Shown: in pieces, positions 1 to 64,000 of the stretch
How the letters are laid out: every line of letters begins with the position of its first letter
Position numbering within the stretch: the first letter of the stretch is position 1
NCBI GenBank assembly: GCA_003331425.1
Contig: QOOS01000003.1
Coordinates: forward strand, 1-64,000
Reading direction: 5' to 3'
Origin: Candidatus Nitrosopumilus sp.
GTDB taxonomy: Archaea > Thermoproteota > Nitrososphaeria > Nitrososphaerales > Nitrosopumilaceae
Length of the DNA: 64,000 nucleotides
Notes under the pieces: generated by a model
What the model was told of the DNA's origin: nothing
The model's input: only the letters and a program-made list of their open reading frames with translations
The model's database searches: none
Program-made: the position numbers and the translations under genes

Positions 1-57
1 AATTAACTCACCAGTAGAAATTTCAGATTTTTCAATTTTAGATTCAATTGAACTCAT
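1..57 (-). CDS. 5' end of a CDS running off the left edge (MSSIESKIEKSEISTGELI...)
   Basis: ATG on the minus strand at 57, frame open to the window edge; too short to assign a family. Confidence 0.45.
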   Translation of the reverse strand, partial: MSSIESKIEKSEISTGELI

Positions 58-130
58 TGTAAAAAATAGAATTTACCAGTTATTTTAAACATATGAAAAA
101 TAAAATAATTATAAATTATTTTTGAAGATG

Positions 131-721
131 TTACCAGAATGAACGAATTCTAGGTACATTTCTGTATCTATCATGCAGTATAAATCCGGACATCAATCCA
201 AGTACAGAACCAAATAGTACGTGTAAGAATGCAGAATACCACAATACAAAGTCATTGCCTTGAATCAATGTCAACAGTGCTTCTTTTTCTTTAGGCAATA
301 TTGTGATTAATGTATCACCAGATTCAAGTGCATTTTCAAGAAGGGGCATCATTACCAACGTATGCAGTGGTAAGAACGCTAAACTAAACACAATTGCTCC
401 GGTAACTGCACCAGTTAAAATTCCCTTTGGAATAGTAATAATTCTAAATGTTCTCCAATAAGATGCTGACAAATTGTAAGCAATTCCAATTAATGCTGCA
501 ACTGTAATGTGCATCATTAAACCAATAAGGACAGCCCCAAAACCTTCTACACCCATAGGAATACCTACTGTCTTGTAAAATGTACCATGTGGAATGTTTA
601 GTTGTTGATCAATTGAGAGAAATGAAGAAAATAGTGCACAACCTGCAACCAAACCAGCTCCAAATCCTACTTTGATAGTACCAAATCGATCTGTTTTATC
701 CTCATTTTCGGAACTCATCAC
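131..721 (-). CDS. multi-pass membrane protein, unknown function
   Basis: ORF with several hydrophobic segments. Confidence 0.75.
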   Translation of the reverse strand: MMSSENEDKTDRFGTIKVGFGAGLVAGCALFSSFLSIDQQLNIPHGTFYKTVGIPMGVEGFGAVLIGLMMHITVAALIGIAYNLSASYWRTFRIITIPKGILTGAVTGAIVFSLAFLPLHTLVMMPLLENALESGDTLITILPKEKEALLTLIQGNDFVLWYSAFLHVLFGSVLGLMSGFILHDRYRNVPRIRSFW

Positions 722-869
722 AGAATCTCAGAAATAGGTTATTTATTAAGGAAACACAAGTTCACAATTGTGACAAGATCAAGATATTTTTAGACAATAT
801 CAGAGTTAAAATGTCCAAAAATACGTATTTTTGAGAAATTATTAATAAAAATTACAATCACTTTGACTA

Positions 870-1907
870 ATGTTTACAAAAATTTGTCTGGTAGGGATCA
901 TTTCATTAATCACGTTAAGCATATTTGCAAATCAAATTTCATATGCAGATGATATCGATAAGATCCAACCATCATGGACAGAAGATCTTGCGGATTGGTG
1001 GTTAGAAGAAACAATCTCAAACATAGAATTTGTTCAAGTATTGACATATTTGACAAATAATGAAATTATCAAAATTTTGGAAAGTGAAAATAAAGAAACA
1101 TCAATGAATGATTCAATTGAAAATTCAGATTTTGGAGATTTTTCTATATTTTACATGAGCATAGAAGACTATGGAATTGAGCCCTACCCAGGACGTATTT
1201 CAACGCCAGAACCATTTTCAAAAGAAATGAAAGCAGAAAAAATTGAAGTTTGGTTACGTCATAACCAATATTTTGAAAAACAGGTAACATATCTCAATGA
1301 GAATATAAAATTACCATATGACATAGTTATAGGGTTAGGAGAATGTCAAGAGGAAAAATCATTTTACAATCAAAATACAAAAATGATAGTCATATGTTAT
1401 GAATTAATTTTTGATGTGTATGACAGACTAACTACAGAATACAAATCAAAAGGAGCATCTGAAAAACAGATTTCAAATATAACATTAGACGTAGTAGATT
1501 TTATTTTTTATCATCAAATTAGTCATGTGTTATTGCAAGTCATTGAAAATAATGAAAATAAGACAAGTTCAAACAATAATGAGTCATTCATAGATGCATT
1601 GTCAAATCACATAAAATTAAAAATACAAAAAGATAGAGAAAATTATTCAATTACAAATATCTCATTATGGTTTAAAATGATGCATGAAACAGAGAATTTG
1701 AAAAGGCCACATATGTGGAATACACATTCACTTAGTCTAGAAAGACTTTCAAATATTGCATGTCAAGATTCAGCATTTAGTTCAATTGCAACATTAGATT
1801 ATGTTCAAAAAGGAATATTGTCAAAACAAAGTATCATAGAATGCAAAAGTGAATTATTAGAACAAAAAATAAAATTGGAAAAAATTAGCAATAGGATATT
1901 AAAATGA
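870..1907 (+). CDS. secreted DUF4344-like (pseudo)metallopeptidase with an N-terminal WW-rich thaumarchaeal module
   Basis: signal peptide; 'WTEDLADWWLEETISNIEFVQVLTYLTNNEIIKI' module; 'GECQEE...CYEL...HQISH' arrangement resembling DUF4344. Confidence 0.6.
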   Translation: MFTKICLVGIISLITLSIFANQISYADDIDKIQPSWTEDLADWWLEETISNIEFVQVLTYLTNNEIIKILESENKETSMNDSIENSDFGDFSIFYMSIEDYGIEPYPGRISTPEPFSKEMKAEKIEVWLRHNQYFEKQVTYLNENIKLPYDIVIGLGECQEEKSFYNQNTKMIVICYELIFDVYDRLTTEYKSKGASEKQISNITLDVVDFIFYHQISHVLLQVIENNENKTSSNNNESFIDALSNHIKLKIQKDRENYSITNISLWFKMMHETENLKRPHMWNTHSLSLERLSNIACQDSAFSSIATLDYVQKGILSKQSIIECKSELLEQKIKLEKISNRILK

Positions 1908-1936
1908 GTTAATGATCATGATGAAAGTTATCATAG

Positions 1937-2350
1937 TCACAATCCCAATCTCCGGTGTTCAGCTAACATGCATCTGTTAAAGACAACAAGTATTCCAGCT
2001 TTTCTAGCTAATTCCTCAGATTCAAAGTCATGAATGCCTTCTTGAAGCCAAATCACTTTGGGTTTTTTCGCTATACAGTCTTCAATAATAGTTGAAATTT
2101 GTTCAGATGGTCGAAATACGTCAATGATATCGACAGAACCTTCTATTTCAGAAACAGAGTCATAGCACGAAATATCCAAAATTTTCTCAGCATTAGGATT
2201 TACAGGAGTGATGTCATATCCATTGTCAAGTAGATATTTTGGAACATAGTGTGCAGCTTTTGAGGAATGTTTAGACATTCCAATTACAGCAACGGTTCTT
2301 AATGACAAAATGTCTATAATTTGTTGGTCAGAAAAGGAATCTTGGCTCAT
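1937..2350 (-). CDS. CoA-binding domain protein (YccU-like)
   Basis: 'VAVIGMSKHSSKAAHYVPKYLLDNGYDITPVNPNAEKI' Rossmann pattern, 'IWLQEGI'. Confidence 0.85.
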   Translation of the reverse strand: MSQDSFSDQQIIDILSLRTVAVIGMSKHSSKAAHYVPKYLLDNGYDITPVNPNAEKILDISCYDSVSEIEGSVDIIDVFRPSEQISTIIEDCIAKKPKVIWLQEGIHDFESEELARKAGILVVFNRCMLAEHRRLGL

Positions 2351-2445
2351 GAAGTGTAATCAATTACAGAGCATATAATTTTTAAATTATGGCACTAGTT
2401 GAAGAAATACAAATACAATAAAAGGCAAAAAGAAGTGATAATTTC

Positions 2446-3354
2446 ATGACAAAATCAGTACTAGTTACAGGGGCAACAGGATTCATTGGTTCAAGATTAG
2501 TAGATGCATTAATCAAAAAAGGATATGATGTTACCAGTTTAGTTCGGGAAGGAAAAGAAGGTAATTCAAAATCAAATATCATCTATGGTGATCTAACTGA
2601 TAAAAAAATAGATTTCAAGGATTTAAAATTTGATTGTGTATTTCACCTAGCATCACATACACCTTTGGAAAAAAATAAAAAAATATTAGAAAAAGTGAAT
2701 CTAGATGGAACAAAAAAATTATTTGAGGAAATTAAAGGTATAACAAATTCAATAATATACATTTCAGGATTAGGAGTGTATGGTGAAACAGGAGATAAAA
2801 TAATTGATGAAACTCAAAAATATAATCCAAATACAAATTTTGTTAAAATCAGATTAGATGCAGAAAAATATCTAAAAGAGAATTCATTGAAAAATAAAAT
2901 AGATTTTGCAGTTGTACATTTTGGAGACGTGTATGGTTCAGATGGATGGTTTTATGAAATGTTAATCAAGAGATTGAAAAAAAATACTTTTAGAATGCCT
3001 GCGGGAGGAGATTATTTCAAAGGGTTTGTTCATGTAGATGATGCAGTAGGCAGTATGATTTCAGTTTTAGAAGAAAAATCATTTGGAGAATCATTCATAA
3101 TTGCAGATTCTGAACCAGTGACATTCAAAGAATTTTCAAATTTTACAGCAGACCAAATAGATGCAAAGCACCCTGGAAGTGTTCCAACATTTTTGGCCAA
3201 AGCAGTACTAGGCGGAGATTTAATAAAATTATTAACAACATCGATGAAAGTATCAAATGATAAAATTTCTAAAATTTACAAATTCAAATATTCAAATTAT
3301 AAAGATGGAATTACACAGGTAATATCAGAATTAAAAGAAAAAAATAAGATCTAA
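2446..3354 (+). CDS. NAD-dependent epimerase/dehydratase
   Basis: N-terminal 'VLVTGATGFIGSRLVDAL' and extended SDR organisation. Confidence 0.9.
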   Translation: MTKSVLVTGATGFIGSRLVDALIKKGYDVTSLVREGKEGNSKSNIIYGDLTDKKIDFKDLKFDCVFHLASHTPLEKNKKILEKVNLDGTKKLFEEIKGITNSIIYISGLGVYGETGDKIIDETQKYNPNTNFVKIRLDAEKYLKENSLKNKIDFAVVHFGDVYGSDGWFYEMLIKRLKKNTFRMPAGGDYFKGFVHVDDAVGSMISVLEEKSFGESFIIADSEPVTFKEFSNFTADQIDAKHPGSVPTFLAKAVLGGDLIKLLTTSMKVSNDKISKIYKFKYSNYKDGITQVISELKEKNKI

Positions 3355-3398
3355 TTCAAATCAGAGAGTATTTTAATTATAAAAAATATACAATTTTC

Positions 3399-3911
3399 AT
3401 GGATACCGAACCCAAAGATGTTATTGTATTAGGATCAATTAGAAGGGGTAAAAAGAAATTTTCAAACATTCAAAACGAAACAAGAATCAACCCAGAAGAA
3501 TTGAATTCAATATTGGAACAATTAGAGAATAATGGTTTCATCAATGTTGAAGAAAAAAAAGGGTTGTTTGGTAAAAAAATTGAATTAAAAATTACAGAAA
3601 AGGGATCAGATCAACTAGATAAAAAGATCGTAGAGATACAAAACAAATGGAAAGAAATGCAATCAATTTATGAAAGTGGAGACAAACAAAAACTCCAACA
3701 AAAAATGGAAGAAAATAAGTCATTTTTACCAACCATGATGTTTTTTGGCGTAATGGATATGATGATGTTTTCAATGATGTTTAGTATGATGGGAATAGGA
3801 ATGTCAAATTTTGTAGGTTCAGAAAACATGCCAGCAGAAAGTATGGATGATGGCGGTATGGATGATGGCGGTATGGATGATGGAGGATTTGATTTTGATA
3901 TCGGATTCTAA
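3399..3911 (+). CDS. winged-helix-like protein with Met-rich segment and MDDGG repeats at the C-terminus
   Basis: N-terminal wHTH-like pattern; Met/Phe-rich hydrophobic segment; three MDDGG/MDDGGF units. Confidence 0.6.
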   Translation: MDTEPKDVIVLGSIRRGKKKFSNIQNETRINPEELNSILEQLENNGFINVEEKKGLFGKKIELKITEKGSDQLDKKIVEIQNKWKEMQSIYESGDKQKLQQKMEENKSFLPTMMFFGVMDMMMFSMMFSMMGIGMSNFVGSENMPAESMDDGGMDDGGMDDGGFDFDIGF

Positions 3912-3947
3912 ACTGCATTTTGATACAAAATTAAAAAAAAATGAACA

Positions 3948-4955
3948 ATGATTTACAATTCATTTGAGGATACAGGATTACTAAGAGTTTTAAAATTTTT
4001 AAAAGAACATAACACCGAATATCTCTCAGGTCAAGACCTAAGTGATGTGTTACACATTAGCAGAGTAGCAGTATGGAAGCACATTAAAAAAATTCAAGCG
4101 TTAGGATACACTGTTGAATCAAAACAAAAAGAAGGATACAAACTAACTAAAAAATCAGATTTACTATTACCGTGGGAAATTACAACTGAATTAGGTACAA
4201 AATCACTAGGTCAACAGGCATACTATTACGATTCAGTTGACTCAACACAAAATGAAGCTCTAAAAATTGCCAATGAATCAAACAAAGAGGGAATAATAAT
4301 TATTGCAGAAAAACAAACAGGAGGAAAAGGTAGGTCAGGTAGAAAATGGATTTCACCAAAAGGGGGAATTTGGTTTTCTATAATTTTACATCCAAAATTT
4401 GATATTTCAAACATCACATTATTTCCAATTGCGTCATCATTAGCATTATCAAATGCTATTGAAAAAACATGTAATATTACAACAGAATTAAAATGGCCAA
4501 ATGATCTAACCATTAAAGGGAAAAAACTTGCAGGAATGTTAGTAGACGCATCATTAGAGTCAAATAAAATAGAAAATTTAGTTTTAGGAGTTGGAATAAA
4601 TTTTGAAGTGAATAGTAAAGAAATAGAAAAAACATTAAAAAAGACACCGAATTTCTATGGAGTCGCAAGCTTGAGTGAGCAAAAAAATAAAATCAAACCA
4701 ATACAATTGATTCAATCGTTCCTATTAGAATTAGAAAACATTTACGAGCAACTAAACAATAATCAACGCAAAAAAATTATTTCAAAATGGACAGAAAGAT
4801 CATCAACAATTGGAAAGAAAATTGAAGTAGATACACATCAAGGAAAAGTAAAGGGAGACGCAATCAGAATAGATGATGATGGAGGATTAGTAGTTAAAGA
4901 CAAGGTAAAAACTAACAAAATTTTTGCCGGAGATATTATTCATTTAACAAAATAA
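3948..4955 (+). CDS. birA: biotin operon repressor / biotin-[acetyl-CoA-carboxylase] ligase
   Basis: HTH plus '[22 protein letters not shown]' and 'KWPNDL...KLAGML' biotin ligase motifs. Confidence 0.93.
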
Positions 4956-4956
4956 C

Positions 4957-5361
4957 CTATTTTCTTGATTTAGGTTTGGATTTAGGTTTGGATTTAGGTT
5001 TGGATTTAGGTTTGGATTTAGGTTTGGATTTAGGTTTGGATTTAGGTTTGGATTTAGGTTTGGATGATGAAATCAACGAAGATTGGTCTTGTAGGACAGT
5101 TTTCAATTCATTTTGAATTTCAAACAATGAATTCAACAATAATTCCATGGATTTTGCATATGTTGAGTATAGAGAAATAAGTTCTGTCTTTTTTTGATCA
5201 GTAGAAATAAGAAATTCATTTTTACGTAATAGATTTGAAGAATCGATCAATTCAGGCATATGTTCTGGAGAATCAACAAATCCCTTCAACTCTCTTTCAA
5301 TTTGATCAATTTTTTGTTTCATATCGTACAAATTATTACTAATTTTCACTTCAGTCAACAT
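4957..5361 (-). CDS. coiled-coil-like protein with a (KPKS)n basic C-terminal tail
   Basis: ORF; C-terminal KPKS repeated about 8 times. Confidence 0.7.
4966..5064. repeat. 12-bp tandem repeat (gatttaggtttg), about 8 copies, coding for KPKS units
   Basis: near-perfect repetition read directly. Confidence 0.95.
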
Positions 5362-5470
5362 AAAAGAACAGACTAGGAATGAATTAAAGATTTTGATAGA
5401 TTTAAAAAATTACAGAATCAAGATAGGCAAAAATAACAAAGTATAGAAATAAACAAAAAAACTAAAGATT

Positions 5471-6907
5471 ATGAAAAATCTTGTAAAAATATTATTTTTT
5501 TGTTCAATAATGATAATATTAGTTTCACATAATGAAGAGAACATAGTATTTGCTCAAGAGCAAACAAGAGAGCAATTAAAAGTATTATTTAATCAAGCAA
5601 CAGAACTTTTTCAAAATGGAAATTATAATCAAGCAAACGTCATTTATGATCAAATTTTAGAATCAAGTCCAAATAATATTTCAACATTAAACATGAAAGG
5701 TATAGGGTATAGCAACATGGAACAACATGCAAAATCATTAAAACAATTTTACAAAGTTTTACAAAATGATCCAGATAATGTCAAAGCATTATTAGGAACA
5801 GGAATAGGTTTTGGAAATCTTGGAGAGTATTCTGAATCATTGAAATATTTAGAAAAAGCAGATGAAATAAGTCCAAACAACACGGTAATTCAAAATTATA
5901 AAGATATTATTGAAAAAACATTAAAAAAATATCCGTACACACCTACTGAAAAACCAACAAATACCATGAAACAAACGATAGGGAAAGTACCAGAATGGGT
6001 AAAACATATCGCAAATTGGTGGTCCATGGGCAATATTTCTGATGAGAAATTCACTGACAGCATGCAATATATGATAAAAAAAGAAATTGTGATGATTCCA
6101 GAAAATGAAAAATTTGAAAATACTAATGAATTAAAAATGATTTCATTTGTTAGAAATAATTTTAGTCAATGGAGTCAAAATGAAATTCCAGATAATGAAT
6201 TTTACAAAAATATGAATTGGCTAATAGAGAATAAATTTATCAAAATAGACTTACAAAAGACTACAGAAGAAATTGAATATGAAAAATACCTATTTGATAG
6301 ATATTTACAAAAAATTTTAAAAAATAAGGGTTCAGAAGTTAGATACATCGAATATCCAAATCCAAGTCAGGATGTAATTAAAAAATTTCTTAGAAATGTA
6401 GAAAAATGGAATTTTAAAGAGGAAGTATCAAAATCATCAAATGATTTTCCTAGTCCAACATACGAAATAATTGATGAAACGTATTTCATAAAATATAAAA
6501 TTTACATTAATGAACAACCTGAAGGTTTGCCATTAGACCATACTAGTACATTAAAAAATACTTTTGAGTTTTGGGAAAAAATGGAATTAAAAACAAATAA
6601 TCAAGATGCAAGAATTGTTTTTGAGATAACTCCATCAAAAGCAGGTGCAAATGTATGGGTAACATGGGTGGTTAGAAATATTGGAGAAGGAGTGTTAGGA
6701 CATGCTCATTTAGGTAAAGGAGTGGTAGAAGTTGCATTAGGGGATTACAATTGTGATGGTAGTTTTCAATTATATGATGTCAAAAGTGTTGAGAAAATTA
6801 TGACTCATGAATTAGGTCATTCCATAGGATTACCACATACTAACGATAGAGAAAATATCATGTATCCATCAATGACCCCATCTTACGCATATTGTATTCT
6901 AAGTTAA
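5471..6907 (+). CDS. secreted TPR protein with C-terminal matrixin-type (metzincin) metalloprotease domain
   Basis: signal peptide, TPR repeats, 'WVKHIANWWSMGNISDEKF' modules, HELGHSIGLPH zinc-binding motif and downstream Met. Confidence 0.85.
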   Translation: MKNLVKILFFCSIMIILVSHNEENIVFAQEQTREQLKVLFNQATELFQNGNYNQANVIYDQILESSPNNISTLNMKGIGYSNMEQHAKSLKQFYKVLQNDPDNVKALLGTGIGFGNLGEYSESLKYLEKADEISPNNTVIQNYKDIIEKTLKKYPYTPTEKPTNTMKQTIGKVPEWVKHIANWWSMGNISDEKFTDSMQYMIKKEIVMIPENEKFENTNELKMISFVRNNFSQWSQNEIPDNEFYKNMNWLIENKFIKIDLQKTTEEIEYEKYLFDRYLQKILKNKGSEVRYIEYPNPSQDVIKKFLRNVEKWNFKEEVSKSSNDFPSPTYEIIDETYFIKYKIYINEQPEGLPLDHTSTLKNTFEFWEKMELKTNNQDARIVFEITPSKAGANVWVTWVVRNIGEGVLGHAHLGKGVVEVALGDYNCDGSFQLYDVKSVEKIMTHELGHSIGLPHTNDRENIMYPSMTPSYAYCILS

Positions 6908-7026
6908 AATGAATATTCAATCTTATTCTAGAGAATTAGAATGAAAATCAAATATACTTTCATACAATTAACCTTAAGAAAACTCGTAAAATAATTAATA
7001 AGTAATTTTGAAAAATCATTACAAAT

Positions 7027-7941
7027 ATGTTAAAAAATACATTTACAGCAGGACCAAAGTGTCCAGCTTGTACAAACACCAAAATCGTTACAGATCACGA
7101 TACAGGGGAATTATTTTGCGCTAATTGTGGATTAGTAATTACAGATAAAGTAACAGACACCAATGCCGAATGGAGATCATTTTCCAAAGATGGAGGAGCA
7201 GATCCAACACGAACTGGTGCACCAACATCATTGACAATGCACGACAGAGGATTATCAACAATAATTGGTGCAGTAAACAAAGATGCATCTGGAAAACCAT
7301 TATCAACTTCAATGAAAAGTTCTATTGAACGTCTTAGAACATGGGATAGCAGAAGTCAAGCACACACATCTTCAGATAGAAATCTCAGACAAGCACTAAA
7401 TGAAATGAGTAAATTAAAAGACAAATTGGCTTTAACTGAAACAGTAATTGAGAAAGCATCTTATATTTACAGAAAAGCATTAGAGAAAAAATTAGTTAGA
7501 GGTAGATCAATTCAAGGATTAGTTGCAGCATGTCTATATGCAGCATGTAGAAACACAGAAACCCCAAGAACATTACAAGATATTGCAGATGGAATGAATA
7601 TTAGAAAAAAAGACATTGCACGTTGTTACAGATTAATTTTTAGAGAATTAGAATTAAAAATGCCAGTGGTTGATCCAGTTAAAGGAGTATCAAGAATTGC
7701 CAGTGTTGCAGATTTAAGTGAAAAAAGTAAAAGAAAAGCAGTAGAAATTCTCACTCAAGCAAAGGATACAGGTTTAGTTGCAGGAAAAGATCCAATGGGA
7801 ATTGCAGCAGCTTCATTATATTTAGCATGTATCAGTACAGGTGAAATAAAATCTCAAAAAGAAATATCAGAAGCATCAGGAATCACAGAAGTCACTATTA
7901 GAAACAGATGCGTAGGTTTGAGAAAAATGCTCAAAAATTAA
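7027..7941 (+). CDS. tfb: transcription initiation factor IIB (TFB)
   Basis: N-terminal CPAC...CANCG zinc ribbon, 'EWRSF', two cyclin-like repeats. Confidence 0.96.
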   Translation: MLKNTFTAGPKCPACTNTKIVTDHDTGELFCANCGLVITDKVTDTNAEWRSFSKDGGADPTRTGAPTSLTMHDRGLSTIIGAVNKDASGKPLSTSMKSSIERLRTWDSRSQAHTSSDRNLRQALNEMSKLKDKLALTETVIEKASYIYRKALEKKLVRGRSIQGLVAACLYAACRNTETPRTLQDIADGMNIRKKDIARCYRLIFRELELKMPVVDPVKGVSRIASVADLSEKSKRKAVEILTQAKDTGLVAGKDPMGIAAASLYLACISTGEIKSQKEISEASGITEVTIRNRCVGLRKMLKN

Positions 7942-7951
7942 AATAAAAAAA

Positions 7952-8362
7952 TTATTTCAAAGATTTCTCATACTCTAATTTATCCCATGGAAAAACAAGA
8001 TAAGAGTCATCAAGTGTTTGTTCGCCATAAATTAATTGTTCAGGATAACTTACACCACGTCGTGCAAATAATGTAGCAAAAGTAAGCTTTGATGAATCTG
8101 TGGCTTTAGACATTACATCAGAAAAAGTTTTTCCAGAATCAAAAATATCATCAACAAACAAAGAATCAGAAGAAATAATATTTTGATCTACAAATATTTT
8201 TTCAATATCAAGTGAATCAGCTAAAAGCCTTGATGGAATTAATCCCCCTCTGCTGATGGTAGTTATACTAGAAAAAGTCTTGGAAGATTTTGAAATTTTA
8301 TTTGAAATTATTTGAACCGTCTTTTCAATCTCATTCCAACTCACATATTGTGACTTTACCAT
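7952..8362 (-). CDS. phosphoribosyltransferase family protein
   Basis: 'ISRGGLIPSRLLADSL' and 'LFVDDIFDSGKTF' PRPP-binding motif. Confidence 0.85.
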   Translation of the reverse strand: MVKSQYVSWNEIEKTVQIISNKISKSSKTFSSITTISRGGLIPSRLLADSLDIEKIFVDQNIISSDSLFVDDIFDSGKTFSDVMSKATDSSKLTFATLFARRGVSYPEQLIYGEQTLDDSYLVFPWDKLEYEKSLK

Positions 8363-8490
8363 AAAATTAATTCAAATCAACTGGAAAATAAATTATGAGG
8401 ATAATTTAATTAATTTAATTTTTCTTAACACTGAAAGTCAGGAATGACAGCAATAGTATTGTATTTTAATATCAAAAATAAGAGAATTTT

Positions 8491-8922
8491 GTGATTAATA
8501 AGAAAATTTCCAAGATTTTTGTTCCGTTGGATGGATCAAAAAATTCACAGAGAGGTCTAGAAACTGCAATTACATTAGCCAGAAATTGTGGTGCAACAAT
8601 TACAGGGTTTTATTCAATTAATGCACAGCCACATTCAGAATTCAAAGGCAGTCCATCAGTTGAGAAATCATTGTATAAAGAGGTAGAAAAAATCATGGAA
8701 AAAGCAAAAACACTATCAGCACAAAATGGCATTGTGTTTAAAGACAAAATAGCACTGGGAGAAATAGGATACAACATCATCAAAGCGACTCATGGTAAAA
8801 CAAAATACGATATGATCGTTATGGGTTCTAGAGGTAGAAGCATTAAAAAAGAAATATTCTTTGGAAGTGTATCAAACTATGTCATCCATACATCAAAGAT
8901 TCCAGTTCTGATTGTAAAATAA
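8491..8922 (+). CDS. universal stress protein (UspA family); GTG start
   Basis: 'IFVPLDGSKNSQRGLETAITLA', 'DMIVMGSRGRS...FGSVSNYVIHTSKIPVLIVK'. Confidence 0.92.
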   Translation: MINKKISKIFVPLDGSKNSQRGLETAITLARNCGATITGFYSINAQPHSEFKGSPSVEKSLYKEVEKIMEKAKTLSAQNGIVFKDKIALGEIGYNIIKATHGKTKYDMIVMGSRGRSIKKEIFFGSVSNYVIHTSKIPVLIVK

Positions 8923-8927
8923 TTTTT

Positions 8928-9380
8928 TTAAAATCCCTGTTTTTTAAAATATTTTTGATGATATTCTTCTGCTTTGTAAAATTTGGGAGCAGGAACAATT
9001 TCAGTAACTATTGGATCATTGAAAGTTCTAGAAGAATCAAGGTTTTGTTTTGATTTTTCAGCAATTTCTTTTTGCTTTTCATCATGATAAAAAATTGCAG
9101 AACGGTATTGATTACCAACATCAGGTCCTTGACGATTTAATGTTGTAGGATTATGATTTTTCCAAAATACATCTAATAATTCATCATATGAAATTTCATT
9201 TGGATCAAATTCAACTTCAACTGCTTCAGCATGACCAGTTTTATCAGTACAAACTTCTTCATAAGTAGGCTCAGGTAATTGTCCACCGATATATCCCACT
9301 GCAGTAGAAGTTACACCTTTTGTTTTACTTAGTAAATCTTCAACATGCCAAAAACAGCCTGCACCAAAAGTTGCTTTCAA
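8928..9380 (-). CDS. msrA: peptide methionine sulfoxide reductase MsrA
   Basis: 'ATFGAGCFWHVEDLL', 'VGYIGG', 'GPDVGNQYRSAIFY'. Confidence 0.96.
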   Translation of the reverse strand: MKATFGAGCFWHVEDLLSKTKGVTSTAVGYIGGQLPEPTYEEVCTDKTGHAEAVEVEFDPNEISYDELLDVFWKNHNPTTLNRQGPDVGNQYRSAIFYHDEKQKEIAEKSKQNLDSSRTFNDPIVTEIVPAPKFYKAEEYHQKYFKKQGF

Positions 9381-9420
9381 TTCATTATTAATTTGAAATT
9401 ACCAAATTAAAAGGATGTCA

Positions 9421-9801
9421 TTAATTAACATCTGTAAAAATTTCTACAACCTTCTTTGCTAAATTTTCAATATTTGCAGTAGGTTCTGCAGAAATCAATA
9501 ACAAAATTTGGGTAATAGGAAATGGAAAACTTACCAAAACTGCCTTGTCACGTCTTGCTGCAAGATAATTAATTGGTCCCAAGCTTTCATCGTATTCTTT
9601 TCGAATTGAGGCTTTAGAAACAAATTCTAAAAAGGATTGAAGCCTAGTTTCATCGCCTTCATGAGGTACAAGACCTTCCTTAAAGCCCCCTGCAACCAAT
9701 TGACCGTCTTTGTCAACAATTCCAGCAAATCGAATTTCTGATTCACCTAAAAGTTGAGTACATTTCTCACCATACAATTGAAATTGAGTTGAATCAGCCA
9801 C
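9421..9801 (-). CDS. roadblock-like small protein (DUF6659-like), paralogue of 44780 and 55398
   Basis: 'AGIVDKDGQLVAGGFKEGLVPHE...YLAARRDKAVLVSFPFP' pattern shared with the two other ORFs. Confidence 0.65.
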   Translation of the reverse strand: MADSTQFQLYGEKCTQLLGESEIRFAGIVDKDGQLVAGGFKEGLVPHEGDETRLQSFLEFVSKASIRKEYDESLGPINYLAARRDKAVLVSFPFPITQILLLISAEPTANIENLAKKVVEIFTDVN

Positions 9802-9864
9802 TAAATAAAATTGAGTAATCTCAAGATAAAAACCTATACTGAGTAAAAAGATTTCAAATTAAGA

Positions 9865-10716
9865 TTAATCATTCAAAGTACATTTCAAAAGAACATAATC
9901 AATAATTTTTTCTTCAGATGCCTTTTTCATTTTTAGTAGTGATTTGTAAAGAATTTTCTCCATATAGCCAGGATATTGTTTGAGAATTTTCTCACTCAAT
10001 AATTTTCTATTTTCAACATAATAGTCTGCTAATGGATCATAAACATGGTTTCCAATCAAAGTTTCATCAATTATTTTAAATCCATTTGAAGAAATTAAAT
10101 CTCTCAGATAATCTAGACCATAGTGTTCAGATGACCAAGTAAATTTTAACAAACCCAATCTACCTAAAGAGGAATTCTTCAAAGTAATGGGTACAGCCAT
10201 AACTAAAAATCCAGATTTCATTAACACTCGTTTAGATTCAGAAATGAAATTATCCAAAGGTTTGAAATGTTGTGCAGATTCTAAAGCCAAGACACGGTCT
10301 ACAGAATTATCTGCAAAAGGTAATTTTGTAGAAGTTGAATTTAGAAACTCAATATTTTTTTCATGTTTTAAAAAACTTAATTGTTTGAAATTAATATTGA
10401 CATCATATAGATTCAGAGTAGGATAAGAATCTCGCCATAATTTTGAGGGTGCAGATAATCCACTACCAACGTCAAGTACATTTTTTGCAGTAGATAATTC
10501 AGATAAATTTCCAAAAACATTACACAAGTTTTCTTGAGCAGAAATTGGATCAGAATGCTCTTTAGACCAATAACCAAAATTTAGCATGCTCCCACCCGTA
10601 GCAATTTGCATTACAGGGGACAAAGTATTGTAAAGATTGACAACATCTTTTTCATTTTTACGAAAGGTCCACAGAAACACATCAATTGGATTAATAGGTA
10701 TCAAAAATAATTCCAT
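9865..10716 (-). CDS. SAM-dependent methyltransferase
   Basis: 'NVLDVGSGLSAPSKLW', 'LPFADNSVDRVLALESAQHF'. Confidence 0.88.
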   Translation of the reverse strand: MELFLIPINPIDVFLWTFRKNEKDVVNLYNTLSPVMQIATGGSMLNFGYWSKEHSDPISAQENLCNVFGNLSELSTAKNVLDVGSGLSAPSKLWRDSYPTLNLYDVNINFKQLSFLKHEKNIEFLNSTSTKLPFADNSVDRVLALESAQHFKPLDNFISESKRVLMKSGFLVMAVPITLKNSSLGRLGLLKFTWSSEHYGLDYLRDLISSNGFKIIDETLIGNHVYDPLADYYVENRKLLSEKILKQYPGYMEKILYKSLLKMKKASEEKIIDYVLLKCTLND

Positions 10717-10814
10717 ATTGAATTAAAATTGGTACTATTAATGCCTAATCGAATTTAAAAAAATAAAATAATCAAAGATTAACCTATTTTACTAGGCAAT
10801 TAAAATAAAAAATA

Positions 10815-11294
10815 GTGAACGATTCAGATAATCATTATACATCAAAAATTATTCTTGCAAAATGGAAAGATAGGTTTTTTGCATGGATAATTGATTTTGT
10901 CATCATTTCATTAATTTCAACAGCAATAGTCTTTGTTTCTTTTGTATCTTTGTCTTATAATTTTGAGAATTTCATTACAGATAATGGAATGTATGTTCCA
11001 ACAAGTGCAATATTTTTTTTATATTGGATTATTTTAGAATATAAAACAGGTCAAACAATTGGGAAAAAAATGTTTAATCTAAAAATTACTAACAGTCAAG
11101 GAGAAAAACCAAGTTTGATAGGAGTGATTTTGAGTAGTTTTGGAAAATCATTCATACTTCCATTAGATATGATCTTAGGATTAATTATTACAAATGAAAA
11201 ACGTCAAAGAATATTCAACAAATTAGGAGATACAGTAATCATAAAAATCAAAGAATCAGAAAACGATTCAAATATTAAATTCCTTAAAGACTAA
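10815..11294 (+). CDS. RDD family membrane protein (GTG start)
   Basis: 'RFFAWIIDFVIISL', 'TIGKKMFNLKI', RDD-type topology. Confidence 0.85.
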   Translation: MNDSDNHYTSKIILAKWKDRFFAWIIDFVIISLISTAIVFVSFVSLSYNFENFITDNGMYVPTSAIFFLYWIILEYKTGQTIGKKMFNLKITNSQGEKPSLIGVILSSFGKSFILPLDMILGLIITNEKRQRIFNKLGDTVIIKIKESENDSNIKFLKD

Positions 11295-11298
11295 ATTC

Positions 11299-11424
11299 CA
11301 AATCAACAATGCATAGCTTACGCTATGTGTGATTTAAAATGAAATCAACAATGCATAGCTTACGCTATGTGTGATTTAAAATGAAATCAACAATGCATAG
11401 CTTACGCTATGTGTGATTTAAAAT
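11299..11424. repeat. three tandem 42-bp repeats (gaaatcaacaatgcatagcttacgctatgtgtgatttaaaat) plus a partial fourth unit
   Basis: copies at about 11299-11340, 11341-11382 and 11383-11424, essentially identical, followed by 'gaaatca'. Confidence 0.97.
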
Positions 11425-11499
11425 GAAATCATCGTACAAGTCGTGTATATGTTCCACTTGATGATATGAATATGATCATCGCGCATAGTCTCTATGTAA

Positions 11500-14540
<3,041 letters not shown>

Positions 14541-14610
14541 CAAGCCACCGGTAAATGGCCCACTACATCCTTCATACATCACTTTCGTGATGCATTGCAT
14601 CGATGATTCA

Positions 14611-14625
14611 ATGTGAAGATTATGT
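14611..14625 (-). other. 3' half of the 16S processing stem
   Basis: atgtgaagattatgt, perfect reverse complement of 16191-16205. Confidence 0.85.
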
Positions 14626-14648
14626 ACACCCGTACACTTTCCATGTCT

Positions 14649-16120
<1,472 letters not shown>

Positions 16121-16190
16121 CTGAATTTTTTTCTTTTTGGTCTTGATTATTGAAGTACATTTGTACTTGTAAATTGGAATTGACGGATGC

Positions 16191-16205
16191 ACATAATCTT
16201 CACAT
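16191..16205 (-). other. 5' half of the 16S processing stem
   Basis: acataatcttcacat, perfect reverse complement of 14611-14625. Confidence 0.85.
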
Positions 16206-16347
16206 CTCAGAAATGATCTTTCAATCAAATCCTCATTTTTGTATGCGTAAATGGAGGCCCATGAATCACAAAATGGCATATTGCCATACTTCAACACGAG
16301 CGCCGCCTATTGCTTTACGTATGCAGAAGCCGAAGATGACAGAATCC

Positions 16348-16354
16348 ATATAAA
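16348..16354 (-). promoter_or_regulatory. putative TATA box of the rRNA operon
   Basis: minus strand reads TTTATAT, about 230 nt upstream of the 16S 5' end and outside the processing stem. Confidence 0.55.
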
Positions 16355-16490
16355 CCATGCGTGAAATTATACCAGATCGCTTCAAAAATTGTAAAATTTA
16401 CAACAAAAAAATACAAAATCTAGGCTCAAAGAACAAAGATTACGAATTACTAGATAGAAAGCCAATGTTGATTAAAATGCTAGAAGAAGT

Positions 16491-17795
16491 TTGGATAGTG
16501 TGGTATTGGATCAGATAAAAAATTACAAAAAGAAAACACCGACTTCTGCAAAATTATTTTCAAAATCATCAAAACTTCACATCAATGGAGTTTCACACAA
16601 TATTCGATATTTCGATCCATATCCATTTGTAGTAAAATCATCATTAGGAAAAAATTTGATAGATGTTGACAATAACAAGTATACAGATTATTGGATGGGG
16701 CATTGGTCTTTAATTTTAGGACATGGTCAAAAAAATGTAAAGGACTCAATAAAAAAACAAATCGAAAAAAGTTGGATGTATGGAACAGTTAATGAACAGA
16801 CAATAAAATTATCAGAATTAATTTCAAAAGCTGTTCCAGTTGCAGAAAAAATTCGTTATGTTACATCAGGAACTGAAGCTACAATGTATGCAGTTAGATT
16901 AGCACGTTCAGTAACAGGTAAAAAAATTATTGCAAAAATAGATGGAGGATGGCACGGATATACATCAGATTTACTAAAAAGTGTGAATTGGCCATTTAAG
17001 GAATCAGAAAGCAGTGGAGTAGTTAATGATGAAAAAATTGTTTCAATACCTTACAATGATTTAGAAAATTCATTAAAAATATTAAAAAAATATTCTAAAA
17101 ATCTGGCAGGAGTAATAATTGAACCAGTTTTAGGTGGAGGCGGATGCATTCCTGCAACAAAAGAATATCTAAAAGGAATTCAAGAATTTGTTCATAAAAA
17201 TAAATCATTGTTTATTTTAGATGAAATTGTTACAGGTTTTAGATTTAGATATGGATGCTTGTATCCTACAATGAAATTAGATCCAGATATTGTAACATTA
17301 GGAAAAATAGCTGGTGGAGGATTGGCCATAGGAATAATGTGCGGTAAAAAAGAAATAATGAATTATGCAGATACAACAGGAAAGAAAAAATCAGAACGCG
17401 CATACATTGGAGGAGGCACGTTTTCAGCTAATCCAGTATCAATGGTATCAGGGTATACCACACTAAATTATTTGAAAACAAAAAAAGAAACATATGATAA
17501 AATTAATTCATTGGGAGATTACGCTAGAAAAGAATTAAAAAAAGTGTTTGATGGAAGAGTTGAAGTTTCAGGAAAAGGTTCCCTATTCATGACACATTTT
17601 CTTAAAAATGGGGTTACAAAGATTGAAAATTCTGTAGACGTTGCAAAATGTGATTCACAAATGCTACAAAAATATCATTTTAAAATGATTTCTGAAGATG
17701 GAATATTTTTCCTACCAGGCAAATTAGGTGCAATATCAAACAGTCATTCAAAACAAGACATCAAAAATATAATTAAAGCGTCAGAAAATTTCTAA
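16491..17795 (+). CDS. class III aminotransferase, glutamate-1-semialdehyde aminomutase-like
   Basis: '[17 protein letters not shown]', '[18 protein letters not shown]', '[12 protein letters not shown]', 'TLGKIAGGG' PLP-lysine motif. Confidence 0.9.
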
Positions 17796-17805
17796 AATTT
17801 AAAAA

Positions 17806-18159
17806 TTAATCATTAAAATTATTTTTCCAAGACATTAATTGATTAAAAATATTCAAAAAATCTTCAGATTTTGTAGTAATATGGATATGAGCAAAAATAT
17901 TTTCAAATTGTCCTTCAAAAATCATGGTACATTCATTTTTAAAAAAAGGTACAGACACACCAATTTTTTTAAGATTTGTGATAAGAAAAGTTTCAATTAA
18001 AATAGTTTCAGAATTAACAACAATTTTTTTTGAATTACTGTTTTTATTGATGCACTCATCAAATTTTTTCTGTAACGGCTCATCCCACAAAGGAGAATCT
18101 TTAGGCCAATGATGAATAAACACTTTTTCAGCTAAATACGAAATTTGAGCTTCAGACAT
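17806..18159 (-). CDS. hypothetical protein
   Basis: ORF with typical codon usage. Confidence 0.6.
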   Translation of the reverse strand: MSEAQISYLAEKVFIHHWPKDSPLWDEPLQKKFDECINKNSNSKKIVVNSETILIETFLITNLKKIGVSVPFFKNECTMIFEGQFENIFAHIHITTKSEDFLNIFNQLMSWKNNFND

Positions 18160-18351
18160 GATTAAAATAATTTTTAAATCAAATTAAGGGTTTATTGTCA
18201 ACTTTGTTAAAGATACTCAGGCGTAATTCCTGTTTTTACGGTAATTTACAGGAAATATTTCTGATTTTAAAAAAGGGTTGTTCTTAATCCGTTACGGACT
18301 CTACGGCGGAGTGTCTTTTTTATTTTAAAACTTCTTTGATTAAGTAATAAG

Positions 18352-18534
18352 ATGAATTGTACCTATTGCAAAAAAGAAATTGAATTGAATCAAAAAGTCA
18401 CAATTAGAAATGATCATGTGTATCATGAGTGCTGTGCAATAACGTATGATAAAGGTGAAACTGATGATGGTTACCAGAACCTATGCAATATTGGAATTTG
18501 TAATCCTAATGACACTTTCACACCATCAAATTAG
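18352..18534 (+). CDS. small zinc-ribbon protein
   Basis: 'MNCTYCKKEIELNQKVTIRNDHVYHECC' CxxC...HxxC pattern. Confidence 0.65.
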   Translation: MNCTYCKKEIELNQKVTIRNDHVYHECCAITYDKGETDDGYQNLCNIGICNPNDTFTPSN

Positions 18535-18536
18535 AA

Positions 18537-18713
18537 ATGAGTACATTAGGAAAAGCTGTAGCAGTAGTAGTTCTTGTGTTTGGAGCTTGGTTTACAGTTG
18601 TTGGCATTATAATGCCTGAAGAAAGATTTGATTATGTTAGGATTGCAGCTGTTGTTTTGATAGGTTTTGGTATTGCTATTGCATTGTTAGATAGAAAATT
18701 CAACAGAAAATAA
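18537..18713 (+). CDS. 58-aa membrane protein (absent from ORF track)
   Basis: MSTLGKAVAVVVLVFGAWFTVVGIIMPEERFDYVRIAAVVLIGFGIAIALLDRKFNRK; two TM segments, directly after 18534. Confidence 0.6.
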   Translation: MSTLGKAVAVVVLVFGAWFTVVGIIMPEERFDYVRIAAVVLIGFGIAIALLDRKFNRK

Positions 18714-18731
18714 TCTTACAATAACTAACCA

Positions 18732-18890
18732 ATGTTTGAAATACTAGTTATTGTAATAGATAGTATGTGTGGAGACCCAATATCAGATCTGCTATACTTG
18801 GCAATTCCAACTGCATTATTGGGTGTTGGAGCTTTCTTCTTTGTAATGGGAAAAGATAACCGGAAAAAGGTAGAAGAAATTTTTAGATAA
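18732..18890 (+). CDS. 52-aa single-TM protein (absent from ORF track)
   Basis: MFEILVIVIDSMCGDPISDLLYLAIPTALLGVGAFFFVMGKDNRKKVEEIFR. Confidence 0.55.
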   Translation: MFEILVIVIDSMCGDPISDLLYLAIPTALLGVGAFFFVMGKDNRKKVEEIFR

Positions 18891-19004
18891 AGAAAATTAT
18901 TCTTGATTTTCATGCCTGAGAATATTTAACAGACGGTTCGGCAGATTAAGGGTATCTTTGATAGATTTGTTCAGATTTTTATAAAATGATTATACTGATT
19001 AATC

Positions 19005-19124
19005 ATGGATAAGAAAAAAGAAGAAAAAGAGGCATATGCAACAGATGATCCAACAGATGCATCTGCAGAAAAACAAGAAGAAATGGCCAAAGAGGCAATT
19101 AAAAAATTCAAGTCATTGAATTAA
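19005..19124 (+). CDS. 39-aa charged small protein
   Basis: MDKKKEEKEAYATDDPTDASAEKQEEMAKEAIKKFKSLN, ATG to TAA. Confidence 0.45.
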   Translation: MDKKKEEKEAYATDDPTDASAEKQEEMAKEAIKKFKSLN

Positions 19125-19161
19125 AGTAAACTTTCATTAGCAATCAAAATCTGATGAAATT

Positions 19162-19983
19162 ATGGGATTATTTGGATCAAAAAAGAATCCAGAGGATTTG
19201 AAACATGATGCCATGTCAATGATGGAGAAAAATCAACCAAAAGCAGCTATTTCATTATTTAATAAAATTCTAAAACAAAATGAATCTGATGAAGAGGTAT
19301 TACTAAACAAGGGATTAGCGTTAAATCAAATCAAAAAGTATAGTGATGCAATCACCTGTTTTGATAAACTAATAGAAATTGATCCAAAAAATGCACAGGC
19401 TCTAAACAACAGAGGAATTTCAATGGCAGAAAATGGCAATATTCAAGAGGCATCAGAATGTTATGATAAAGCAATTGAAGCTGATCCAAGATATGCAGCA
19501 TCTTACTTTAACAAAGGAGTTCTCTTAGACAAACTCCAAGAGCACGAAGATGCACTAACTGCATTAGAAAAAGCAATTTCAGTAGATTCAAGAAAGCCAA
19601 ATGCCATGGTGTACAAAGGAATTGTTTTAGGAAAATTGAAAAGGCATGAAGAAGCACTAAATTGTTTTCAAAATATTTGCAAAAAATATCCCAATAATCA
19701 AGATGCATTTTTTCAAAAAGGAGTACAACTTGCAGAATTGGGAAGACATGAAAAAGCAATTGCGGTTTTTGATGAAATTCTAAAAAAGTACAAAGATAAT
19801 GTAAATGTAATTTATGCTAAATCTAGAAGTTGTGCAGCATTGGATAAAATTCCAGAGTCAATCGAATTGTTGAAACAAGCAATTACAAAAAACCCAAAAA
19901 TAATACGTAATTGGGCAAAAGATGAACCGATTTTTACAAAATTACACAACAATGATAAATTTAGATCACTAGTAAAGTTATAG
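19162..19983 (+). CDS. TPR repeat protein
   Basis: successive TPR motifs 'ALNNRGISMAENGNIQEASECYDKAIEADP'. Confidence 0.88.
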   Translation: MGLFGSKKNPEDLKHDAMSMMEKNQPKAAISLFNKILKQNESDEEVLLNKGLALNQIKKYSDAITCFDKLIEIDPKNAQALNNRGISMAENGNIQEASECYDKAIEADPRYAASYFNKGVLLDKLQEHEDALTALEKAISVDSRKPNAMVYKGIVLGKLKRHEEALNCFQNICKKYPNNQDAFFQKGVQLAELGRHEKAIAVFDEILKKYKDNVNVIYAKSRSCAALDKIPESIELLKQAITKNPKIIRNWAKDEPIFTKLHNNDKFRSLVKL

Positions 19984-20706
19984 AACTTTTTTTCTTACAG
20001 AATCAATTCTAATTATTCCTACTTTCTTTTTTGGTCCAATTAAGCGAGCCTCATAAATTGGAACATAAACTTCACTTATTTCTCGCAATACAAATTCTTC
20101 TTCAAGCTTTCTTACTTCATCAACTAAAGGTTTTTTTAAAAAAGATTGTAATTTTTTGATTGCATCATCATGAGTTAGTTCAGAATTTTTTACATTTGAA
20201 GGATTTTTTTCTAGTAAACGATTAGGATAATTTTCTGTTGTTTTAGAATTTAGTTTAAATGGAAATTTTATTTCACGACCATGATGATCAAAAGTTAATT
20301 CATCCTCATTTTCAACAAAAACATGTTCTTCTAATTTTAGATCAACCTTATTTTTAGCACGTTTTCCCACAATTGCCTTTTTAAAATTGGACTTGGTTCT
20401 AACTGGAAAAACACCATCACCTAAAATAACTTCAGATACATTTGATGAGACGGAAATAGAATGAGTTGCTTTTCGAAAATAGTTTGCCATGTATTTACCA
20501 GATACAATTAAGATGCATTCATAGTATAATTTCACAGAATGAATGTGGATATCAGCTCTTTTTGGACGTGAAAATACGGATTTGAATAATCCAGTTTTTT
20601 TATCATCAATAATTTCTAAGGCCTCAGATTCCTCAAGTTTTTTCCGTAAAACTACTGTTTTATGTTCATGTGTTTTTTTCAAAACTATAAAAAACATGAA
20701 AGTCAT
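19978..20706 (-). CDS. hypothetical protein (start moved downstream from 20859)
   Basis: the first 51 codons of the tracked ORF are antisense to the cupin ORF; internal ATG at 20706 is a more plausible start. Confidence 0.6.
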   Translation of the reverse strand: MTFMFFIVLKKTHEHKTVVLRKKLEESEALEIIDDKKTGLFKSVFSRPKRADIHIHSVKLYYECILIVSGKYMANYFRKATHSISVSSNVSEVILGDGVFPVRTKSNFKKAIVGKRAKNKVDLKLEEHVFVENEDELTFDHHGREIKFPFKLNSKTTENYPNRLLEKNPSNVKNSELTHDDAIKKLQSFLKKPLVDEVRKLEEEFVLREISEVYVPIYEARLIGPKKKVGIIRIDSVRKKVL

Positions 20707-20785
20707 CGTATTAAACCAATTCTGATTTAAAAAAAATAATAGTACATATAGAAAAATTCCAAACAAAGAAAAAGAAGTATTTTTT

Positions 20786-21253
20786 ATGAAAAATATAATG
20801 AATAAATCAAACATTAAAGGAAAAAATGATAGAAGAGATGTTAATTCTGAATGGTTCACAGGAAAAACATGGATGAAAGTGCTTTCAGAGAAAATTAAAT
20901 CAGAGGATCAAGATATCTATCATGTTCATTTTGAAAAAGGCTCAAGAACTAAACTTCATTTTCACAATGGAAATCAAGTACTAATGGCAGTAAAAGGAAA
21001 AGGAAGTTTAGAAATTTTTAAAAAATATGGAACAAAAAAATCAGATTTTAAAATAAAAAAAACTGAAAGAATTAGCCTTAATGAAGGGGACATAGTTCAC
21101 ATTCCAGCTAAAACTCTTCATACTCATGGTTCAGTTGATAAAAATAAAGAATTTTCACACATAGCCATTAACATATTACCAAAAAAGAATTCAATTTACA
21201 AAACAATTTGGTATGAATCAGATTTCAAAAATAAAGTAACAAAAATAATTTAA
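20786..21253 (+). CDS. cupin-domain protein
   Basis: 'HVHFEKGSRTKLHFHNGNQVLMAVKGKGSLEI...GDIVHIPAKTLHTHG'. Confidence 0.82.
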   Translation: MKNIMNKSNIKGKNDRRDVNSEWFTGKTWMKVLSEKIKSEDQDIYHVHFEKGSRTKLHFHNGNQVLMAVKGKGSLEIFKKYGTKKSDFKIKKTERISLNEGDIVHIPAKTLHTHGSVDKNKEFSHIAINILPKKNSIYKTIWYESDFKNKVTKII

Positions 21254-21257
21254 AACA

Positions 21258-21620
21258 ATGTCCATTAAAGAGGATTCAAAAATTAGTTTCATTAATGGCA
21301 GTGAAAATGTAAAAATTAAACAATATTTTGATCCAAAAAATACATCAAACGGAATTAATTACAGCCTTGCACAATTCTCATTAGAGATAGGAGAAAAAAC
21401 TAAACTTCATAAAATCAAATCATCAGAAATATACTATATTTTAGAGGGCAATGGCAAATTAAAAATTAACAATGAAAAATTTGAATTAAAAAAGAATGAT
21501 TCAGCTTATGTTCCTCCAAATTCAGAACAATTTTTAGAAAATATTGGATCAGAAAAATTACGTTTTTTATGTATTGTAGAACCAGCTTGGAAGCCAGAAG
21601 ATGACAAATTATTAGAATAA
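21258..21620 (+). CDS. cupin-domain protein
   Basis: 'EIYYILEGNGKLKINNEKFELKKNDSAYVPPNSEQFLEN'. Confidence 0.85.
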   Translation: MSIKEDSKISFINGSENVKIKQYFDPKNTSNGINYSLAQFSLEIGEKTKLHKIKSSEIYYILEGNGKLKINNEKFELKKNDSAYVPPNSEQFLENIGSEKLRFLCIVEPAWKPEDDKLLE

Positions 21621-21671
21621 AATATCAAAATACTAACAATGATTTTTAAAATATAAGGTATTAGAGAAATT

Positions 21672-22340
21672 ATGAATCGAAGAGAAGCATTACTAACATT
21701 AAATGTTAATCAGAATTCATCACAAGAAGAAATTAAGGCATCATATAGAAAAATGGCACTAGAGTTACATCCAGATAAAAATAAAGAAAAAAATGAAGAT
21801 ACTGAATTTAAAAAAATTACAGAAGCATATAATTTTCTAAAAAAGAATGAAAAAAACGATACAATATACCACGAAGCAAAACAAAATTCAGGAAATCAAC
21901 GAATTAGACCAAAACCCCAATGGGGAGCACCAGAAGATGGAGGAATACCAGAACAAGATTGGGGCAAATATACCAGAGAATTTGAAGAAGGTGATCCAAC
22001 TTTTTGGAAAGAATATGAAAAAAAATTCTGGGAAGATTACAATGCCAGAGTAAGAGCAGATGGTAAAAATGGAGAATATGAAAAAGCTAGAGAACCCAAT
22101 AAACAACCAGATCTTCAAGTAAGTGTGGACAAATCATTGTGTATTGGTTGTTGTAGTTGTGAAATTATTGCACCTGAAGTCTTTGAAATTGATAAAAATA
22201 CTCAAACAAATCCAAAATCAAAAGTAATTAATCGAAAAGGAGCAGGAGTTAATAAAATAATGAATGCAGCTGAAACATGTCCAACAAAAGCAATCAATGT
22301 AGAAAATATTATTACAAAAGAAAAATTATTCCCGTATTAA
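21672..22340 (+). CDS. J-domain protein fused to a C-terminal ferredoxin domain
   Basis: 'YRKMALELHPDKNK' with HPD motif; 'CIGCCSCEIIAPEVFEI...AAETCPTKAINV' Fe-S motif. Confidence 0.85.
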   Translation: MNRREALLTLNVNQNSSQEEIKASYRKMALELHPDKNKEKNEDTEFKKITEAYNFLKKNEKNDTIYHEAKQNSGNQRIRPKPQWGAPEDGGIPEQDWGKYTREFEEGDPTFWKEYEKKFWEDYNARVRADGKNGEYEKAREPNKQPDLQVSVDKSLCIGCCSCEIIAPEVFEIDKNTQTNPKSKVINRKGAGVNKIMNAAETCPTKAINVENIITKEKLFPY

Positions 22341-22753
22341 ATTTTTAATAAATTAAAATATTTTTCAATTTCAGAATCAGATAATTTTATTGAAGAATTA
22401 AACATACTATGAATAGGCCCACCAGAGTCAGATGAATTCCTAGGAACTAAATGTACATGAGTGTGAGGAATTTCTTGTCCAGCCTCTTTTCCATTATGTA
22501 TTGCAATTAAAGTTGAACCTGTGATTGAATCAACTTTAGACATCATAAAATGAACTAGAGAAAATAAATCAGTGTTTTCTGCAGGAGTCATATCTTGAAT
22601 TTTTTCACAATGATTTTTTGGGATTACTAAAACATGTCCTTTAGTAAGTGGGAAAGAATCTAGAAAGCAAATTGAATTGGTAGTTTCATGAAGAATTTTG
22701 GCAGGAATTTCTTTAGATATAATTTTACAAAAGATACAATCCATAATCATCAA
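22337..22753 (-). CDS. HIT family hydrolase
   Basis: 'CIFCKIISKEIPAKIL', 'GQEIPHTHVHLVPR' His triad. Confidence 0.93.
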   Translation of the reverse strand: MMIMDCIFCKIISKEIPAKILHETTNSICFLDSFPLTKGHVLVIPKNHCEKIQDMTPAENTDLFSLVHFMMSKVDSITGSTLIAIHNGKEAGQEIPHTHVHLVPRNSSDSGGPIHSMFNSSIKLSDSEIEKYFNLLKI

Positions 22754-22781
22754 ATAAATTTTTAAAATATCAAAGTATCTA

Positions 22782-23087
22782 TCAAGGAGTAACTACAGTA
22801 GCCCAAGCCAAATCCTTACCAAATTTTATTGTCACTTTATCGCCTGCATCCAATTCACAATTTTCTATAATTTTAGGTACGTTATCATCAGTTTCAACAT
22901 AACAAGTACCATTATCATTACTCAAAATAACAACATCTTCAAAAACATCTTCTCGAATTAAATGCCAAAAAGGAAAAACCATCGTAGATAAAACAATTCC
23001 TGCAACCAAAAAGGCACCACCAAAAACTAAACCTTGTTGTTGACTGGAACTTAATTTCATTTTACCAAGTGCCGCCGTCCCCACCAT
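22782..23087 (-). CDS. membrane-anchored hypothetical protein
   Basis: ORF with one strong TM segment. Confidence 0.6.
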   Translation of the reverse strand: MVGTAALGKMKLSSSQQQGLVFGGAFLVAGIVLSTMVFPFWHLIREDVFEDVVILSNDNGTCYVETDDNVPKIIENCELDAGDKVTIKFGKDLAWATVVTP

Positions 23088-23229
23088 TCATATCCATTTT
23101 TTTGGCAGGTACGTTTCCATGTGCTTTTTTCATGTGTTTTTTTAATCTCTCTGGATCATGAAGTTCGGTTCCACAAACATCGCATTTTGTTTTAGTCTCA
23201 TTTGACTTTTTACGATTGAACAAGCCCAT
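23062..23229 (-). CDS. 55-aa C2H2 zinc-finger protein (absent from ORF track)
   Basis: MGLFNRKKSNETKTKCDVCGTELHDPERLKKHMKKAHGNVPAKKMDMNGGDGGTW; CxxC-x12-HxxxxH; overlaps the start of the 23087 gene. Confidence 0.75.
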   Translation of the reverse strand: MGLFNRKKSNETKTKCDVCGTELHDPERLKKHMKKAHGNVPAKKMDMNGGDGGTW

Positions 23230-23284
23230 ATTATCTCAATGATGAAGAAATACATTATAAAGGATACTGAATTTTTGTCAATTC

Positions 23285-24424
23285 ATGTCAGTAAAAAATA
23301 TCACAGTATTAGGTTCAGGGGTAATGGGCCATGGAATTGCTCAAGTTTCAGCAACAGCAGGATATAATGTTGTTTTGCGAGATATCAAACAAGAATTTTT
23401 AGATAAAGCAATGGAGAAAATAAAATGGAGTTTAGATAAACTTGTTTCAAAAGAAAAAATTTCAAAAGATGAAGGGGATTCAATTTTTGCAAGAATTACC
23501 CCAATTGTGGATTTGAACGAGGCAGTAAAAAATGCAGAGTTAGTGATAGAAGTAGTTCCAGAAATTATGGATTTAAAAAAATCAGTTTATGCAGAATTAG
23601 ATAAAGCAGCAGGACCTGAAGTAATTTTTGCATCAAACACCAGTACTTTACCAATTACTGAAATTGCTAATACAACATCACGTCCTGAAAAATTTATTGG
23701 CATACATTTTTTCAATCCACCACAATTAATGAAACTAGTAGAGGTAATTCCTGGAGAAAAAACAGGACAAGAGATAACAGAACTAACTCAAGAATTTGTT
23801 AAATCAGTTAACAAACAAGCAGTACTATGTAGAAAAGATGTTCCAGGATTCATTATTAACAGATTATTCATTCCAATGGTGCATGAAGCATGTTTTGCAC
23901 AAGATAGAACAAATGCAACACTAGAAGAAATAGATTCTGCAGTAAAATTCAAGTTAGGATTTCCAATGGGAATTTTTGAATTAGCTGATTTTACCGGAAT
24001 GGATGTAATTCATAAAGCAACTACAGAAATGCATTTACGAGATAAAAAAGTAATCAACCCACACCCAACAGTAGAAAAAATGTTTGATGAAAAGAAACTA
24101 GGACAAAAATCAGGTGAAGGCTATTACAAATATTCAGATGACAAGTATGAAAGAGTTACACTGTCTGAAGAATTAGCACAAAAATTCAATCCAATTCAAT
24201 TAGTTGCAAATATTCTAAATAATGCAGCTTGGTTAATCACTAATGGTGCAAGTGATATTGAAGAAATTGAAAAAGCAGCACAATTAGGATTAGGATTAAA
24301 AAAACCTCTTTTTGAAACAGCAAAAGAAATTGGAATTAAAAATATTGTTGATGAGTTAAACAAACTAGCAGAAAAACATGGAGAATTTTACAAACCAGAC
24401 CCACTTCTCATATCAATGCAATAG
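23285..24424 (+). CDS. 3-hydroxyacyl-CoA dehydrogenase
   Basis: 'VLGSGVMGHGIAQVSATAGYNVVLRD', 'GIHFFNPPQLMKLVEVI', 'DVPGFIINRLF'. Confidence 0.93.
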   Translation: MSVKNITVLGSGVMGHGIAQVSATAGYNVVLRDIKQEFLDKAMEKIKWSLDKLVSKEKISKDEGDSIFARITPIVDLNEAVKNAELVIEVVPEIMDLKKSVYAELDKAAGPEVIFASNTSTLPITEIANTTSRPEKFIGIHFFNPPQLMKLVEVIPGEKTGQEITELTQEFVKSVNKQAVLCRKDVPGFIINRLFIPMVHEACFAQDRTNATLEEIDSAVKFKLGFPMGIFELADFTGMDVIHKATTEMHLRDKKVINPHPTVEKMFDEKKLGQKSGEGYYKYSDDKYERVTLSEELAQKFNPIQLVANILNNAAWLITNGASDIEEIEKAAQLGLGLKKPLFETAKEIGIKNIVDELNKLAEKHGEFYKPDPLLISMQ

Positions 24425-24435
24425 GAATTAGTGAT

Positions 24436-24654
24436 TTGGGTTTTGAAAAAGATATTGAATCGTTAAAAATAGCATTAACAGAAACCGAATTCCGTATAAA
24501 AAAATTAGAAGAGCATAAAGAAATAATCAACAAATTACTCAGAGACAATAAAACTGAAGAGAGTTGGATTAATGAAACAAGAATAAGACTAGTACGAAAT
24601 ATAAGAAATTTACAAAAAAAGCGAGATATGATTTTTAGAGAACTAGAATCTTAA
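24436..24654 (+). CDS. small coiled-coil hypothetical protein (TTG start)
   Basis: ORF immediately downstream of the dehydrogenase. Confidence 0.5.
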   Translation: MGFEKDIESLKIALTETEFRIKKLEEHKEIINKLLRDNKTEESWINETRIRLVRNIRNLQKKRDMIFRELES

Positions 24655-25157
24655 GAAATTAATTCTAAGATTTTATCAACTGCCTCTTTTGCAGTATCAG
24701 CTCCAATGATTTTTACATTTTTTCGATGATCAACGTATCCGTCAATATACGGAGCAATAGCACTATCAAATCCTCGTATTGCAACCATGGGTTTTTTGCT
24801 CATATACGCAGCACATACTTCAGATAAAGTTCCAGAACCACCACCAACAATTATCACTCCATCTGCAGACAAGGCATTTAGAAAATCCCGCGTAAATCCC
24901 ATTCCAGAAGGAATTACAATATCACAAAATTCATTTGCAAATTTAGGATCGTCTTGAGGAATAATTCCCAGAGTTAAACCATTTTCATCTTTTGCGCCAT
25001 GAGAGCAGGAATTCATTACACCACCCAATCCACCAGTGATCAATAATGAACCGGATTTTGCAATCTCTTGACCAACTTCATATGCAATTTTTTCATGTTT
25101 AGGGGTACAACCAGTAGTATTATTTCCAATAACTAAGATCTGTTTTTTCTTTACCAT
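24651..25157 (-). CDS. LOG/TIGR00725-like Rossmann protein
   Basis: 'SGSLLITGGLGGVMNSCSHGAKDENGLTLGIIP', 'GVIIVGGGSGTLSEVCAAY'. Confidence 0.85.
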   Translation of the reverse strand: MVKKKQILVIGNNTTGCTPKHEKIAYEVGQEIAKSGSLLITGGLGGVMNSCSHGAKDENGLTLGIIPQDDPKFANEFCDIVIPSGMGFTRDFLNALSADGVIIVGGGSGTLSEVCAAYMSKKPMVAIRGFDSAIAPYIDGYVDHRKNVKIIGADTAKEAVDKILELIS

Positions 25158-25225
25158 GATAGATCTTATTGAAACGGTTTGAAAAAGGTTATCAGAGAAA
25201 AGGATATTAGTGAATTATTCAGATA

Positions 25226-25354
25226 ATGAGTATGAAAACACGATCAATGCCAGTATGTTTTAGTGAAAAACAATACAAAATGATTGAAGAATTTGCCAAG
25301 AAAAATGGAATGTTAAACGCAAGCCAAGCCCTTGAAAAAATCCTTAACAAATAG
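25226..25354 (+). CDS. 42-aa RHH/CopG-like small protein (absent from ORF track)
   Basis: MSMKTRSMPVCFSEKQYKMIEEFAKKNGMLNASQALEKILNK. Confidence 0.55.
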   Translation: MSMKTRSMPVCFSEKQYKMIEEFAKKNGMLNASQALEKILNK

Positions 25355-25452
25355 ATAGTTTTTCAAATTTTTAATTTATTTTATTTTTAAACACAATTAG
25401 CAACAGGCTTAATCAGTTGTTTACATTTAATAATTAATTATCTTGCAATAAA

Positions 25453-25872
25453 ATGATAAGCATGGGATTATTTAGTAAAAAAGCAACCAATTGTACAATT
25501 TGTAATAAAGAATTAACACATAGACACAAACCAAAAAAAGAATGGAATATCAAAGGCTCATTATGTGGAGATTGTCATTTTGATAAATCAAAAGAATACT
25601 ACGAAGGTAAAGTAAGACAACCATGTGTCAAGTGTGGAGTAACAGGTAAAATTACAGATTTATGGGAACCCAGGTGGCAATGGGACATGGAAGGATTACT
25701 ATGCAAAAACTGTTTTGACGAAAAAGAAAAAAGTCATGATCAAAAGAAAAATTTTTGTGCAGTATGTGAAACAAAAATGGGCCTAATTAGACACAATGCC
25801 AAAGGACATTGGAAAATAGAGGGTCAATTATGCAGAAAATGCTGGGACAAGAAAAAAGCAGAGTTTGGATAA
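25453..25872 (+). CDS. protein with three successive CxxC...CxxC zinc-ribbon units; ATG at 25462 probably the true start
   Basis: 'CTICNKELTHRHKPKKEWNIKGSLCGDC', 'CVKCGVTGKITDLWEPRWQWDMEGLLCKNC', 'CAVCETKMGLIRHNAKGHWKIEGQLCRKC'. Confidence 0.75.
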   Translation: MISMGLFSKKATNCTICNKELTHRHKPKKEWNIKGSLCGDCHFDKSKEYYEGKVRQPCVKCGVTGKITDLWEPRWQWDMEGLLCKNCFDEKEKSHDQKKNFCAVCETKMGLIRHNAKGHWKIEGQLCRKCWDKKKAEFG

Positions 25873-26071
25873 AGTGAATTTTTTTAAAAAACATTCATGC
25901 GATAAATGTGATAAAAAATTTTCAAAAGAAGAGGAATTGATGAATCATCAACAAATCATACACGGAAAAGATTTACAATATGATTGCAAAGAGTGTAACA
26001 AGAATTTTTCAAATATGGAAGATATGAGAACTCATTTGCAAAGAGAACACAGTTACAAAAAGGACAGATAA
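25865..26071 (+). CDS. two-finger C2H2 zinc-finger protein
   Basis: 'CDKCDKKFSKEEELMNHQQIIH' and 'CKECNKNFSNMEDMRTHLQREH'. Confidence 0.82.
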   Translation: MDKVNFFKKHSCDKCDKKFSKEEELMNHQQIIHGKDLQYDCKECNKNFSNMEDMRTHLQREHSYKKDR

Positions 26072-26278
26072 TTAAATTGCTTTTACAGTTTTAACTACTG
26101 GGGGTCTAACTTTGGTAAAGACTCTGAATCCACAAATACATTTGATTTCAGGTAAACGAGATAATTCAGTGTTTGAAACAATTGTTCCACATCTTAAGCA
26201 TGCATAATTTACTTCAAAGGTCTCAACAGGAGTTTCTTCGATTTCTTCAGTTATTTCTTCAGCCATATTTATCATCAT
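26072..26278 (-). CDS. rpoP: RNA polymerase subunit P (Rpb12-like)
   Basis: 'YACLRCGTIVSNTELSRLPEIKCICGFRVFTKVRP'. Confidence 0.85.
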   Translation of the reverse strand: MMINMAEEITEEIEETPVETFEVNYACLRCGTIVSNTELSRLPEIKCICGFRVFTKVRPPVVKTVKAI

Positions 26279-26305
26279 TAATTTCTATAATTTAAGGATA
26301 CCAAA

Positions 26306-26614
26306 TTAAGTCAAAGATAATTCAATATAGACATCATCAGGAATTTTTAGTCTCATTAGTTGTCTAATTGCTTTATCATCTGCGTTGATATTGATTATTC
26401 TTCTATGCATTCGCATTTCCCATTTTTCATAAGTTTCAGTTCCACTGCCACAAGGAGATTTTCTTGTAGCAACATGGAGTCTTTTAACAGGAAGTGGAGT
26501 TGGGCCTTTGACTTTAACACCAGTTTTTTTACCAATACCCATGATCTCATTACAAACATCACCCAATTTAGGGAGACTTGTAGAAGTGAGTTTAACACGG
26601 GCGGTTTGTGTCAT
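26306..26614 (-). CDS. rps10: 30S ribosomal protein S10
   Basis: 'ARVKLTSTSLPKLGDVCNEI', 'GPTPLPVKRL', 'EMRMHRRIININADDKAIRQLMRL'. Confidence 0.96.
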   Translation of the reverse strand: MTQTARVKLTSTSLPKLGDVCNEIMGIGKKTGVKVKGPTPLPVKRLHVATRKSPCGSGTETYEKWEMRMHRRIININADDKAIRQLMRLKIPDDVYIELSLT

Positions 26615-26623
26615 AAAAAACGC

Positions 26624-27922
26624 CTATGGTTTGTACTCTTCAGTAATTTCCTTAACAATACCTGCTGCGATTGTTGCACCCATATCTCTGAGAGCGAATC
26701 TACCCATTTCTGGGAATTCATTGAATGTCTCAATACAGGTTGGTCTTACTGGTCTAATCTTAACAATTGCGGCATCACCAACTTTAAGGAATTTTGGATT
26801 CTCTTCTTCAACGGCACCAGTTGCTGGGTTAATTTTTTGAAGGAACTCAGTAACAGTTGCTGCAACTTGTGTAGTGTGTGCGTGCATAACTGGAGTATAA
26901 CCAGGTGCAATTGCTGTTGGATGGTGAATTACAATAATTTGGGCTTTGAATTCTTTTGCTACATTTGGTGGAGCATCAGGAGTACCAAGAACATCTCCTC
27001 TCTTGATATCTTTCTTTTCAATACCTCTAAGGTTGAAACCAATGTTATCACCTGCTTCTGCAGTTGGCATTTCAGTGTGGTGAGTTTCAATTGATTTGAT
27101 TTCACCTAATGCACCAGAAGGCATTACAATGATTTTTTGTCCTGCTTTCATAATACCAGTCTCAACTCTACCTACAGGTACAGTTCCGACACCAGTAATG
27201 GTATAAACGTCTTGAATTGGAGTTCTTAATGGTTTACCAGTTGGTTTTTCCTCTACTGTTAAATCATCAAATGATTCTAGTAGTGTTTTTCCGGAATACC
27301 ATGACATGTTCTCAGATTTCTTAACTAAGTTATCACCTTTCCATCCAGAAACTGGAATGAATGGTACGTCGTCAATTTTGTAACCAACAGATCTTACTAA
27401 TTTTTCACCTTTCTCTTTTGCTGCTTTAAAGGCGTCTTCTTTGTATTCTACTGCATCCATCTTATTGATTGCTACAATAATCTGTTTTACACCTAATGTT
27501 TTAAGCAAGAATGCGTGTTCTCTTGCTTGTCCACCAGCTGCAGTTGCAGTATCAGTTTCACCTTCTTTAGCTGAAAGTACTAAGACAGCGGCATCTGCTT
27601 CAGAAGCGCCAGTAATCATATTTTTAATGAAGTCCCTGTGACCAGGTGCATCAATTAAAGTAAAGAAGAATTTGCTTGACTCAAATTTTTGGAATGCTAA
27701 GTCGATAGTAATTCCTCTTTCTCTTTCATCTTTAATGTTATCCATAACCCATGCATACTTGAAAGTATCACCTTTTCCGGTCTTCTCGGATTCGGCTCCG
27801 TGTGCTGCAATGGTTCTCTCATCAACAACTCCTAGATCCATTAAGAAATGACCCATAGTTGTGGATTTACCGTTATCAATATGACCTGTTACAATCATGT
27901 TTAAGTGTGGTTTATCTGCCAT
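26624..27922 (-). CDS. tuf: translation elongation factor EF-1alpha
   Basis: 'GHIDNGKSTTMGHFL', 'DAPGHRDFIKNMITG', 'NKMD'. Confidence 0.98.
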   Translation of the reverse strand: MADKPHLNMIVTGHIDNGKSTTMGHFLMDLGVVDERTIAAHGAESEKTGKGDTFKYAWVMDNIKDERERGITIDLAFQKFESSKFFFTLIDAPGHRDFIKNMITGASEADAAVLVLSAKEGETDTATAAGGQAREHAFLLKTLGVKQIIVAINKMDAVEYKEDAFKAAKEKGEKLVRSVGYKIDDVPFIPVSGWKGDNLVKKSENMSWYSGKTLLESFDDLTVEEKPTGKPLRTPIQDVYTITGVGTVPVGRVETGIMKAGQKIIVMPSGALGEIKSIETHHTEMPTAEAGDNIGFNLRGIEKKDIKRGDVLGTPDAPPNVAKEFKAQIIVIHHPTAIAPGYTPVMHAHTTQVAATVTEFLQKINPATGAVEEENPKFLKVGDAAIVKIRPVRPTCIETFNEFPEMGRFALRDMGATIAAGIVKEITEEYKP

Positions 27923-28052
27923 AACGAATTCGTTGTCGAGGGGATATATTACTGTAATGAATTATTTTCAAAAAAAATTATTTTTTTTTGTAATATTTGG
28001 TTTTTGAGACTTTACTAAAAGCACATAAATCAAAGAAGAAAAAATCAGTATT

Positions 28053-29189
28053 ATGAAAATTACAGTTTCAGTTATCAAAGCAGATGTCGGAGGGATCGGA
28101 GGACATACAAAACCTAGTGACGGCCTAATCAAAGCAATTAGAGATACCGTTGAGAATTCAGGAGATTTACTAATAGATCATTATATCGGTTATTGTGGTG
28201 ATGACACTCACATTGTAATGTCACATACACATGGAGTTGATAATGAAAAAATTCACAAATTAGCATGGGATGCATTTATGGCAGGAACAGAAGTTGCCAA
28301 AAAAGAAGGTCTCTATGGTGCAGGTCAAGACTTACTCAAAGATTCTTTTTCAGGTAATGTCAAAGGAATGGGTCCAGGAGTTGCAGAAATGGAATTCGAA
28401 GAAAGACCAAATGAAGCATTCACAGTTTTTGCAGCAGATAAAACAGAACCAGGTGCATTCAATTATCCAATCTACAGAATGTTTGTAGATACACTAAGTA
28501 ATACAGCATTAATTGTAAACAAAAGTCTTGCAAGTGGAGTAAAGTTCAACATCATGGATGTAGAAAAAGCACAAATTGCAGAATTACAATTATGGGAAGA
28601 CAAACCAACAATTGAAGCTGCATTAATGTATCCAGGAAGATATGTTGTTGATTCTGTTTACACTAGAGATGGAGAACCAATCCTAGACGCATCAACAGAC
28701 AGACTTCACAATATTGCAGGAACATATGTTGGAAAAGATGATCCAATTTGTTTAGTTAGAACACAAAAGAATTTCCCAGCAACTGAAGAAGTTGGAAGCA
28801 TGTTTAACAATCCACACTATGTTGCAGGTAATACTAGAGGAAGTCACAACATGCCACTTATGCCAGTGAAATTAAATTCAGCTGCATCAATTAACTTCTG
28901 CATTCCAATTGTAGAGGCACTAGTATTCAGTATGCATAATGGAAAATTCACAGGACCATTTGACGGATTCTCAACACCAGATTGGGATTACATTAGAGAA
29001 ATTGCTACAAAGAAAGCAATGGCAATTAGAAGTCAAGGATTCATTCATCCTGCAACACTAGTTCCATCAGAATTAGAATATGCTGAAGGATATAGAGCAA
29101 GAATGGATATTCTCGAAACTAAAATGAAACCAATGGAAGATGAACCATCAATTTCAGATAGAAAAGAAAATTACGAAGATCCAGATTAG
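28053..29189 (+). CDS. fbp: archaeal fructose-1,6-bisphosphate aldolase/phosphatase
   Basis: 'MKITVSVIKADVGGIGGHTKPS', 'MSHTHGVDN', 'GFSTPDWDYIREIA'. Confidence 0.95.
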   Translation: MKITVSVIKADVGGIGGHTKPSDGLIKAIRDTVENSGDLLIDHYIGYCGDDTHIVMSHTHGVDNEKIHKLAWDAFMAGTEVAKKEGLYGAGQDLLKDSFSGNVKGMGPGVAEMEFEERPNEAFTVFAADKTEPGAFNYPIYRMFVDTLSNTALIVNKSLASGVKFNIMDVEKAQIAELQLWEDKPTIEAALMYPGRYVVDSVYTRDGEPILDASTDRLHNIAGTYVGKDDPICLVRTQKNFPATEEVGSMFNNPHYVAGNTRGSHNMPLMPVKLNSAASINFCIPIVEALVFSMHNGKFTGPFDGFSTPDWDYIREIATKKAMAIRSQGFIHPATLVPSELEYAEGYRARMDILETKMKPMEDEPSISDRKENYEDPD

Positions 29190-29255
29190 GGATCATTCTT
29201 AATTTCATCATATTGCGAAATAGTTAAATGAAAAAAAGTAGTAATCTAACAGGGT

Positions 29256-29666
29256 ATGATTGCCTTTCAAAAAATCTTTGATTGGAAAACGTATATTTTC
29301 ACAGTGTTAGCAGTAGTATCATTTTCTAGTTTTATTGCAGTATTATTTGGACAAACAATACCAGGAGTAATACTCACATTTTTCAAAGTAGCTGGAGAAT
29401 ATGTAATTCTAGGAACAGTCTTGATTTTTGCATTTTCATGGTTTTTACGTGCAAGACCACACAATCGTCCAAAAAGTTACAGAGTAGTTCCAATAGATGT
29501 ATTTGGAGAACAAAGTGTTATTGAAGAAATAAGAACAGAATTCAAAACACATGATGTAGCATGGAGTTTCATGAAACAATACAAGAAAACATATCCATTG
29601 CACAATTTTGCATTAGTTTCAGATGTAAAGGATTCCAATAAACCAACAATTTTCAGATACATCTAG
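29256..29666 (+). CDS. membrane protein, hypothetical
   Basis: two TM segments then a soluble C-terminus. Confidence 0.7.
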   Translation: MIAFQKIFDWKTYIFTVLAVVSFSSFIAVLFGQTIPGVILTFFKVAGEYVILGTVLIFAFSWFLRARPHNRPKSYRVVPIDVFGEQSVIEEIRTEFKTHDVAWSFMKQYKKTYPLHNFALVSDVKDSNKPTIFRYI

Positions 29667-29703
29667 ATTCAAACTTTTATTCAGGATTAGTTAGAAACAG
29701 ATT

Positions 29704-31470
29704 ATGGAATATTCTATTTTAGCTGATTCTTTTGAAAAAATGGAGTCAACAAGAAAAAGATTAGAGTTAACACAGATGCTAGTAGAATTATTTGAAAAAA
29801 CACCACAAGAGGTAATTTCAAAAATAGTTTATCTCATTCAAGGAAAATTAAGACCAGACTTTGAAGGAATTGAATTAGGAGTTGCAGAAAAATTAGCAAT
29901 CAGAGCAGTTTCTAAATCATCTGGTATTGCAATTAAAAAAATTGAAGACGAATATACAAAAGGAGGAGATTTAGGGCATGCTGCAGCTGTAATTTTAGAG
30001 CAAAAAACACAAACAACATTTCTTGTTGAAAATATCACAGTTGAAAGAGTGTATGAAACCTTATTCAAAATTGCAAAATTAGAAGGGTCAAGATCTCAAG
30101 ATATGAAAATAAAATATATCTCAAGTTTGTTAAATGATGCAAATCCATTAGAGGCAAGTTTCATTTTGAAGATTTTATTGGGCACCCTAAGATTGGGCAT
30201 AGCAGAAAATACAGTAATGGATGCATTGGCAATTGCATATTCTGGAAATAAAGAAAATAGAAAATTATTACAAAACGCATACAATGTTTCAAGTGATTTA
30301 GGAAAAGTAGCAGAGACAATTGCATTAGAAGGAATTCAAGGAATTGAAAAATTTAAAGTGAATTTGTTTAATCCAATTCGTCCAATGCTTGCAGACAGAG
30401 TGAAAAGTGAAAAAGAAGTAATTGAAAAAATGGGAGAAGAATTTGCAATAGAATACAAATTAGACGGAGAAAGAGTTCAACTTCACATTGAAGGAGATAA
30501 AATAGAATTATTCTCAAGAAGTTTAGAAAAAATTTCAAGTTACTACCCAGACATAATTGAAAAAATTCCAAAGATGATAAAAGCAGAAGATGCAATTATG
30601 GAAGCAGAGATTGTAGCAATTAATGAAAATACAGGAGCTTTTTTACCATTTCAAGAATTAATGCATAGAAGAAGAAAATATAAAATTGAAAAAGCAGTTT
30701 CAGAATATCCAATTACAGTAAATTTTTTTGATTTACTTTATTGTAACGGAAAAGATTGTACAGATTTGAATTACATTGAAAGAAGAAGAAAATTAGAAAA
30801 CATTGTTCAAGAAAATGAATTTGCAAAATTTATTCCAATGACTTTAGCAAAAAATGAAAATGAAATTGAAGAATTTTTTGAAAACAGCATTAATGCAGGA
30901 AGTGAAGGATTGATGTTAAAGATGCTAGACAAACCATATCAAGCAGGTTCAAGAGGAAGTCACTGGTTGAAATTAAAAAGAGAATATAGAAATGAATTAG
31001 GAGACAGTTTAGATCTTGTAGTTGTGGGAGGATTTTTTGGAAAAGGAAGAAGAACAGGCAGTTATGGAACATTATTGCTTTCAACATATGATGAGAATAC
31101 AGATACATTTCCAAGCATATGTAAAGTTGGAACAGGGTTTACGGATGAAAGTTTAGATCAATTATATCAAATTCTTAATCCAAAAACCACCATCAAAAAA
31201 AATCCTAGGATCAATAGTGAAATGGATGCAGATGTATGGTTTGAACCAGAATTGGTTATCGAAATTGTAGCATCAGAAATTACATTGAGTCCAATTCACA
31301 AAGTTGCACGTGATGAAATAAGAAAAGATACAGGACTAGCACTGAGATTTCCAAAATTTACAGGAAAAATTAGAGTAGAAAAAATGGCAGAAGATGCATC
31401 AACAGATGATGAAGTAATTTCACTATACAAAGGGCAGAATAAAGCTGCACATGATAAAAATTTAATCTAA
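29704..31470 (+). CDS. lig: ATP-dependent DNA ligase
   Basis: 'EYKLDGERVQLH' (KLDG motif), 'EGLMLKMLDKPYQAGSRGSHWLKLKREY'. Confidence 0.97.
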   Translation: MEYSILADSFEKMESTRKRLELTQMLVELFEKTPQEVISKIVYLIQGKLRPDFEGIELGVAEKLAIRAVSKSSGIAIKKIEDEYTKGGDLGHAAAVILEQKTQTTFLVENITVERVYETLFKIAKLEGSRSQDMKIKYISSLLNDANPLEASFILKILLGTLRLGIAENTVMDALAIAYSGNKENRKLLQNAYNVSSDLGKVAETIALEGIQGIEKFKVNLFNPIRPMLADRVKSEKEVIEKMGEEFAIEYKLDGERVQLHIEGDKIELFSRSLEKISSYYPDIIEKIPKMIKAEDAIMEAEIVAINENTGAFLPFQELMHRRRKYKIEKAVSEYPITVNFFDLLYCNGKDCTDLNYIERRRKLENIVQENEFAKFIPMTLAKNENEIEEFFENSINAGSEGLMLKMLDKPYQAGSRGSHWLKLKREYRNELGDSLDLVVVGGFFGKGRRTGSYGTLLLSTYDENTDTFPSICKVGTGFTDESLDQLYQILNPKTTIKKNPRINSEMDADVWFEPELVIEIVASEITLSPIHKVARDEIRKDTGLALRFPKFTGKIRVEKMAEDASTDDEVISLYKGQNKAAHDKNLI

Positions 31471-31535
31471 TACGCTCAAAAAATATCAAAAACCATAGAG
31501 GATTTAAATTACCAACAGGCATCTGACTTTATGTT

Positions 31536-32189
31536 ATGTATAGTGGAGAGCTTGAAGTTCAAGCAAAAAGAAAGGCAATAGCAGTTTTACAAGATGAGAT
31601 CAACAGAATTCTAAATGCATCAAGAGAACTTGCAACACTAACAGAAGCCCTAATGAAAAAAGACAAAAAAGCAATTAAAAACACATTAGAGCAAATCTCA
31701 ACAATTGAAGAAGAAGTAGAGAACCTAAGAAGAAAAATTACACGTGAAGTTGCAGATGTTGGAGGATTAATCATGAATAGAGAAAATCTTCTAAACACAG
31801 CTTATACGATGGATGAGATTGCAGGATACATCACAGGTATTGCATTCAAACTTTCTAATGTAAAAATTACTACATTGAAAAGTTCAAAACTTGATAAAGA
31901 TATCACAGAACTAATCTCATTAGTAGTAGATGAAGTCTACAAACTAAATGAAATCATTAGAAGTCTCAATACAAACACTGCCAATGCAATAGAATTGGCT
32001 CAAGAAACTCAAACAATTGAAAGAGAAATAGACATCAAATATAGAGATGCAACAATTAAACTTCTCAACGAAGTTAAAGATCCAAAAGAATTGTTGTTAA
32101 TCAAAGATGTAATTGAAGGAATTGAGGAAATGTCTGACAAATGTCAGAGAGTTTCAGACTCATTCATACTGCTAGCATTAAGCCTATAA
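31536..32189 (+). CDS. DUF47/PhoU-like protein
   Basis: all-helical pattern with E/D-rich PhoU-like segments. Confidence 0.7.
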   Translation: MYSGELEVQAKRKAIAVLQDEINRILNASRELATLTEALMKKDKKAIKNTLEQISTIEEEVENLRRKITREVADVGGLIMNRENLLNTAYTMDEIAGYITGIAFKLSNVKITTLKSSKLDKDITELISLVVDEVYKLNEIIRSLNTNTANAIELAQETQTIEREIDIKYRDATIKLLNEVKDPKELLLIKDVIEGIEEMSDKCQRVSDSFILLALSL

Positions 32190-32282
32190 TCAAAAAAAAT
32201 TAAAATTTCTATTTTATTTTTAAATTAATTAACCTTAGTTGTAAAGTATAGAATTCATATACATTGAATATTCAATAATAAT

Positions 32283-32819
32283 ATGAAAAGTGAATTAATA
32301 GAAAATAGAATTATCGTATGGAATATTGAAGATTCAAAGAAACTTTTCAGTGAAGGATATTATGGAAAACCAATAGGAATGCCTAAACCAAAAATTGAAG
32401 AGATTGATGTTCCATTAATTTTAGATTTAATTGAAGGATATTACTTGTTAGAAATGAAAAAAATTACCATCACCAAATTAAAACAAAAAATCAAAACAAA
32501 TGAAATGATTGAAATTTGTAAAAAAGAAGTACATGATTTTGAAAAAAAGTATATCGTATACAAAAATTTTAGAGATAAAGGATACATAATTAATCCAGGA
32601 ATTAAATTTGGATGTGATTTTGCAGTATATGAAAAAGGTCCAGGAATTGATCATGCGCCATTTTTAATTCAGGTGTATAACAGAAATGAGCCAATAACAT
32701 CCACAGGAATTGTTCTTGCAGGACGATTAGCTACAACAGTTAGAAAACAATTCATTTTAGCTATTCCAAAAGGAAAGGATAAAGTAGATTTTCTCGCACT
32801 AGATTGGTGGAAAGCTTAA
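32283..32819 (+). CDS. endA: tRNA-splicing endonuclease
   Basis: 'YKNFRDKGYIINPGIKFGCDFAVYEKGPGIDHAPFLIQV' catalytic Tyr/His region. Confidence 0.94.
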   Translation: MKSELIENRIIVWNIEDSKKLFSEGYYGKPIGMPKPKIEEIDVPLILDLIEGYYLLEMKKITITKLKQKIKTNEMIEICKKEVHDFEKKYIVYKNFRDKGYIINPGIKFGCDFAVYEKGPGIDHAPFLIQVYNRNEPITSTGIVLAGRLATTVRKQFILAIPKGKDKVDFLALDWWKA

Positions 32820-33193
32820 ACAGATTTAATGTGACCTGCAATGCGGTCATAAATTTCAAATAATTCTTTGGTGATACCAAATGAAATATGATTATCCCAT
32901 TTACCACGAATTCGAATTGCAGTATCTGTAGGTTCAACATAGATTGTTGCATCCTTTATGGTTTGTTTTGCAATCATTTCATTTAATTCAGAATCAGAAT
33001 TCAACTTAGTGGCCAAATCACCATATCCGTTCCATTCTACTTTAGTAATTACTTTGGAACCAAAATGACCTTTAGTCTTCAAAGATGTCTTTGCAGTATA
33101 ATTGATACCAGAGGAACCAGCGTTTTTTCTTACAATAAATTGTGCTTGAAATCTATCTAAGGCGCCCCAAGGAAGTGGATTTGGATCTTGCAT
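32816..33193 (-). CDS. hypothetical protein
   Basis: ORF, overlaps the endA stop by 4 nt. Confidence 0.65.
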   Translation of the reverse strand: MQDPNPLPWGALDRFQAQFIVRKNAGSSGINYTAKTSLKTKGHFGSKVITKVEWNGYGDLATKLNSDSELNEMIAKQTIKDATIYVEPTDTAIRIRGKWDNHISFGITKELFEIYDRIAGHIKSV

Positions 33194-33195
33194 AA

Positions 33196-33432
33196 TTATC
33201 CCTTTTGAATTATTTGTACGACGTCAATATTTGAATTTTTAATTTCAATACATCCCTTATTTGTAACCATTCTAGGAGTTTGAGAAAAATATCTACTATA
33301 GTAATCATCATTTTCAACTTCATCAGTTGCAATTTCTTTAGATTCAGAATCTACACCGATCTCTTTTAGCATATCACTAAATTTTTCAGGCCATGTCTGG
33401 TTAATGAAAGTGTCAGATTCTGTATCATGCAT
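33196..33432 (-). CDS. hypothetical protein (start moved to 33432)
   Basis: from MHDTESDTF; upstream part of the tracked ORF overlaps the divergent SDR gene. Confidence 0.55.
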   Translation of the reverse strand: MHDTESDTFINQTWPEKFSDMLKEIGVDSESKEIATDEVENDDYYSRYFSQTPRMVTNKGCIEIKNSNIDVVQIIQKG

Positions 33433-33528
33433 AAAAAAACTCTGAACATACCCACAAATAAAGATATCAAGAAAAAAGCCATAGAGATCAATCCAAATAA
33501 ATATGCAAAAGTTTTTTATTTTTTTAAC

Positions 33529-35295
33529 TTGAAATTCCAAGGTAAAACCGCATTAATTACAGGTAGTGGTACAGGAATTGGTAAGGCCATAGCAACCAAA
33601 TTTGTTGAAAATGGTGCAAGTGTTATAATTTTAGGTAGAAGAAAAGAACCATTAGAAGAAGCATCAAAAGATCTAGAACAAATTATTTCCAAGAATAATA
33701 GCGGTGCATCTGTTAAGATTTTTGCTGGGGTAGATGTTGCAGACGAATCAGCAATGACCTCGATGTTTGATGCACTAAAAAACGATAATGTTAACGTAGA
33801 TTACATTATTAACAATGCAGGAGTTTCAGGTCCTGTAACATGTTTTCCAAATTCACCATTAAAAGATTTCAAAAGTACAATTGCAATTCACTTAACAGGT
33901 ACATTTTGGGGTTCAGTTCAAGCACTAAAAGTAATGAAAGAAGGTGGAAAAATTATTACAATTTCAACATTCTTTACAGAAGAAAGACCACTTGAACAAA
34001 GACCATACAGATTTAGAAGTCCATATACAGCATCACAAGGAGCCAAAAACAGACTTGCTGAAGCAATGTCATGGGAATTAACTGATAAAGGAATCATATC
34101 AATTGCAACAAACCCAGGCCCAGTACATTCAGATAGAATTTACAAAACAGTTTATCCAAAAGCTGCAGCAGAATTCATGAGAGTAAGTGGATTTGAAGAC
34201 TTGAGTCCCGTAGAAGTTGAAGAAGCAAAAGATGATTTGTTAGAATGTATTCTTGCAGATGGAATAGACAAAGAAGGAATTGCAAAAATTGCTGAAAAAT
34301 TAGCAAATGGAAAAGATGTTACAAAGTTAACAGAGACATTTACAAATTTACTTACAAAAATTCAAACAATTGCAGAAAAAGTACAAAACAACACATCACA
34401 TATGATTGCTAACAGAGAATTTTTAGCTCAAACACAAGTATCTGAATCAGTTCTTAATTTGTGTGATGATGAAATTGCAAAAATCCTTAACGGAAAAGTC
34501 ATTCCAGGAGACAGAGTATTTTATCCAGTAAAACCACATATCGGAACAACAGCTCCAGGAGTACATCAACCAGACTTTTCAGGCAAGTCAGTTGTATTTG
34601 CAATTGACGGCACTGATAAAACAGATGCAGAGAGAGTAGAATTCTTAGCACAACATGTTGAGAAAAATGGAGGCAAAGTTGCATGTTTCATCTCACAATC
34701 AACTCCAAAAGATGTTCAAGAATATATCAGCAGTAAATTCCATTCACATGTTGTAGATATTACAAATCCTGAAGAAATGGAGAGGTGGTTTAATACTGCC
34801 AAAACAAATCTAGGAGAAATTTTAGGTGTAATTCACGTAACTGGAAAACTTCCAGAAATTGGTAAATTAACAGAATTGAATAGAGCAGGATGGGAAGAAT
34901 TAGTTGCAAAATTCATTTCAACTCCAGCAACAGTTGCTCAAAGGGCATTAGAACACTTTGTCCCAGGCGGAGATAAAGATCCAAGATTATACAAAGATAC
35001 CAAAGGTGCAATCATGATAATTGGACCAGATTTACCAATAGGACGTAAAGTAACAGGTACTCAAAGAGCTCAAGTAGAAGTTTTCAGAGGAGCATTACGA
35101 CCATTCACTACAACAGTTAATCAAGAATTAAGTGATGTATTGAAATCAAAAATCAGAATGTTTACAGTTTTCCCAGGTTCAGTTACAGGTGCAGAACCAG
35201 ATAATCAAAAAATTGCTGATGCATTCAACTTCTTAGTTTCAGAAAATTCAGCTTCATCTGCAGAAGTAACATTCTGTGTTGATGAAACAAGATAA
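33529..35295 (+). CDS. long SDR-family protein with two Rossmann-like regions (TTG start proposed)
   Basis: 'KTALITGSGTGIGKAIATKF', 'NNAGVSG', YTASQGAKN catalytic Tyr/Lys; second Rossmann-like region from 'KSVVFAIDGTDKTDAERVEFLAQ'. Confidence 0.85.
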   Translation: MKFQGKTALITGSGTGIGKAIATKFVENGASVIILGRRKEPLEEASKDLEQIISKNNSGASVKIFAGVDVADESAMTSMFDALKNDNVNVDYIINNAGVSGPVTCFPNSPLKDFKSTIAIHLTGTFWGSVQALKVMKEGGKIITISTFFTEERPLEQRPYRFRSPYTASQGAKNRLAEAMSWELTDKGIISIATNPGPVHSDRIYKTVYPKAAAEFMRVSGFEDLSPVEVEEAKDDLLECILADGIDKEGIAKIAEKLANGKDVTKLTETFTNLLTKIQTIAEKVQNNTSHMIANREFLAQTQVSESVLNLCDDEIAKILNGKVIPGDRVFYPVKPHIGTTAPGVHQPDFSGKSVVFAIDGTDKTDAERVEFLAQHVEKNGGKVACFISQSTPKDVQEYISSKFHSHVVDITNPEEMERWFNTAKTNLGEILGVIHVTGKLPEIGKLTELNRAGWEELVAKFISTPATVAQRALEHFVPGGDKDPRLYKDTKGAIMIIGPDLPIGRKVTGTQRAQVEVFRGALRPFTTTVNQELSDVLKSKIRMFTVFPGSVTGAEPDNQKIADAFNFLVSENSASSAEVTFCVDETR

Positions 35296-35297
35296 GA

Positions 35298-35753
35298 ATG
35301 AAAAAATTTTCAGAATTTGTTGTCGGTGAATCATTTTATTCAACATGCAGTATTTCAGATGATGAATTAGAAGAATATCTAAAATTCTCAAGAGTAAAAA
35401 ATGTATTTTTAGAAAACAAAGTCAATGAAGGACATCAATTAGTTTCAGGAAGAGCAATTTTATCAAGAATGGAAGGAGAATTTACAAGACTAAATCAAAT
35501 TTATGGAAATCAAATAATATTTTTGGGAACAGATGGAGACTCAGAATGGGGAAATAGGAATACAAGATTTCTAAAACCATTGTATACAGATCAAGTTTTA
35601 AAATTAAAATTCACAATAGTTCAAAAAGAAGAAATAGATGAAAATTTTGGAAAAATAATAATTAATTTTGAAGGAACAACACAAGAAAATGAACTAATAA
35701 TAATTGCTAAAAAGAATATTTACAGAATTAAAAAGGAACCAGAAAATAATTAA
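35298..35753 (+). CDS. MaoC-like hot-dog fold protein
   Basis: N-terminal 'KFSEFVVGESFYSTCSISDDELEEYLKFS'. Confidence 0.6.
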   Translation: MKKFSEFVVGESFYSTCSISDDELEEYLKFSRVKNVFLENKVNEGHQLVSGRAILSRMEGEFTRLNQIYGNQIIFLGTDGDSEWGNRNTRFLKPLYTDQVLKLKFTIVQKEEIDENFGKIIINFEGTTQENELIIIAKKNIYRIKKEPENN

Positions 35754-35761
35754 TTAAACTA

Positions 35762-35802
35762 AGGAGCCGACTAGTCTCCTCAGCCATCAGATCAAAAGAT
35801 CT
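35762..35802. other. two adjacent hairpins in a convergent intergenic region
   Basis: AGGAG(9 nt)CTCCT at 35762-35780 and AGATC-AAAA-GATCT at 35789-35802. Confidence 0.6.
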
Positions 35803-35856
35803 AACGAACACTTTTTATCAAAAAATTACTATAAAAATGCCAATAATTTTTTGAGG

Positions 35857-36633
35857 CTAGAATAAAGAACCACTGGTCAAAGAATCAAAAAATAATTTTA
35901 CAGCTGTAATTACAAGTACTATAGAAATTAGAATTTTTAAATTTCGCTCCTTTACACTTAATGATAATTTTGCTCCTACTAGTCCTCCAAAAAAAGCACC
36001 TATTGCCAAAAATCCTGATTGTATAAAATCAGGATGTCCCAAAATACTATGAACAATTACTCCAGATAATGATGCAAATAATAAAATAAATTGTGAGGTA
36101 GGGGCAGCCTTTTTCATAGACATTCCCATTCCAACAATCATCAATGGGACAAATACAATCCCACCACCAATTCCAAAAAAGGAGGAAATAATTCCTGCAA
36201 AGAAGCTAGAACCAATTATTAGGAGAATTAATTGTTTTGAAATTATTTTTTCTTTAGATTCAACTTGTTTTCTTAAGAAAATGTAAACAGAAGATGCGAT
36301 CAATACAAAACCAAATAAAATTTTAAAAATATCAGGGGCAACATCAGTAGAAATAACTGCACCAAGAATAGTACCAGGAATTGCAAGTAAACCAAGTTTC
36401 AATCCTAAAGAAAATTCAATTCTTTTTTGTTTGGAATAGGAAATTGTAGAAGCAACAGAATTACTAAATGCAGCAAAAAGACTATTACTTGCAGCAACAG
36501 TAGGAGGAATTCCTAAAAATGTTAAAACTGGAACAACAATTATTCCACCACCCAGACCAATCATAGACCCTAATATTCCAGCTGCAAATCCTAAAGGAAT
36601 TAACCATAATTGATCAATCATCGTAATCGCCAA
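35857..36633 (-). CDS. TauE/SafE family sulfite exporter-like membrane protein
   Basis: 'AAGILGSMIGLGGGIIVVPVL', repeated 'SSFFGIGGGIVFVPLM'. Confidence 0.9.
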   Translation of the reverse strand: MAITMIDQLWLIPLGFAAGILGSMIGLGGGIIVVPVLTFLGIPPTVAASNSLFAAFSNSVASTISYSKQKRIEFSLGLKLGLLAIPGTILGAVISTDVAPDIFKILFGFVLIASSVYIFLRKQVESKEKIISKQLILLIIGSSFFAGIISSFFGIGGGIVFVPLMIVGMGMSMKKAAPTSQFILLFASLSGVIVHSILGHPDFIQSGFLAIGAFFGGLVGAKLSLSVKERNLKILISIVLVITAVKLFFDSLTSGSLF

Positions 36634-36658
36634 TCAAATAATTTTATCATATATTAGA

Positions 36659-37288
36659 CTACTTTAGAACAATTAAAGTCCACAAATAAGAGTCATTTTT
36701 GTAAGTAATTTCAAGAATCAATGTTTCATCACCCAGTCCAGTAACTGTAGACTTCAAAGGTATGGTTTGAGAGGATTCAGCATATTTTGTTTGAGCAGCA
36801 TTTATCCAGGCAGTAATAGATTCAAAACCTCCAGGTTGTTTTTCATCCCAACAATCACAAACTAAAGATTCAACAATAGTTTTAAAAACAATTTCAACTT
36901 CATCAGATTTTGAATTTACAAATGGTGAAGATTCAACTAGTGCAATAGCCATTATAGGATTATCAGGAACACCACCCATGCTAATATTTCCTAGAGATCT
37001 GCCATCAGGGCCTTGTATGGCAGTAGTTGTACAATAACTAATTTGGGATAAAATATCATCACGAATTGCACAGTAATTTCCAATAGTATGATCTGTAACA
37101 GGACTAGGAGTAGACATGAAAATATTTTCTTCAGATAATGATGTTTTTATTTTTTCAACATCATAAAATGTGAATCCATATTGATAGAGATTTTCTGAAG
37201 AAGGCATAGAAGATTCTTCAGGGATTAAAAAGATAGCAACAGCAGAGATAATTATTATGATTATAGGAATTATAATTTTAGAATTCAA
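36659..37288 (-). CDS. secreted/membrane-anchored hypothetical protein
   Basis: N-terminal TM/signal. Confidence 0.65.
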   Translation of the reverse strand: MNSKIIIPIIIIIISAVAIFLIPEESSMPSSENLYQYGFTFYDVEKIKTSLSEENIFMSTPSPVTDHTIGNYCAIRDDILSQISYCTTTAIQGPDGRSLGNISMGGVPDNPIMAIALVESSPFVNSKSDEVEIVFKTIVESLVCDCWDEKQPGGFESITAWINAAQTKYAESSQTIPLKSTVTGLGDETLILEITYKNDSYLWTLIVLK

Positions 37289-37329
37289 TAATTATTTAAA
37301 AATAGATTACAAGATAAGGTTTTGCAATT

Positions 37330-37824
37330 TTAGATAGAAATTATTTCCATAATAGAATCTTTGGTAATATTATTTTGCTCTACAAATCCGGATGTGACTT
37401 CAAGAATATATGTTGCTTCACCATCAGGGACAAAACTAGGACATCCAGCTGCAATTTCAACAGGGATTACACAAGGCGGCACATTTGTTTTAATATGAAC
37501 AACTTTACCATCATTATCAAACCAAATCATATCCAGTTCAAATTGCATGTTAAGCATCCATAATGAATACAATCCCTGTTCTGGAAATACAAAAAGCATT
37601 CCTTGATCTAAAGGTAATTGATCTTGAAACATCAATCCACGAACACGAGTTGGTTCAGTATCAGCTATTTGCACTTCAAGTAGAGTTTGATCAACTTTAA
37701 TCATACCTTTAGGAAATTTGACTTGTTCAAGCTTTATCTCACTGGGTAGAGTCAATAATCCAATAGAACCAATAATTACAGCAGCAATGAAAATAGGAAT
37801 CAATGCTTGTGCCTTAGTAGTCAT
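37330..37824 (-). CDS. DUF192 family protein
   Basis: 'VQIADTEPTRVRGLMFQDQLPLDQGMLFVFPEQGLYSLWMLNMQFELDMIWFD'. Confidence 0.9.
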   Translation of the reverse strand: MTTKAQALIPIFIAAVIIGSIGLLTLPSEIKLEQVKFPKGMIKVDQTLLEVQIADTEPTRVRGLMFQDQLPLDQGMLFVFPEQGLYSLWMLNMQFELDMIWFDNDGKVVHIKTNVPPCVIPVEIAAGCPSFVPDGEATYILEVTSGFVEQNNITKDSIMEIISI

Positions 37825-37862
37825 AATCTAGTTTAGTTCAATCCTATTAAAAACTCAGTGCG

Positions 37863-38213
37863 TTAACTGACAGTTTTTCTAAAATCACTAATGGTAGAAA
37901 TAGTGTTTTTAGTATGATTGCCAATATCGTGGATGGTGCTTCCATTGTATTTTTTATCCAAATATCTTCCAGCAACTATCATTGGTCCGCCTATTGCACA
38001 AGTGACTCCAGTTGGTTCAGGAATCCACAACATCAAAAATCCAATTTTTTGAAGTTTTTTACCTGGAGCAGGTGCTTTTTGTAAAGCCCCTAAGGAACGA
38101 GCTGTTTTAGAATCATCTATTTTTGCAATATCAGAGTAGAGATTAGCCCTACGCTTAGCAGATTCAGAAAATTTTTGTAATTTTGCTAGTCGTGCCTTTA
38201 ATGGATCATTCAT
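37863..38213 (-). CDS. hypothetical protein
   Basis: ORF. Confidence 0.6.
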   Translation of the reverse strand: MNDPLKARLAKLQKFSESAKRRANLYSDIAKIDDSKTARSLGALQKAPAPGKKLQKIGFLMLWIPEPTGVTCAIGGPMIVAGRYLDKKYNGSTIHDIGNHTKNTISTISDFRKTVS

Positions 38214-38341
38214 TTTAACATTAATTTAGAAAAAATTAGTTAAGATTCAAAGATAAACAATGATTACCCTCAAGTCAACAAAGAATAACTAATTCAGGTA
38301 GACACTAAATTATAGTAGATTATTGATCATAACAAGAATAG

Positions 38342-38806
38342 ATGAAAAATAAAAACTCAAAGAGACTTGATTCAATCAAAGCAGCACATGAAGTGGAGAA
38401 AACACGTTCAAGTTCCAGAATGGAAGATTATCTAGAAATCATTGGAGAATTAGTAGAACTAAAAGGATATGCCACAACATTAGACATTTCAAGATACATG
38501 AACGTTAGTGCTCCAAGTGTTACTAAAATGCTACAAAGATTAGACGAAGGGGGGTTTTTAGAATATGAAAAATATCACGGAATTAATCTAACAAAAAAAG
38601 GAATCCAAGTTGCAGAAGGAATTAGACAAAACCATGGAATCTTATTAGAATTCTTCGAGATTTTAGGAGTAGGATATGATACTGCAAATCAAGATACTGA
38701 AGGAATTGAACATCATCTCAATCCAAAAACAATCAAACAATTAAGAAAATTCATTACTTTTCTAAAAGCAAATCCAAAAATTATTGATAATTTTAAAAAT
38801 CTTTAA
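38342..38806 (+). CDS. DtxR/MntR-type metal-dependent regulator
   Basis: 'MEDYLEIIGELVELKGYATTLDISRYMNVSAPSVTKMLQRL', 'GIEHHLNPKTI'. Confidence 0.92.
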   Translation: MKNKNSKRLDSIKAAHEVEKTRSSSRMEDYLEIIGELVELKGYATTLDISRYMNVSAPSVTKMLQRLDEGGFLEYEKYHGINLTKKGIQVAEGIRQNHGILLEFFEILGVGYDTANQDTEGIEHHLNPKTIKQLRKFITFLKANPKIIDNFKNL

Positions 38807-40613
38807 GATATAATTGAATATCATTTTGAGAAGAAGTTTGATTTAACAAATTCCTTCCAATATCAGAACGTTTTGGAATTTTGATTTGTCCTTTTTTACC
38901 AATTCTAACAGATGTAAAAAATTTACCATTAAGAAAAATATCAGCATGTAGAGAAGTAAATTCCCGATTTACAGTTAACAATAATGCAGTTTTAGATTCT
39001 GAAAAACTAAAAGGAAGATCATTTGAAGTTAAAGATAATTCTTCAGAATCTTTGGCAACAACATCAATGTGAACTTTAAGGAATTTTTCAATTTCATCAA
39101 TATTTGAGCCTCCTCTACCAATTATAGATGCAATGCAGTCTTCATGTACACTAACTTTTACACGATTATTGGACAAAATGTCAACTTGTGCATTAGAATC
39201 ATATCTCTGAAAATAATCTTTAATTTTATCTTCAGCTAATTTTTCAATTCCAACTTTTTCGTCACGTTGTTGTACAGGAACAATGACATTTTCTTCGCCA
39301 AAAGTATAGATTTCATGTTCCAAATCATTATTTTCAAAATTTCTTATTTCAATCACAGGTCTTGCTAGATCAGACTCAGTCATACCTGTAGGAACTTTTA
39401 CCTTTAATTCTAGATCATAGACTTTTTCGATATCACCATTATTGACAAATACAACAGTATCCAATACATTTGGTATTATACCAAGTTCAATTTTTCCAAT
39501 AAATCTTTGAATTGCATCTAAAGGAGAATTAGCATGAATTACACCAACCATGCCAACTCCAGTTAATCGTAAATCAGAAAAAGTAGTGAAATCTTCTTTT
39601 CGACGTACTTCATCAAAAATAGTATAATCAGGTCTAACAAGTAATAAAATATCTGCAGTATTATCAAAACTCCCATCTAATTTGCTATACTGAGTAATCC
39701 CAGAATTTACTTGTAAATCTCGAGGAGATTCAAATGTTTTAACAATTTTTCCTTGTTGATGATAAAAATTTGCCAAACCAGATGCCAAAGTACTTTTTCC
39801 AGAACCAGGGGCACCAGAAATAACAATACCTTCAGCCCTATCAGTTAAACGTTGCATCAAGGATTCAGAAATGGAATAATCATCAAGAGATAATTGAACA
39901 GTAGGGTGGACTATAGTTATTTCATATGATTCAGAAAACGGAGGGTAAGTGATTGCAATACGATAATCATCATATTGAATCACAGACGCACCAGTTTTAG
40001 AAATTTCAACAGTACTAGAATCAGAAATATTTGTAGCAGATAAAATTTGGGAAGAAATCATTTTCAAATAATCTTTTGTTAGTACTTCATCACTAATTTG
40101 AGTAAGTAAGAATTCCCCAGGTTTTCCTCTTTTAGCAAGAGGAAATTGATTTTCTTTTAAATGAATACTCATTGTTGTGTTGTCAAAAAATTTTAAAAAT
40201 TCAAGTTTTTCAAAAACTATCTTAGGTTTTAAAAATACAGTTTGAACATCTTCAGCTTTTGCAACTAGATGTTGTACCTTATCTGAAGTATAAAGAATTG
40301 CATCATTTTGTTTTGCAATGTCAATAATTAAAGCATCAATTCTCCCACTTGATGCAAATTTAATATCATTTATGTCAGGATGAGAACCTTTTAAGAGAAT
40401 TTTTACTCCAGAATCTTCAGATAATTTATGCAGTTTTTCAATTTGTTCTAATCCCACAAACCCCTGTTGTTTATGATTTGAAGCTTGAGATTGAAGTTCA
40501 TCAAATACTGCCTGGGGAATAATCAAGTCAGAATTTCTAATGGATCCAGATTCAAGTTGTTGAGCAAGATTACCATTAATGATCACACTAGTATCTGCAA
40601 CAATAGTTGTCAT
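38793..40613 (-). CDS. PIN-domain / PilT-like ATPase / KH-domain protein
   Basis: N-terminal PIN 'VADTSVIING', Walker A 'GAPGSGKSTLASGL', KH-like 'IIGRGGSNIDEIE'. Confidence 0.92.
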   Translation of the reverse strand: MTTIVADTSVIINGNLAQQLESGSIRNSDLIIPQAVFDELQSQASNHKQQGFVGLEQIEKLHKLSEDSGVKILLKGSHPDINDIKFASSGRIDALIIDIAKQNDAILYTSDKVQHLVAKAEDVQTVFLKPKIVFEKLEFLKFFDNTTMSIHLKENQFPLAKRGKPGEFLLTQISDEVLTKDYLKMISSQILSATNISDSSTVEISKTGASVIQYDDYRIAITYPPFSESYEITIVHPTVQLSLDDYSISESLMQRLTDRAEGIVISGAPGSGKSTLASGLANFYHQQGKIVKTFESPRDLQVNSGITQYSKLDGSFDNTADILLLVRPDYTIFDEVRRKEDFTTFSDLRLTGVGMVGVIHANSPLDAIQRFIGKIELGIIPNVLDTVVFVNNGDIEKVYDLELKVKVPTGMTESDLARPVIEIRNFENNDLEHEIYTFGEENVIVPVQQRDEKVGIEKLAEDKIKDYFQRYDSNAQVDILSNNRVKVSVHEDCIASIIGRGGSNIDEIEKFLKVHIDVVAKDSEELSLTSNDLPFSFSESKTALLLTVNREFTSLHADIFLNGKFFTSVRIGKKGQIKIPKRSDIGRNLLNQTSSQNDIQLYLKDF

Positions 40614-40674
40614 AAAATATAATCAATGCGTGCATATAAAAAATATCCAACAGAATTAGTTAAAGAAAACCAAC

Positions 40675-40875
40675 ATGAAGGATCAAAATGACTCACTCTC
40701 ATTAAAAAATTATCAAATTAATAAGAAAATCATGAATCATGAAATGAAGAAAAATAATGAATTTTACAAAAATTGTACAGAATACTTTGAATTTTTGAGA
40801 AAAAACAGTACAGTTGACTTTGAATTTGAAGACGAATACTATTTCACCATGCCTGCAATATCTAGTCACCAATAG
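40675..40875 (+). CDS. small hypothetical protein
   Basis: ORF. Confidence 0.5.
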   Translation: MKDQNDSLSLKNYQINKKIMNHEMKKNNEFYKNCTEYFEFLRKNSTVDFEFEDEYYFTMPAISSHQ

Positions 40876-40909
40876 TACAAGATTTAGAACTCATCGTAAT
40901 TTGTAAAAT

Positions 40910-42325
40910 ATGGATAAAAAATTACAGGATTTATCTGATAAAATAATTGAATATGCAGAACAATCAGGAGTCCAATATTGTGATGCTAGAGCAGAACAAC
41001 AGGTAAAAAAATCCACATTAATAGAAAATAATGAAATTGAACATGTTAGAAATAGTGAAGATAGAGGAATAGGAGTCAGATTAATTAAAAATGGGGCATG
41101 GAGTTTTTGTTCAATTAGCAATCCAAAATCATTTGATGAAATAAAAAATATTTTAGATGATACAATAAGAAATTCAGATTATACAAATTCAAATAAAAAA
41201 AATAAAATTAATCTTCACAACAATCCAATAAATAAAAAACAAATTGATTTTCCGGTATTAAAAAAACCAGAAATTGAAGAATTAACATCAATAGGATTAG
41301 AATGTAATAAAATAATAATGGATTTACCATCAATAATTAAATCAGTTACAAATCCATATTATGTAACTAGTTCAAAATATTTTGTTAATTCAGAAGGTTC
41401 AGAAATTTTACAAAATTTCACAGATGTAATTATCGAAATGATTGCAACTGCACATGAGTCAGGATTAACACAATCAGTTAACATTACAGAAGGAGGAAGA
41501 GGAGGTTTAGAATTAATTCAAAATAAAGCTCAACAAAGTGCAAAAGAAATTGCAAACAAAGCATCAGAATTAATAAATGCAAAACCAGTAAAAGAAGAAA
41601 AAACAACACTGGTAATGAATCCAGATTTTGTTTCCTTACTTACTCATGAAATATTAGGACATCCATCAGAAGCAGATAGAGTTCTAGGTAAAGAAATGGC
41701 TTGGGCAGGAGGAGCTTGGTGGAAAGGAAAAATTGGGGAAAAGATTGGTTCAGAAAATCTTAATGTGTTTGATGATCCGACAATAAAAGAAAGTCTAGGA
41801 TGGTATTATTTTGACGATGAAGGAGTTGAAACTAAAAGAACAAACCTAGTAGAAAATGGAATACTGAAGAACCATATGCAAAATAGAGAAACTTCGGAAA
41901 TATTCAATACTACGCCTACAGGCAATATGAGAGCAACAAATTATCGATATATGCCATTAATTCGAATGGCTTGCACCTGTATTGGTAACGGAAACCAAAA
42001 TGTGAGTGAAATAATCAAAGATGTGAAAAATGGATACTATATTTCAAATATGAAAGTCCCATCAATAGATATGAAGCGATATAATTGGAGCATTTCATGT
42101 CAATATGCACAAAAAATTGAAAATGGCGAATTAACAGATTTACAAAGAGATGTCATTGTAATGGGAACTGCACCTGAATTTTTTAATTCTATAGATGCAT
42201 GTGGAAATGATTTTACAGTAAGACCAATAACTAATTGTGGAAAAGGAGATCCTATGCAATCAATGATTATGGGAAACGGAGGTCCTACAATTAGAGGAAC
42301 TGCAACAGTAAAAAGTGTAAATTAG
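40910..42325 (+). CDS. tldD: TldD/PmbA family metalloprotease
   Basis: 'LLTHEILGHPSEADRV' HExxxH motif, 'RATNYRYMPLIRM'. Confidence 0.93.
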   Translation: MDKKLQDLSDKIIEYAEQSGVQYCDARAEQQVKKSTLIENNEIEHVRNSEDRGIGVRLIKNGAWSFCSISNPKSFDEIKNILDDTIRNSDYTNSNKKNKINLHNNPINKKQIDFPVLKKPEIEELTSIGLECNKIIMDLPSIIKSVTNPYYVTSSKYFVNSEGSEILQNFTDVIIEMIATAHESGLTQSVNITEGGRGGLELIQNKAQQSAKEIANKASELINAKPVKEEKTTLVMNPDFVSLLTHEILGHPSEADRVLGKEMAWAGGAWWKGKIGEKIGSENLNVFDDPTIKESLGWYYFDDEGVETKRTNLVENGILKNHMQNRETSEIFNTTPTGNMRATNYRYMPLIRMACTCIGNGNQNVSEIIKDVKNGYYISNMKVPSIDMKRYNWSISCQYAQKIENGELTDLQRDVIVMGTAPEFFNSIDACGNDFTVRPITNCGKGDPMQSMIMGNGGPTIRGTATVKSVN

Positions 42326-42326
42326 T

Positions 42327-42920
42327 ATGAAAAAAAAATTAGAAAAAATAAAGCAACAAGTAATTGAATGCACAAAGTGTGAATTAAGTCAAACACGCAA
42401 TAATTCAGTTGCAGGAAAAGGGAATTTCAAAGCAGATGTGATTTTTGTAGGTGAAGCACCAGGGAAAAATGAAGATTTGAAAGGAGAGCCATTTATTGGA
42501 ATTGCTGGAAAAAAATTATCAATTGCACTTGAAAGTGCAGGAATTACACGAGAAGAAGTTTACATTACAAATATTGTCAAATGCAGACCACCAAAAAACA
42601 GAGTTCCAACACCAATTGAAAGAGAGACATGTCAAAATTATCTTAAGAAAGAAATAGAGATCATCGAACCTAAAATAATTTGTATTTTAGGTAATACGGC
42701 ATTTAGTTCATTATTAGATGGTAAGGAAATTACAAAATTTAGAGGAAAAGTAGTAAGTAAAAATAATCAATTATATTTTTTGACAGTACATCCAGCTGCA
42801 ACAATTTATAATCAGAAATTAATCAGTGTGTTAAAAAAAGATATGAAAAAATTGTTCAAAGTGATAAAAGAATTAAAAGATAAGAAAAAAATTAAGATAG
42901 ATATTGAATATACTTCCTAG
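42327..42920 (+). CDS. uracil-DNA glycosylase, Fe-S type (family 4-like)
   Basis: 'CTKCELSQTRNNSVAGKG...IFVGEAPGKNEDLKGEPFIG', 'VHPAATIYN'. Confidence 0.92.
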   Translation: MKKKLEKIKQQVIECTKCELSQTRNNSVAGKGNFKADVIFVGEAPGKNEDLKGEPFIGIAGKKLSIALESAGITREEVYITNIVKCRPPKNRVPTPIERETCQNYLKKEIEIIEPKIICILGNTAFSSLLDGKEITKFRGKVVSKNNQLYFLTVHPAATIYNQKLISVLKKDMKKLFKVIKELKDKKKIKIDIEYTS

Positions 42921-43461
42921 AGAATTTTATCAGAGAGACACTGTAATTGTAGCAAAAAAACTATTAGGAAAAAAATTAGTAAGGAAAATAGGAAATCAAG
43001 AAATTTCAGGAATTATTACTGAAACAGAGGCATATAGGCACGAGGATGATCCTGCTAGCCACGCATTTAGGAAAATTACAGATAGAAATAAAGTCATGTT
43101 TGGAAACGTAGGAATTTCATATGTGTATTTCACATATGGTATGCATTATTGTTTTAACATTGTTGCAAAAAAATCAAAAGTACCAGCAGGTGCAGTTTTA
43201 ATTCGAGCAATTGAGCCAGATAAAGGAATCAAAAAGATGCAAGAAAATAGAATTTTAAAAGATATGAAAAATTTAACAAATGGTCCAGCAAAACTTACAC
43301 AAGCACTAAACATTACAAAAGAACACTACGGAATTGATTTAACAAAAAAATCAGAGATATACATTACAGAAGGTATCAAAGTCAAAAAAATTGCAGAGGC
43401 TCAAAGAATTGGAATTAAAAATGGAAAAGAATTCTTATGGAATTTTAAAATTATAAATTAA
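42904..43461 (+). CDS. 3-methyladenine DNA glycosylase (AAG/MPG family)
   Basis: 'ITETEAYRHEDDPASHAF', 'YVYFTYGMHYCFNIV', 'AVLIRAIEP'. Confidence 0.93.
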   Translation: MNILPREFYQRDTVIVAKKLLGKKLVRKIGNQEISGIITETEAYRHEDDPASHAFRKITDRNKVMFGNVGISYVYFTYGMHYCFNIVAKKSKVPAGAVLIRAIEPDKGIKKMQENRILKDMKNLTNGPAKLTQALNITKEHYGIDLTKKSEIYITEGIKVKKIAEAQRIGIKNGKEFLWNFKIIN

Positions 43462-44114
43462 TTTTTAGAATCTTTATTATTTTCATCATCTAAAGTATCA
43501 TCTAATGTCCATGGTGCAAATTTAACCATAATTCTTTGCCAATCTAATTTTAAAACTAAAAGTACTACACCAGTCATCATAGCACCAAAAATTAAAATTC
43601 CAATGTAAACAGGAGTTGGATCATTAACGTTTTCTAAAAATGGTTCAATGAATGATAATCCAACATAATGCGAAATAAATACAATGATGTAACTTAATAC
43701 AATTTTTCCAGCTAACGTAGCAACAAAAAATCTTTTTGCATTATATTTTGCAAGGCCGAGGGGAATGAAAATTATATCATCAGGCATGGGGGTTGCAGCT
43801 GCAAAGAATGCAGCAGCGGCACCATATTTCTTCACTAGTCTTTCAAAAGGTTTCATTCTTGTTCTAGTTTTGGGGTTTAAAATTTTACGACCACTAAAAC
43901 TAAGGAAAAATATTATTTGTTTTGCAACAGTAGCGCTGATTGCAGAAACTAAAGCAAGTATATGTAAATCATATTCAGAGCCTACAGACATTGTTGCAAG
44001 TAGTAAAAATCCAGGAAGAGGAACAAATGGGATCAAAGAGCCAATGAAATTAACTAGTGCCAGAATCAAATATCCATCATCTGGAGCAAACGGAAAGATG
44101 TCAGTTAACTCCAT
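43458..44114 (-). CDS. VTT/DedA-like membrane protein
   Basis: multi-TM, 'KYGAAAAFFAAATPMPDDIIFIPLGLAKY'. Confidence 0.75.
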   Translation of the reverse strand: MELTDIFPFAPDDGYLILALVNFIGSLIPFVPLPGFLLLATMSVGSEYDLHILALVSAISATVAKQIIFFLSFSGRKILNPKTRTRMKPFERLVKKYGAAAAFFAAATPMPDDIIFIPLGLAKYNAKRFFVATLAGKIVLSYIIVFISHYVGLSFIEPFLENVNDPTPVYIGILIFGAMMTGVVLLVLKLDWQRIMVKFAPWTLDDTLDDENNKDSKN

Positions 44115-44200
44115 TAATCAAATGAAAATTAGGCGATATTTATTCAAAACTAACAGTTAAAAATCAAAGTGAATAATAATCACAGTAAAAAGGGGTATTC

Positions 44201-44701
44201 ATGAGTTATGAATTAATCATAGAATACTATCAACAAATTCAAGATATTTTATCAAATAATTATTTTCAAGAATATGGCGTAATTGGATTATTTCTAAATT
44301 CATTATTATCAGCAACGGCAATTCCAATACCAACAGAAATTTTAACATCAGCATTACTAATTGGAGGAGAAAATATTGTTCTCGTTGGACTAGCGTTAAT
44401 TATAGGATCAGTGATTGGAGGAGTTTTAAATTATTTCATAGGTTTTGGTGGAAACAAATTATTTAAAAAAATTAAAAGAAAAACAGACATTGAAACAAAT
44501 GAAAAAAAACACAATAAAATACTAGATAAATTTGGATGGAGTGCAATATTTTTTGCAGCATGGATTCCAGTGATTGGAGATCTAATTTTGATATCAGCAG
44601 GAATTAAAAAAATGAAATTTGTAAAATTTTCAATTTTTATGGTTTCAGGAAAGATAGTCAAGACCATAATTGTAGTAGTAGGATTAGGAACAATATTTTA
44701 A
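44201..44701 (+). CDS. DedA-like (VTT) membrane protein
   Basis: 'FLNSLLSATAIPIPTEILTSALLIGG', 'KFGWSAIFFAAWIPVIGDLILISAG'. Confidence 0.82.
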   Translation: MSYELIIEYYQQIQDILSNNYFQEYGVIGLFLNSLLSATAIPIPTEILTSALLIGGENIVLVGLALIIGSVIGGVLNYFIGFGGNKLFKKIKRKTDIETNEKKHNKILDKFGWSAIFFAAWIPVIGDLILISAGIKKMKFVKFSIFMVSGKIVKTIIVVVGLGTIF

Positions 44702-44779
44702 AAATAATTCAATAATTCAATCTAAAATAATTTTAGATCAAGGAGATGATTAAAATACATTCAAAATTGTATACGTTGT

Positions 44780-45154
44780 ATGACAGTAAAAAAATTCAAA
44801 TTAATTTGTCAAGATATAGCCTCAATTAGTCCATTTATCAGATTTGTAGGAGTGATTGGAGAAAGAGGAGAGTTATTGGCATATAATCGAAGACAAGATT
44901 TGACACCATTATTAGATGAAAAAAATACCAAGTATCAATTCTCGCATATTGCAATGAAAACAGACCTAGAGGGGTTTTTTGATAAAAATTTGGGAGAAGT
45001 AGAATTTGTTTGGGAAGAAAGGAAAAAAGTACAAACAATATCATTTGCAATCAAAAAAGCTATAGTTTGGGTGTCAATAGATAAAAAAGTAATCAGATCA
45101 GAAATGCTAAGAATCATCGACTCATGTCTACCAATTGTTAAAAAACATTCTTAA
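44780..45154 (+). CDS. roadblock-like small protein (DUF6659-like)
   Basis: similar to 9421 and 55398 ORFs. Confidence 0.6.
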   Translation: MTVKKFKLICQDIASISPFIRFVGVIGERGELLAYNRRQDLTPLLDEKNTKYQFSHIAMKTDLEGFFDKNLGEVEFVWEERKKVQTISFAIKKAIVWVSIDKKVIRSEMLRIIDSCLPIVKKHS

Positions 45155-45167
45155 AATTTGAAATAAT

Positions 45168-45263
45168 TTGAAATGCCCATATTGTGAGATTGATTTAGAT
45201 TCACTTAGTATGACAGATGGATTAAAACACATTTTAGATCATAAAAAAGAAAACCAAAATTAA
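45168..45263 (+). CDS. 31-aa zinc-finger miniprotein (TTG start; absent from ORF track)
   Basis: MKCPYCEIDLDSLSMTDGLKHILDHKKENQN; CxxC...HxxxH. Confidence 0.5.
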   Translation: MKCPYCEIDLDSLSMTDGLKHILDHKKENQN

Positions 45264-45288
45264 AGTATCAAATAAAAATTAGAAAAAT

Positions 45289-45564
45289 ATGGAAAATATT
45301 AAAGAATTAATCGAAGAAATTAATTCGAGAAAACCCAAAGATTATGAAAAAATGAGTATTAAGGAAGTCAGTAATGAACTTCACAAAGTAATGGAATTTG
45401 AACAGATGATAGTAAAAAAAATAAAATTATTTGAAGATGATCATCAAGAACCAGATTTAATTAAATATGCAAAAATGATTTATAAAAAAATCATAGAACG
45501 AGAAACTAGTTTAATTCAAGAGACGTATTTGAAAAAAATTGATTCACAATATCTAAATTCATAA
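45289..45564 (+). CDS. hypothetical protein
   Basis: ORF. Confidence 0.6.
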   Translation: MENIKELIEEINSRKPKDYEKMSIKEVSNELHKVMEFEQMIVKKIKLFEDDHQEPDLIKYAKMIYKKIIERETSLIQETYLKKIDSQYLNS

Positions 45565-45567
45565 AAA

Positions 45568-46503
45568 TTAATTCTCTTCATAAAGCCAGCATCTCACATA
45601 GCCAGTATCTGTTTTAAATTTTGGAGGAAGTTTTTTACATTTTTCAATAGCTAAAGGACATCTATCAATAAATCGGCATTCAGTTGGAGGTTCAAGCAAA
45701 CTAGGAGGGGTGCCAGGAATATATTTTGGAATTTTTCCCTTAAGAGTTGGAATTGATTCAATTAGTCCTTGAGTGTAAGGATGTTTAGGATTTTCATAAA
45801 TTTCTTTAGAAGTTCCAAATTCAACCATTTGTCCACCATACATAATTCCAATTTTATCTGCAATTTCAGATAAAACTGCCAAATCATGCGTAATCAACAT
45901 AAAAGACATACCATCTTTTTTCAATTTTTTGAGTAGGTTGATAATTTGTGCTTGAATTAAAACATCTAATGCAGTAGTTGGTTCATCAGCAACGACAAAT
46001 TGGGGTTTTAAAATTAAAGCCATTGCTATGATAACGCGTTGTTTCATTCCACCACTTAATTCATGAGGATATTTTTTTAACACATCTTCATCTAAATTGA
46101 CAGATGTAATAGAATCTAAAATTAATTTATCAGCATTTCCATCAAAATTATGTTGTTTTAGGATTTCATTGAATTGTTGATGTATTGTAAATACAGGATC
46201 CAATGAATTCATGGCACCTTGAAAAATCATAGATATTTTTTTCCAACGGAATTTTTCATCAAACTCAGAGTCAGATAGATCTAAAATAGATTTATCATCA
46301 AAAATTATTTTTCCAGAACTTTCTCCACCAGTAAGCATTCTAATTAACGATAATCCAAGTGTGCTTTTTCCACACGCACTTTCACCGGCAATACCCAAAG
46401 ATTCTCCAGTATCTAATTGAAAATCTACATCATCTACAGCATAAACAGGACCTTTAGATGTAGAATATCTAGAAAATAGTCCATTAACAGATAACAGAGT
46501 CAT
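45568..46503 (-). CDS. ABC transporter ATP-binding protein (OppD/DppD-like)
   Basis: 'GESACGKSTLGLSLIRML', 'LSGGMKQRVIIAMAL', C-terminal 'CRFIDRCPLAIEKC'. Confidence 0.93.
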   Translation of the reverse strand: MTLLSVNGLFSRYSTSKGPVYAVDDVDFQLDTGESLGIAGESACGKSTLGLSLIRMLTGGESSGKIIFDDKSILDLSDSEFDEKFRWKKISMIFQGAMNSLDPVFTIHQQFNEILKQHNFDGNADKLILDSITSVNLDEDVLKKYPHELSGGMKQRVIIAMALILKPQFVVADEPTTALDVLIQAQIINLLKKLKKDGMSFMLITHDLAVLSEIADKIGIMYGGQMVEFGTSKEIYENPKHPYTQGLIESIPTLKGKIPKYIPGTPPSLLEPPTECRFIDRCPLAIEKCKKLPPKFKTDTGYVRCWLYEEN

Positions 46504-46584
46504 GTATTACTTAGATCCATCTAGAATTTTTATTTTGCACTAAGGGATATAAACAACATTGTTAGAATTAAAAAATCGATTCAA

Positions 46585-47091
46585 ATGATATTTCCAATAT
46601 GCGGCTTTGATGCAAAAAATGCAGTTTTATGTCCTCAATGTGAAGCAAAAGTAGAGAAAGGGGAGCTAACTAAAGCAGATGTAGAGGCATCAATTACATT
46701 AGCAAAAATTGCCAAATCAAACAAAGAAATAGAAAATTTCACATTATTTTCATGTAAGGACTTTGAAGGAAATTTCATTTTATCAATGGCAAAAAATGAC
46801 ATAATGGCAATTAGACAAAGTAGAACATTATACAGATTAATTCAGGATCAGTTTAAAGAAAAAATTTGGCTAGTTGAAGCAGATGAAACAGACAAAAAAT
46901 TCATCGAAGATTTATTCTTCCCTACAAAGATTTTAACAATTAATTCTGTTTTTTCAGGAGGCAATCAAAAAACTAAAGCTGTAGTTTCAGGTAAATGGAC
47001 ACCAAAATTCCCAATTGACACCAAAAAAGTGGTTGAAATTGTTAAAAACGCCCGAAACCTTGACATTGAGATAGAATTTGAGGATAAATGA
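46585..47091 (+). CDS. NusA-related/hypothetical protein upstream of aspS
   Basis: zinc-ribbon-like N-terminus; ATGA overlap with aspS. Confidence 0.6.
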   Translation: MIFPICGFDAKNAVLCPQCEAKVEKGELTKADVEASITLAKIAKSNKEIENFTLFSCKDFEGNFILSMAKNDIMAIRQSRTLYRLIQDQFKEKIWLVEADETDKKFIEDLFFPTKILTINSVFSGGNQKTKAVVSGKWTPKFPIDTKKVVEIVKNARNLDIEIEFEDK

Positions 47092-48380
47092 AAATGGTTT
47101 TTGTTAAAACTCACGACATTTCAGAATTAAACCAAGAGCTAATTGGAAAGCAAGTAGTACTAGGCGGATGGATTGAGGATCTTAGAAAATTAGGAAAAAT
47201 GTCATTTATCACACTTCGAGACATTTCAGGAATTTCTCAGGTAATTGTTAAAGGAGAATTAAATGATAATCTTGGAGAAATTAATCGTCAAAGTGTTGTA
47301 AGCATTAAAGGAATTGTTCAAGAAACTAAAGCTAGAGATTTTGAATTTGAAGTAAAAGCTGAAGAGATCGAAGTGTTAGGAAAAGCAATCCATCCATTAC
47401 CAGTAGACCCAATTGGAAGATTAGAAAGTAACATCGATACAAGATTAAATCATCGCGCATTAGATATGAGAAATCAAAAGACAGCATCAATTTTCAAATT
47501 AAGACATTATGTTCTACAAATATTACGTAAAACATTAGCTGAAAAAAAATTCATTGAAATTACAACACCAAAAATTATTGGTAGTGCAAGTGAAGGTGGT
47601 GCAGATTTATTTTCATTGGAATATTTTGGAAAGACAGCATACCTAGCACAAAGTCCTCAACTATACAAAGAACAAATGACAATAGGATTAGAAAGGGTAT
47701 TTGAAATTTCAAACTTTTACAGAGCAGAAAACTCACATACTGGAAGACATCTAACAGAATTTACCAGCATAGACATTGAAGCAGCATTTATGGATTACAA
47801 TGATGTCATGGATGTGTTAGAAGCATTAGTTATTGCAGTTTACAAATTTACAGCAGAAAATTGTAAGAAAGAACAAGAATCAATTGGACATACAATTGAA
47901 ATTCCATCTGCCCCATTTGAAAGAATTACTTACAATCAATGTGTAGAAGAGCTCAAAAAAGCAGGTGAAAAAATTGAGTTTGGAGATGACTTGTTAGATT
48001 CACATTTAAGAATAATTGGAAATAATCATCCAGGATTTTACTTTTTAACTGATTGGCCAATGAAACTCAAGCCATTTTACATCAGAGAGAAAGATGAAGA
48101 TGCAACACTTTCACGTTCTTTTGATTTGCAATATGGGTATCTAGAATTATCATCAGGAGGAACCAGACTTCATGATTCAGAATTACTAAAAGCAAGATTA
48201 TCTGAACAAGGGTTGGATCCTGCACAATTTGAGGATCATCTTAAAACATTTGATTGGGGAATGCCACCACATTCAGGTTGGGGAATGGGATTAGACAGAC
48301 TAATGACAACATTAATCGGAATTGATAATGTTCGTGAAGTAGTTCTTTATCCAAGGGATCCAGATAGACTATCACCATAG
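47088..48380 (+). CDS. aspS: aspartyl-tRNA synthetase
   Basis: 'GWIEDLRKLGKMSFITLRD', 'GGADLFSLEYFGKTAYLAQSPQLYKEQ', 'GWGMGLDRLMTTLIGIDNVREVVLYPRDPDRLSP'. Confidence 0.97.
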   Translation: MKMVFVKTHDISELNQELIGKQVVLGGWIEDLRKLGKMSFITLRDISGISQVIVKGELNDNLGEINRQSVVSIKGIVQETKARDFEFEVKAEEIEVLGKAIHPLPVDPIGRLESNIDTRLNHRALDMRNQKTASIFKLRHYVLQILRKTLAEKKFIEITTPKIIGSASEGGADLFSLEYFGKTAYLAQSPQLYKEQMTIGLERVFEISNFYRAENSHTGRHLTEFTSIDIEAAFMDYNDVMDVLEALVIAVYKFTAENCKKEQESIGHTIEIPSAPFERITYNQCVEELKKAGEKIEFGDDLLDSHLRIIGNNHPGFYFLTDWPMKLKPFYIREKDEDATLSRSFDLQYGYLELSSGGTRLHDSELLKARLSEQGLDPAQFEDHLKTFDWGMPPHSGWGMGLDRLMTTLIGIDNVREVVLYPRDPDRLSP

Positions 48381-48817
48381 ACACAACTTGTGGCAAGATT
48401 TGAGCTACTTTAGCTAATTTTATCCATAACTTTCTTAATTTTTGAATATAGAATAACTTTTGAAATTCTTCTTTTTACTTAATACCAAAAACAGAGAATC
48501 AATATCTGAAGATGAAGTTTACCCGCAAAGATTTAGAGGAGTTCAAGATTGTATTGAAGAAATTGTCTCGTTGTCAAAAATCAGATTAGGATTTCACAGG
48601 AGAGTAGAACCTACAGTAAGGCAAACAAACCAAACTGTATCTTCTTCAGGTATTTTTTCAAAGAACCTGATATCTTTTAGATAACATGAGCCATAATTAG
48701 GCTCAAGGAGTATAAGATTACAGGGTCATTCTAAAAAAAGTCACTCAGTACTAGAAGCAATATTTAGAAAAATGAAGTACTCTCAATCTTTTTAATATCT
48801 TTTTTTGATGTAAATTT

Positions 48818-49558
48818 ATGAAAATATCTATTATTATTGGAATTATGATCATGATGACAATGTCATCAACTGCTTTTGGTGTGGTACTCGTATTTTTAGA
48901 TAAAGATGTTTATGAAATTCCTACTCCCGATAATCCATTAACGGTTTTTATCGAATCTCCAGGTAAAGTTACAATTTCTGTAAGTAATGGGGATGTTGCA
49001 ACTGTATTGGGAGATACAACCACTGGGGAATTTACCATTTACCATGATGATTATGATTTCATTGAAGGTACAATGTTAATTGCAAATCACATTAATGATT
49101 ATACTTTAAAAGAATGGACAGATGTTTCGACTTTTACTAAAACAGGATTAGCTGTACCTGCAAAAGAAACAACTAGTGTAAAAACAGGTAATGGTGGAGG
49201 TTGTCTAATTGCAACTGCGACTTATGGCTCTGAGATGTCACAGCAAGTCCAACAACTCAGAGAACTACGTGACAACCAATTACTGCAAACTGAATCTGGA
49301 ACTGTATTCATAGGAATGTTTAACGATATTTACTATTCATTTAGTCCAGCCATTGCAGACATGGAAAGAGAACATCCAATGTTTAAAGAAGCAGTAAAAC
49401 TTGCAATCACTCCGATGATTTCCACACTGTCGCTAATGGAAAATGCTGATTCTGAATCAGAAGTTTTAGTGGTAGGAATTTCAGTAATCGTACTAAACTT
49501 GGGAATGTATATTGCAGTTCCAGCAATCATAATTGTTGGAATTAGAAAACGATTCTAA
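48818..49558 (+). CDS. secreted protein with CFI-box (CTERM-like) region and C-terminal TM
   Basis: signal peptide; 'GNGGGCLIATATYGSEMSQQVQQLRELRDNQLL'; terminal TM then IRKRF. Confidence 0.75.
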   Translation: MKISIIIGIMIMMTMSSTAFGVVLVFLDKDVYEIPTPDNPLTVFIESPGKVTISVSNGDVATVLGDTTTGEFTIYHDDYDFIEGTMLIANHINDYTLKEWTDVSTFTKTGLAVPAKETTSVKTGNGGGCLIATATYGSEMSQQVQQLRELRDNQLLQTESGTVFIGMFNDIYYSFSPAIADMEREHPMFKEAVKLAITPMISTLSLMENADSESEVLVVGISVIVLNLGMYIAVPAIIIVGIRKRF

Positions 49559-49851
49559 AAAAATCACGCTCCCAAACTATTGAGCCTAAAGAAGAATATT
49601 TCTTTTAAAATCAAAAATTAATTTGAAAGGTTGTTTAATTTTTAACTTATTTTTAGATATTTTTTAAGATTTTTTTTAGCAAAAATAAATCAAAGATTTA
49701 CTTATACAGAGTATGGATAAACAAAAGGAAAAACACAAGAGAGATTTGCAAGAAAAGAGCGACAATGCAGAAATATTTGAATTTACATAATCAAAACTGA
49801 ACAGATTACAGTAATTCAAATAATTTGAGATACCAAATTATTGTGGAAAAT

Positions 49852-50007
49852 CTATTTTTTTGATAGTAATTCTGTTTGTTTTTTCATTTCAGATAGAATT
49901 AAAATCAATATTTCTTTTTCACTTAGCTTCAAAAGTGACCTGGTTTCTTCTTCAGTGAATTGAATATCTTCATTTAATTCATCGTATGTGTTTAATGAAT
50001 CTGTCAT
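49852..50007 (-). CDS. 51-aa small protein (absent from ORF track)
   Basis: MTDSLNTYDELNEDIQFTEEETRSLLKLSEKEILILILSEMKKQTELLSKK. Confidence 0.5.
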   Translation of the reverse strand: MTDSLNTYDELNEDIQFTEEETRSLLKLSEKEILILILSEMKKQTELLSKK

Positions 50008-50090
50008 GATGAAATTATAAAATTCTTATAAAAAAATGTACTTGTCTTAATTTTGCATATTTTAAAAAAAAGTTCTTTTTAAAACAAAAA

Positions 50091-50312
50091 TTAATGTGAT
50101 GATTTAATATCTAATTTTAATTTTTTAATTAGAAATATTGCTGCAGCTCCAATGTTTAGCATTAAACCTCCAACTATAATTCCCACATACGAAAGCCAAC
50201 TAATTGGAGCAGTTAAGAAATAGATAATTGTTGCAGATAATATTGTAATTCCAACAATAATTAGTAAATATGAAACTAATTTTGCAACAGATATTGTCTT
50301 TTCACGATCCAT
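50091..50312 (-). CDS. two-TM small membrane protein
   Basis: hydrophobic profile. Confidence 0.6.
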   Translation of the reverse strand: MDREKTISVAKLVSYLLIIVGITILSATIIYFLTAPISWLSYVGIIVGGLMLNIGAAAIFLIKKLKLDIKSSH

Positions 50313-50315
50313 ACT

Positions 50316-50576
50316 TCAGTCCTTATTTTCATCTTCTTTTGAAACATCATCTTCCATCAATTTGGAAATTGTATAGTTATGATGCTCCTTTCGATTTTTA
50401 GCGTTTAATTTTTTAATTTTTCTTTTAAGGTCTATACCTGCTATTAGCAATGCACTTCCAAAGAAAAGTGAAATACCTGAAAAAAATGTCAAACCATAAG
50501 ACATTACAAGATTAACTCCAATCAATAGAACCGCAATTCCAATTACCACCAATAAGAGAGGAATTTGTTTTATCAT
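50316..50576 (-). CDS. two-TM small membrane protein
   Basis: hydrophobic profile; adjacent to 50091 ORF. Confidence 0.6.
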   Translation of the reverse strand: MIKQIPLLLVVIGIAVLLIGVNLVMSYGLTFFSGISLFFGSALLIAGIDLKRKIKKLNAKNRKEHHNYTISKLMEDDVSKEDENKD

Positions 50577-50766
50577 AATTTACAGATATAATTGGTCTTC
50601 ATAGTTGTTTCTTTTCTCAATATTATGAATACAATCATCAAATAGGCACATTATTTATCAAATCCCAACCTTTTTGTAAACTCATAAGTTCATAAAATTA
50701 CAATTTGCACGCCATGAGAATTGGTATGTTTAGTGACACGTGATAACTCTCCAAAGGAGTAAATTT

Positions 50767-50872
50767 TGGTTACTAAATAAAAAATTCTCCAGTGGCAACT
50801 TTGGTTGCCGCTGTACATTCTTTTGATAAGGTTAACGTAGTAACCAATGCCAATATCCTCCAAGCATTGGTT
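50767..50872. other. cluster of nested inverted repeats (candidate structured RNA or terminator region)
   Basis: TTGGTTACTA (50767-50776)/TAGTAACCAA (50839-50848); GGCAAC-TTTG-GTTGCC (50795-50810); ACCAATGC (50844-50851)/GCATTGGT (50865-50872). Confidence 0.65.
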
Positions 50873-51185
50873 TGTCTCTATCAAACTTTATCCTAGCTTT
50901 ACTCTTTTGCATTTTTAGATAATTTTGAATTATTTTTAGAATTGCTTTTTCGTCTTTAATTTTAGGATCACGTGTATGATTATACTCTACTAGTTCTTTG
51001 ATAAATCCAATCTTAACATAAATTGTGTAAAACCACCACCCCATTGCAAAATCAGCTTCTGGACTAAATCTATAACCATCCTTTTGATGAATCTGTTTTT
51101 CAAATTGTGAGAAAACAGTTTTGAGGGATTTAATGTCCCCTTCAAAATCTTGTGAGGAAACATAAAAAATTGGAGCCCAAGTCAT
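50832..51185 (-). CDS. hypothetical protein
   Basis: ORF with typical composition. Confidence 0.6.
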   Translation of the reverse strand: MTWAPIFYVSSQDFEGDIKSLKTVFSQFEKQIHQKDGYRFSPEADFAMGWWFYTIYVKIGFIKELVEYNHTRDPKIKDEKAILKIIQNYLKMQKSKARIKFDRDKPMLGGYWHWLLR

Positions 51186-51244
51186 GATATTATTTGTAAG
51201 GTATAGAATTTAAGGAAAATGTATTTGATGAATAAATCCCAGTG

Positions 51245-51430
51245 TTAGTGTTCACAAGAATCAGAAAGCGAGTCAGTTCTTGCCTTGACGTTTGTTTTTA
51301 GATGATATGCAAGTTCAAGTCCCTGTCTAACTTCTTCTTCAGAATAGCCTTCTGCTTTCAATTCTTTAGTTATTTCAGCTATAATTTTTTGTTCCTCATC
51401 GTGTTCCAATTTTTTTGATTTCTCACTCAT
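51245..51430 (-). CDS. small hypothetical protein with C-terminal Cys-His
   Basis: ORF. Confidence 0.55.
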   Translation of the reverse strand: MSEKSKKLEHDEEQKIIAEITKELKAEGYSEEEVRQGLELAYHLKTNVKARTDSLSDSCEH

Positions 51431-51469
51431 CAGATACCTTACAAGTTTCTACTATATGAAATTCATGCC

Positions 51470-51481
51470 TATTGGCCAATA
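51470..51481. promoter_or_regulatory. 12-bp perfect palindrome TATTGGCCAATA in a divergent intergenic region
   Basis: read directly; between genes starting at 51430 (-) and 51647 (+). Confidence 0.5.
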
Positions 51482-51646
51482 ATGAAAATATTAATGGATT
51501 AGAGACGAAAAAGTGGTCTTTATTTTATCCCATTTGAAAAATACAATAATCAAGATAGTGGATTTCAGCAAAACTAACAGTATCAGATAATCAAATATTT
51601 CCAAGATCTACACTAGAAAAATATTACATAAAAAAATAATTCAAAT

Positions 51647-52486
51647 TTGATAAAATTAAACAAGAATTTATCTAGTAAACTGACAGAATCTATAATATTG
51701 AAAGAAAAATTTGCAGATATTGATGGAAGTAAAATTCGTTATTTGGAATCAGGTTCTTCTGAAAAAACACTTGTGCTAGTACATGGGTTAGGTGCATCTT
51801 GTGAAAGATGGGAACATGTACTCCCCATTTTTAAAAATAATTTTAGAGTTATAGTTCCAGATTTAATTGGATTTGGTCAAAGTGACAAACCAACTGTAGA
51901 TTATACAATAGATTTTTTTTCAGAATTTTTGGAAAAATTTTTGAAGTCTTTAGGAGTTGATAAAACTAGCATAATAGGTTCATCACTAGGTGGACAGATT
52001 GCTGCAGAATTTGCCTCAGTACACCCCAATATTATTGAAAAATTAATCCTAGTTTCCCCTTCAGGAATTATGAAACAATCTACTTTTGCTCTTGATGCAT
52101 ATATTATGGCAGCACTATATCCAAATGAATTAAGTGCAAAAAATGCATTTGAAACAATGGATGCCTCAGGAAAAGAAATTCCAAAAACAACAATTACGAA
52201 ATTTGTAACACGAATGAAATTACATAATGCAAAATTTGCGTTTATGTCAACTTTATTAGGATTAAAAAATTCTGAATCAATTATTAATAAACTCAAGAAT
52301 ATTACTTCCCCAACATTGATAGTTTGGGGAGCAGATGATCCAGTAATTCCCATTAAATTTGCTAATGATTTTGTGACACATATTGATAATTCTGAATTAT
52401 ATGAAATGAGTAATTGTGGACATACCCCATATGTCCAAAAACCAGAACTATTTGCTTCTCAAGTATTAAAATTCTTGAATAATTAA
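51647..52486 (+). CDS. alpha/beta hydrolase (TTG start)
   Basis: 'LVLVHGLGASCERWEHVLPIFKNNFRVIVPDLIGFGQSDKP', 'IIGSSLGGQIAAEFAS', 'VIPIKFANDF'. Confidence 0.92.
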   Translation: MIKLNKNLSSKLTESIILKEKFADIDGSKIRYLESGSSEKTLVLVHGLGASCERWEHVLPIFKNNFRVIVPDLIGFGQSDKPTVDYTIDFFSEFLEKFLKSLGVDKTSIIGSSLGGQIAAEFASVHPNIIEKLILVSPSGIMKQSTFALDAYIMAALYPNELSAKNAFETMDASGKEIPKTTITKFVTRMKLHNAKFAFMSTLLGLKNSESIINKLKNITSPTLIVWGADDPVIPIKFANDFVTHIDNSELYEMSNCGHTPYVQKPELFASQVLKFLNN

Positions 52487-52523
52487 CAAAAGGATTTAAA
52501 TTAGAATTATTGTATTTTTGGTT

Positions 52524-52949
52524 ATGAGTGGTAATAGTAACCAATATGATCCAACTGCAATGTTTAAAGATTGGATTCAAAAAAGTGGTCAAGCTCAAGC
52601 TGAATTTATGAAAAACTTTGGATCATTAATGACAAATCAACCTAATCAAAAATTTAATCCATTAGAAACATTAAAAGAAGTTTCAGATAAAACTACACAA
52701 ACTCAATCAAACATGATGGATAACATGTCAGCAATGCAAACAAAAAGCATGGACACCATGTTTAGTATCGGACAGATGCTTCCATCTTTTATGAATTGGG
52801 GAGCTTATAAAACCACCATTAGCAGTAATGGCAGAATTTCAATTCCAGAAGCTGAACGAAATGCTTTAGATTTGGGTGAAGGAGATTTGGTTCAAGTCAT
52901 AATATTACCAATTACAAAAAAAACAAAAACTAAGAAAAGTAAAAAATAA
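52524..52949 (+). CDS. phasin-like N-terminus fused to C-terminal AbrB/SpoVT-type domain (ATG at 52524 preferred to TTG at 52518)
   Basis: Gln/Met-rich helical N-terminus; 'YKTTISSNGRISIPEAERNALDLGEGDLVQVIILPI' AbrB signature. Confidence 0.78.
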   Translation: MSGNSNQYDPTAMFKDWIQKSGQAQAEFMKNFGSLMTNQPNQKFNPLETLKEVSDKTTQTQSNMMDNMSAMQTKSMDTMFSIGQMLPSFMNWGAYKTTISSNGRISIPEAERNALDLGEGDLVQVIILPITKKTKTKKSKK

Positions 52950-53136
52950 TTCAAAGTAAAACAACTCAGAAAAAATCCATAGATATTTTTTCCAAAGTAT
53001 AAAAAAACATCAATAAAATATTGATGGAATTAAATAAAAAAATGATTTTAGATCATCACATTCATGTTGAACGCACATCTATTTTTGAAAACGTTCATTT
53101 TTTACTAAAAAATTCAGTATGTAATTAAAGGATTTA

Positions 53137-53163
53137 ATTACCATTCATTACCAATTATTACCA
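53137..53163 (+). promoter_or_regulatory. three direct repeats ATTACCA with exact 10-bp period
   Basis: 53137-53143, 53147-53153, 53157-53163. Confidence 0.8.
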
Positions 53164-53167
53164 ATAC

Positions 53168-53175
53168 TATATATA
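53168..53175 (+). promoter_or_regulatory. TATA box of the phasin-like gene
   Basis: TATATATA about 25-30 bp upstream of the ATG at 53198. Confidence 0.65.
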
Positions 53176-53197
53176 CTGGTTCATTAATCTAAAATTT

Positions 53198-53635
53198 ATG
53201 AGTACACAAACAAAAACAACTCAAAATACAAATCAGTCAAACAATGTATTTGCAATCTACAAACAAAATGTGCAAAAATATTTTGAAAGTATCACAAAAA
53301 ATACTCCTCAATATTTTCAAGCAACAACACATTTTCAAGAAGAATGTATGAAATCTGCTCAAAAATCATTTGATGCTGCAATCACAATACAACAAGAATT
53401 TGCACAAAAATCAGGATTATCCACAGATATTCCAACTGCTGCAAAAAATGCAATTGTTGATTCCAACAAACAAATCATCCAAGCAAGTACGATTCAAAAT
53501 CAAATTGCAAAAACTGTAATTGATGCAACAACTGAAAATATGAAATCCTTTAATGACAATGTTGAGGCATTCACTGATTTGAATAAAAACATCATCCAAT
53601 CATGGATGACAACATTCACTCCTACAAATAACTAG
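53198..53635 (+). CDS. phasin-like PHA granule protein
   Basis: all-helical, 'YKQNVQKYFESITKNTPQYFQATTHFQEECMKSAQKSFDAAITIQQEF' and genomic context. Confidence 0.7.
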   Translation: MSTQTKTTQNTNQSNNVFAIYKQNVQKYFESITKNTPQYFQATTHFQEECMKSAQKSFDAAITIQQEFAQKSGLSTDIPTAAKNAIVDSNKQIIQASTIQNQIAKTVIDATTENMKSFNDNVEAFTDLNKNIIQSWMTTFTPTNN

Positions 53636-53694
53636 GGTGATTTTTTATTTTATTTATACACAAAGTAAATTGTTACTGAATTTTTTTCACTTTT

Positions 53695-54759
53695 TTATGA
53701 TCTTTCAGATAACCATGTGCCCATTTCAGGCAATACTTTTTTTTGAGATAAAGAGCTAGCAATCATTCCCACATGTCCTGTAGGATATATTTTCAAAATT
53801 TTATCTTTGCTGCCAACGGCATAATGTAATGGCATACTGCATTCAGGAGATACCAAATGGTCTCCTACTGCTACTTGTGTAAACATAGGCATATCAATTT
53901 TCTTTAAATTAATGAGTTCATCACCTACATGCATTTTATTTTGAATGAGAAGGTTTTTTTGATAAATATCTTTTATCCACTGTTTGAATAATTCGCCAGG
54001 TATTGGAGGGGTGTCACCTAACCATTTTTCAACTCTCAAAAAATTATCAACATATTTTTTATCATCAATATTTTTGAAAAATTTAATGTATTTTTCAATG
54101 CCTTGCTCAAATGGCTTTAGAACTGAAAAACAATAATACATGAATTCAGGAGGCATATTTCCAATAATATCAACCATTTTGTCGGCATCCATGTGTTTTG
54201 CTAAATTACTAATTACAGTAGTATCCTTCCAGCCATCAATTACAGGAGCAGTTGCAACATAATTTTTTACATTTTCTGGGTGTAAAGCAGTGTATGCAGT
54301 AGCAATTGTTGCGCCGGTACAGTATCCTTGCAATGAAATTTTTTCTACAGATGTCTGATTTTTTATATATTCTACTGAATTATCCAAGTAGCCATTGACA
54401 TAATCATCAAAATCCAAATATTTATCCATACTAGTTGGAGTTCCCCAATCTAACATGTAAACATCAAATCCTTGTTCTAAGAGATTTTTTACCCAACTTT
54501 TTTGAGGATGAATATCCAAAATATGATATCGATTAATTAGCGCATATGATATTAACAAAGGTGTTTTGTATTTTGTTTCAACAAGAGGTGTGTAATGTAA
54601 CAATCGTGTTTTATCAATTTCTTGTACTACCTTATGAGGAGTTACTTCCAGATTTATTTCATCAGGAGCAGAAATTAATTTTGGAGCATCAATAACATTT
54701 TTACTAAATTTTAGAACTTCTTCAATTATTTTTGGATCAATTCTAGACTCACTTTGCAT
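53695..54759 (-). CDS. phaC: poly(3-hydroxyalkanoate) synthase, class III-like PhaC
   Basis: lipase-like box GYCTG with catalytic Cys; 'FDVYMLDWGTPTSMDKYLDFDDYVNGYLDNSVEYI'. Confidence 0.93.
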   Translation of the reverse strand: MQSESRIDPKIIEEVLKFSKNVIDAPKLISAPDEINLEVTPHKVVQEIDKTRLLHYTPLVETKYKTPLLISYALINRYHILDIHPQKSWVKNLLEQGFDVYMLDWGTPTSMDKYLDFDDYVNGYLDNSVEYIKNQTSVEKISLQGYCTGATIATAYTALHPENVKNYVATAPVIDGWKDTTVISNLAKHMDADKMVDIIGNMPPEFMYYCFSVLKPFEQGIEKYIKFFKNIDDKKYVDNFLRVEKWLGDTPPIPGELFKQWIKDIYQKNLLIQNKMHVGDELINLKKIDMPMFTQVAVGDHLVSPECSMPLHYAVGSKDKILKIYPTGHVGMIASSLSQKKVLPEMGTWLSERS

Positions 54760-55345
54760 TTTTTCTTTTCTCCTTCTTTAATTCTAATTCCAATTTAGAT
54801 ACACGTTTTTTTAATGAGTGAATTTCTTTATACACCTCATCAATTTCCTCTTTACTAGGTAGATTCACAGATTGTAAAATTACATTTGTGATATTATTCC
54901 AGTGTTTTGTTAATTCTAATTCTTTTGATACCAAATTTCCATAATTATCTCCAAATTTTTCAGAATCAAATAATTCAGTAAAATCATTATCAAAAATGTC
55001 AATCCAAATTCTTTTTACTGCCTCTATTTGTTCAACATCTTGAGGAATTTCTGGAACTTTTTGGTTTACTTTTTTTTGAGCAATTCCCCAGACAGAAGAT
55101 AATTGTTTATAATATTCAGTCATGTATTTGTTAAATTCAAATAATTTTTCATTAATCTCAATTAATTCAACAGATATTTTTTTTGAATTTGCAGCAAATG
55201 CCCTCATAGGTCCAATTGAAGTTAAAGCTTGAGGTTTACTAGACATCAAATGAATGATATCAGTCCAAAATAACGACAAATGCTTGTAATAATCAGCAGT
55301 CTCCACAGGGGATGTATTGAGGATTTCAGATGATTTTGAAGTCAC
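54749..55345 (-). CDS. phaE: PhaE-like PHA synthase subunit
   Basis: overlaps phaC start; helical, C-terminal coiled coil 'HSLKKRVSKLELELKKEKRK'. Confidence 0.75.
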   Translation of the reverse strand: MTSKSSEILNTSPVETADYYKHLSLFWTDIIHLMSSKPQALTSIGPMRAFAANSKKISVELIEINEKLFEFNKYMTEYYKQLSSVWGIAQKKVNQKVPEIPQDVEQIEAVKRIWIDIFDNDFTELFDSEKFGDNYGNLVSKELELTKHWNNITNVILQSVNLPSKEEIDEVYKEIHSLKKRVSKLELELKKEKRKNAK

Positions 55346-55397
55346 CCCATTAGATAAATTTAGATCAAAATAAGTAGTTCTATTTCCTATAATATGG

Positions 55398-55790
55398 GTG
55401 GATAATGTAGAAGAACTTGAAAGGATTTGTCAAGATATTTTAAAATTACATCCTAAAATGCGGTCAGCTAGATTCATCAATGCTAGAGGGCATTTAGTAG
55501 CTGGAGGAATGAAAGAAGGATTACTATCGCTAGAAGCAAAAAAACAAGATGAAATGATGTTCATGGAACTTGCGTTACGAGTTAGAATGCGACATGAATT
55601 TGATAATGAGTTTGGAGTAGTTCATTTTTCATTATCATATAGAGATAAAGTGATTGTAATGAGTTTTCCATTAAGTGATGATGACGTACTATTAGTATCA
55701 CGTGAAAAAGATAAGAATTTTGAAGATATTCCATTCAAAATATTAGAATTGATTGAAGATATCAAAATGACTCCAATCAAAACATTTTGA
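55398..55790 (+). CDS. roadblock-like small protein (DUF6659-like)
   Basis: 'RFINARGHLVAGGMKEGLLSLE...YRDKVIVMSFPL' similar to 9421 ORF. Confidence 0.65.
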   Translation: MDNVEELERICQDILKLHPKMRSARFINARGHLVAGGMKEGLLSLEAKKQDEMMFMELALRVRMRHEFDNEFGVVHFSLSYRDKVIVMSFPLSDDDVLLVSREKDKNFEDIPFKILELIEDIKMTPIKTF

Positions 55791-55903
55791 TTTACAAAAC
55801 TTGTTTTTGTTATTTCAATTTACATTAATTATTAAAAATATAATACAAATCAAAGTAATTCTAAATAGATCCACTTAACAATCATGAGTATATTTTAAAA
55901 TCA

Positions 55904-56317
55904 ATGTCAGCCAATTCAAAAAATAATGAATGGGATTCATTGTGGGGAGAATATTCAAAATCTCTCGAAAATTGGAAAGCAATGTTTGAACAATTCCAAA
56001 ATGCAAGCAATGAAATGCAAACAAAATTCAATCAAGTTTGGGAAAAAGCAGGTGCAGAGTCTAGCACTAAAACCATGAAAGATTTTACAGAAAAATGGCA
56101 AAAATCCATGAGTGATGCAGGAATAACATCATTCAAAGAATTTACAGAAAATTGGCAAAAATCTATCAGTGATGCAAATGCTTCAGCCTTTAAACAGTTT
56201 GCAGATAATTGGCAAAAAGATCTCAGCTCTTCAGGAATGGAACAAATGAATGCATACGGAGAAATGATGAAAAAATTTGCCGATACTTGGAATTCAATGT
56301 GGCCAAAATCCACATGA
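55904..56317 (+). CDS. phasin-like protein with internal repeats
   Basis: repeated '(F)TEKWQKSMSDAGITSFKEFTENWQKSISDANASAFKQFADNWQKDLS'. Confidence 0.7.
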   Translation: MSANSKNNEWDSLWGEYSKSLENWKAMFEQFQNASNEMQTKFNQVWEKAGAESSTKTMKDFTEKWQKSMSDAGITSFKEFTENWQKSISDANASAFKQFADNWQKDLSSSGMEQMNAYGEMMKKFADTWNSMWPKST

Positions 56318-56435
56318 TTTTTTATTCTAATGTCAAAGCAATAAATTTCTCAAATCAAAAGACAAATTGCCTGTTAACTGTATAAAATTACAAAATAATA
56401 GTAGATATTGAGACTAGCACAGTGTCAAAAATCAG

Positions 56436-56666
56436 TTATGGGTAGTATCGCCACATTTCACCAATAAAGTCACATTCTCTACAAACATAGATTAAATTTC
56501 CATATGCCTGAGTATGTTGTCTTTCCCAGGCCATTAAACCCGAACATTTTGTACAAGGTTTAGTTGGAGGGTGAATTCTTTTTTGATGATCTACAAGGTT
56601 ATCATGATCTTCAAATGGCTTGTTGCAAGCATCACATTTTTCTTTCTTTTTGCCCAATAAGCCCAT
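56436..56666 (-). CDS. zinc-finger protein (C2H2 plus zinc ribbon)
   Basis: 'MGLLGKKKEKCDACNKPFEDHDNLVDHQKRIH', 'CTKCSGL...CREC'. Confidence 0.75.
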   Translation of the reverse strand: MGLLGKKKEKCDACNKPFEDHDNLVDHQKRIHPPTKPCTKCSGLMAWERQHTQAYGNLIYVCRECDFIGEMWRYYP

Positions 56667-56712
56667 GACAATTTACTACACATACCACTAAAAAATCACT
56701 CTATGCAAGGGA

Positions 56713-56907
56713 TTATTGGTTTAGATATTTTTCAAATTCTTCCTTTGAAATAATTTGATGTTCTAACTCCTTTATTTCATCAAAGCACTTTTTGCATGAA
56801 TAAGTAACAAATTGATTTCCATCAACAGTACAAAGTGCAAAAACAGATTGAGATACTTCTATTCTTACTCCTGAAATATCAATATGATTACACATTTTGA
56901 TATTCAT
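56713..56907 (-). CDS. small Cys-containing hypothetical protein
   Basis: ORF with CKKC near the C-terminus. Confidence 0.6.
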   Translation of the reverse strand: MNIKMCNHIDISGVRIEVSQSVFALCTVDGNQFVTYSCKKCFDEIKELEHQIISKEEFEKYLNQ

Positions 56908-56909
56908 TT

Positions 56910-57020
56910 CTAGTTACCTATTTGATACCCACAATCATTACAGCGATTTGCTTTTTTATCAAATCTAACTTGATGACATGCAGGGCAAGGTGTAAAGGCC
57001 ATACAATATTCACAAACCAT
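56910..57020 (-). CDS. 36-aa triple-CxxC zinc-ribbon miniprotein (absent from ORF track)
   Basis: MVCEYCMAFTPCPACHQVRFDKKANRCNDCGYQIGN. Confidence 0.65.
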   Translation of the reverse strand: MVCEYCMAFTPCPACHQVRFDKKANRCNDCGYQIGN

Positions 57021-57124
57021 CCATTAAAAAAAGTGATGCCGTTACATCAAAAATTAGTATTTGAACTTCCATATCATAAATTTTCTAAAATAAAATACAT
57101 GCTTTAAAATCTAAATTAAAAAAA

Positions 57125-57232
57125 ATGATATCCATGATAGAAAAGAAACTTCTACGAGACCAAAAAGAGCGTTCTGTTCTTTTTGTAGGATTTCTAGTAA
57201 TTGTGGGTACAGCAGTAATGCTAATCCCATAA
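57125..57232 (+). CDS. 35-aa single-TM miniprotein (absent from ORF track)
   Basis: MISMIEKKLLRDQKERSVLFVGFLVIVGTAVMLIP. Confidence 0.5.
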   Translation: MISMIEKKLLRDQKERSVLFVGFLVIVGTAVMLIP

Positions 57233-57310
57233 TATTTTATTTTTAAAACAAATACTCGACATTACTCAATAGAAAGAAGTTTATCAGTAAAAAAATCACC
57301 TATTATTGAA

Positions 57311-57613
57311 ATGGTTGAAGCATCACTCTCAAAATTAGATGATAAAGGAGTATTCACCATTGTTAACGTACAAAAAGTGGAGCGTAAAGTAGGAAAAGAA
57401 ACAATTGTAGAGATAGATCTTGAGACTGAAGAAGAATTTGACGGGGTAAAAAAATTCTACACATCAAGAAAGATGATAGTTGCAAAATTTTATGACAACG
57501 GAAATCCCACAACATTATGCCAAGATATTCAAAAAGGTAAGAAATACAGAGTTAAAATTATTACACAAAAATTTGGTAATGGTAAAGAAGATTACGATAT
57601 TGCAAAGTCTTAA
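57311..57613 (+). CDS. hypothetical protein
   Basis: ORF. Confidence 0.6.
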   Translation: MVEASLSKLDDKGVFTIVNVQKVERKVGKETIVEIDLETEEEFDGVKKFYTSRKMIVAKFYDNGNPTTLCQDIQKGKKYRVKIITQKFGNGKEDYDIAKS

Positions 57614-57680
57614 TGTTGTTTTCCAAGTGTAAAAAATTCAAAAATGTGTTAGTTATATTCAGTAAATTTCAAAAATAACT

Positions 57681-57818
57681 ATGGATGACAGTAATTTTCC
57701 TAATGGCGTGTGTAAACAATGTCATGAACCAGTAACAGTTCTTATTCGTAAAAATGAATTACAAGAAGGAGACATCAGATACGCATGTAAACAATGTGGT
57801 TATGTTAGTAAAAAATGA
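57681..57818 (+). CDS. 45-aa zinc-ribbon miniprotein (absent from ORF track)
   Basis: MDDSNFPNGVCKQCHEPVTVLIRKNELQEGDIRYACKQCGYVSKK. Confidence 0.65.
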   Translation: MDDSNFPNGVCKQCHEPVTVLIRKNELQEGDIRYACKQCGYVSKK

Positions 57819-57865
57819 CTTAAAAAAAAGATCAATGTTAAATATTGTTTTGACGTACTAATAGT

Positions 57866-57964
57866 AACAAGAAACCATCATGTCTGCGTAGTAGAGTGAT
57901 GAGTAGGGAAAACAATTCATGTTAGGATTCATTTATGTCCAATGTTTTCCAGTTCTTTCTTGTT
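57866..57964 (+). ncRNA. candidate structured ncRNA (strand inferred from upstream TATA)
   Basis: outer 9-bp stem AACAAGAAA/TTTCTTGTT, inner 8-bp stem GGAAAACA/TGTTTTCC, TTAAATAT about 25 bp upstream, no supported ORF. Confidence 0.5.
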
Positions 57965-58012
57965 GTAAAAAAATTAGAGTTTTGAAATTGTCTTTATAAT
58001 CTACCAAAAAAA

Positions 58013-58114
58013 TTATCCAAAACTCAAATCGGGGTTTTTACAGAAAGTACATTTTTCCATCAAACCAAATTCATTCATGAACTTTCCTTTTCCATCACAT
58101 TGAAGACAATCCAA
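58013..58114 (-). CDS. 33-aa zinc-ribbon miniprotein (TTG start)
   Basis: MDCLQCDGKGKFMNEFGLMEKCTFCKNPDLSFG; CxxC...CxxC. Confidence 0.45.
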   Translation of the reverse strand: MDCLQCDGKGKFMNEFGLMEKCTFCKNPDLSFG

Positions 58115-58223
58115 GTTGATCTAAATTGCCGAAGATAGCAATAAGTTTTTTGTAAAAATATGATTTTACTCAAATTTAGGCCTAGATATTCAGCTTTTTA
58201 TTGTAACAAGTTAATCATAAATT

Positions 58224-58478
58224 ATGATCGAAAAAGAAGATGCAAAAAAAGTCATCGAGGTAATTGGCAATAATTTGATAGGAGTTTCGCATGATTCAAG
58301 TAGTTTTCAGAAATTACCTGACTCGTTTTGGGGATATTTTGCACGAGGTCACGATAAAAAAGGAACATTTGGAGTAATTGTCACATATTCTGAAGAAGGA
58401 AAAGACGTAGATGAATTAATGAAAATGTATGAAGAATGGGCCAAACAAAACAAACCTCAGAAAGAAGAATCTACTTGA
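58224..58478 (+). CDS. small hypothetical protein
   Basis: ORF. Confidence 0.6.
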   Translation: MIEKEDAKKVIEVIGNNLIGVSHDSSSFQKLPDSFWGYFARGHDKKGTFGVIVTYSEEGKDVDELMKMYEEWAKQNKPQKEEST

Positions 58479-59532
58479 TCAATGTTTTAAAATTTTGATC
58501 GTGTCTTAATCCTATAAAATCAGGATCACTTTTGATTTTATTCAAAAAATTTCCATGTTCATGATTATGTTCATGTTCATGATTATGTTCATGTTCATGA
58601 TTATGGGCGTTTTTTCTTTCTAATTCTAATAATTTTGTAATTAACGCACATGTTTGTTTATTGTTGTTTTGTTTAGCAGTAGACTTTGCTTTAAAATACA
58701 ACGAATTCATTTCTTCAGGATCATCTTTTAGAATTTTGTTAAAACACAAAATTGCTTGTTTGTATTGTCCCATCAAATGTAAAGAATAGCCTTTATTGAT
58801 AATAACATCTGTATTGTTTTTTTCTTTATGCAATATTTTATTAAAATATACTAATGCATCTTCAGGTTTCTTCAAACTGTTACAAGCAACACCTAAACGA
58901 AACATTGCATCAAAATCTTTTGGATCATGTTTTACAGCTTGTTTAAAGCATTCGTAAGATAATCGAAATTTTTGAATTTCTAAAAGAGAGTTACCAATAT
59001 TGCATAATGAATCTATATCGGTTTTGTCCTCATTTAATGCAGACTCAAAATATTCAATTGCTTTGTAATGTTGCTTATCACCTGCATAAACAATTCCAAT
59101 ATTATTCAAAATTTCAATATCTCTAGGATGAATCTCTAATGCAATTTTGTAGGTAGAAATTGCATCATCATGCCTACCTAATGCAACAAAGACATTAGCT
59201 TTGTTACAAAGTGCATTTGTGTCTTCAGGGTTAATTTTTAGAGCGTGATTAAATTCACTTAATGCCTCTTCATATTTTCCCATATCATATAATGTAGTTG
59301 CCTTGTTATACAGTCCATCAAAATCATCAGGAGTATGAATTAGAACTTTTTCTAACTCCTCAAGGGATTCATCATATTTTCCAAGTTCTGCAAGACAAAC
59401 AGCCTTGTTAATTATCATTTCAGAATTATTTGGATTTTCTTCTATAATCATTTCAAAAAGGTTGATAGATTTTTGAAACTTTTTTTTATCAAAATCCCGA
59501 ATTGCTTGTTTCAATAATGAATCAAGTATCAT
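58471..59532 (-). CDS. TPR protein with His/Glu-rich segment (HNHEHEHNHEHEHNHEHG)
   Basis: about nine TPR motifs; H/E/N tract near the C-terminus. Confidence 0.88.
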   Translation of the reverse strand: MILDSLLKQAIRDFDKKKFQKSINLFEMIIEENPNNSEMIINKAVCLAELGKYDESLEELEKVLIHTPDDFDGLYNKATTLYDMGKYEEALSEFNHALKINPEDTNALCNKANVFVALGRHDDAISTYKIALEIHPRDIEILNNIGIVYAGDKQHYKAIEYFESALNEDKTDIDSLCNIGNSLLEIQKFRLSYECFKQAVKHDPKDFDAMFRLGVACNSLKKPEDALVYFNKILHKEKNNTDVIINKGYSLHLMGQYKQAILCFNKILKDDPEEMNSLYFKAKSTAKQNNNKQTCALITKLLELERKNAHNHEHEHNHEHEHNHEHGNFLNKIKSDPDFIGLRHDQNFKTLIK

Positions 59533-59765
59533 GCAACTGCTACTCTTTTTGTCAATGCATTTGTTGGAACTATGTGTATTTCTTCTTTGTTCTCAACAGA
59601 ACTAAAAAAAATTCTAGTACATTTTTCAAAATAATAAGTTTCAGTATGTTCGTGGTTTTTAAATAGAAACACTTCAGCTTCGGGTTTTATCGCAAGCCAG
59701 GTAACATTATTGTTGATTATACCTAGACTTTTCCAGTCATCAAATTTTGGAATATATGTTGTCAA
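59529..59765 (-). CDS. small hypothetical protein in the metal-uptake operon
   Basis: ATGA overlaps with both neighbours. Confidence 0.65.
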   Translation of the reverse strand: MTTYIPKFDDWKSLGIINNNVTWLAIKPEAEVFLFKNHEHTETYYFEKCTRIFFSSVENKEEIHIVPTNALTKRVAVA

Positions 59766-61096
59766 TTACACTCTAATGCAATTTCCAAGTTATCAACATT
59801 TTGTCTCATTTTTTCAAAGTATGTTACCTTTGGATCGTCACTTTCAGAAAGAGACTCTAATGGACTAAACAACAAAATGTCTCCTCCCAATTCAGCGGCC
59901 AATCTTTCAGCTAATTTTGGATTTCTGTTTTCTTCAGTGAAGAAATACTTTATGTCATTGTCTTCAGCAAAATGAATTAGTTCCTCAATATCCTTTGCAG
60001 TTACAGGAGTTTCAGGGCTGAACTCCTGTATTACTGCCAAGGTGTTGAGGTCATATCTCTCTGCAAAATACGAAAATGCATTGTGGAATGGTACAAACGT
60101 GTCTTTTGCGCAAGAAGATACATCACTACGGATTTCTTGATCCAGTTGATCTAATTGGTTAGCATATGAAATAGCATTATCATGGTAGATTTCTGCATGT
60201 GCAGGATCGGATTCTTGTAAGTGGTCTGCAATCGTCATTACCTGAGCTTTTGCTAATATAGGATCAAGCCAAATGTGTGGGTCATAAGTATGGTCGATGG
60301 CTCCTTCTTCTCCATGTTCATCATGTCCATCTTCTTTTGAATGGTCATCGTGTACATCTTCACCAGAAACTAAATGATGAATTTCTTCTAGTCCTTCTGC
60401 ACCGTCAATGTGTCCATCTTCAATTTCATGAATTAAATGTTCAATATCTTCAATTGCACCTTCATGTCCATGTCCGTCTCCTTCATGTTCACTTAGTATC
60501 TCTTCAATTTCTTCAATAGATTGTGATTGGGTTATTTCGCCTGCTTCAAATTCTTCTATAACATGTTCAATCTCTTTGTAAAAGTCTTCAGTATGTTCAT
60601 CATGTCCATCTTCTTTTGAATGGTCATCGTGTACATCTTCACCATGACTTCCATGTGAACTATGATCATGTGCTTCACCTTCCATAAGGTCAATTCCTTC
60701 AGATGAATCAACAAATACAATGTGTGCAAAATCAGATGCAGACATAATTTCATCAATGTATGGTTCAAAGTCTGCACCATTGTAAATTACCATATCTGCT
60801 TTGGTTAATGCAGCTATAGTTTGTGGTCCCAATTCAGATGCATGAGGATCAGCATTGGATGGAATTAAAATTCTTACTTCAGCGGCATCTCCTGCAACAC
60901 CTTGTGTAAATTGGTATAATGGGTAAAATGTAGTATAAACTAGAAATTTCTCTTCAGGTTCAATAGCAATATCATTTTGTGGGTCTACAGTTGGAACAAC
61001 AGCATCATTTTGGGCTCCCATAGATACGAACAATACTGCGATGATTACAGCAGCTGCAATTCCTCCACCTATAATTCCAATTTGAGAGCCTTTCAC
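59762..61096 (-). CDS. ZnuA/TroA-type metal ABC transporter substrate-binding protein with long His-rich insertion
   Basis: 'YTTFYPLYQFTQGVAGDAAEVRILIPSNADPHASELGPQTIAALTKADMVIYNGADFEPYID', 'DPHIWLDPILAKAQ', 'FFTEENRNPKLAERLAAELG'. Confidence 0.92.
   Translation of the reverse strand: MKGSQIGIIGGGIAAAVIIAVLFVSMGAQNDAVVPTVDPQNDIAIEPEEKFLVYTTFYPLYQFTQGVAGDAAEVRILIPSNADPHASELGPQTIAALTKADMVIYNGADFEPYIDEIMSASDFAHIVFVDSSEGIDLMEGEAHDHSSHGSHGEDVHDDHSKEDGHDEHTEDFYKEIEHVIEEFEAGEITQSQSIEEIEEILSEHEGDGHGHEGAIEDIEHLIHEIEDGHIDGAEGLEEIHHLVSGEDVHDDHSKEDGHDEHGEEGAIDHTYDPHIWLDPILAKAQVMTIADHLQESDPAHAEIYHDNAISYANQLDQLDQEIRSDVSSCAKDTFVPFHNAFSYFAERYDLNTLAVIQEFSPETPVTAKDIEELIHFAEDNDIKYFFTEENRNPKLAERLAAELGGDILLFSPLESLSESDDPKVTYFEKMRQNVDNLEIALECN
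60314..60365. repeat. 52-bp exact direct repeat, copy 1
   Basis: atgttcatcatgtccatcttcttttgaatggtcatcgtgtacatcttcacca, identical to 60593-60644. Confidence 0.95.
60593..60644. repeat. 52-bp exact direct repeat, copy 2
   Basis: identical to 60314-60365. Confidence 0.95.
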
Positions 61097-61273
61097 GCAC
61101 GAACTCCATTAATGTTATTAATAAATGTATAAATTTTTAATAATATTATGTACTACTTTAATATGTTATATAATTAAAAATTATTAAAAATTATTAATAT
61201 ATTTAATAAAAAAATACTTCAGATTATTAATCGTTGTAAATCCATTAAATACCAAAAATTGAGTGATAGTGGT

Positions 61274-61366
61274 ATGTCAAAGATAGTAAAATGTCCAAGT
61301 TGTGATTGTCACATTGTTGTAGATGAAAAAGGACAAAAAGAATTTTGTATCAAAAATGAATCTTAG
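61274..61366 (+). CDS. 30-aa CxxC miniprotein (absent from ORF track)
   Basis: MSKIVKCPSCDCHIVVDEKGQKEFCIKNES. Confidence 0.5.
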   Translation: MSKIVKCPSCDCHIVVDEKGQKEFCIKNES

Positions 61367-61384
61367 TCAATTCTAAAATATGTT

Positions 61385-62140
61385 TTAATCAGTTGGCACC
61401 TCATTTTTACTTTTATTGAATTTGTTGTAACCCTCTTGGTTGTAACCATCTTTGTCATATCCTAAATGGTCATATCCTAGTTTGTCAAATCCATTGGAAT
61501 CGTAACCATTTTCATCAAATCCATTGGAATCGTAACCTTCTTTGTTGTAACCTTTTTCATCATAACCATTTGCATCAAATCCATTGGAATCATAACCTTC
61601 TTTGTTGTAACCATCCACATTGTAACCTTTTTTGTTGTAACCATCTAAGTCATATCCATCCTTGTTAAATCCATTTTTATTAATTCCATCTAGGTTGTAA
61701 CCATTTTTGTTAAAACCATCTTTGTTGTAACCGTCTACATTGTAACCTTTTTTGTTGTAACCATTTGTATCAAAGGTGGTTTTTGTGTCAATATGGATTC
61801 CATCTATTGAGAAACCACGATTATCATACCCATCCGTATTGTAACCTTTTTTATCATAACCTTTTTTGTTGAATCCATCTTTGTTGTAACCCTTAAAATC
61901 AAATCCATCTTCATCATATCCTTCTTTGTATCCTTTTTTGTCGTATCCCTTTTTGTCAAATCCTTTTCTATCATATCCTCTTTTGTCATATCCTTTTTTG
62001 TCATATCCATTTCTATCTAATCCATTTTTGTCATATCCTTTTTTGTTGTATCCACTTTTGGCAAACCCATCTCTATCATATCCATCTAGATCATAGCCTT
62101 GTTTGTCAAATGTATGACTAAATTTATCTAAGAAACCCAT
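61385..62140 (-). CDS. pentapeptide-type repeat protein, about 45 units of G-[YF]-[DN]-x-x
   Basis: translation 'GYDKKGYDKRGYDRKGFDKKGYDKKGY...' across nearly the whole ORF; 15-bp DNA period. Confidence 0.85.
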   Translation of the reverse strand: MGFLDKFSHTFDKQGYDLDGYDRDGFAKSGYNKKGYDKNGLDRNGYDKKGYDKRGYDRKGFDKKGYDKKGYKEGYDEDGFDFKGYNKDGFNKKGYDKKGYNTDGYDNRGFSIDGIHIDTKTTFDTNGYNKKGYNVDGYNKDGFNKNGYNLDGINKNGFNKDGYDLDGYNKKGYNVDGYNKEGYDSNGFDANGYDEKGYNKEGYDSNGFDENGYDSNGFDKLGYDHLGYDKDGYNQEGYNKFNKSKNEVPTD

Positions 62141-62204
62141 TATAGAATATCACGAATTCATTTAGATAAGCGTTTTTGTGCCTAATAAAGTCCAAAAAAT
62201 TAGA

Positions 62205-62336
62205 TTACTTTGTTTCTTTCAAAAGTTTTCGGTAACCTTCACATTCTTTGCAAACAGGTTTTCCTTTATACTTTGGATTACCATCTTTGATCTTTAAGGT
62301 TCCAGGGGCAATTTTACAAATACAACAAACTACCAT
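62205..62336 (-). CDS. 43-aa zinc-ribbon miniprotein (absent from ORF track)
   Basis: MVVCCICKIAPGTLKIKDGNPKYKGKPVCKECEGYRKLLKETK. Confidence 0.6.
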   Translation of the reverse strand: MVVCCICKIAPGTLKIKDGNPKYKGKPVCKECEGYRKLLKETK

Positions 62337-62377
62337 GTTTAATGACTAAAATTTGCAATTAATAAAATTTGGTAAAT

Positions 62378-63391
62378 TTAGAGATTATCAGTTATTTGTT
62401 TTGTAAATTCAGTAGTCGTCTTATCACCACCAATATCTTTTGTTTTAATTCCAGTTTTCACTAAATCAAAAATAGTAGATTCTAGTTTTTTTGCCATTTC
62501 AAAACACTTTTGATCATTATGTTTTGCACCAAGCCAATCAAGCATCATTTTAATCGAAAGTAAAAATGATGAAGGGTTTGCAATATTTTGTCCAGCAATA
62601 TCAAATGCCGCACCATGAACAGGTTCAAACAATGCAAAATCATCACCAAGATTTGCAGCAGGCGCCATACCTAAACCACCAACTACTTGAGAAGATTCAT
62701 CAGACAAGATATCACCAAAGAGGTTAGTAGTTACTACAACATCAAATTTTTCAGGTTGACGAATTAAATTCATTGCACATGCATCAACATACATTTCTTC
62801 AAATTTAATTTCCGGATAATCTTTTGAAACTTCAATGCATGCTTTTGCAAATAATCCATCAGTTACACGCATAACATTTGATTTATGAACACAAGTTACT
62901 TTTTTCATAGAATTACGTTGTTTTGCAGTTTCAAAGGCATATTTTGCAATTCTTTTTGATGCAGCTTCAGAAATAATTCTCAAAGCAACTGCAGAATCAC
63001 CTAAACTAAATTCTTTGCCAGTGTAAAGATCTTCAGTATTTTCTCGAACTATAACCATATCAATATCATCACGTAATGCAGGCATGTGAGGGTATGATTT
63101 GGAAGGTCGAATATTTGCATAAAGATCAAGCATTCTTCTTAAAACAACAATTACATCAGCAGCACTTTCACCTACTGGAGCCTTAAGACACACATCAGAA
63201 TTTTTGATATTTTCAACTACATCTTCAGGAAGTGCTTTTCCTGTTTGTTCAAGGGCTTTATCCCCAGCAATTAATTTAGAAATTTCAAATTCAATTCCAT
63301 ATTTTTCTTGAATTGTGTTTAACACAGAAATTGCAGAATCAGATAGTTCAGGACCTATGCCGTCACCAGTAATTAATGAAATCTTATACAT
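62378..63391 (-). CDS. isocitrate/isopropylmalate dehydrogenase family (LeuB-like)
   Basis: 'ISLITGDGIGPEL', 'VIVRENTEDLYTG', 'NLFGDILSDESSQVVGGLGMAPAANLG'. Confidence 0.93.
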   Translation of the reverse strand: MYKISLITGDGIGPELSDSAISVLNTIQEKYGIEFEISKLIAGDKALEQTGKALPEDVVENIKNSDVCLKAPVGESAADVIVVLRRMLDLYANIRPSKSYPHMPALRDDIDMVIVRENTEDLYTGKEFSLGDSAVALRIISEAASKRIAKYAFETAKQRNSMKKVTCVHKSNVMRVTDGLFAKACIEVSKDYPEIKFEEMYVDACAMNLIRQPEKFDVVVTTNLFGDILSDESSQVVGGLGMAPAANLGDDFALFEPVHGAAFDIAGQNIANPSSFLLSIKMMLDWLGAKHNDQKCFEMAKKLESTIFDLVKTGIKTKDIGGDKTTTEFTKQITDNL

Positions 63392-63413
63392 ACTATCACA
63401 TCAATAATCAAAT

Positions 63414-64000
63414 TCAGTTTAACTGTTTTTCCTTAAGCATATTTTTAAGCATGATTCTATTGATTCCATCAATTACAGCTTTTACACTTGTAGTAACAAT
63501 ATCTTCTCCAACAGATTTTGCTGAAACAGAATTTCCTTGAGGGTCCTCAACAGTAATTGTTACTTCACATAATGCCGTAGCACCACCAGATATAGATGCC
63601 AATCTATAGTCAGTAATTTTTAATTCTGAAACCTTACCAGTGATTTTTTGAATGGCATTTAATGCAGCATCAACTGGACCTACACCATAATCAGTTCCAA
63701 TAAAATCTTCACCATCAATATTTAATTTTACAAATGCATATGGCATGATTCCAATACCTGTTGAAACTGAAAATGCAGATAGTTGAACAATTTTCTTTAT
63801 TCCTTTTTCACCTAAAACATCACTTGCAATAGATAATAATTCAACATCAGTAATTTGTTGCCCTTGATCACCAAGCACTTTAATTTTTTCAAGAATTTGT
63901 TTGGATTGATCATCAGTAGTTTTTACGCCAAATTCTTCAAGCATAGCATTCATTCCATGAATTCCAGCATGTTTACCTATTCGAAGTTGTCTTGTTCTAC
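63414..64000 (-). CDS. C-terminal part of 2-isopropylmalate/citramalate/homocitrate synthase family, truncated by the window edge
   Basis: frame stays open upstream of the tracked Met, reading '...RIGKHAGIHGMNAMLEEFG'; C-terminal LeuA regulatory-domain pattern. Confidence 0.85.
   Translation of the reverse strand, partial: RTRQLRIGKHAGIHGMNAMLEEFGVKTTDDQSKQILEKIKVLGDQGQQITDVELLSIASDVLGEKGIKKIVQLSAFSVSTGIGIMPYAFVKLNIDGEDFIGTDYGVGPVDAALNAIQKITGKVSELKITDYRLASISGGATALCEVTITVEDPQGNSVSAKSVGEDIVTTSVKAVIDGINRIMLKNMLKEKQLN

Follow-up and report, generated by a model that had tools for sequence, protein, structure and literature searches.

A putative PhaR-type AbrB regulator and candidate phased operators in the PHA gene cluster of a Candidatus Nitrosopumilus genome

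Bacterial PhaR of Cupriavidus and Paracoccus is a PHA-binding repressor of phaP that is released by the polymer. With the archaeal gene described here it shares a presumed logic only; the parallel is a functional one between separate protein families, and the models of bacterial PHB/PHA accumulation regulators in Pfam and NCBIfam gave no match to the archaeal product at E values up to 1. Among the archaea, Nitrosopumilus maritimus reportedly stores PHA. In a 2024 study of storage in this species, the PHA genes listed are those for PhaE, PhaC and degradation, with no regulator or phasin named (PMC11082331). The closest described system is that of the haloarchaea, where PhaR of Haloferax mediterranei goes back to Cai et al. 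2015 (as cited in PMC9049629 and PMC11205408). According to PMC9049629, PMC11205408 and PMC10948481, haloarchaeal PhaR is granule-associated and carries a C-terminal AbrB-like domain that is critical for repression. In the same papers, its target is the phaRP promoter, which contains four tandem repeats, and phaP overlaps phaR by 8 bp. Bacillus AbrB is a global regulator in which the DNA-binding domain is N-terminal (PMC11135676). Its consensus is TGGNA-N5-TGGNA (PMC11497800), and a bipartite TGGNA is also given in PMC11135676.

The gene considered here, which we call phaR, lies in the window, that is, the whole 64-kb stretch of a Candidatus Nitrosopumilus genome that was analysed (Table 1). 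A preliminary description, made from the letters alone, read the last ~45 amino acids of the product as an AbrB/SpoVT pattern. This reading was borne out: the peptide that it quoted is present, and in an NCBIfam profile search residues 96-126 match TIGR01439 (lp_hng_hel_AbrB) at 5e-7, which passes the curated cut-off. The Pfam model PF04014 (MazE_antitoxin) matches more weakly, at 4e-4, and stays under its cut-off. Only two AbrB matches in the entire genome pass the cut-off, and the phaR product is the better-scoring one. In a profile search against solved structures it finds 2glw at 9e-9, and SpoVT and archaeal AbrB proteins much more weakly (E 0.2-0.6). The gene is present in 39 of 61 related genomes, nearly all congeners among them, with its start codon kept. 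Almost every congener keeps both the reading frame and the start codon, at identities of 64-94%, so that neither the gene nor its AbrB domain can be put down to chance.

Table 1. Positions of the phaR gene, its neighbours and the candidate regulatory sites in the window
Feature	Position	Strand	Remarks
Alpha/beta hydrolase, upstream of phaR	51647..52486	+	PF00561 3e-34; intracellular PHA depolymerase model 3e-35, under cut-off
TATA-like box of phaR, TTTAAATTA	52495..52503	+	~29 nt before ATG; conserved across 29 congeners
Candidate PhaR operator over phaR start	52519..52543	.	TGGTT, TGGTA, AACCA, 10-bp spacing
phaR	52524..52949	+	141-aa AbrB-type regulator, haloarchaeal PhaR ortholog by reciprocal best hits; ATG start
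N-terminal helical unit 1	52536..52631	+	residues ~5-36; hhalign 94% vs N-terminus of other AOA PhaR
N-terminal helical unit 2	52644..52793	+	residues ~41-90; hhalign 90% vs that segment in other AOA PhaR; probably a duplicate of unit 1
AbrB looped-hinge-helix DNA-binding domain	52809..52901	+	residues 96-126 of 141; TIGR01439 5e-7
Candidate PhaR operator of phaP	53139..53163	.	TACCA x3 at 53139, 53149, 53159; kept in sister genome G006
TATA-like box of phaP, CTATATATAC	53167..53176	+	assigned by its place ~31 nt ahead of the ATG
phaP, putative phasin, presumed PhaR target	53198..53635	+	Phasin_2 0.009, weak, under cut-off
phaC, class III PHA synthase subunit PhaC	53695..54759	-	TIGR01836 8e-122, passes cut-off
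phaE, class III PHA synthase subunit PhaE	54749..55345	-	PF09712 5e-12, passes cut-off

The resemblance to the haloarchaeal system goes beyond the domain. In a plasmid collection, the two best matches to phaR are AbrB genes within maoC-phaR-phaP-phaE-phaC clusters of Haladaptatus and Haloferax. When Haloferax PhaR was used as the query, phaR was the top match in the window genome at 7.6e-12, the next match being at 0.34, and the window protein as the query found PhaR as the sole match in the genomes of Haloferax and Natrinema (5e-11 to 3e-13). Judged by these reciprocal best hits, phaR is the ortholog in archaeal ammonia oxidizers (AOA) of haloarchaeal PhaR. The alignment across the two phyla has 18 invariant columns, and the C-terminal AbrB-like domains have the motif K-x2-[VI]-x-S-x-GRISIP-x2-ER in common. 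In both groups the gene stands beside phaP and phaE/phaC. Here phaR is flanked by an alpha/beta hydrolase gene and by the gene with the weak Phasin_2 match, and phaC and phaE lie on the opposite strand, which is a difference from the haloarchaeal arrangement. The hydrolase gene is kept upstream of phaR in congeners; its product is possibly a PHA depolymerase or a thioesterase, and its true start is probably downstream of the listed TTG. The overlap of phaR and phaP also has its counterpart in most congeners, where phaP starts inside the phaR stop codon (ATGA/TTGA, an overlap of 4 nt). In the window genome, and likewise in its sister G006, a gap of 248-250 nt separates the two genes instead (52950-53197 in the window), and phaP has a TATA box of its own.

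The link to PHA synthase was followed through 151 genomes of the order, of which 86 gave strong PhaR matches and 88 a class III PhaC that passes the cut-off. PhaC is present in all 86 of the genomes with PhaR, two genomes have PhaC alone, and 63 have neither gene. These genomes are mutually related, so that a Fisher value for the association of PhaR and PhaC overstates its significance, and the telling point is that there are zero genomes with PhaR only. The two genes are at most 10 kb apart in 71 of the 86 genomes and at most 2 kb apart in 66. Genomes G069 and G070 carry class III PhaC above cut-off, and PhaR was not detected in them.

The N-terminal part of the protein is rich in helix and in Gln and Met. 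The preliminary description likened its ~90 amino acids to the phasins encoded nearby and took the gene for a fusion of a phasin segment with an AbrB domain. Phasins are likewise helical, Gln-rich and encoded beside PHA synthase, so the likeness in composition stands, but no relation in sequence was found. The phasin models of Pfam and NCBIfam, Phasin_2 (PF09361) among them, gave no match to the N-terminal ~90 amino acids, and hhalign probabilities against the adjacent phasin family and haloarchaeal PhaP were ≤2%, so that literal phasin homology is not supported; of the two domains proposed, profile searching recovered the AbrB one. Very weak Pfam matches of both the phaP product and the PhaR N-terminus to unrelated helical families were taken as chance helix matches. 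The N-terminus does match its counterparts in PhaR proteins of other AOA, which tells against a literal fusion. Two units can be delimited, with raw hhalign scores of 34.9 and 32.8 against PhaR N-termini of other AOA families, where shuffled columns reach maxima of 13.4 and 18.2. Because both units match one same segment elsewhere and also match each other weakly (P 4e-4), the N-terminus of the Nitrosopumilus-type PhaR suggests an internal duplication. The AOA protein is longer than the haloarchaeal one, and the probable duplication of the helical unit is a further difference between them. Pairwise alignments with haloarchaeal PhaR extend from unit 2 into the AbrB domain; for the N-terminus the match is weak, with an hhalign probability of 38% by way of other AOA N-termini and of 2-6% directly. 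An AlphaFold model places helices at residues 10-37 and 46-72, followed by a beta-alpha element at 98-114, and is of low confidence (mean pLDDT 53, pTM 0.24; the alignment is shallow and the protein is expected to be an intertwined dimer).

The promoters of phaR and phaP contain a common pattern. TGGT and ACCA were counted as one half-site in two orientations, which gives 488 half-sites in the 64-kb window. Just two triples among them are spaced by 10 bp, one over the phaR start and one in the phaP promoter. No triples were found in the window at other spacings from 6 to 30 bp, and in 300 simulated windows the mean number of 10-bp triples was 0.02 and the maximum 1. At phaR the units are TGGTT at -5, TGGTA at +6 and AACCA at +16, downstream of the TATA-like box. 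As this box lies ~29 nt before the ATG, the sequence suggests that the phaR transcript is leaderless. At phaP the TACCA triple sits a few bases upstream of the TATA-like box, and the promoter at 53137-53175, singled out in the preliminary description, does contain these three phased candidate sites. Units of TGGTA/TACCA 10 bp apart correspond to the AbrB consensus TGGNA-N5-TGGNA, so that the half-site consensus as well as the DNA-binding fold is shared with Bacillus AbrB/SpoVT. Two things are different from Bacillus AbrB, namely that the domain is C-terminal in PhaR and that exact paired sites in intergenic DNA were found at the phaP promoter alone. A wider PhaR regulon was considered and rejected, as genome-wide pattern searches showed no enrichment of the exact pair (5 matches, control 7); beyond the phaP promoter there are 3 matches, all of them within genes. 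Within the cluster, no phased sites were found upstream of the alpha/beta hydrolase gene, at phaE or at the gene starting at 55904. In the window genome and G006, phased sites accompany the new, separate phaP promoter.

The pattern at phaR is also found in related genomes. In 29 congeners the units at -5, +6 and +16 are kept, mostly exactly and in some cases with one mismatch, the -5 unit alternating between TGGTA and TACCW. Their phaR starts contain 17 exact 10-bp pairs, where shuffled sequences average 0.03. All 29 congeners use GGT at codon 3, as against 47% of other Gly codons, and all 29 use AAC at codon 6, as against 24% of other Asn codons. Such a bias is the expectation if the coding sequence doubles as a DNA site, the sequences of the congeners being related rather than independent. 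The motif was first seen in the window and its congeners, and loci fetched later therefore form an independent test. Among these, exact phased pairs or triples occur at the phaR start in 8 of 8 Nitrosopumilaceae loci. Two further AOA families have phased sites at pha promoters as well: in G038 pairs lie on both sides of the TATA box of phaR; in G037 phaP comes ahead of phaR, and the pairs flank the TATA box of phaP. Across 18 haloarchaeal phaR promoters, the half-site distances peak at 10 bp, with 16 pairs where shuffling gives 0.13 on average, and at 20 bp, with 11. Both groups have a tandem-repeat promoter with TGGTA/TACCA phased by 10 bp, but the haloarchaeal sites are just upstream of TATA, whereas the AOA candidate operator at phaR lies over the start codon. 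A separate phaP promoter with a candidate operator of its own is a further feature by which the window species and its sister differ from the haloarchaea. In ten Nitrososphaeraceae loci (L095-L104) no phased TGGTA sites were found at phaR, though the gene is conserved. The operator code is therefore not universal, and on present sequences a PhaR operator in that family, if there is one, must differ.

A mechanism can be proposed along the following lines. A PhaR dimer would bind TGGTA/TACCA half-sites through its C-terminal AbrB domain, the 10-bp spacing being about one helical turn. Binding over the phaR start and beside the phaP TATA box (52519-52543 and 53139-53163) would block transcription of both genes. 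The helical N-terminus would associate with PHA granules or with their coat, so that PhaR would be pulled from the DNA as granules form, and phasin would then be made and cover the new surface. Since the granule surface would compete for PhaR by way of these N-terminal helices, the output of phasin would be proportional to that surface. By analogy with the haloarchaeal system and with AbrB proteins, it is quite likely that PhaR represses phaR and phaP. That it senses granules directly, on the same analogy, is a reading towards which we lean slightly.

It is also possible, though rather unlikely, that PhaR binds DNA and represses its own gene and phaP but does not sense granules. Its N-terminal helices would then only build a higher oligomer over several operator units, and the signal would be a metabolite or another protein. 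Operators with three or four phased units would suit such an oligomer, as would an N-terminus that is unlike phasins, but the occurrence of PhaR is strictly tied to PHA synthase, and in PMC11205408 haloarchaeal PhaR is described as granule-associated. Very improbable is a protein whose main task is to tether granules to the nucleoid so that they are shared out between daughter cells, regulation being a minor role. One chain here does combine helices with a DNA-binding domain, and bacteria have nucleoid-associated phasins, PhaF for example, going by a citation in PMC9049629; specific phased sites at two promoters alone nevertheless favour regulation, as does the haloarchaeal ortholog, which is a repressor according to PMC9049629. 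An unrelated AbrB/MazE-type protein, for instance an antitoxin that is beside the PHA genes by chance, was suggested by the sub-threshold PF04014 match and is rejected as highly implausible in view of the orthology to PhaR, the 86/86 co-occurrence with PhaC and a neighbourhood that contains no toxin gene.

The idea of a single chain with an AbrB regulator of PHA genes and a helical part, as put forward in the preliminary description, is supported by the PhaR orthology and by the TGGTA units phased at both phaR and phaP; its literal phasin fusion falls away. The combination of both roles in one polypeptide is not new, since haloarchaeal PhaR is already so described in PMC9049629, PMC11205408 and PMC10948481. 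The extension of PhaR to AOA appears to be new; a literature search, which most subscription papers fell outside, found nothing that links AbrB with Nitrosopumilus, and an earlier annotation is possible. Also new are the candidate operator code shared with the haloarchaea, its placement over what is probably a leaderless start codon, and the probable duplication in the N-terminus. They may be read as one operator code, with TGGTA half-sites every 10 bp in any orientation, which two archaeal phyla share and which reached them along with the class III PHA genes, by descent or by transfer. In the marine AOA this code would span the start codon of a leaderless transcript, the coding sequence serving at the same time as operator, and the N-terminal duplication would provide two granule-contacting helices per chain. 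This combined reading is tentative, and we place it a little below even. An operator common to two archaeal phyla suggests a regulatory unit that is ancient or has been transferred. With a likely regulator, a partner phasin and an exact, mutable candidate operator named, the switching of carbon storage in these abundant ammonia oxidizers becomes directly testable.

Several features in the surroundings of these genes may also be mentioned. Before the alpha/beta hydrolase gene, many congeners (L001-L030) have a conserved TGATCGC...AAAACTTATCTAGTGA block that resembles the promoter element of another regulator. Near phaE, the window encodes a second helical protein (55904-56317, + strand) with internal TEKWQKSMSDAG-like repeats, which is possibly a granule protein and whose promoter is without phased TGGTA. 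A DUF6659 protein (55398-55790, + strand; 4e-18) diverges from phaE, and in locus L032 a small protein resembling it (7014-7376) is found beside phaP, which suggests a conserved partner of the PHA cluster.

Follow-up and report, generated by a model that had tools for sequence, protein, structure and literature searches.

What kind of protein is built almost wholly from a single five-residue unit, and what could such a protein do in a marine ammonia-oxidising archaeon? The question is raised by a gene of Candidatus Nitrosopumilus sp. at positions 61385-62140, on the minus strand, of the window, by which we mean the whole stretch of 64,000 nucleotides (contig QOOS01000003.1) that was analysed. 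The open reading frame, picked out from its letters in the original prediction, proves to be a real gene that starts with ATG and encodes 251 residues plus a stop. We call its product the GYD protein. No signal peptide or transmembrane segment is evident by eye, in agreement with what had been predicted.

Layout of the repeat

Each pentad has glycine at position 1, tyrosine or phenylalanine at 2 and aspartate or asparagine at 3, followed by two variable positions, x1 and x2. There are 42 regular G-[YF]-[DN]-x-x pentads (11 + 8 + 23), close to the 45 or so first claimed, and the spacing between Gly-aromatic pairs is exactly five, save at a unit GYKE, at a 13-residue unit and in the N-terminal lead-in. 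The chain begins with a segment, MGFLDKFSHTFDK (residues 1-13, 62102..62140; this and all the following features are on the minus strand), that is conserved among orthologues, with M1, G2, D5, F7, T10 and D12 invariant, and that would be mildly amphipathic if helical (hydrophobic moment 0.50-0.71, a value reached by 1-3% of shuffles). Unit spacing then defines a first block of 11 pentads (residues 15-69, 61934..62098), the four-residue unit GYKE (residues 70-73, 61922..61933), whose position is kept in most orthologues, and a second block of eight pentads (residues 74-113, 61802..61921). The 13-residue unit, GIHIDTKTTFDTN (residues 114-126, 61763..61801), separates these from a third block of 23 pentads that is net acidic by charge count (residues 127-241, 61418..61762), and a tail of 10 residues (242-251, 61388..61417) completes the protein.

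The 13-residue unit had been taken for a single non-repetitive break, which is incorrect: it can be read as two pentads with three residues between them (5+3+5), and it recurs in other proteins. The form GIHKxTGTKYDxx and close variants are found in archaeal paralogues (GIHIATGTLVN in L024, EIHKVTGTKFD in L021), in Clostridia and in Fusobacterium mortiferum, and a shorter cousin, HENGTxYD, is recurrent in Kurthia. The GYD protein follows the grammar of the whole family, G-[YFW]-[DN]-x-x in strict five-residue register with an optional 13-residue unit GIHxxTxTx[YF]Dxx.

The original prediction also described a Lys-rich front half and a D/N-richer back half, with Lys and Asp/Asn alternating at the x-x positions. 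The charge does differ as claimed, the ratio of K+R to D+E being 26/23 ahead of the 13-residue unit and 16/24 behind it, but Lys predominates at x1 in each half (59% before the unit and 52% after it, over orthologues). It is x2 alone, occupied by Asn, Asp or Lys, that shifts from Lys-rich to Asn/Asp-rich, and 'alternating' is a loose description. The resemblance seen between the start of the protein and other MGLF-type starts in the window (19162 and 25462 on the plus strand, 23229 and 56666 on the minus strand) is superficial, since these have little in common past four residues and lack the upstream block of the GYD gene.

Two neighbouring minus-strand genes, named from their sequences, encode a ZnuA-like metal-binding lipoprotein with a long His/Asp/Glu-rich insert (59762-61096) and, adjoining it, a TPR protein with an HEHEHNHEHEH tract (58471-59532); their content suggests a putative zinc-uptake cluster.

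Relatives and upstream block

Matches to the GYD protein occur in named genomes of Nitrosopumilus, other Nitrosopumilaceae and marine Thaumarchaeota. A family profile matches in 51 of 250 Nitrosopumilaceae genomes, partial matches and paralogues being counted, and at a stricter cut-off in 17 of the 398 genomes of the phylum; the GYD protein is an accessory protein of Nitrosopumilaceae. When repeat number is compared among relatives, as had been proposed, length is found to be nearly constant: 25 of 36 distinct orthologues have 249-252 residues, and several others differ by whole pentads (241, 246 and 286 residues). Pairs of orthologues give a dN/dS of about 0.1, which falls to about 0.05 for the Gly-aromatic-Asp frame of the closest pair. 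Purifying selection and near-constant length together exclude chance and non-coding status. Local homogenisation is apparent inside single proteins (e.g. L009 and L012), and since stretches are homogenised while total length stays mostly fixed, the length itself may well be under selection.

No neighbouring genes that might indicate an operon or a partner are common to the 11 contexts compared, save in the close pair L054/L064. The ZnuA neighbour was rejected as a general link because it is common only to that pair. In some relatives other arrangements are seen. One genome carries a 59-residue miniature second copy (L048, G174:C1:1066005-1066160) in which upstream block, N-terminus and C-terminal tail are retained and few repeats are left, as though by internal deletion. 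Another encodes a GYD-repeat protein of 180 residues with a C-terminal CxxC...CxxC zinc ribbon (L021:1486-2025, G028). A dispersed repeat of ~57 bp (CCCACGGGGATTCACCYACC...AAAATGGACGCAGATAGG) lies just upstream of the GYD gene in relatives, and some species have a further copy right after the gene, in direct orientation (copies at L059:5659, 8098 and 8967; L060:7363, 8968 and 10052; L061:7417, 8690 and 9586). It is present in one to five copies per genome in eight of 12 relatives tested and in no copy in the genome of the window; it gave no significant DNA folding and matched no Rfam family.

Immediately ahead of the gene is a conserved block of ~37 bp (62141..62177, minus strand), probably a promoter. 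Over 36 orthologues the mean top-base frequency is 0.79 at -40..-1 compared with 0.43 at -120..-61, and the 37-40 bp ahead of the ATG have the consensus AAAAt.cTTatcTgAATTgaATTcATgAaaTTcTgTt. Within it, a TATA-like element, CTTATCTAAA (62161..62170, minus strand), is recognisable by eye and by conservation, and its distance from the start would fit a leaderless or near-leaderless archaeal transcript. An imperfect palindrome, GAATTCGTGATATTC (62145..62159, minus strand; GAATTCATGAAATTC in relatives), is a possible operator. The final ~20 bp of the block also stand ahead of the SKDGF paralogue (L024), and a similar block is found before an unrelated MGLFGRKK gene in the relative G006; these common blocks suggest that the genes may share regulation. 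A search for a promoter regulon returned this paralogue and the one unrelated gene only, and no regulator was found. The G006 gene, MGLFGRKKTDKEKEEDQ... (L079:1533 onward, G006:C1:584541), has a block nearly identical to that of the GYD gene, and its product contains tandem repeats of ~70 residues that presumably resemble INT_rpt.

The pentad repeat is not confined to archaea. A scan of named genomes found it in Desulfotomaculaceae, Syntrophomonas, Clostridium, Kurthia, Caryophanon, Anaeroplasma, Fusobacterium, Kapaibacterium, Riflebacteria and Ca. Ichthyocystis, among others, with the strict five-residue register kept across archaea and bacteria; it is present in 22 of 61 genomes of the Fusobacterium mortiferum family and 25 of 200 of the Kurthia family, and also on Gordonia plasmids and viral contigs. 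Most bacterial copies are 40-50% identical to the GYD protein across about 235 residues, and descent from a common ancestor is likely, part of this identity being owed to the simple repeat itself. Many copies are fused to other domains: double zinc ribbons (L147, L149), SF1 helicases (L148, L173, L190), DnaJ plus DUF6273 (L182), VWA plus OmpA (L164), DUF4145 (L159, L171) and, in Cetobacterium and Fusobacterium vincentii, PelG. No model scores above its cut-off on the repeat part of these fusions, and in bacteria the repeat thus serves as a linker between functional domains. The repeat of PelG is a C-terminal extension with a lipoprotein-like start (LSGCTS and LGGCAS in L231 and L232), and stand-alone lipoprotein relatives are also found (L178, L188). 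Proteins of 1700-2000 residues encoded on marine viral contigs (L195, L196) contain more than 110 GYD pentads, with few charged x1 residues.

Turn length from charge covariation

Does the repeat fold, and if so with what turn? The bacterial arrays were cut into pentads and the charge covariation of x1, x2 and the Asp position was measured at each lag against a null in which whole units were shuffled within each array. In a discovery set of 1889 bacterial units the two strongest of all combinations link a pentad to the third one after it, x2(i) with x1(i+3) (z -9.7, and of the expected sign in 41 of 44 proteins) and the Asp position, D(i), with x1(i+3) (z -7.4). The same two pairs again head the ranking when mutual information is calculated over all amino acids. 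Lys or Arg occupies x1(i+3) in 73% of cases if x2(i) is acidic and in 53-54% otherwise, and in 70% if the Asp position holds Asp, compared with 50% if it holds Asn.

Both statistics were fixed before new sequences were tested. A first small set (473 units) gave z -4.0 for D-x1 and -0.8 for x2-x1. In a larger set of 858 units the values were -5.3 and -5.1, lower than those of all the other combinations among the 63 examined, and the sign did not change when Fusobacteria, viral contigs and the Kurthia family were each analysed separately. This set has no 20-mer in common with the discovery set, but some of its families are related to families there, so that the two sets are independent as sequences and not in every lineage. 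The coupling has a direction, x1(i)-x2(i+3) being about zero, and it is essentially absent at lags 2, 4 and 6. Tandem duplication of three-unit blocks therefore does not explain it. As a control, 424 pentads of the pentapeptide-repeat family PF00805 were treated in the same way, and gave their top mutual information between i and i (z 7.9) and their strongest negative charge coupling between i+2 and i+2 (z -4.3), both at lag 4. This matches the known four-pentad coil of that family (PMC8145042), implying that the method can read turn length.

The GYD repeat, then, most likely has three pentads, or 15 residues, per turn, and the solenoid or fibre of the original prediction gains support from the charge covariation of the bacterial copies, which falls at three pentads exactly and is backed by a positive control. 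The coupled residues are 14 and 16 apart, not 15, which suggests that x1 sits between the Asp and the x2 of the previous turn, in contrast to the in-register stacking of the PF00805 units. Archaeal orthologues, in which few charges vary and whose sequences are closely related, are weakly informative when taken alone: only one class is more negative than D-x1 at 16 residues (t -2.8), and neither x2-x1 at 14 nor unit shuffling gives a signal. From its similarity to the bacterial copies and the grammar shared with them, the window protein may be expected to have the same geometry.

AlphaFold2 models were locally confident for both the window protein (pLDDT 86.6, pTM 0.42, with the N-terminal segment at low confidence) and a Kurthia protein (pLDDT 88.9, pTM 0.47). 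Neither model has strand ladders, and Foldseek gave no significant match with either. Because AlphaFold2 is reported to be over-confident on near-perfect repeats (PMC11795689), we give these models little weight.

A proposed rod, its rivals and known repeat systems

On balance we think it probable that the GYD protein is a stand-alone rod, a salt-bridged solenoid or spiral of three pentads per turn that acts as a structural spacer or scaffold. The rod would probably be cytoplasmic, with about 14-15 turns of 15 residues each. Lys or Arg at x1 would face the Asp and the acidic x2 of the preceding turn, 16 and 14 residues away, in salt bridges that join turn to turn, with the glycine and the aromatic residue defining the repeat. 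The 4- and 13-residue units would be fixed register changes, dividing the rod into a front part close to neutral and a back part that is acidic, and the N-terminal MGLxDRFSxTFDK segment would probably be a docking or membrane-contact end. The archaeal turn, the part played by the N-terminal segment, the operator and the function as a scaffold are inferred in this way. The likeliest job would be that of a spacer or scaffold expressed from a regulated promoter of its own, since this best fits the stand-alone rod, the amphipathic N-terminus, the charge contrast and the inter-domain use in bacteria. Much more tentatively, the repeat could represent a separate unnamed fold class that occurs in archaea, in many phyla of bacteria and on some viral contigs. 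It would be a spiral with 15-residue turns and salt bridges from i to i+14 and i+16, distinct both from strand-laddered beta helices and from helical solenoids, and would serve bacteria as a modular spacer and make up the whole protein in Nitrosopumilaceae.

The sequence could also be read as that of a disordered polyampholyte of stickers and spacers, forming condensates or gels in which the near-neutral and acidic parts interact. It is of low complexity and rich in Gly, Tyr and charge, with Tyr or Phe at every fifth residue and Lys and Asp between; moreover no fold is matched, pTM is low and the local confidence may be spurious in a near-perfect repeat (PMC11795689). Disorder needs neither an exact five-residue register across domains of life nor a charge coupling over three units, however, and we consider it doubtful. 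Cation binding had been raised as a possibility in the original prediction. The Asp and Asn residues might hold a divalent ion, Ca2+ for example, in the way that RTX and dockerin loops do, which would make the protein a cation buffer or give it a metal-dependent fold; the regular [DN]-x-[DN]-G stretches of the C-terminal part speak for this. The reading now seems unlikely. Lys predominates at x1, and the acidic positions vary together with the Lys/Arg found 14 and 16 residues further along, in the next turn, in a manner that points to salt bridges. Pfam and NCBIfam searches up to E 1 give no match to an RTX, EF-hand or dockerin model, no signal peptide is evident, and the ZnuA neighbour is not general.

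The patchy presence of the gene, its lack of shared context and the ~57-bp repeats that flank it in several relatives might instead mark a low-complexity gene, selfish or neutral, that mobile elements have spread and that has no definite function, but such a gene would hardly show the dN/dS, near-constant length and conserved upstream block seen here, and we regard this as distinctly improbable. Least credible is a divergent protein of the PF00805 kind, a DNA mimic acting on topoisomerase. The five-residue period, the acidic C-terminal part and a weak phmmer match to designed pentapeptide-repeat proteins (E 0.0015) speak for it; against it, a search up to E 1 gives no match to PF00805 itself, Asp/Asn comes after the aromatic residue where in PF00805 units it comes before, the covariation indicates three units per turn and not four, and the overall charge is not strongly acidic.

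If the salt-bridged rod is correct, it represents a second way of building a pentapeptide solenoid. Its geometry is testable and was read from the sequences only, with a procedure that gives the right answer for a repeat of solved structure, and it offers a case in which AlphaFold2 confidence on repeats can be checked by covariation. For Nitrosopumilaceae, attention is drawn to an accessory gene that varies in genome position and keeps a conserved upstream block of its own.

How does the repeat compare with systems already described? It is widespread, yet unnamed in the curated libraries searched: Pfam, NCBIfam, PHROG and PDB sequence searches gave no family above cut-off on the repeat, so that the search for a characterised repeat family proposed at the outset identified none. 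A literature search with the repeat words found no description, only an unrelated human TAF15 peptide, and a paper on Ca. Ichthyocystis gene families mentions repetitive motifs and does not name this one. One profile likeness is to DotG/IcmE of type IVB secretion, which shares the Gly-aromatic spacing (profile match E 4e-14). Its unit, however, is a decapeptide, G[YF][ST]xxxLKxA, that lacks the Asp/Asn and Lys pattern, and the NF033900 model scores 20.5 bits on the repeat region alone, whereas that equivalog calls for at least 750 bits and a VirB10-like C-terminal domain. DotG was set aside as a homologue, its unit being of a different make-up; what is shared appears to be period and composition. 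PF25296, the Decapeptide repeat region, is likewise sub-threshold on the repeats of L157, L148 and L159 (26, 23 and 21 bits); its cut-off is 45 bits, and the GYD protein scores 11.2 and the bacterial copies at most 26.1.

The elastin-like repeat VPGVG is also a Gly-containing pentapeptide, and in its classical beta-spiral model there are about three pentamers per turn. It is hydrophobic, unlike the GYD repeat, which is highly charged and has no proline, and elastin-like repeats are now described as disordered (PMC5703643). Three-sided beta-solenoids, such as the Knotted Solenoid fold (PMC13123833), also have three sides per turn, but these are formed from parallel beta-sheets, of which the models of the GYD repeat have none. 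A further comparison is with PF00805 proteins of the MfpA/Qnr kind, which share tandem five-residue units and a turn-to-turn covariation of solenoid type. Their unit is [STAV][DN][LF][STR]G in a coil of four pentads (PMC8145042), and membership is recognised by at least eight contiguous consensus units or a model match and by a quadrilateral coil of four pentads (20 residues). The GYD protein has no model match and a unit order of G-[YF]-[DN]-x-x, and its bacterial copies couple at lag 3 where the control couples at lag 4, the archaeal signal being weak. The two repeats would differ in the turn itself, with four units in register at 20 residues in PF00805 and three units coupled at 14 and 16 residues in the GYD repeat.
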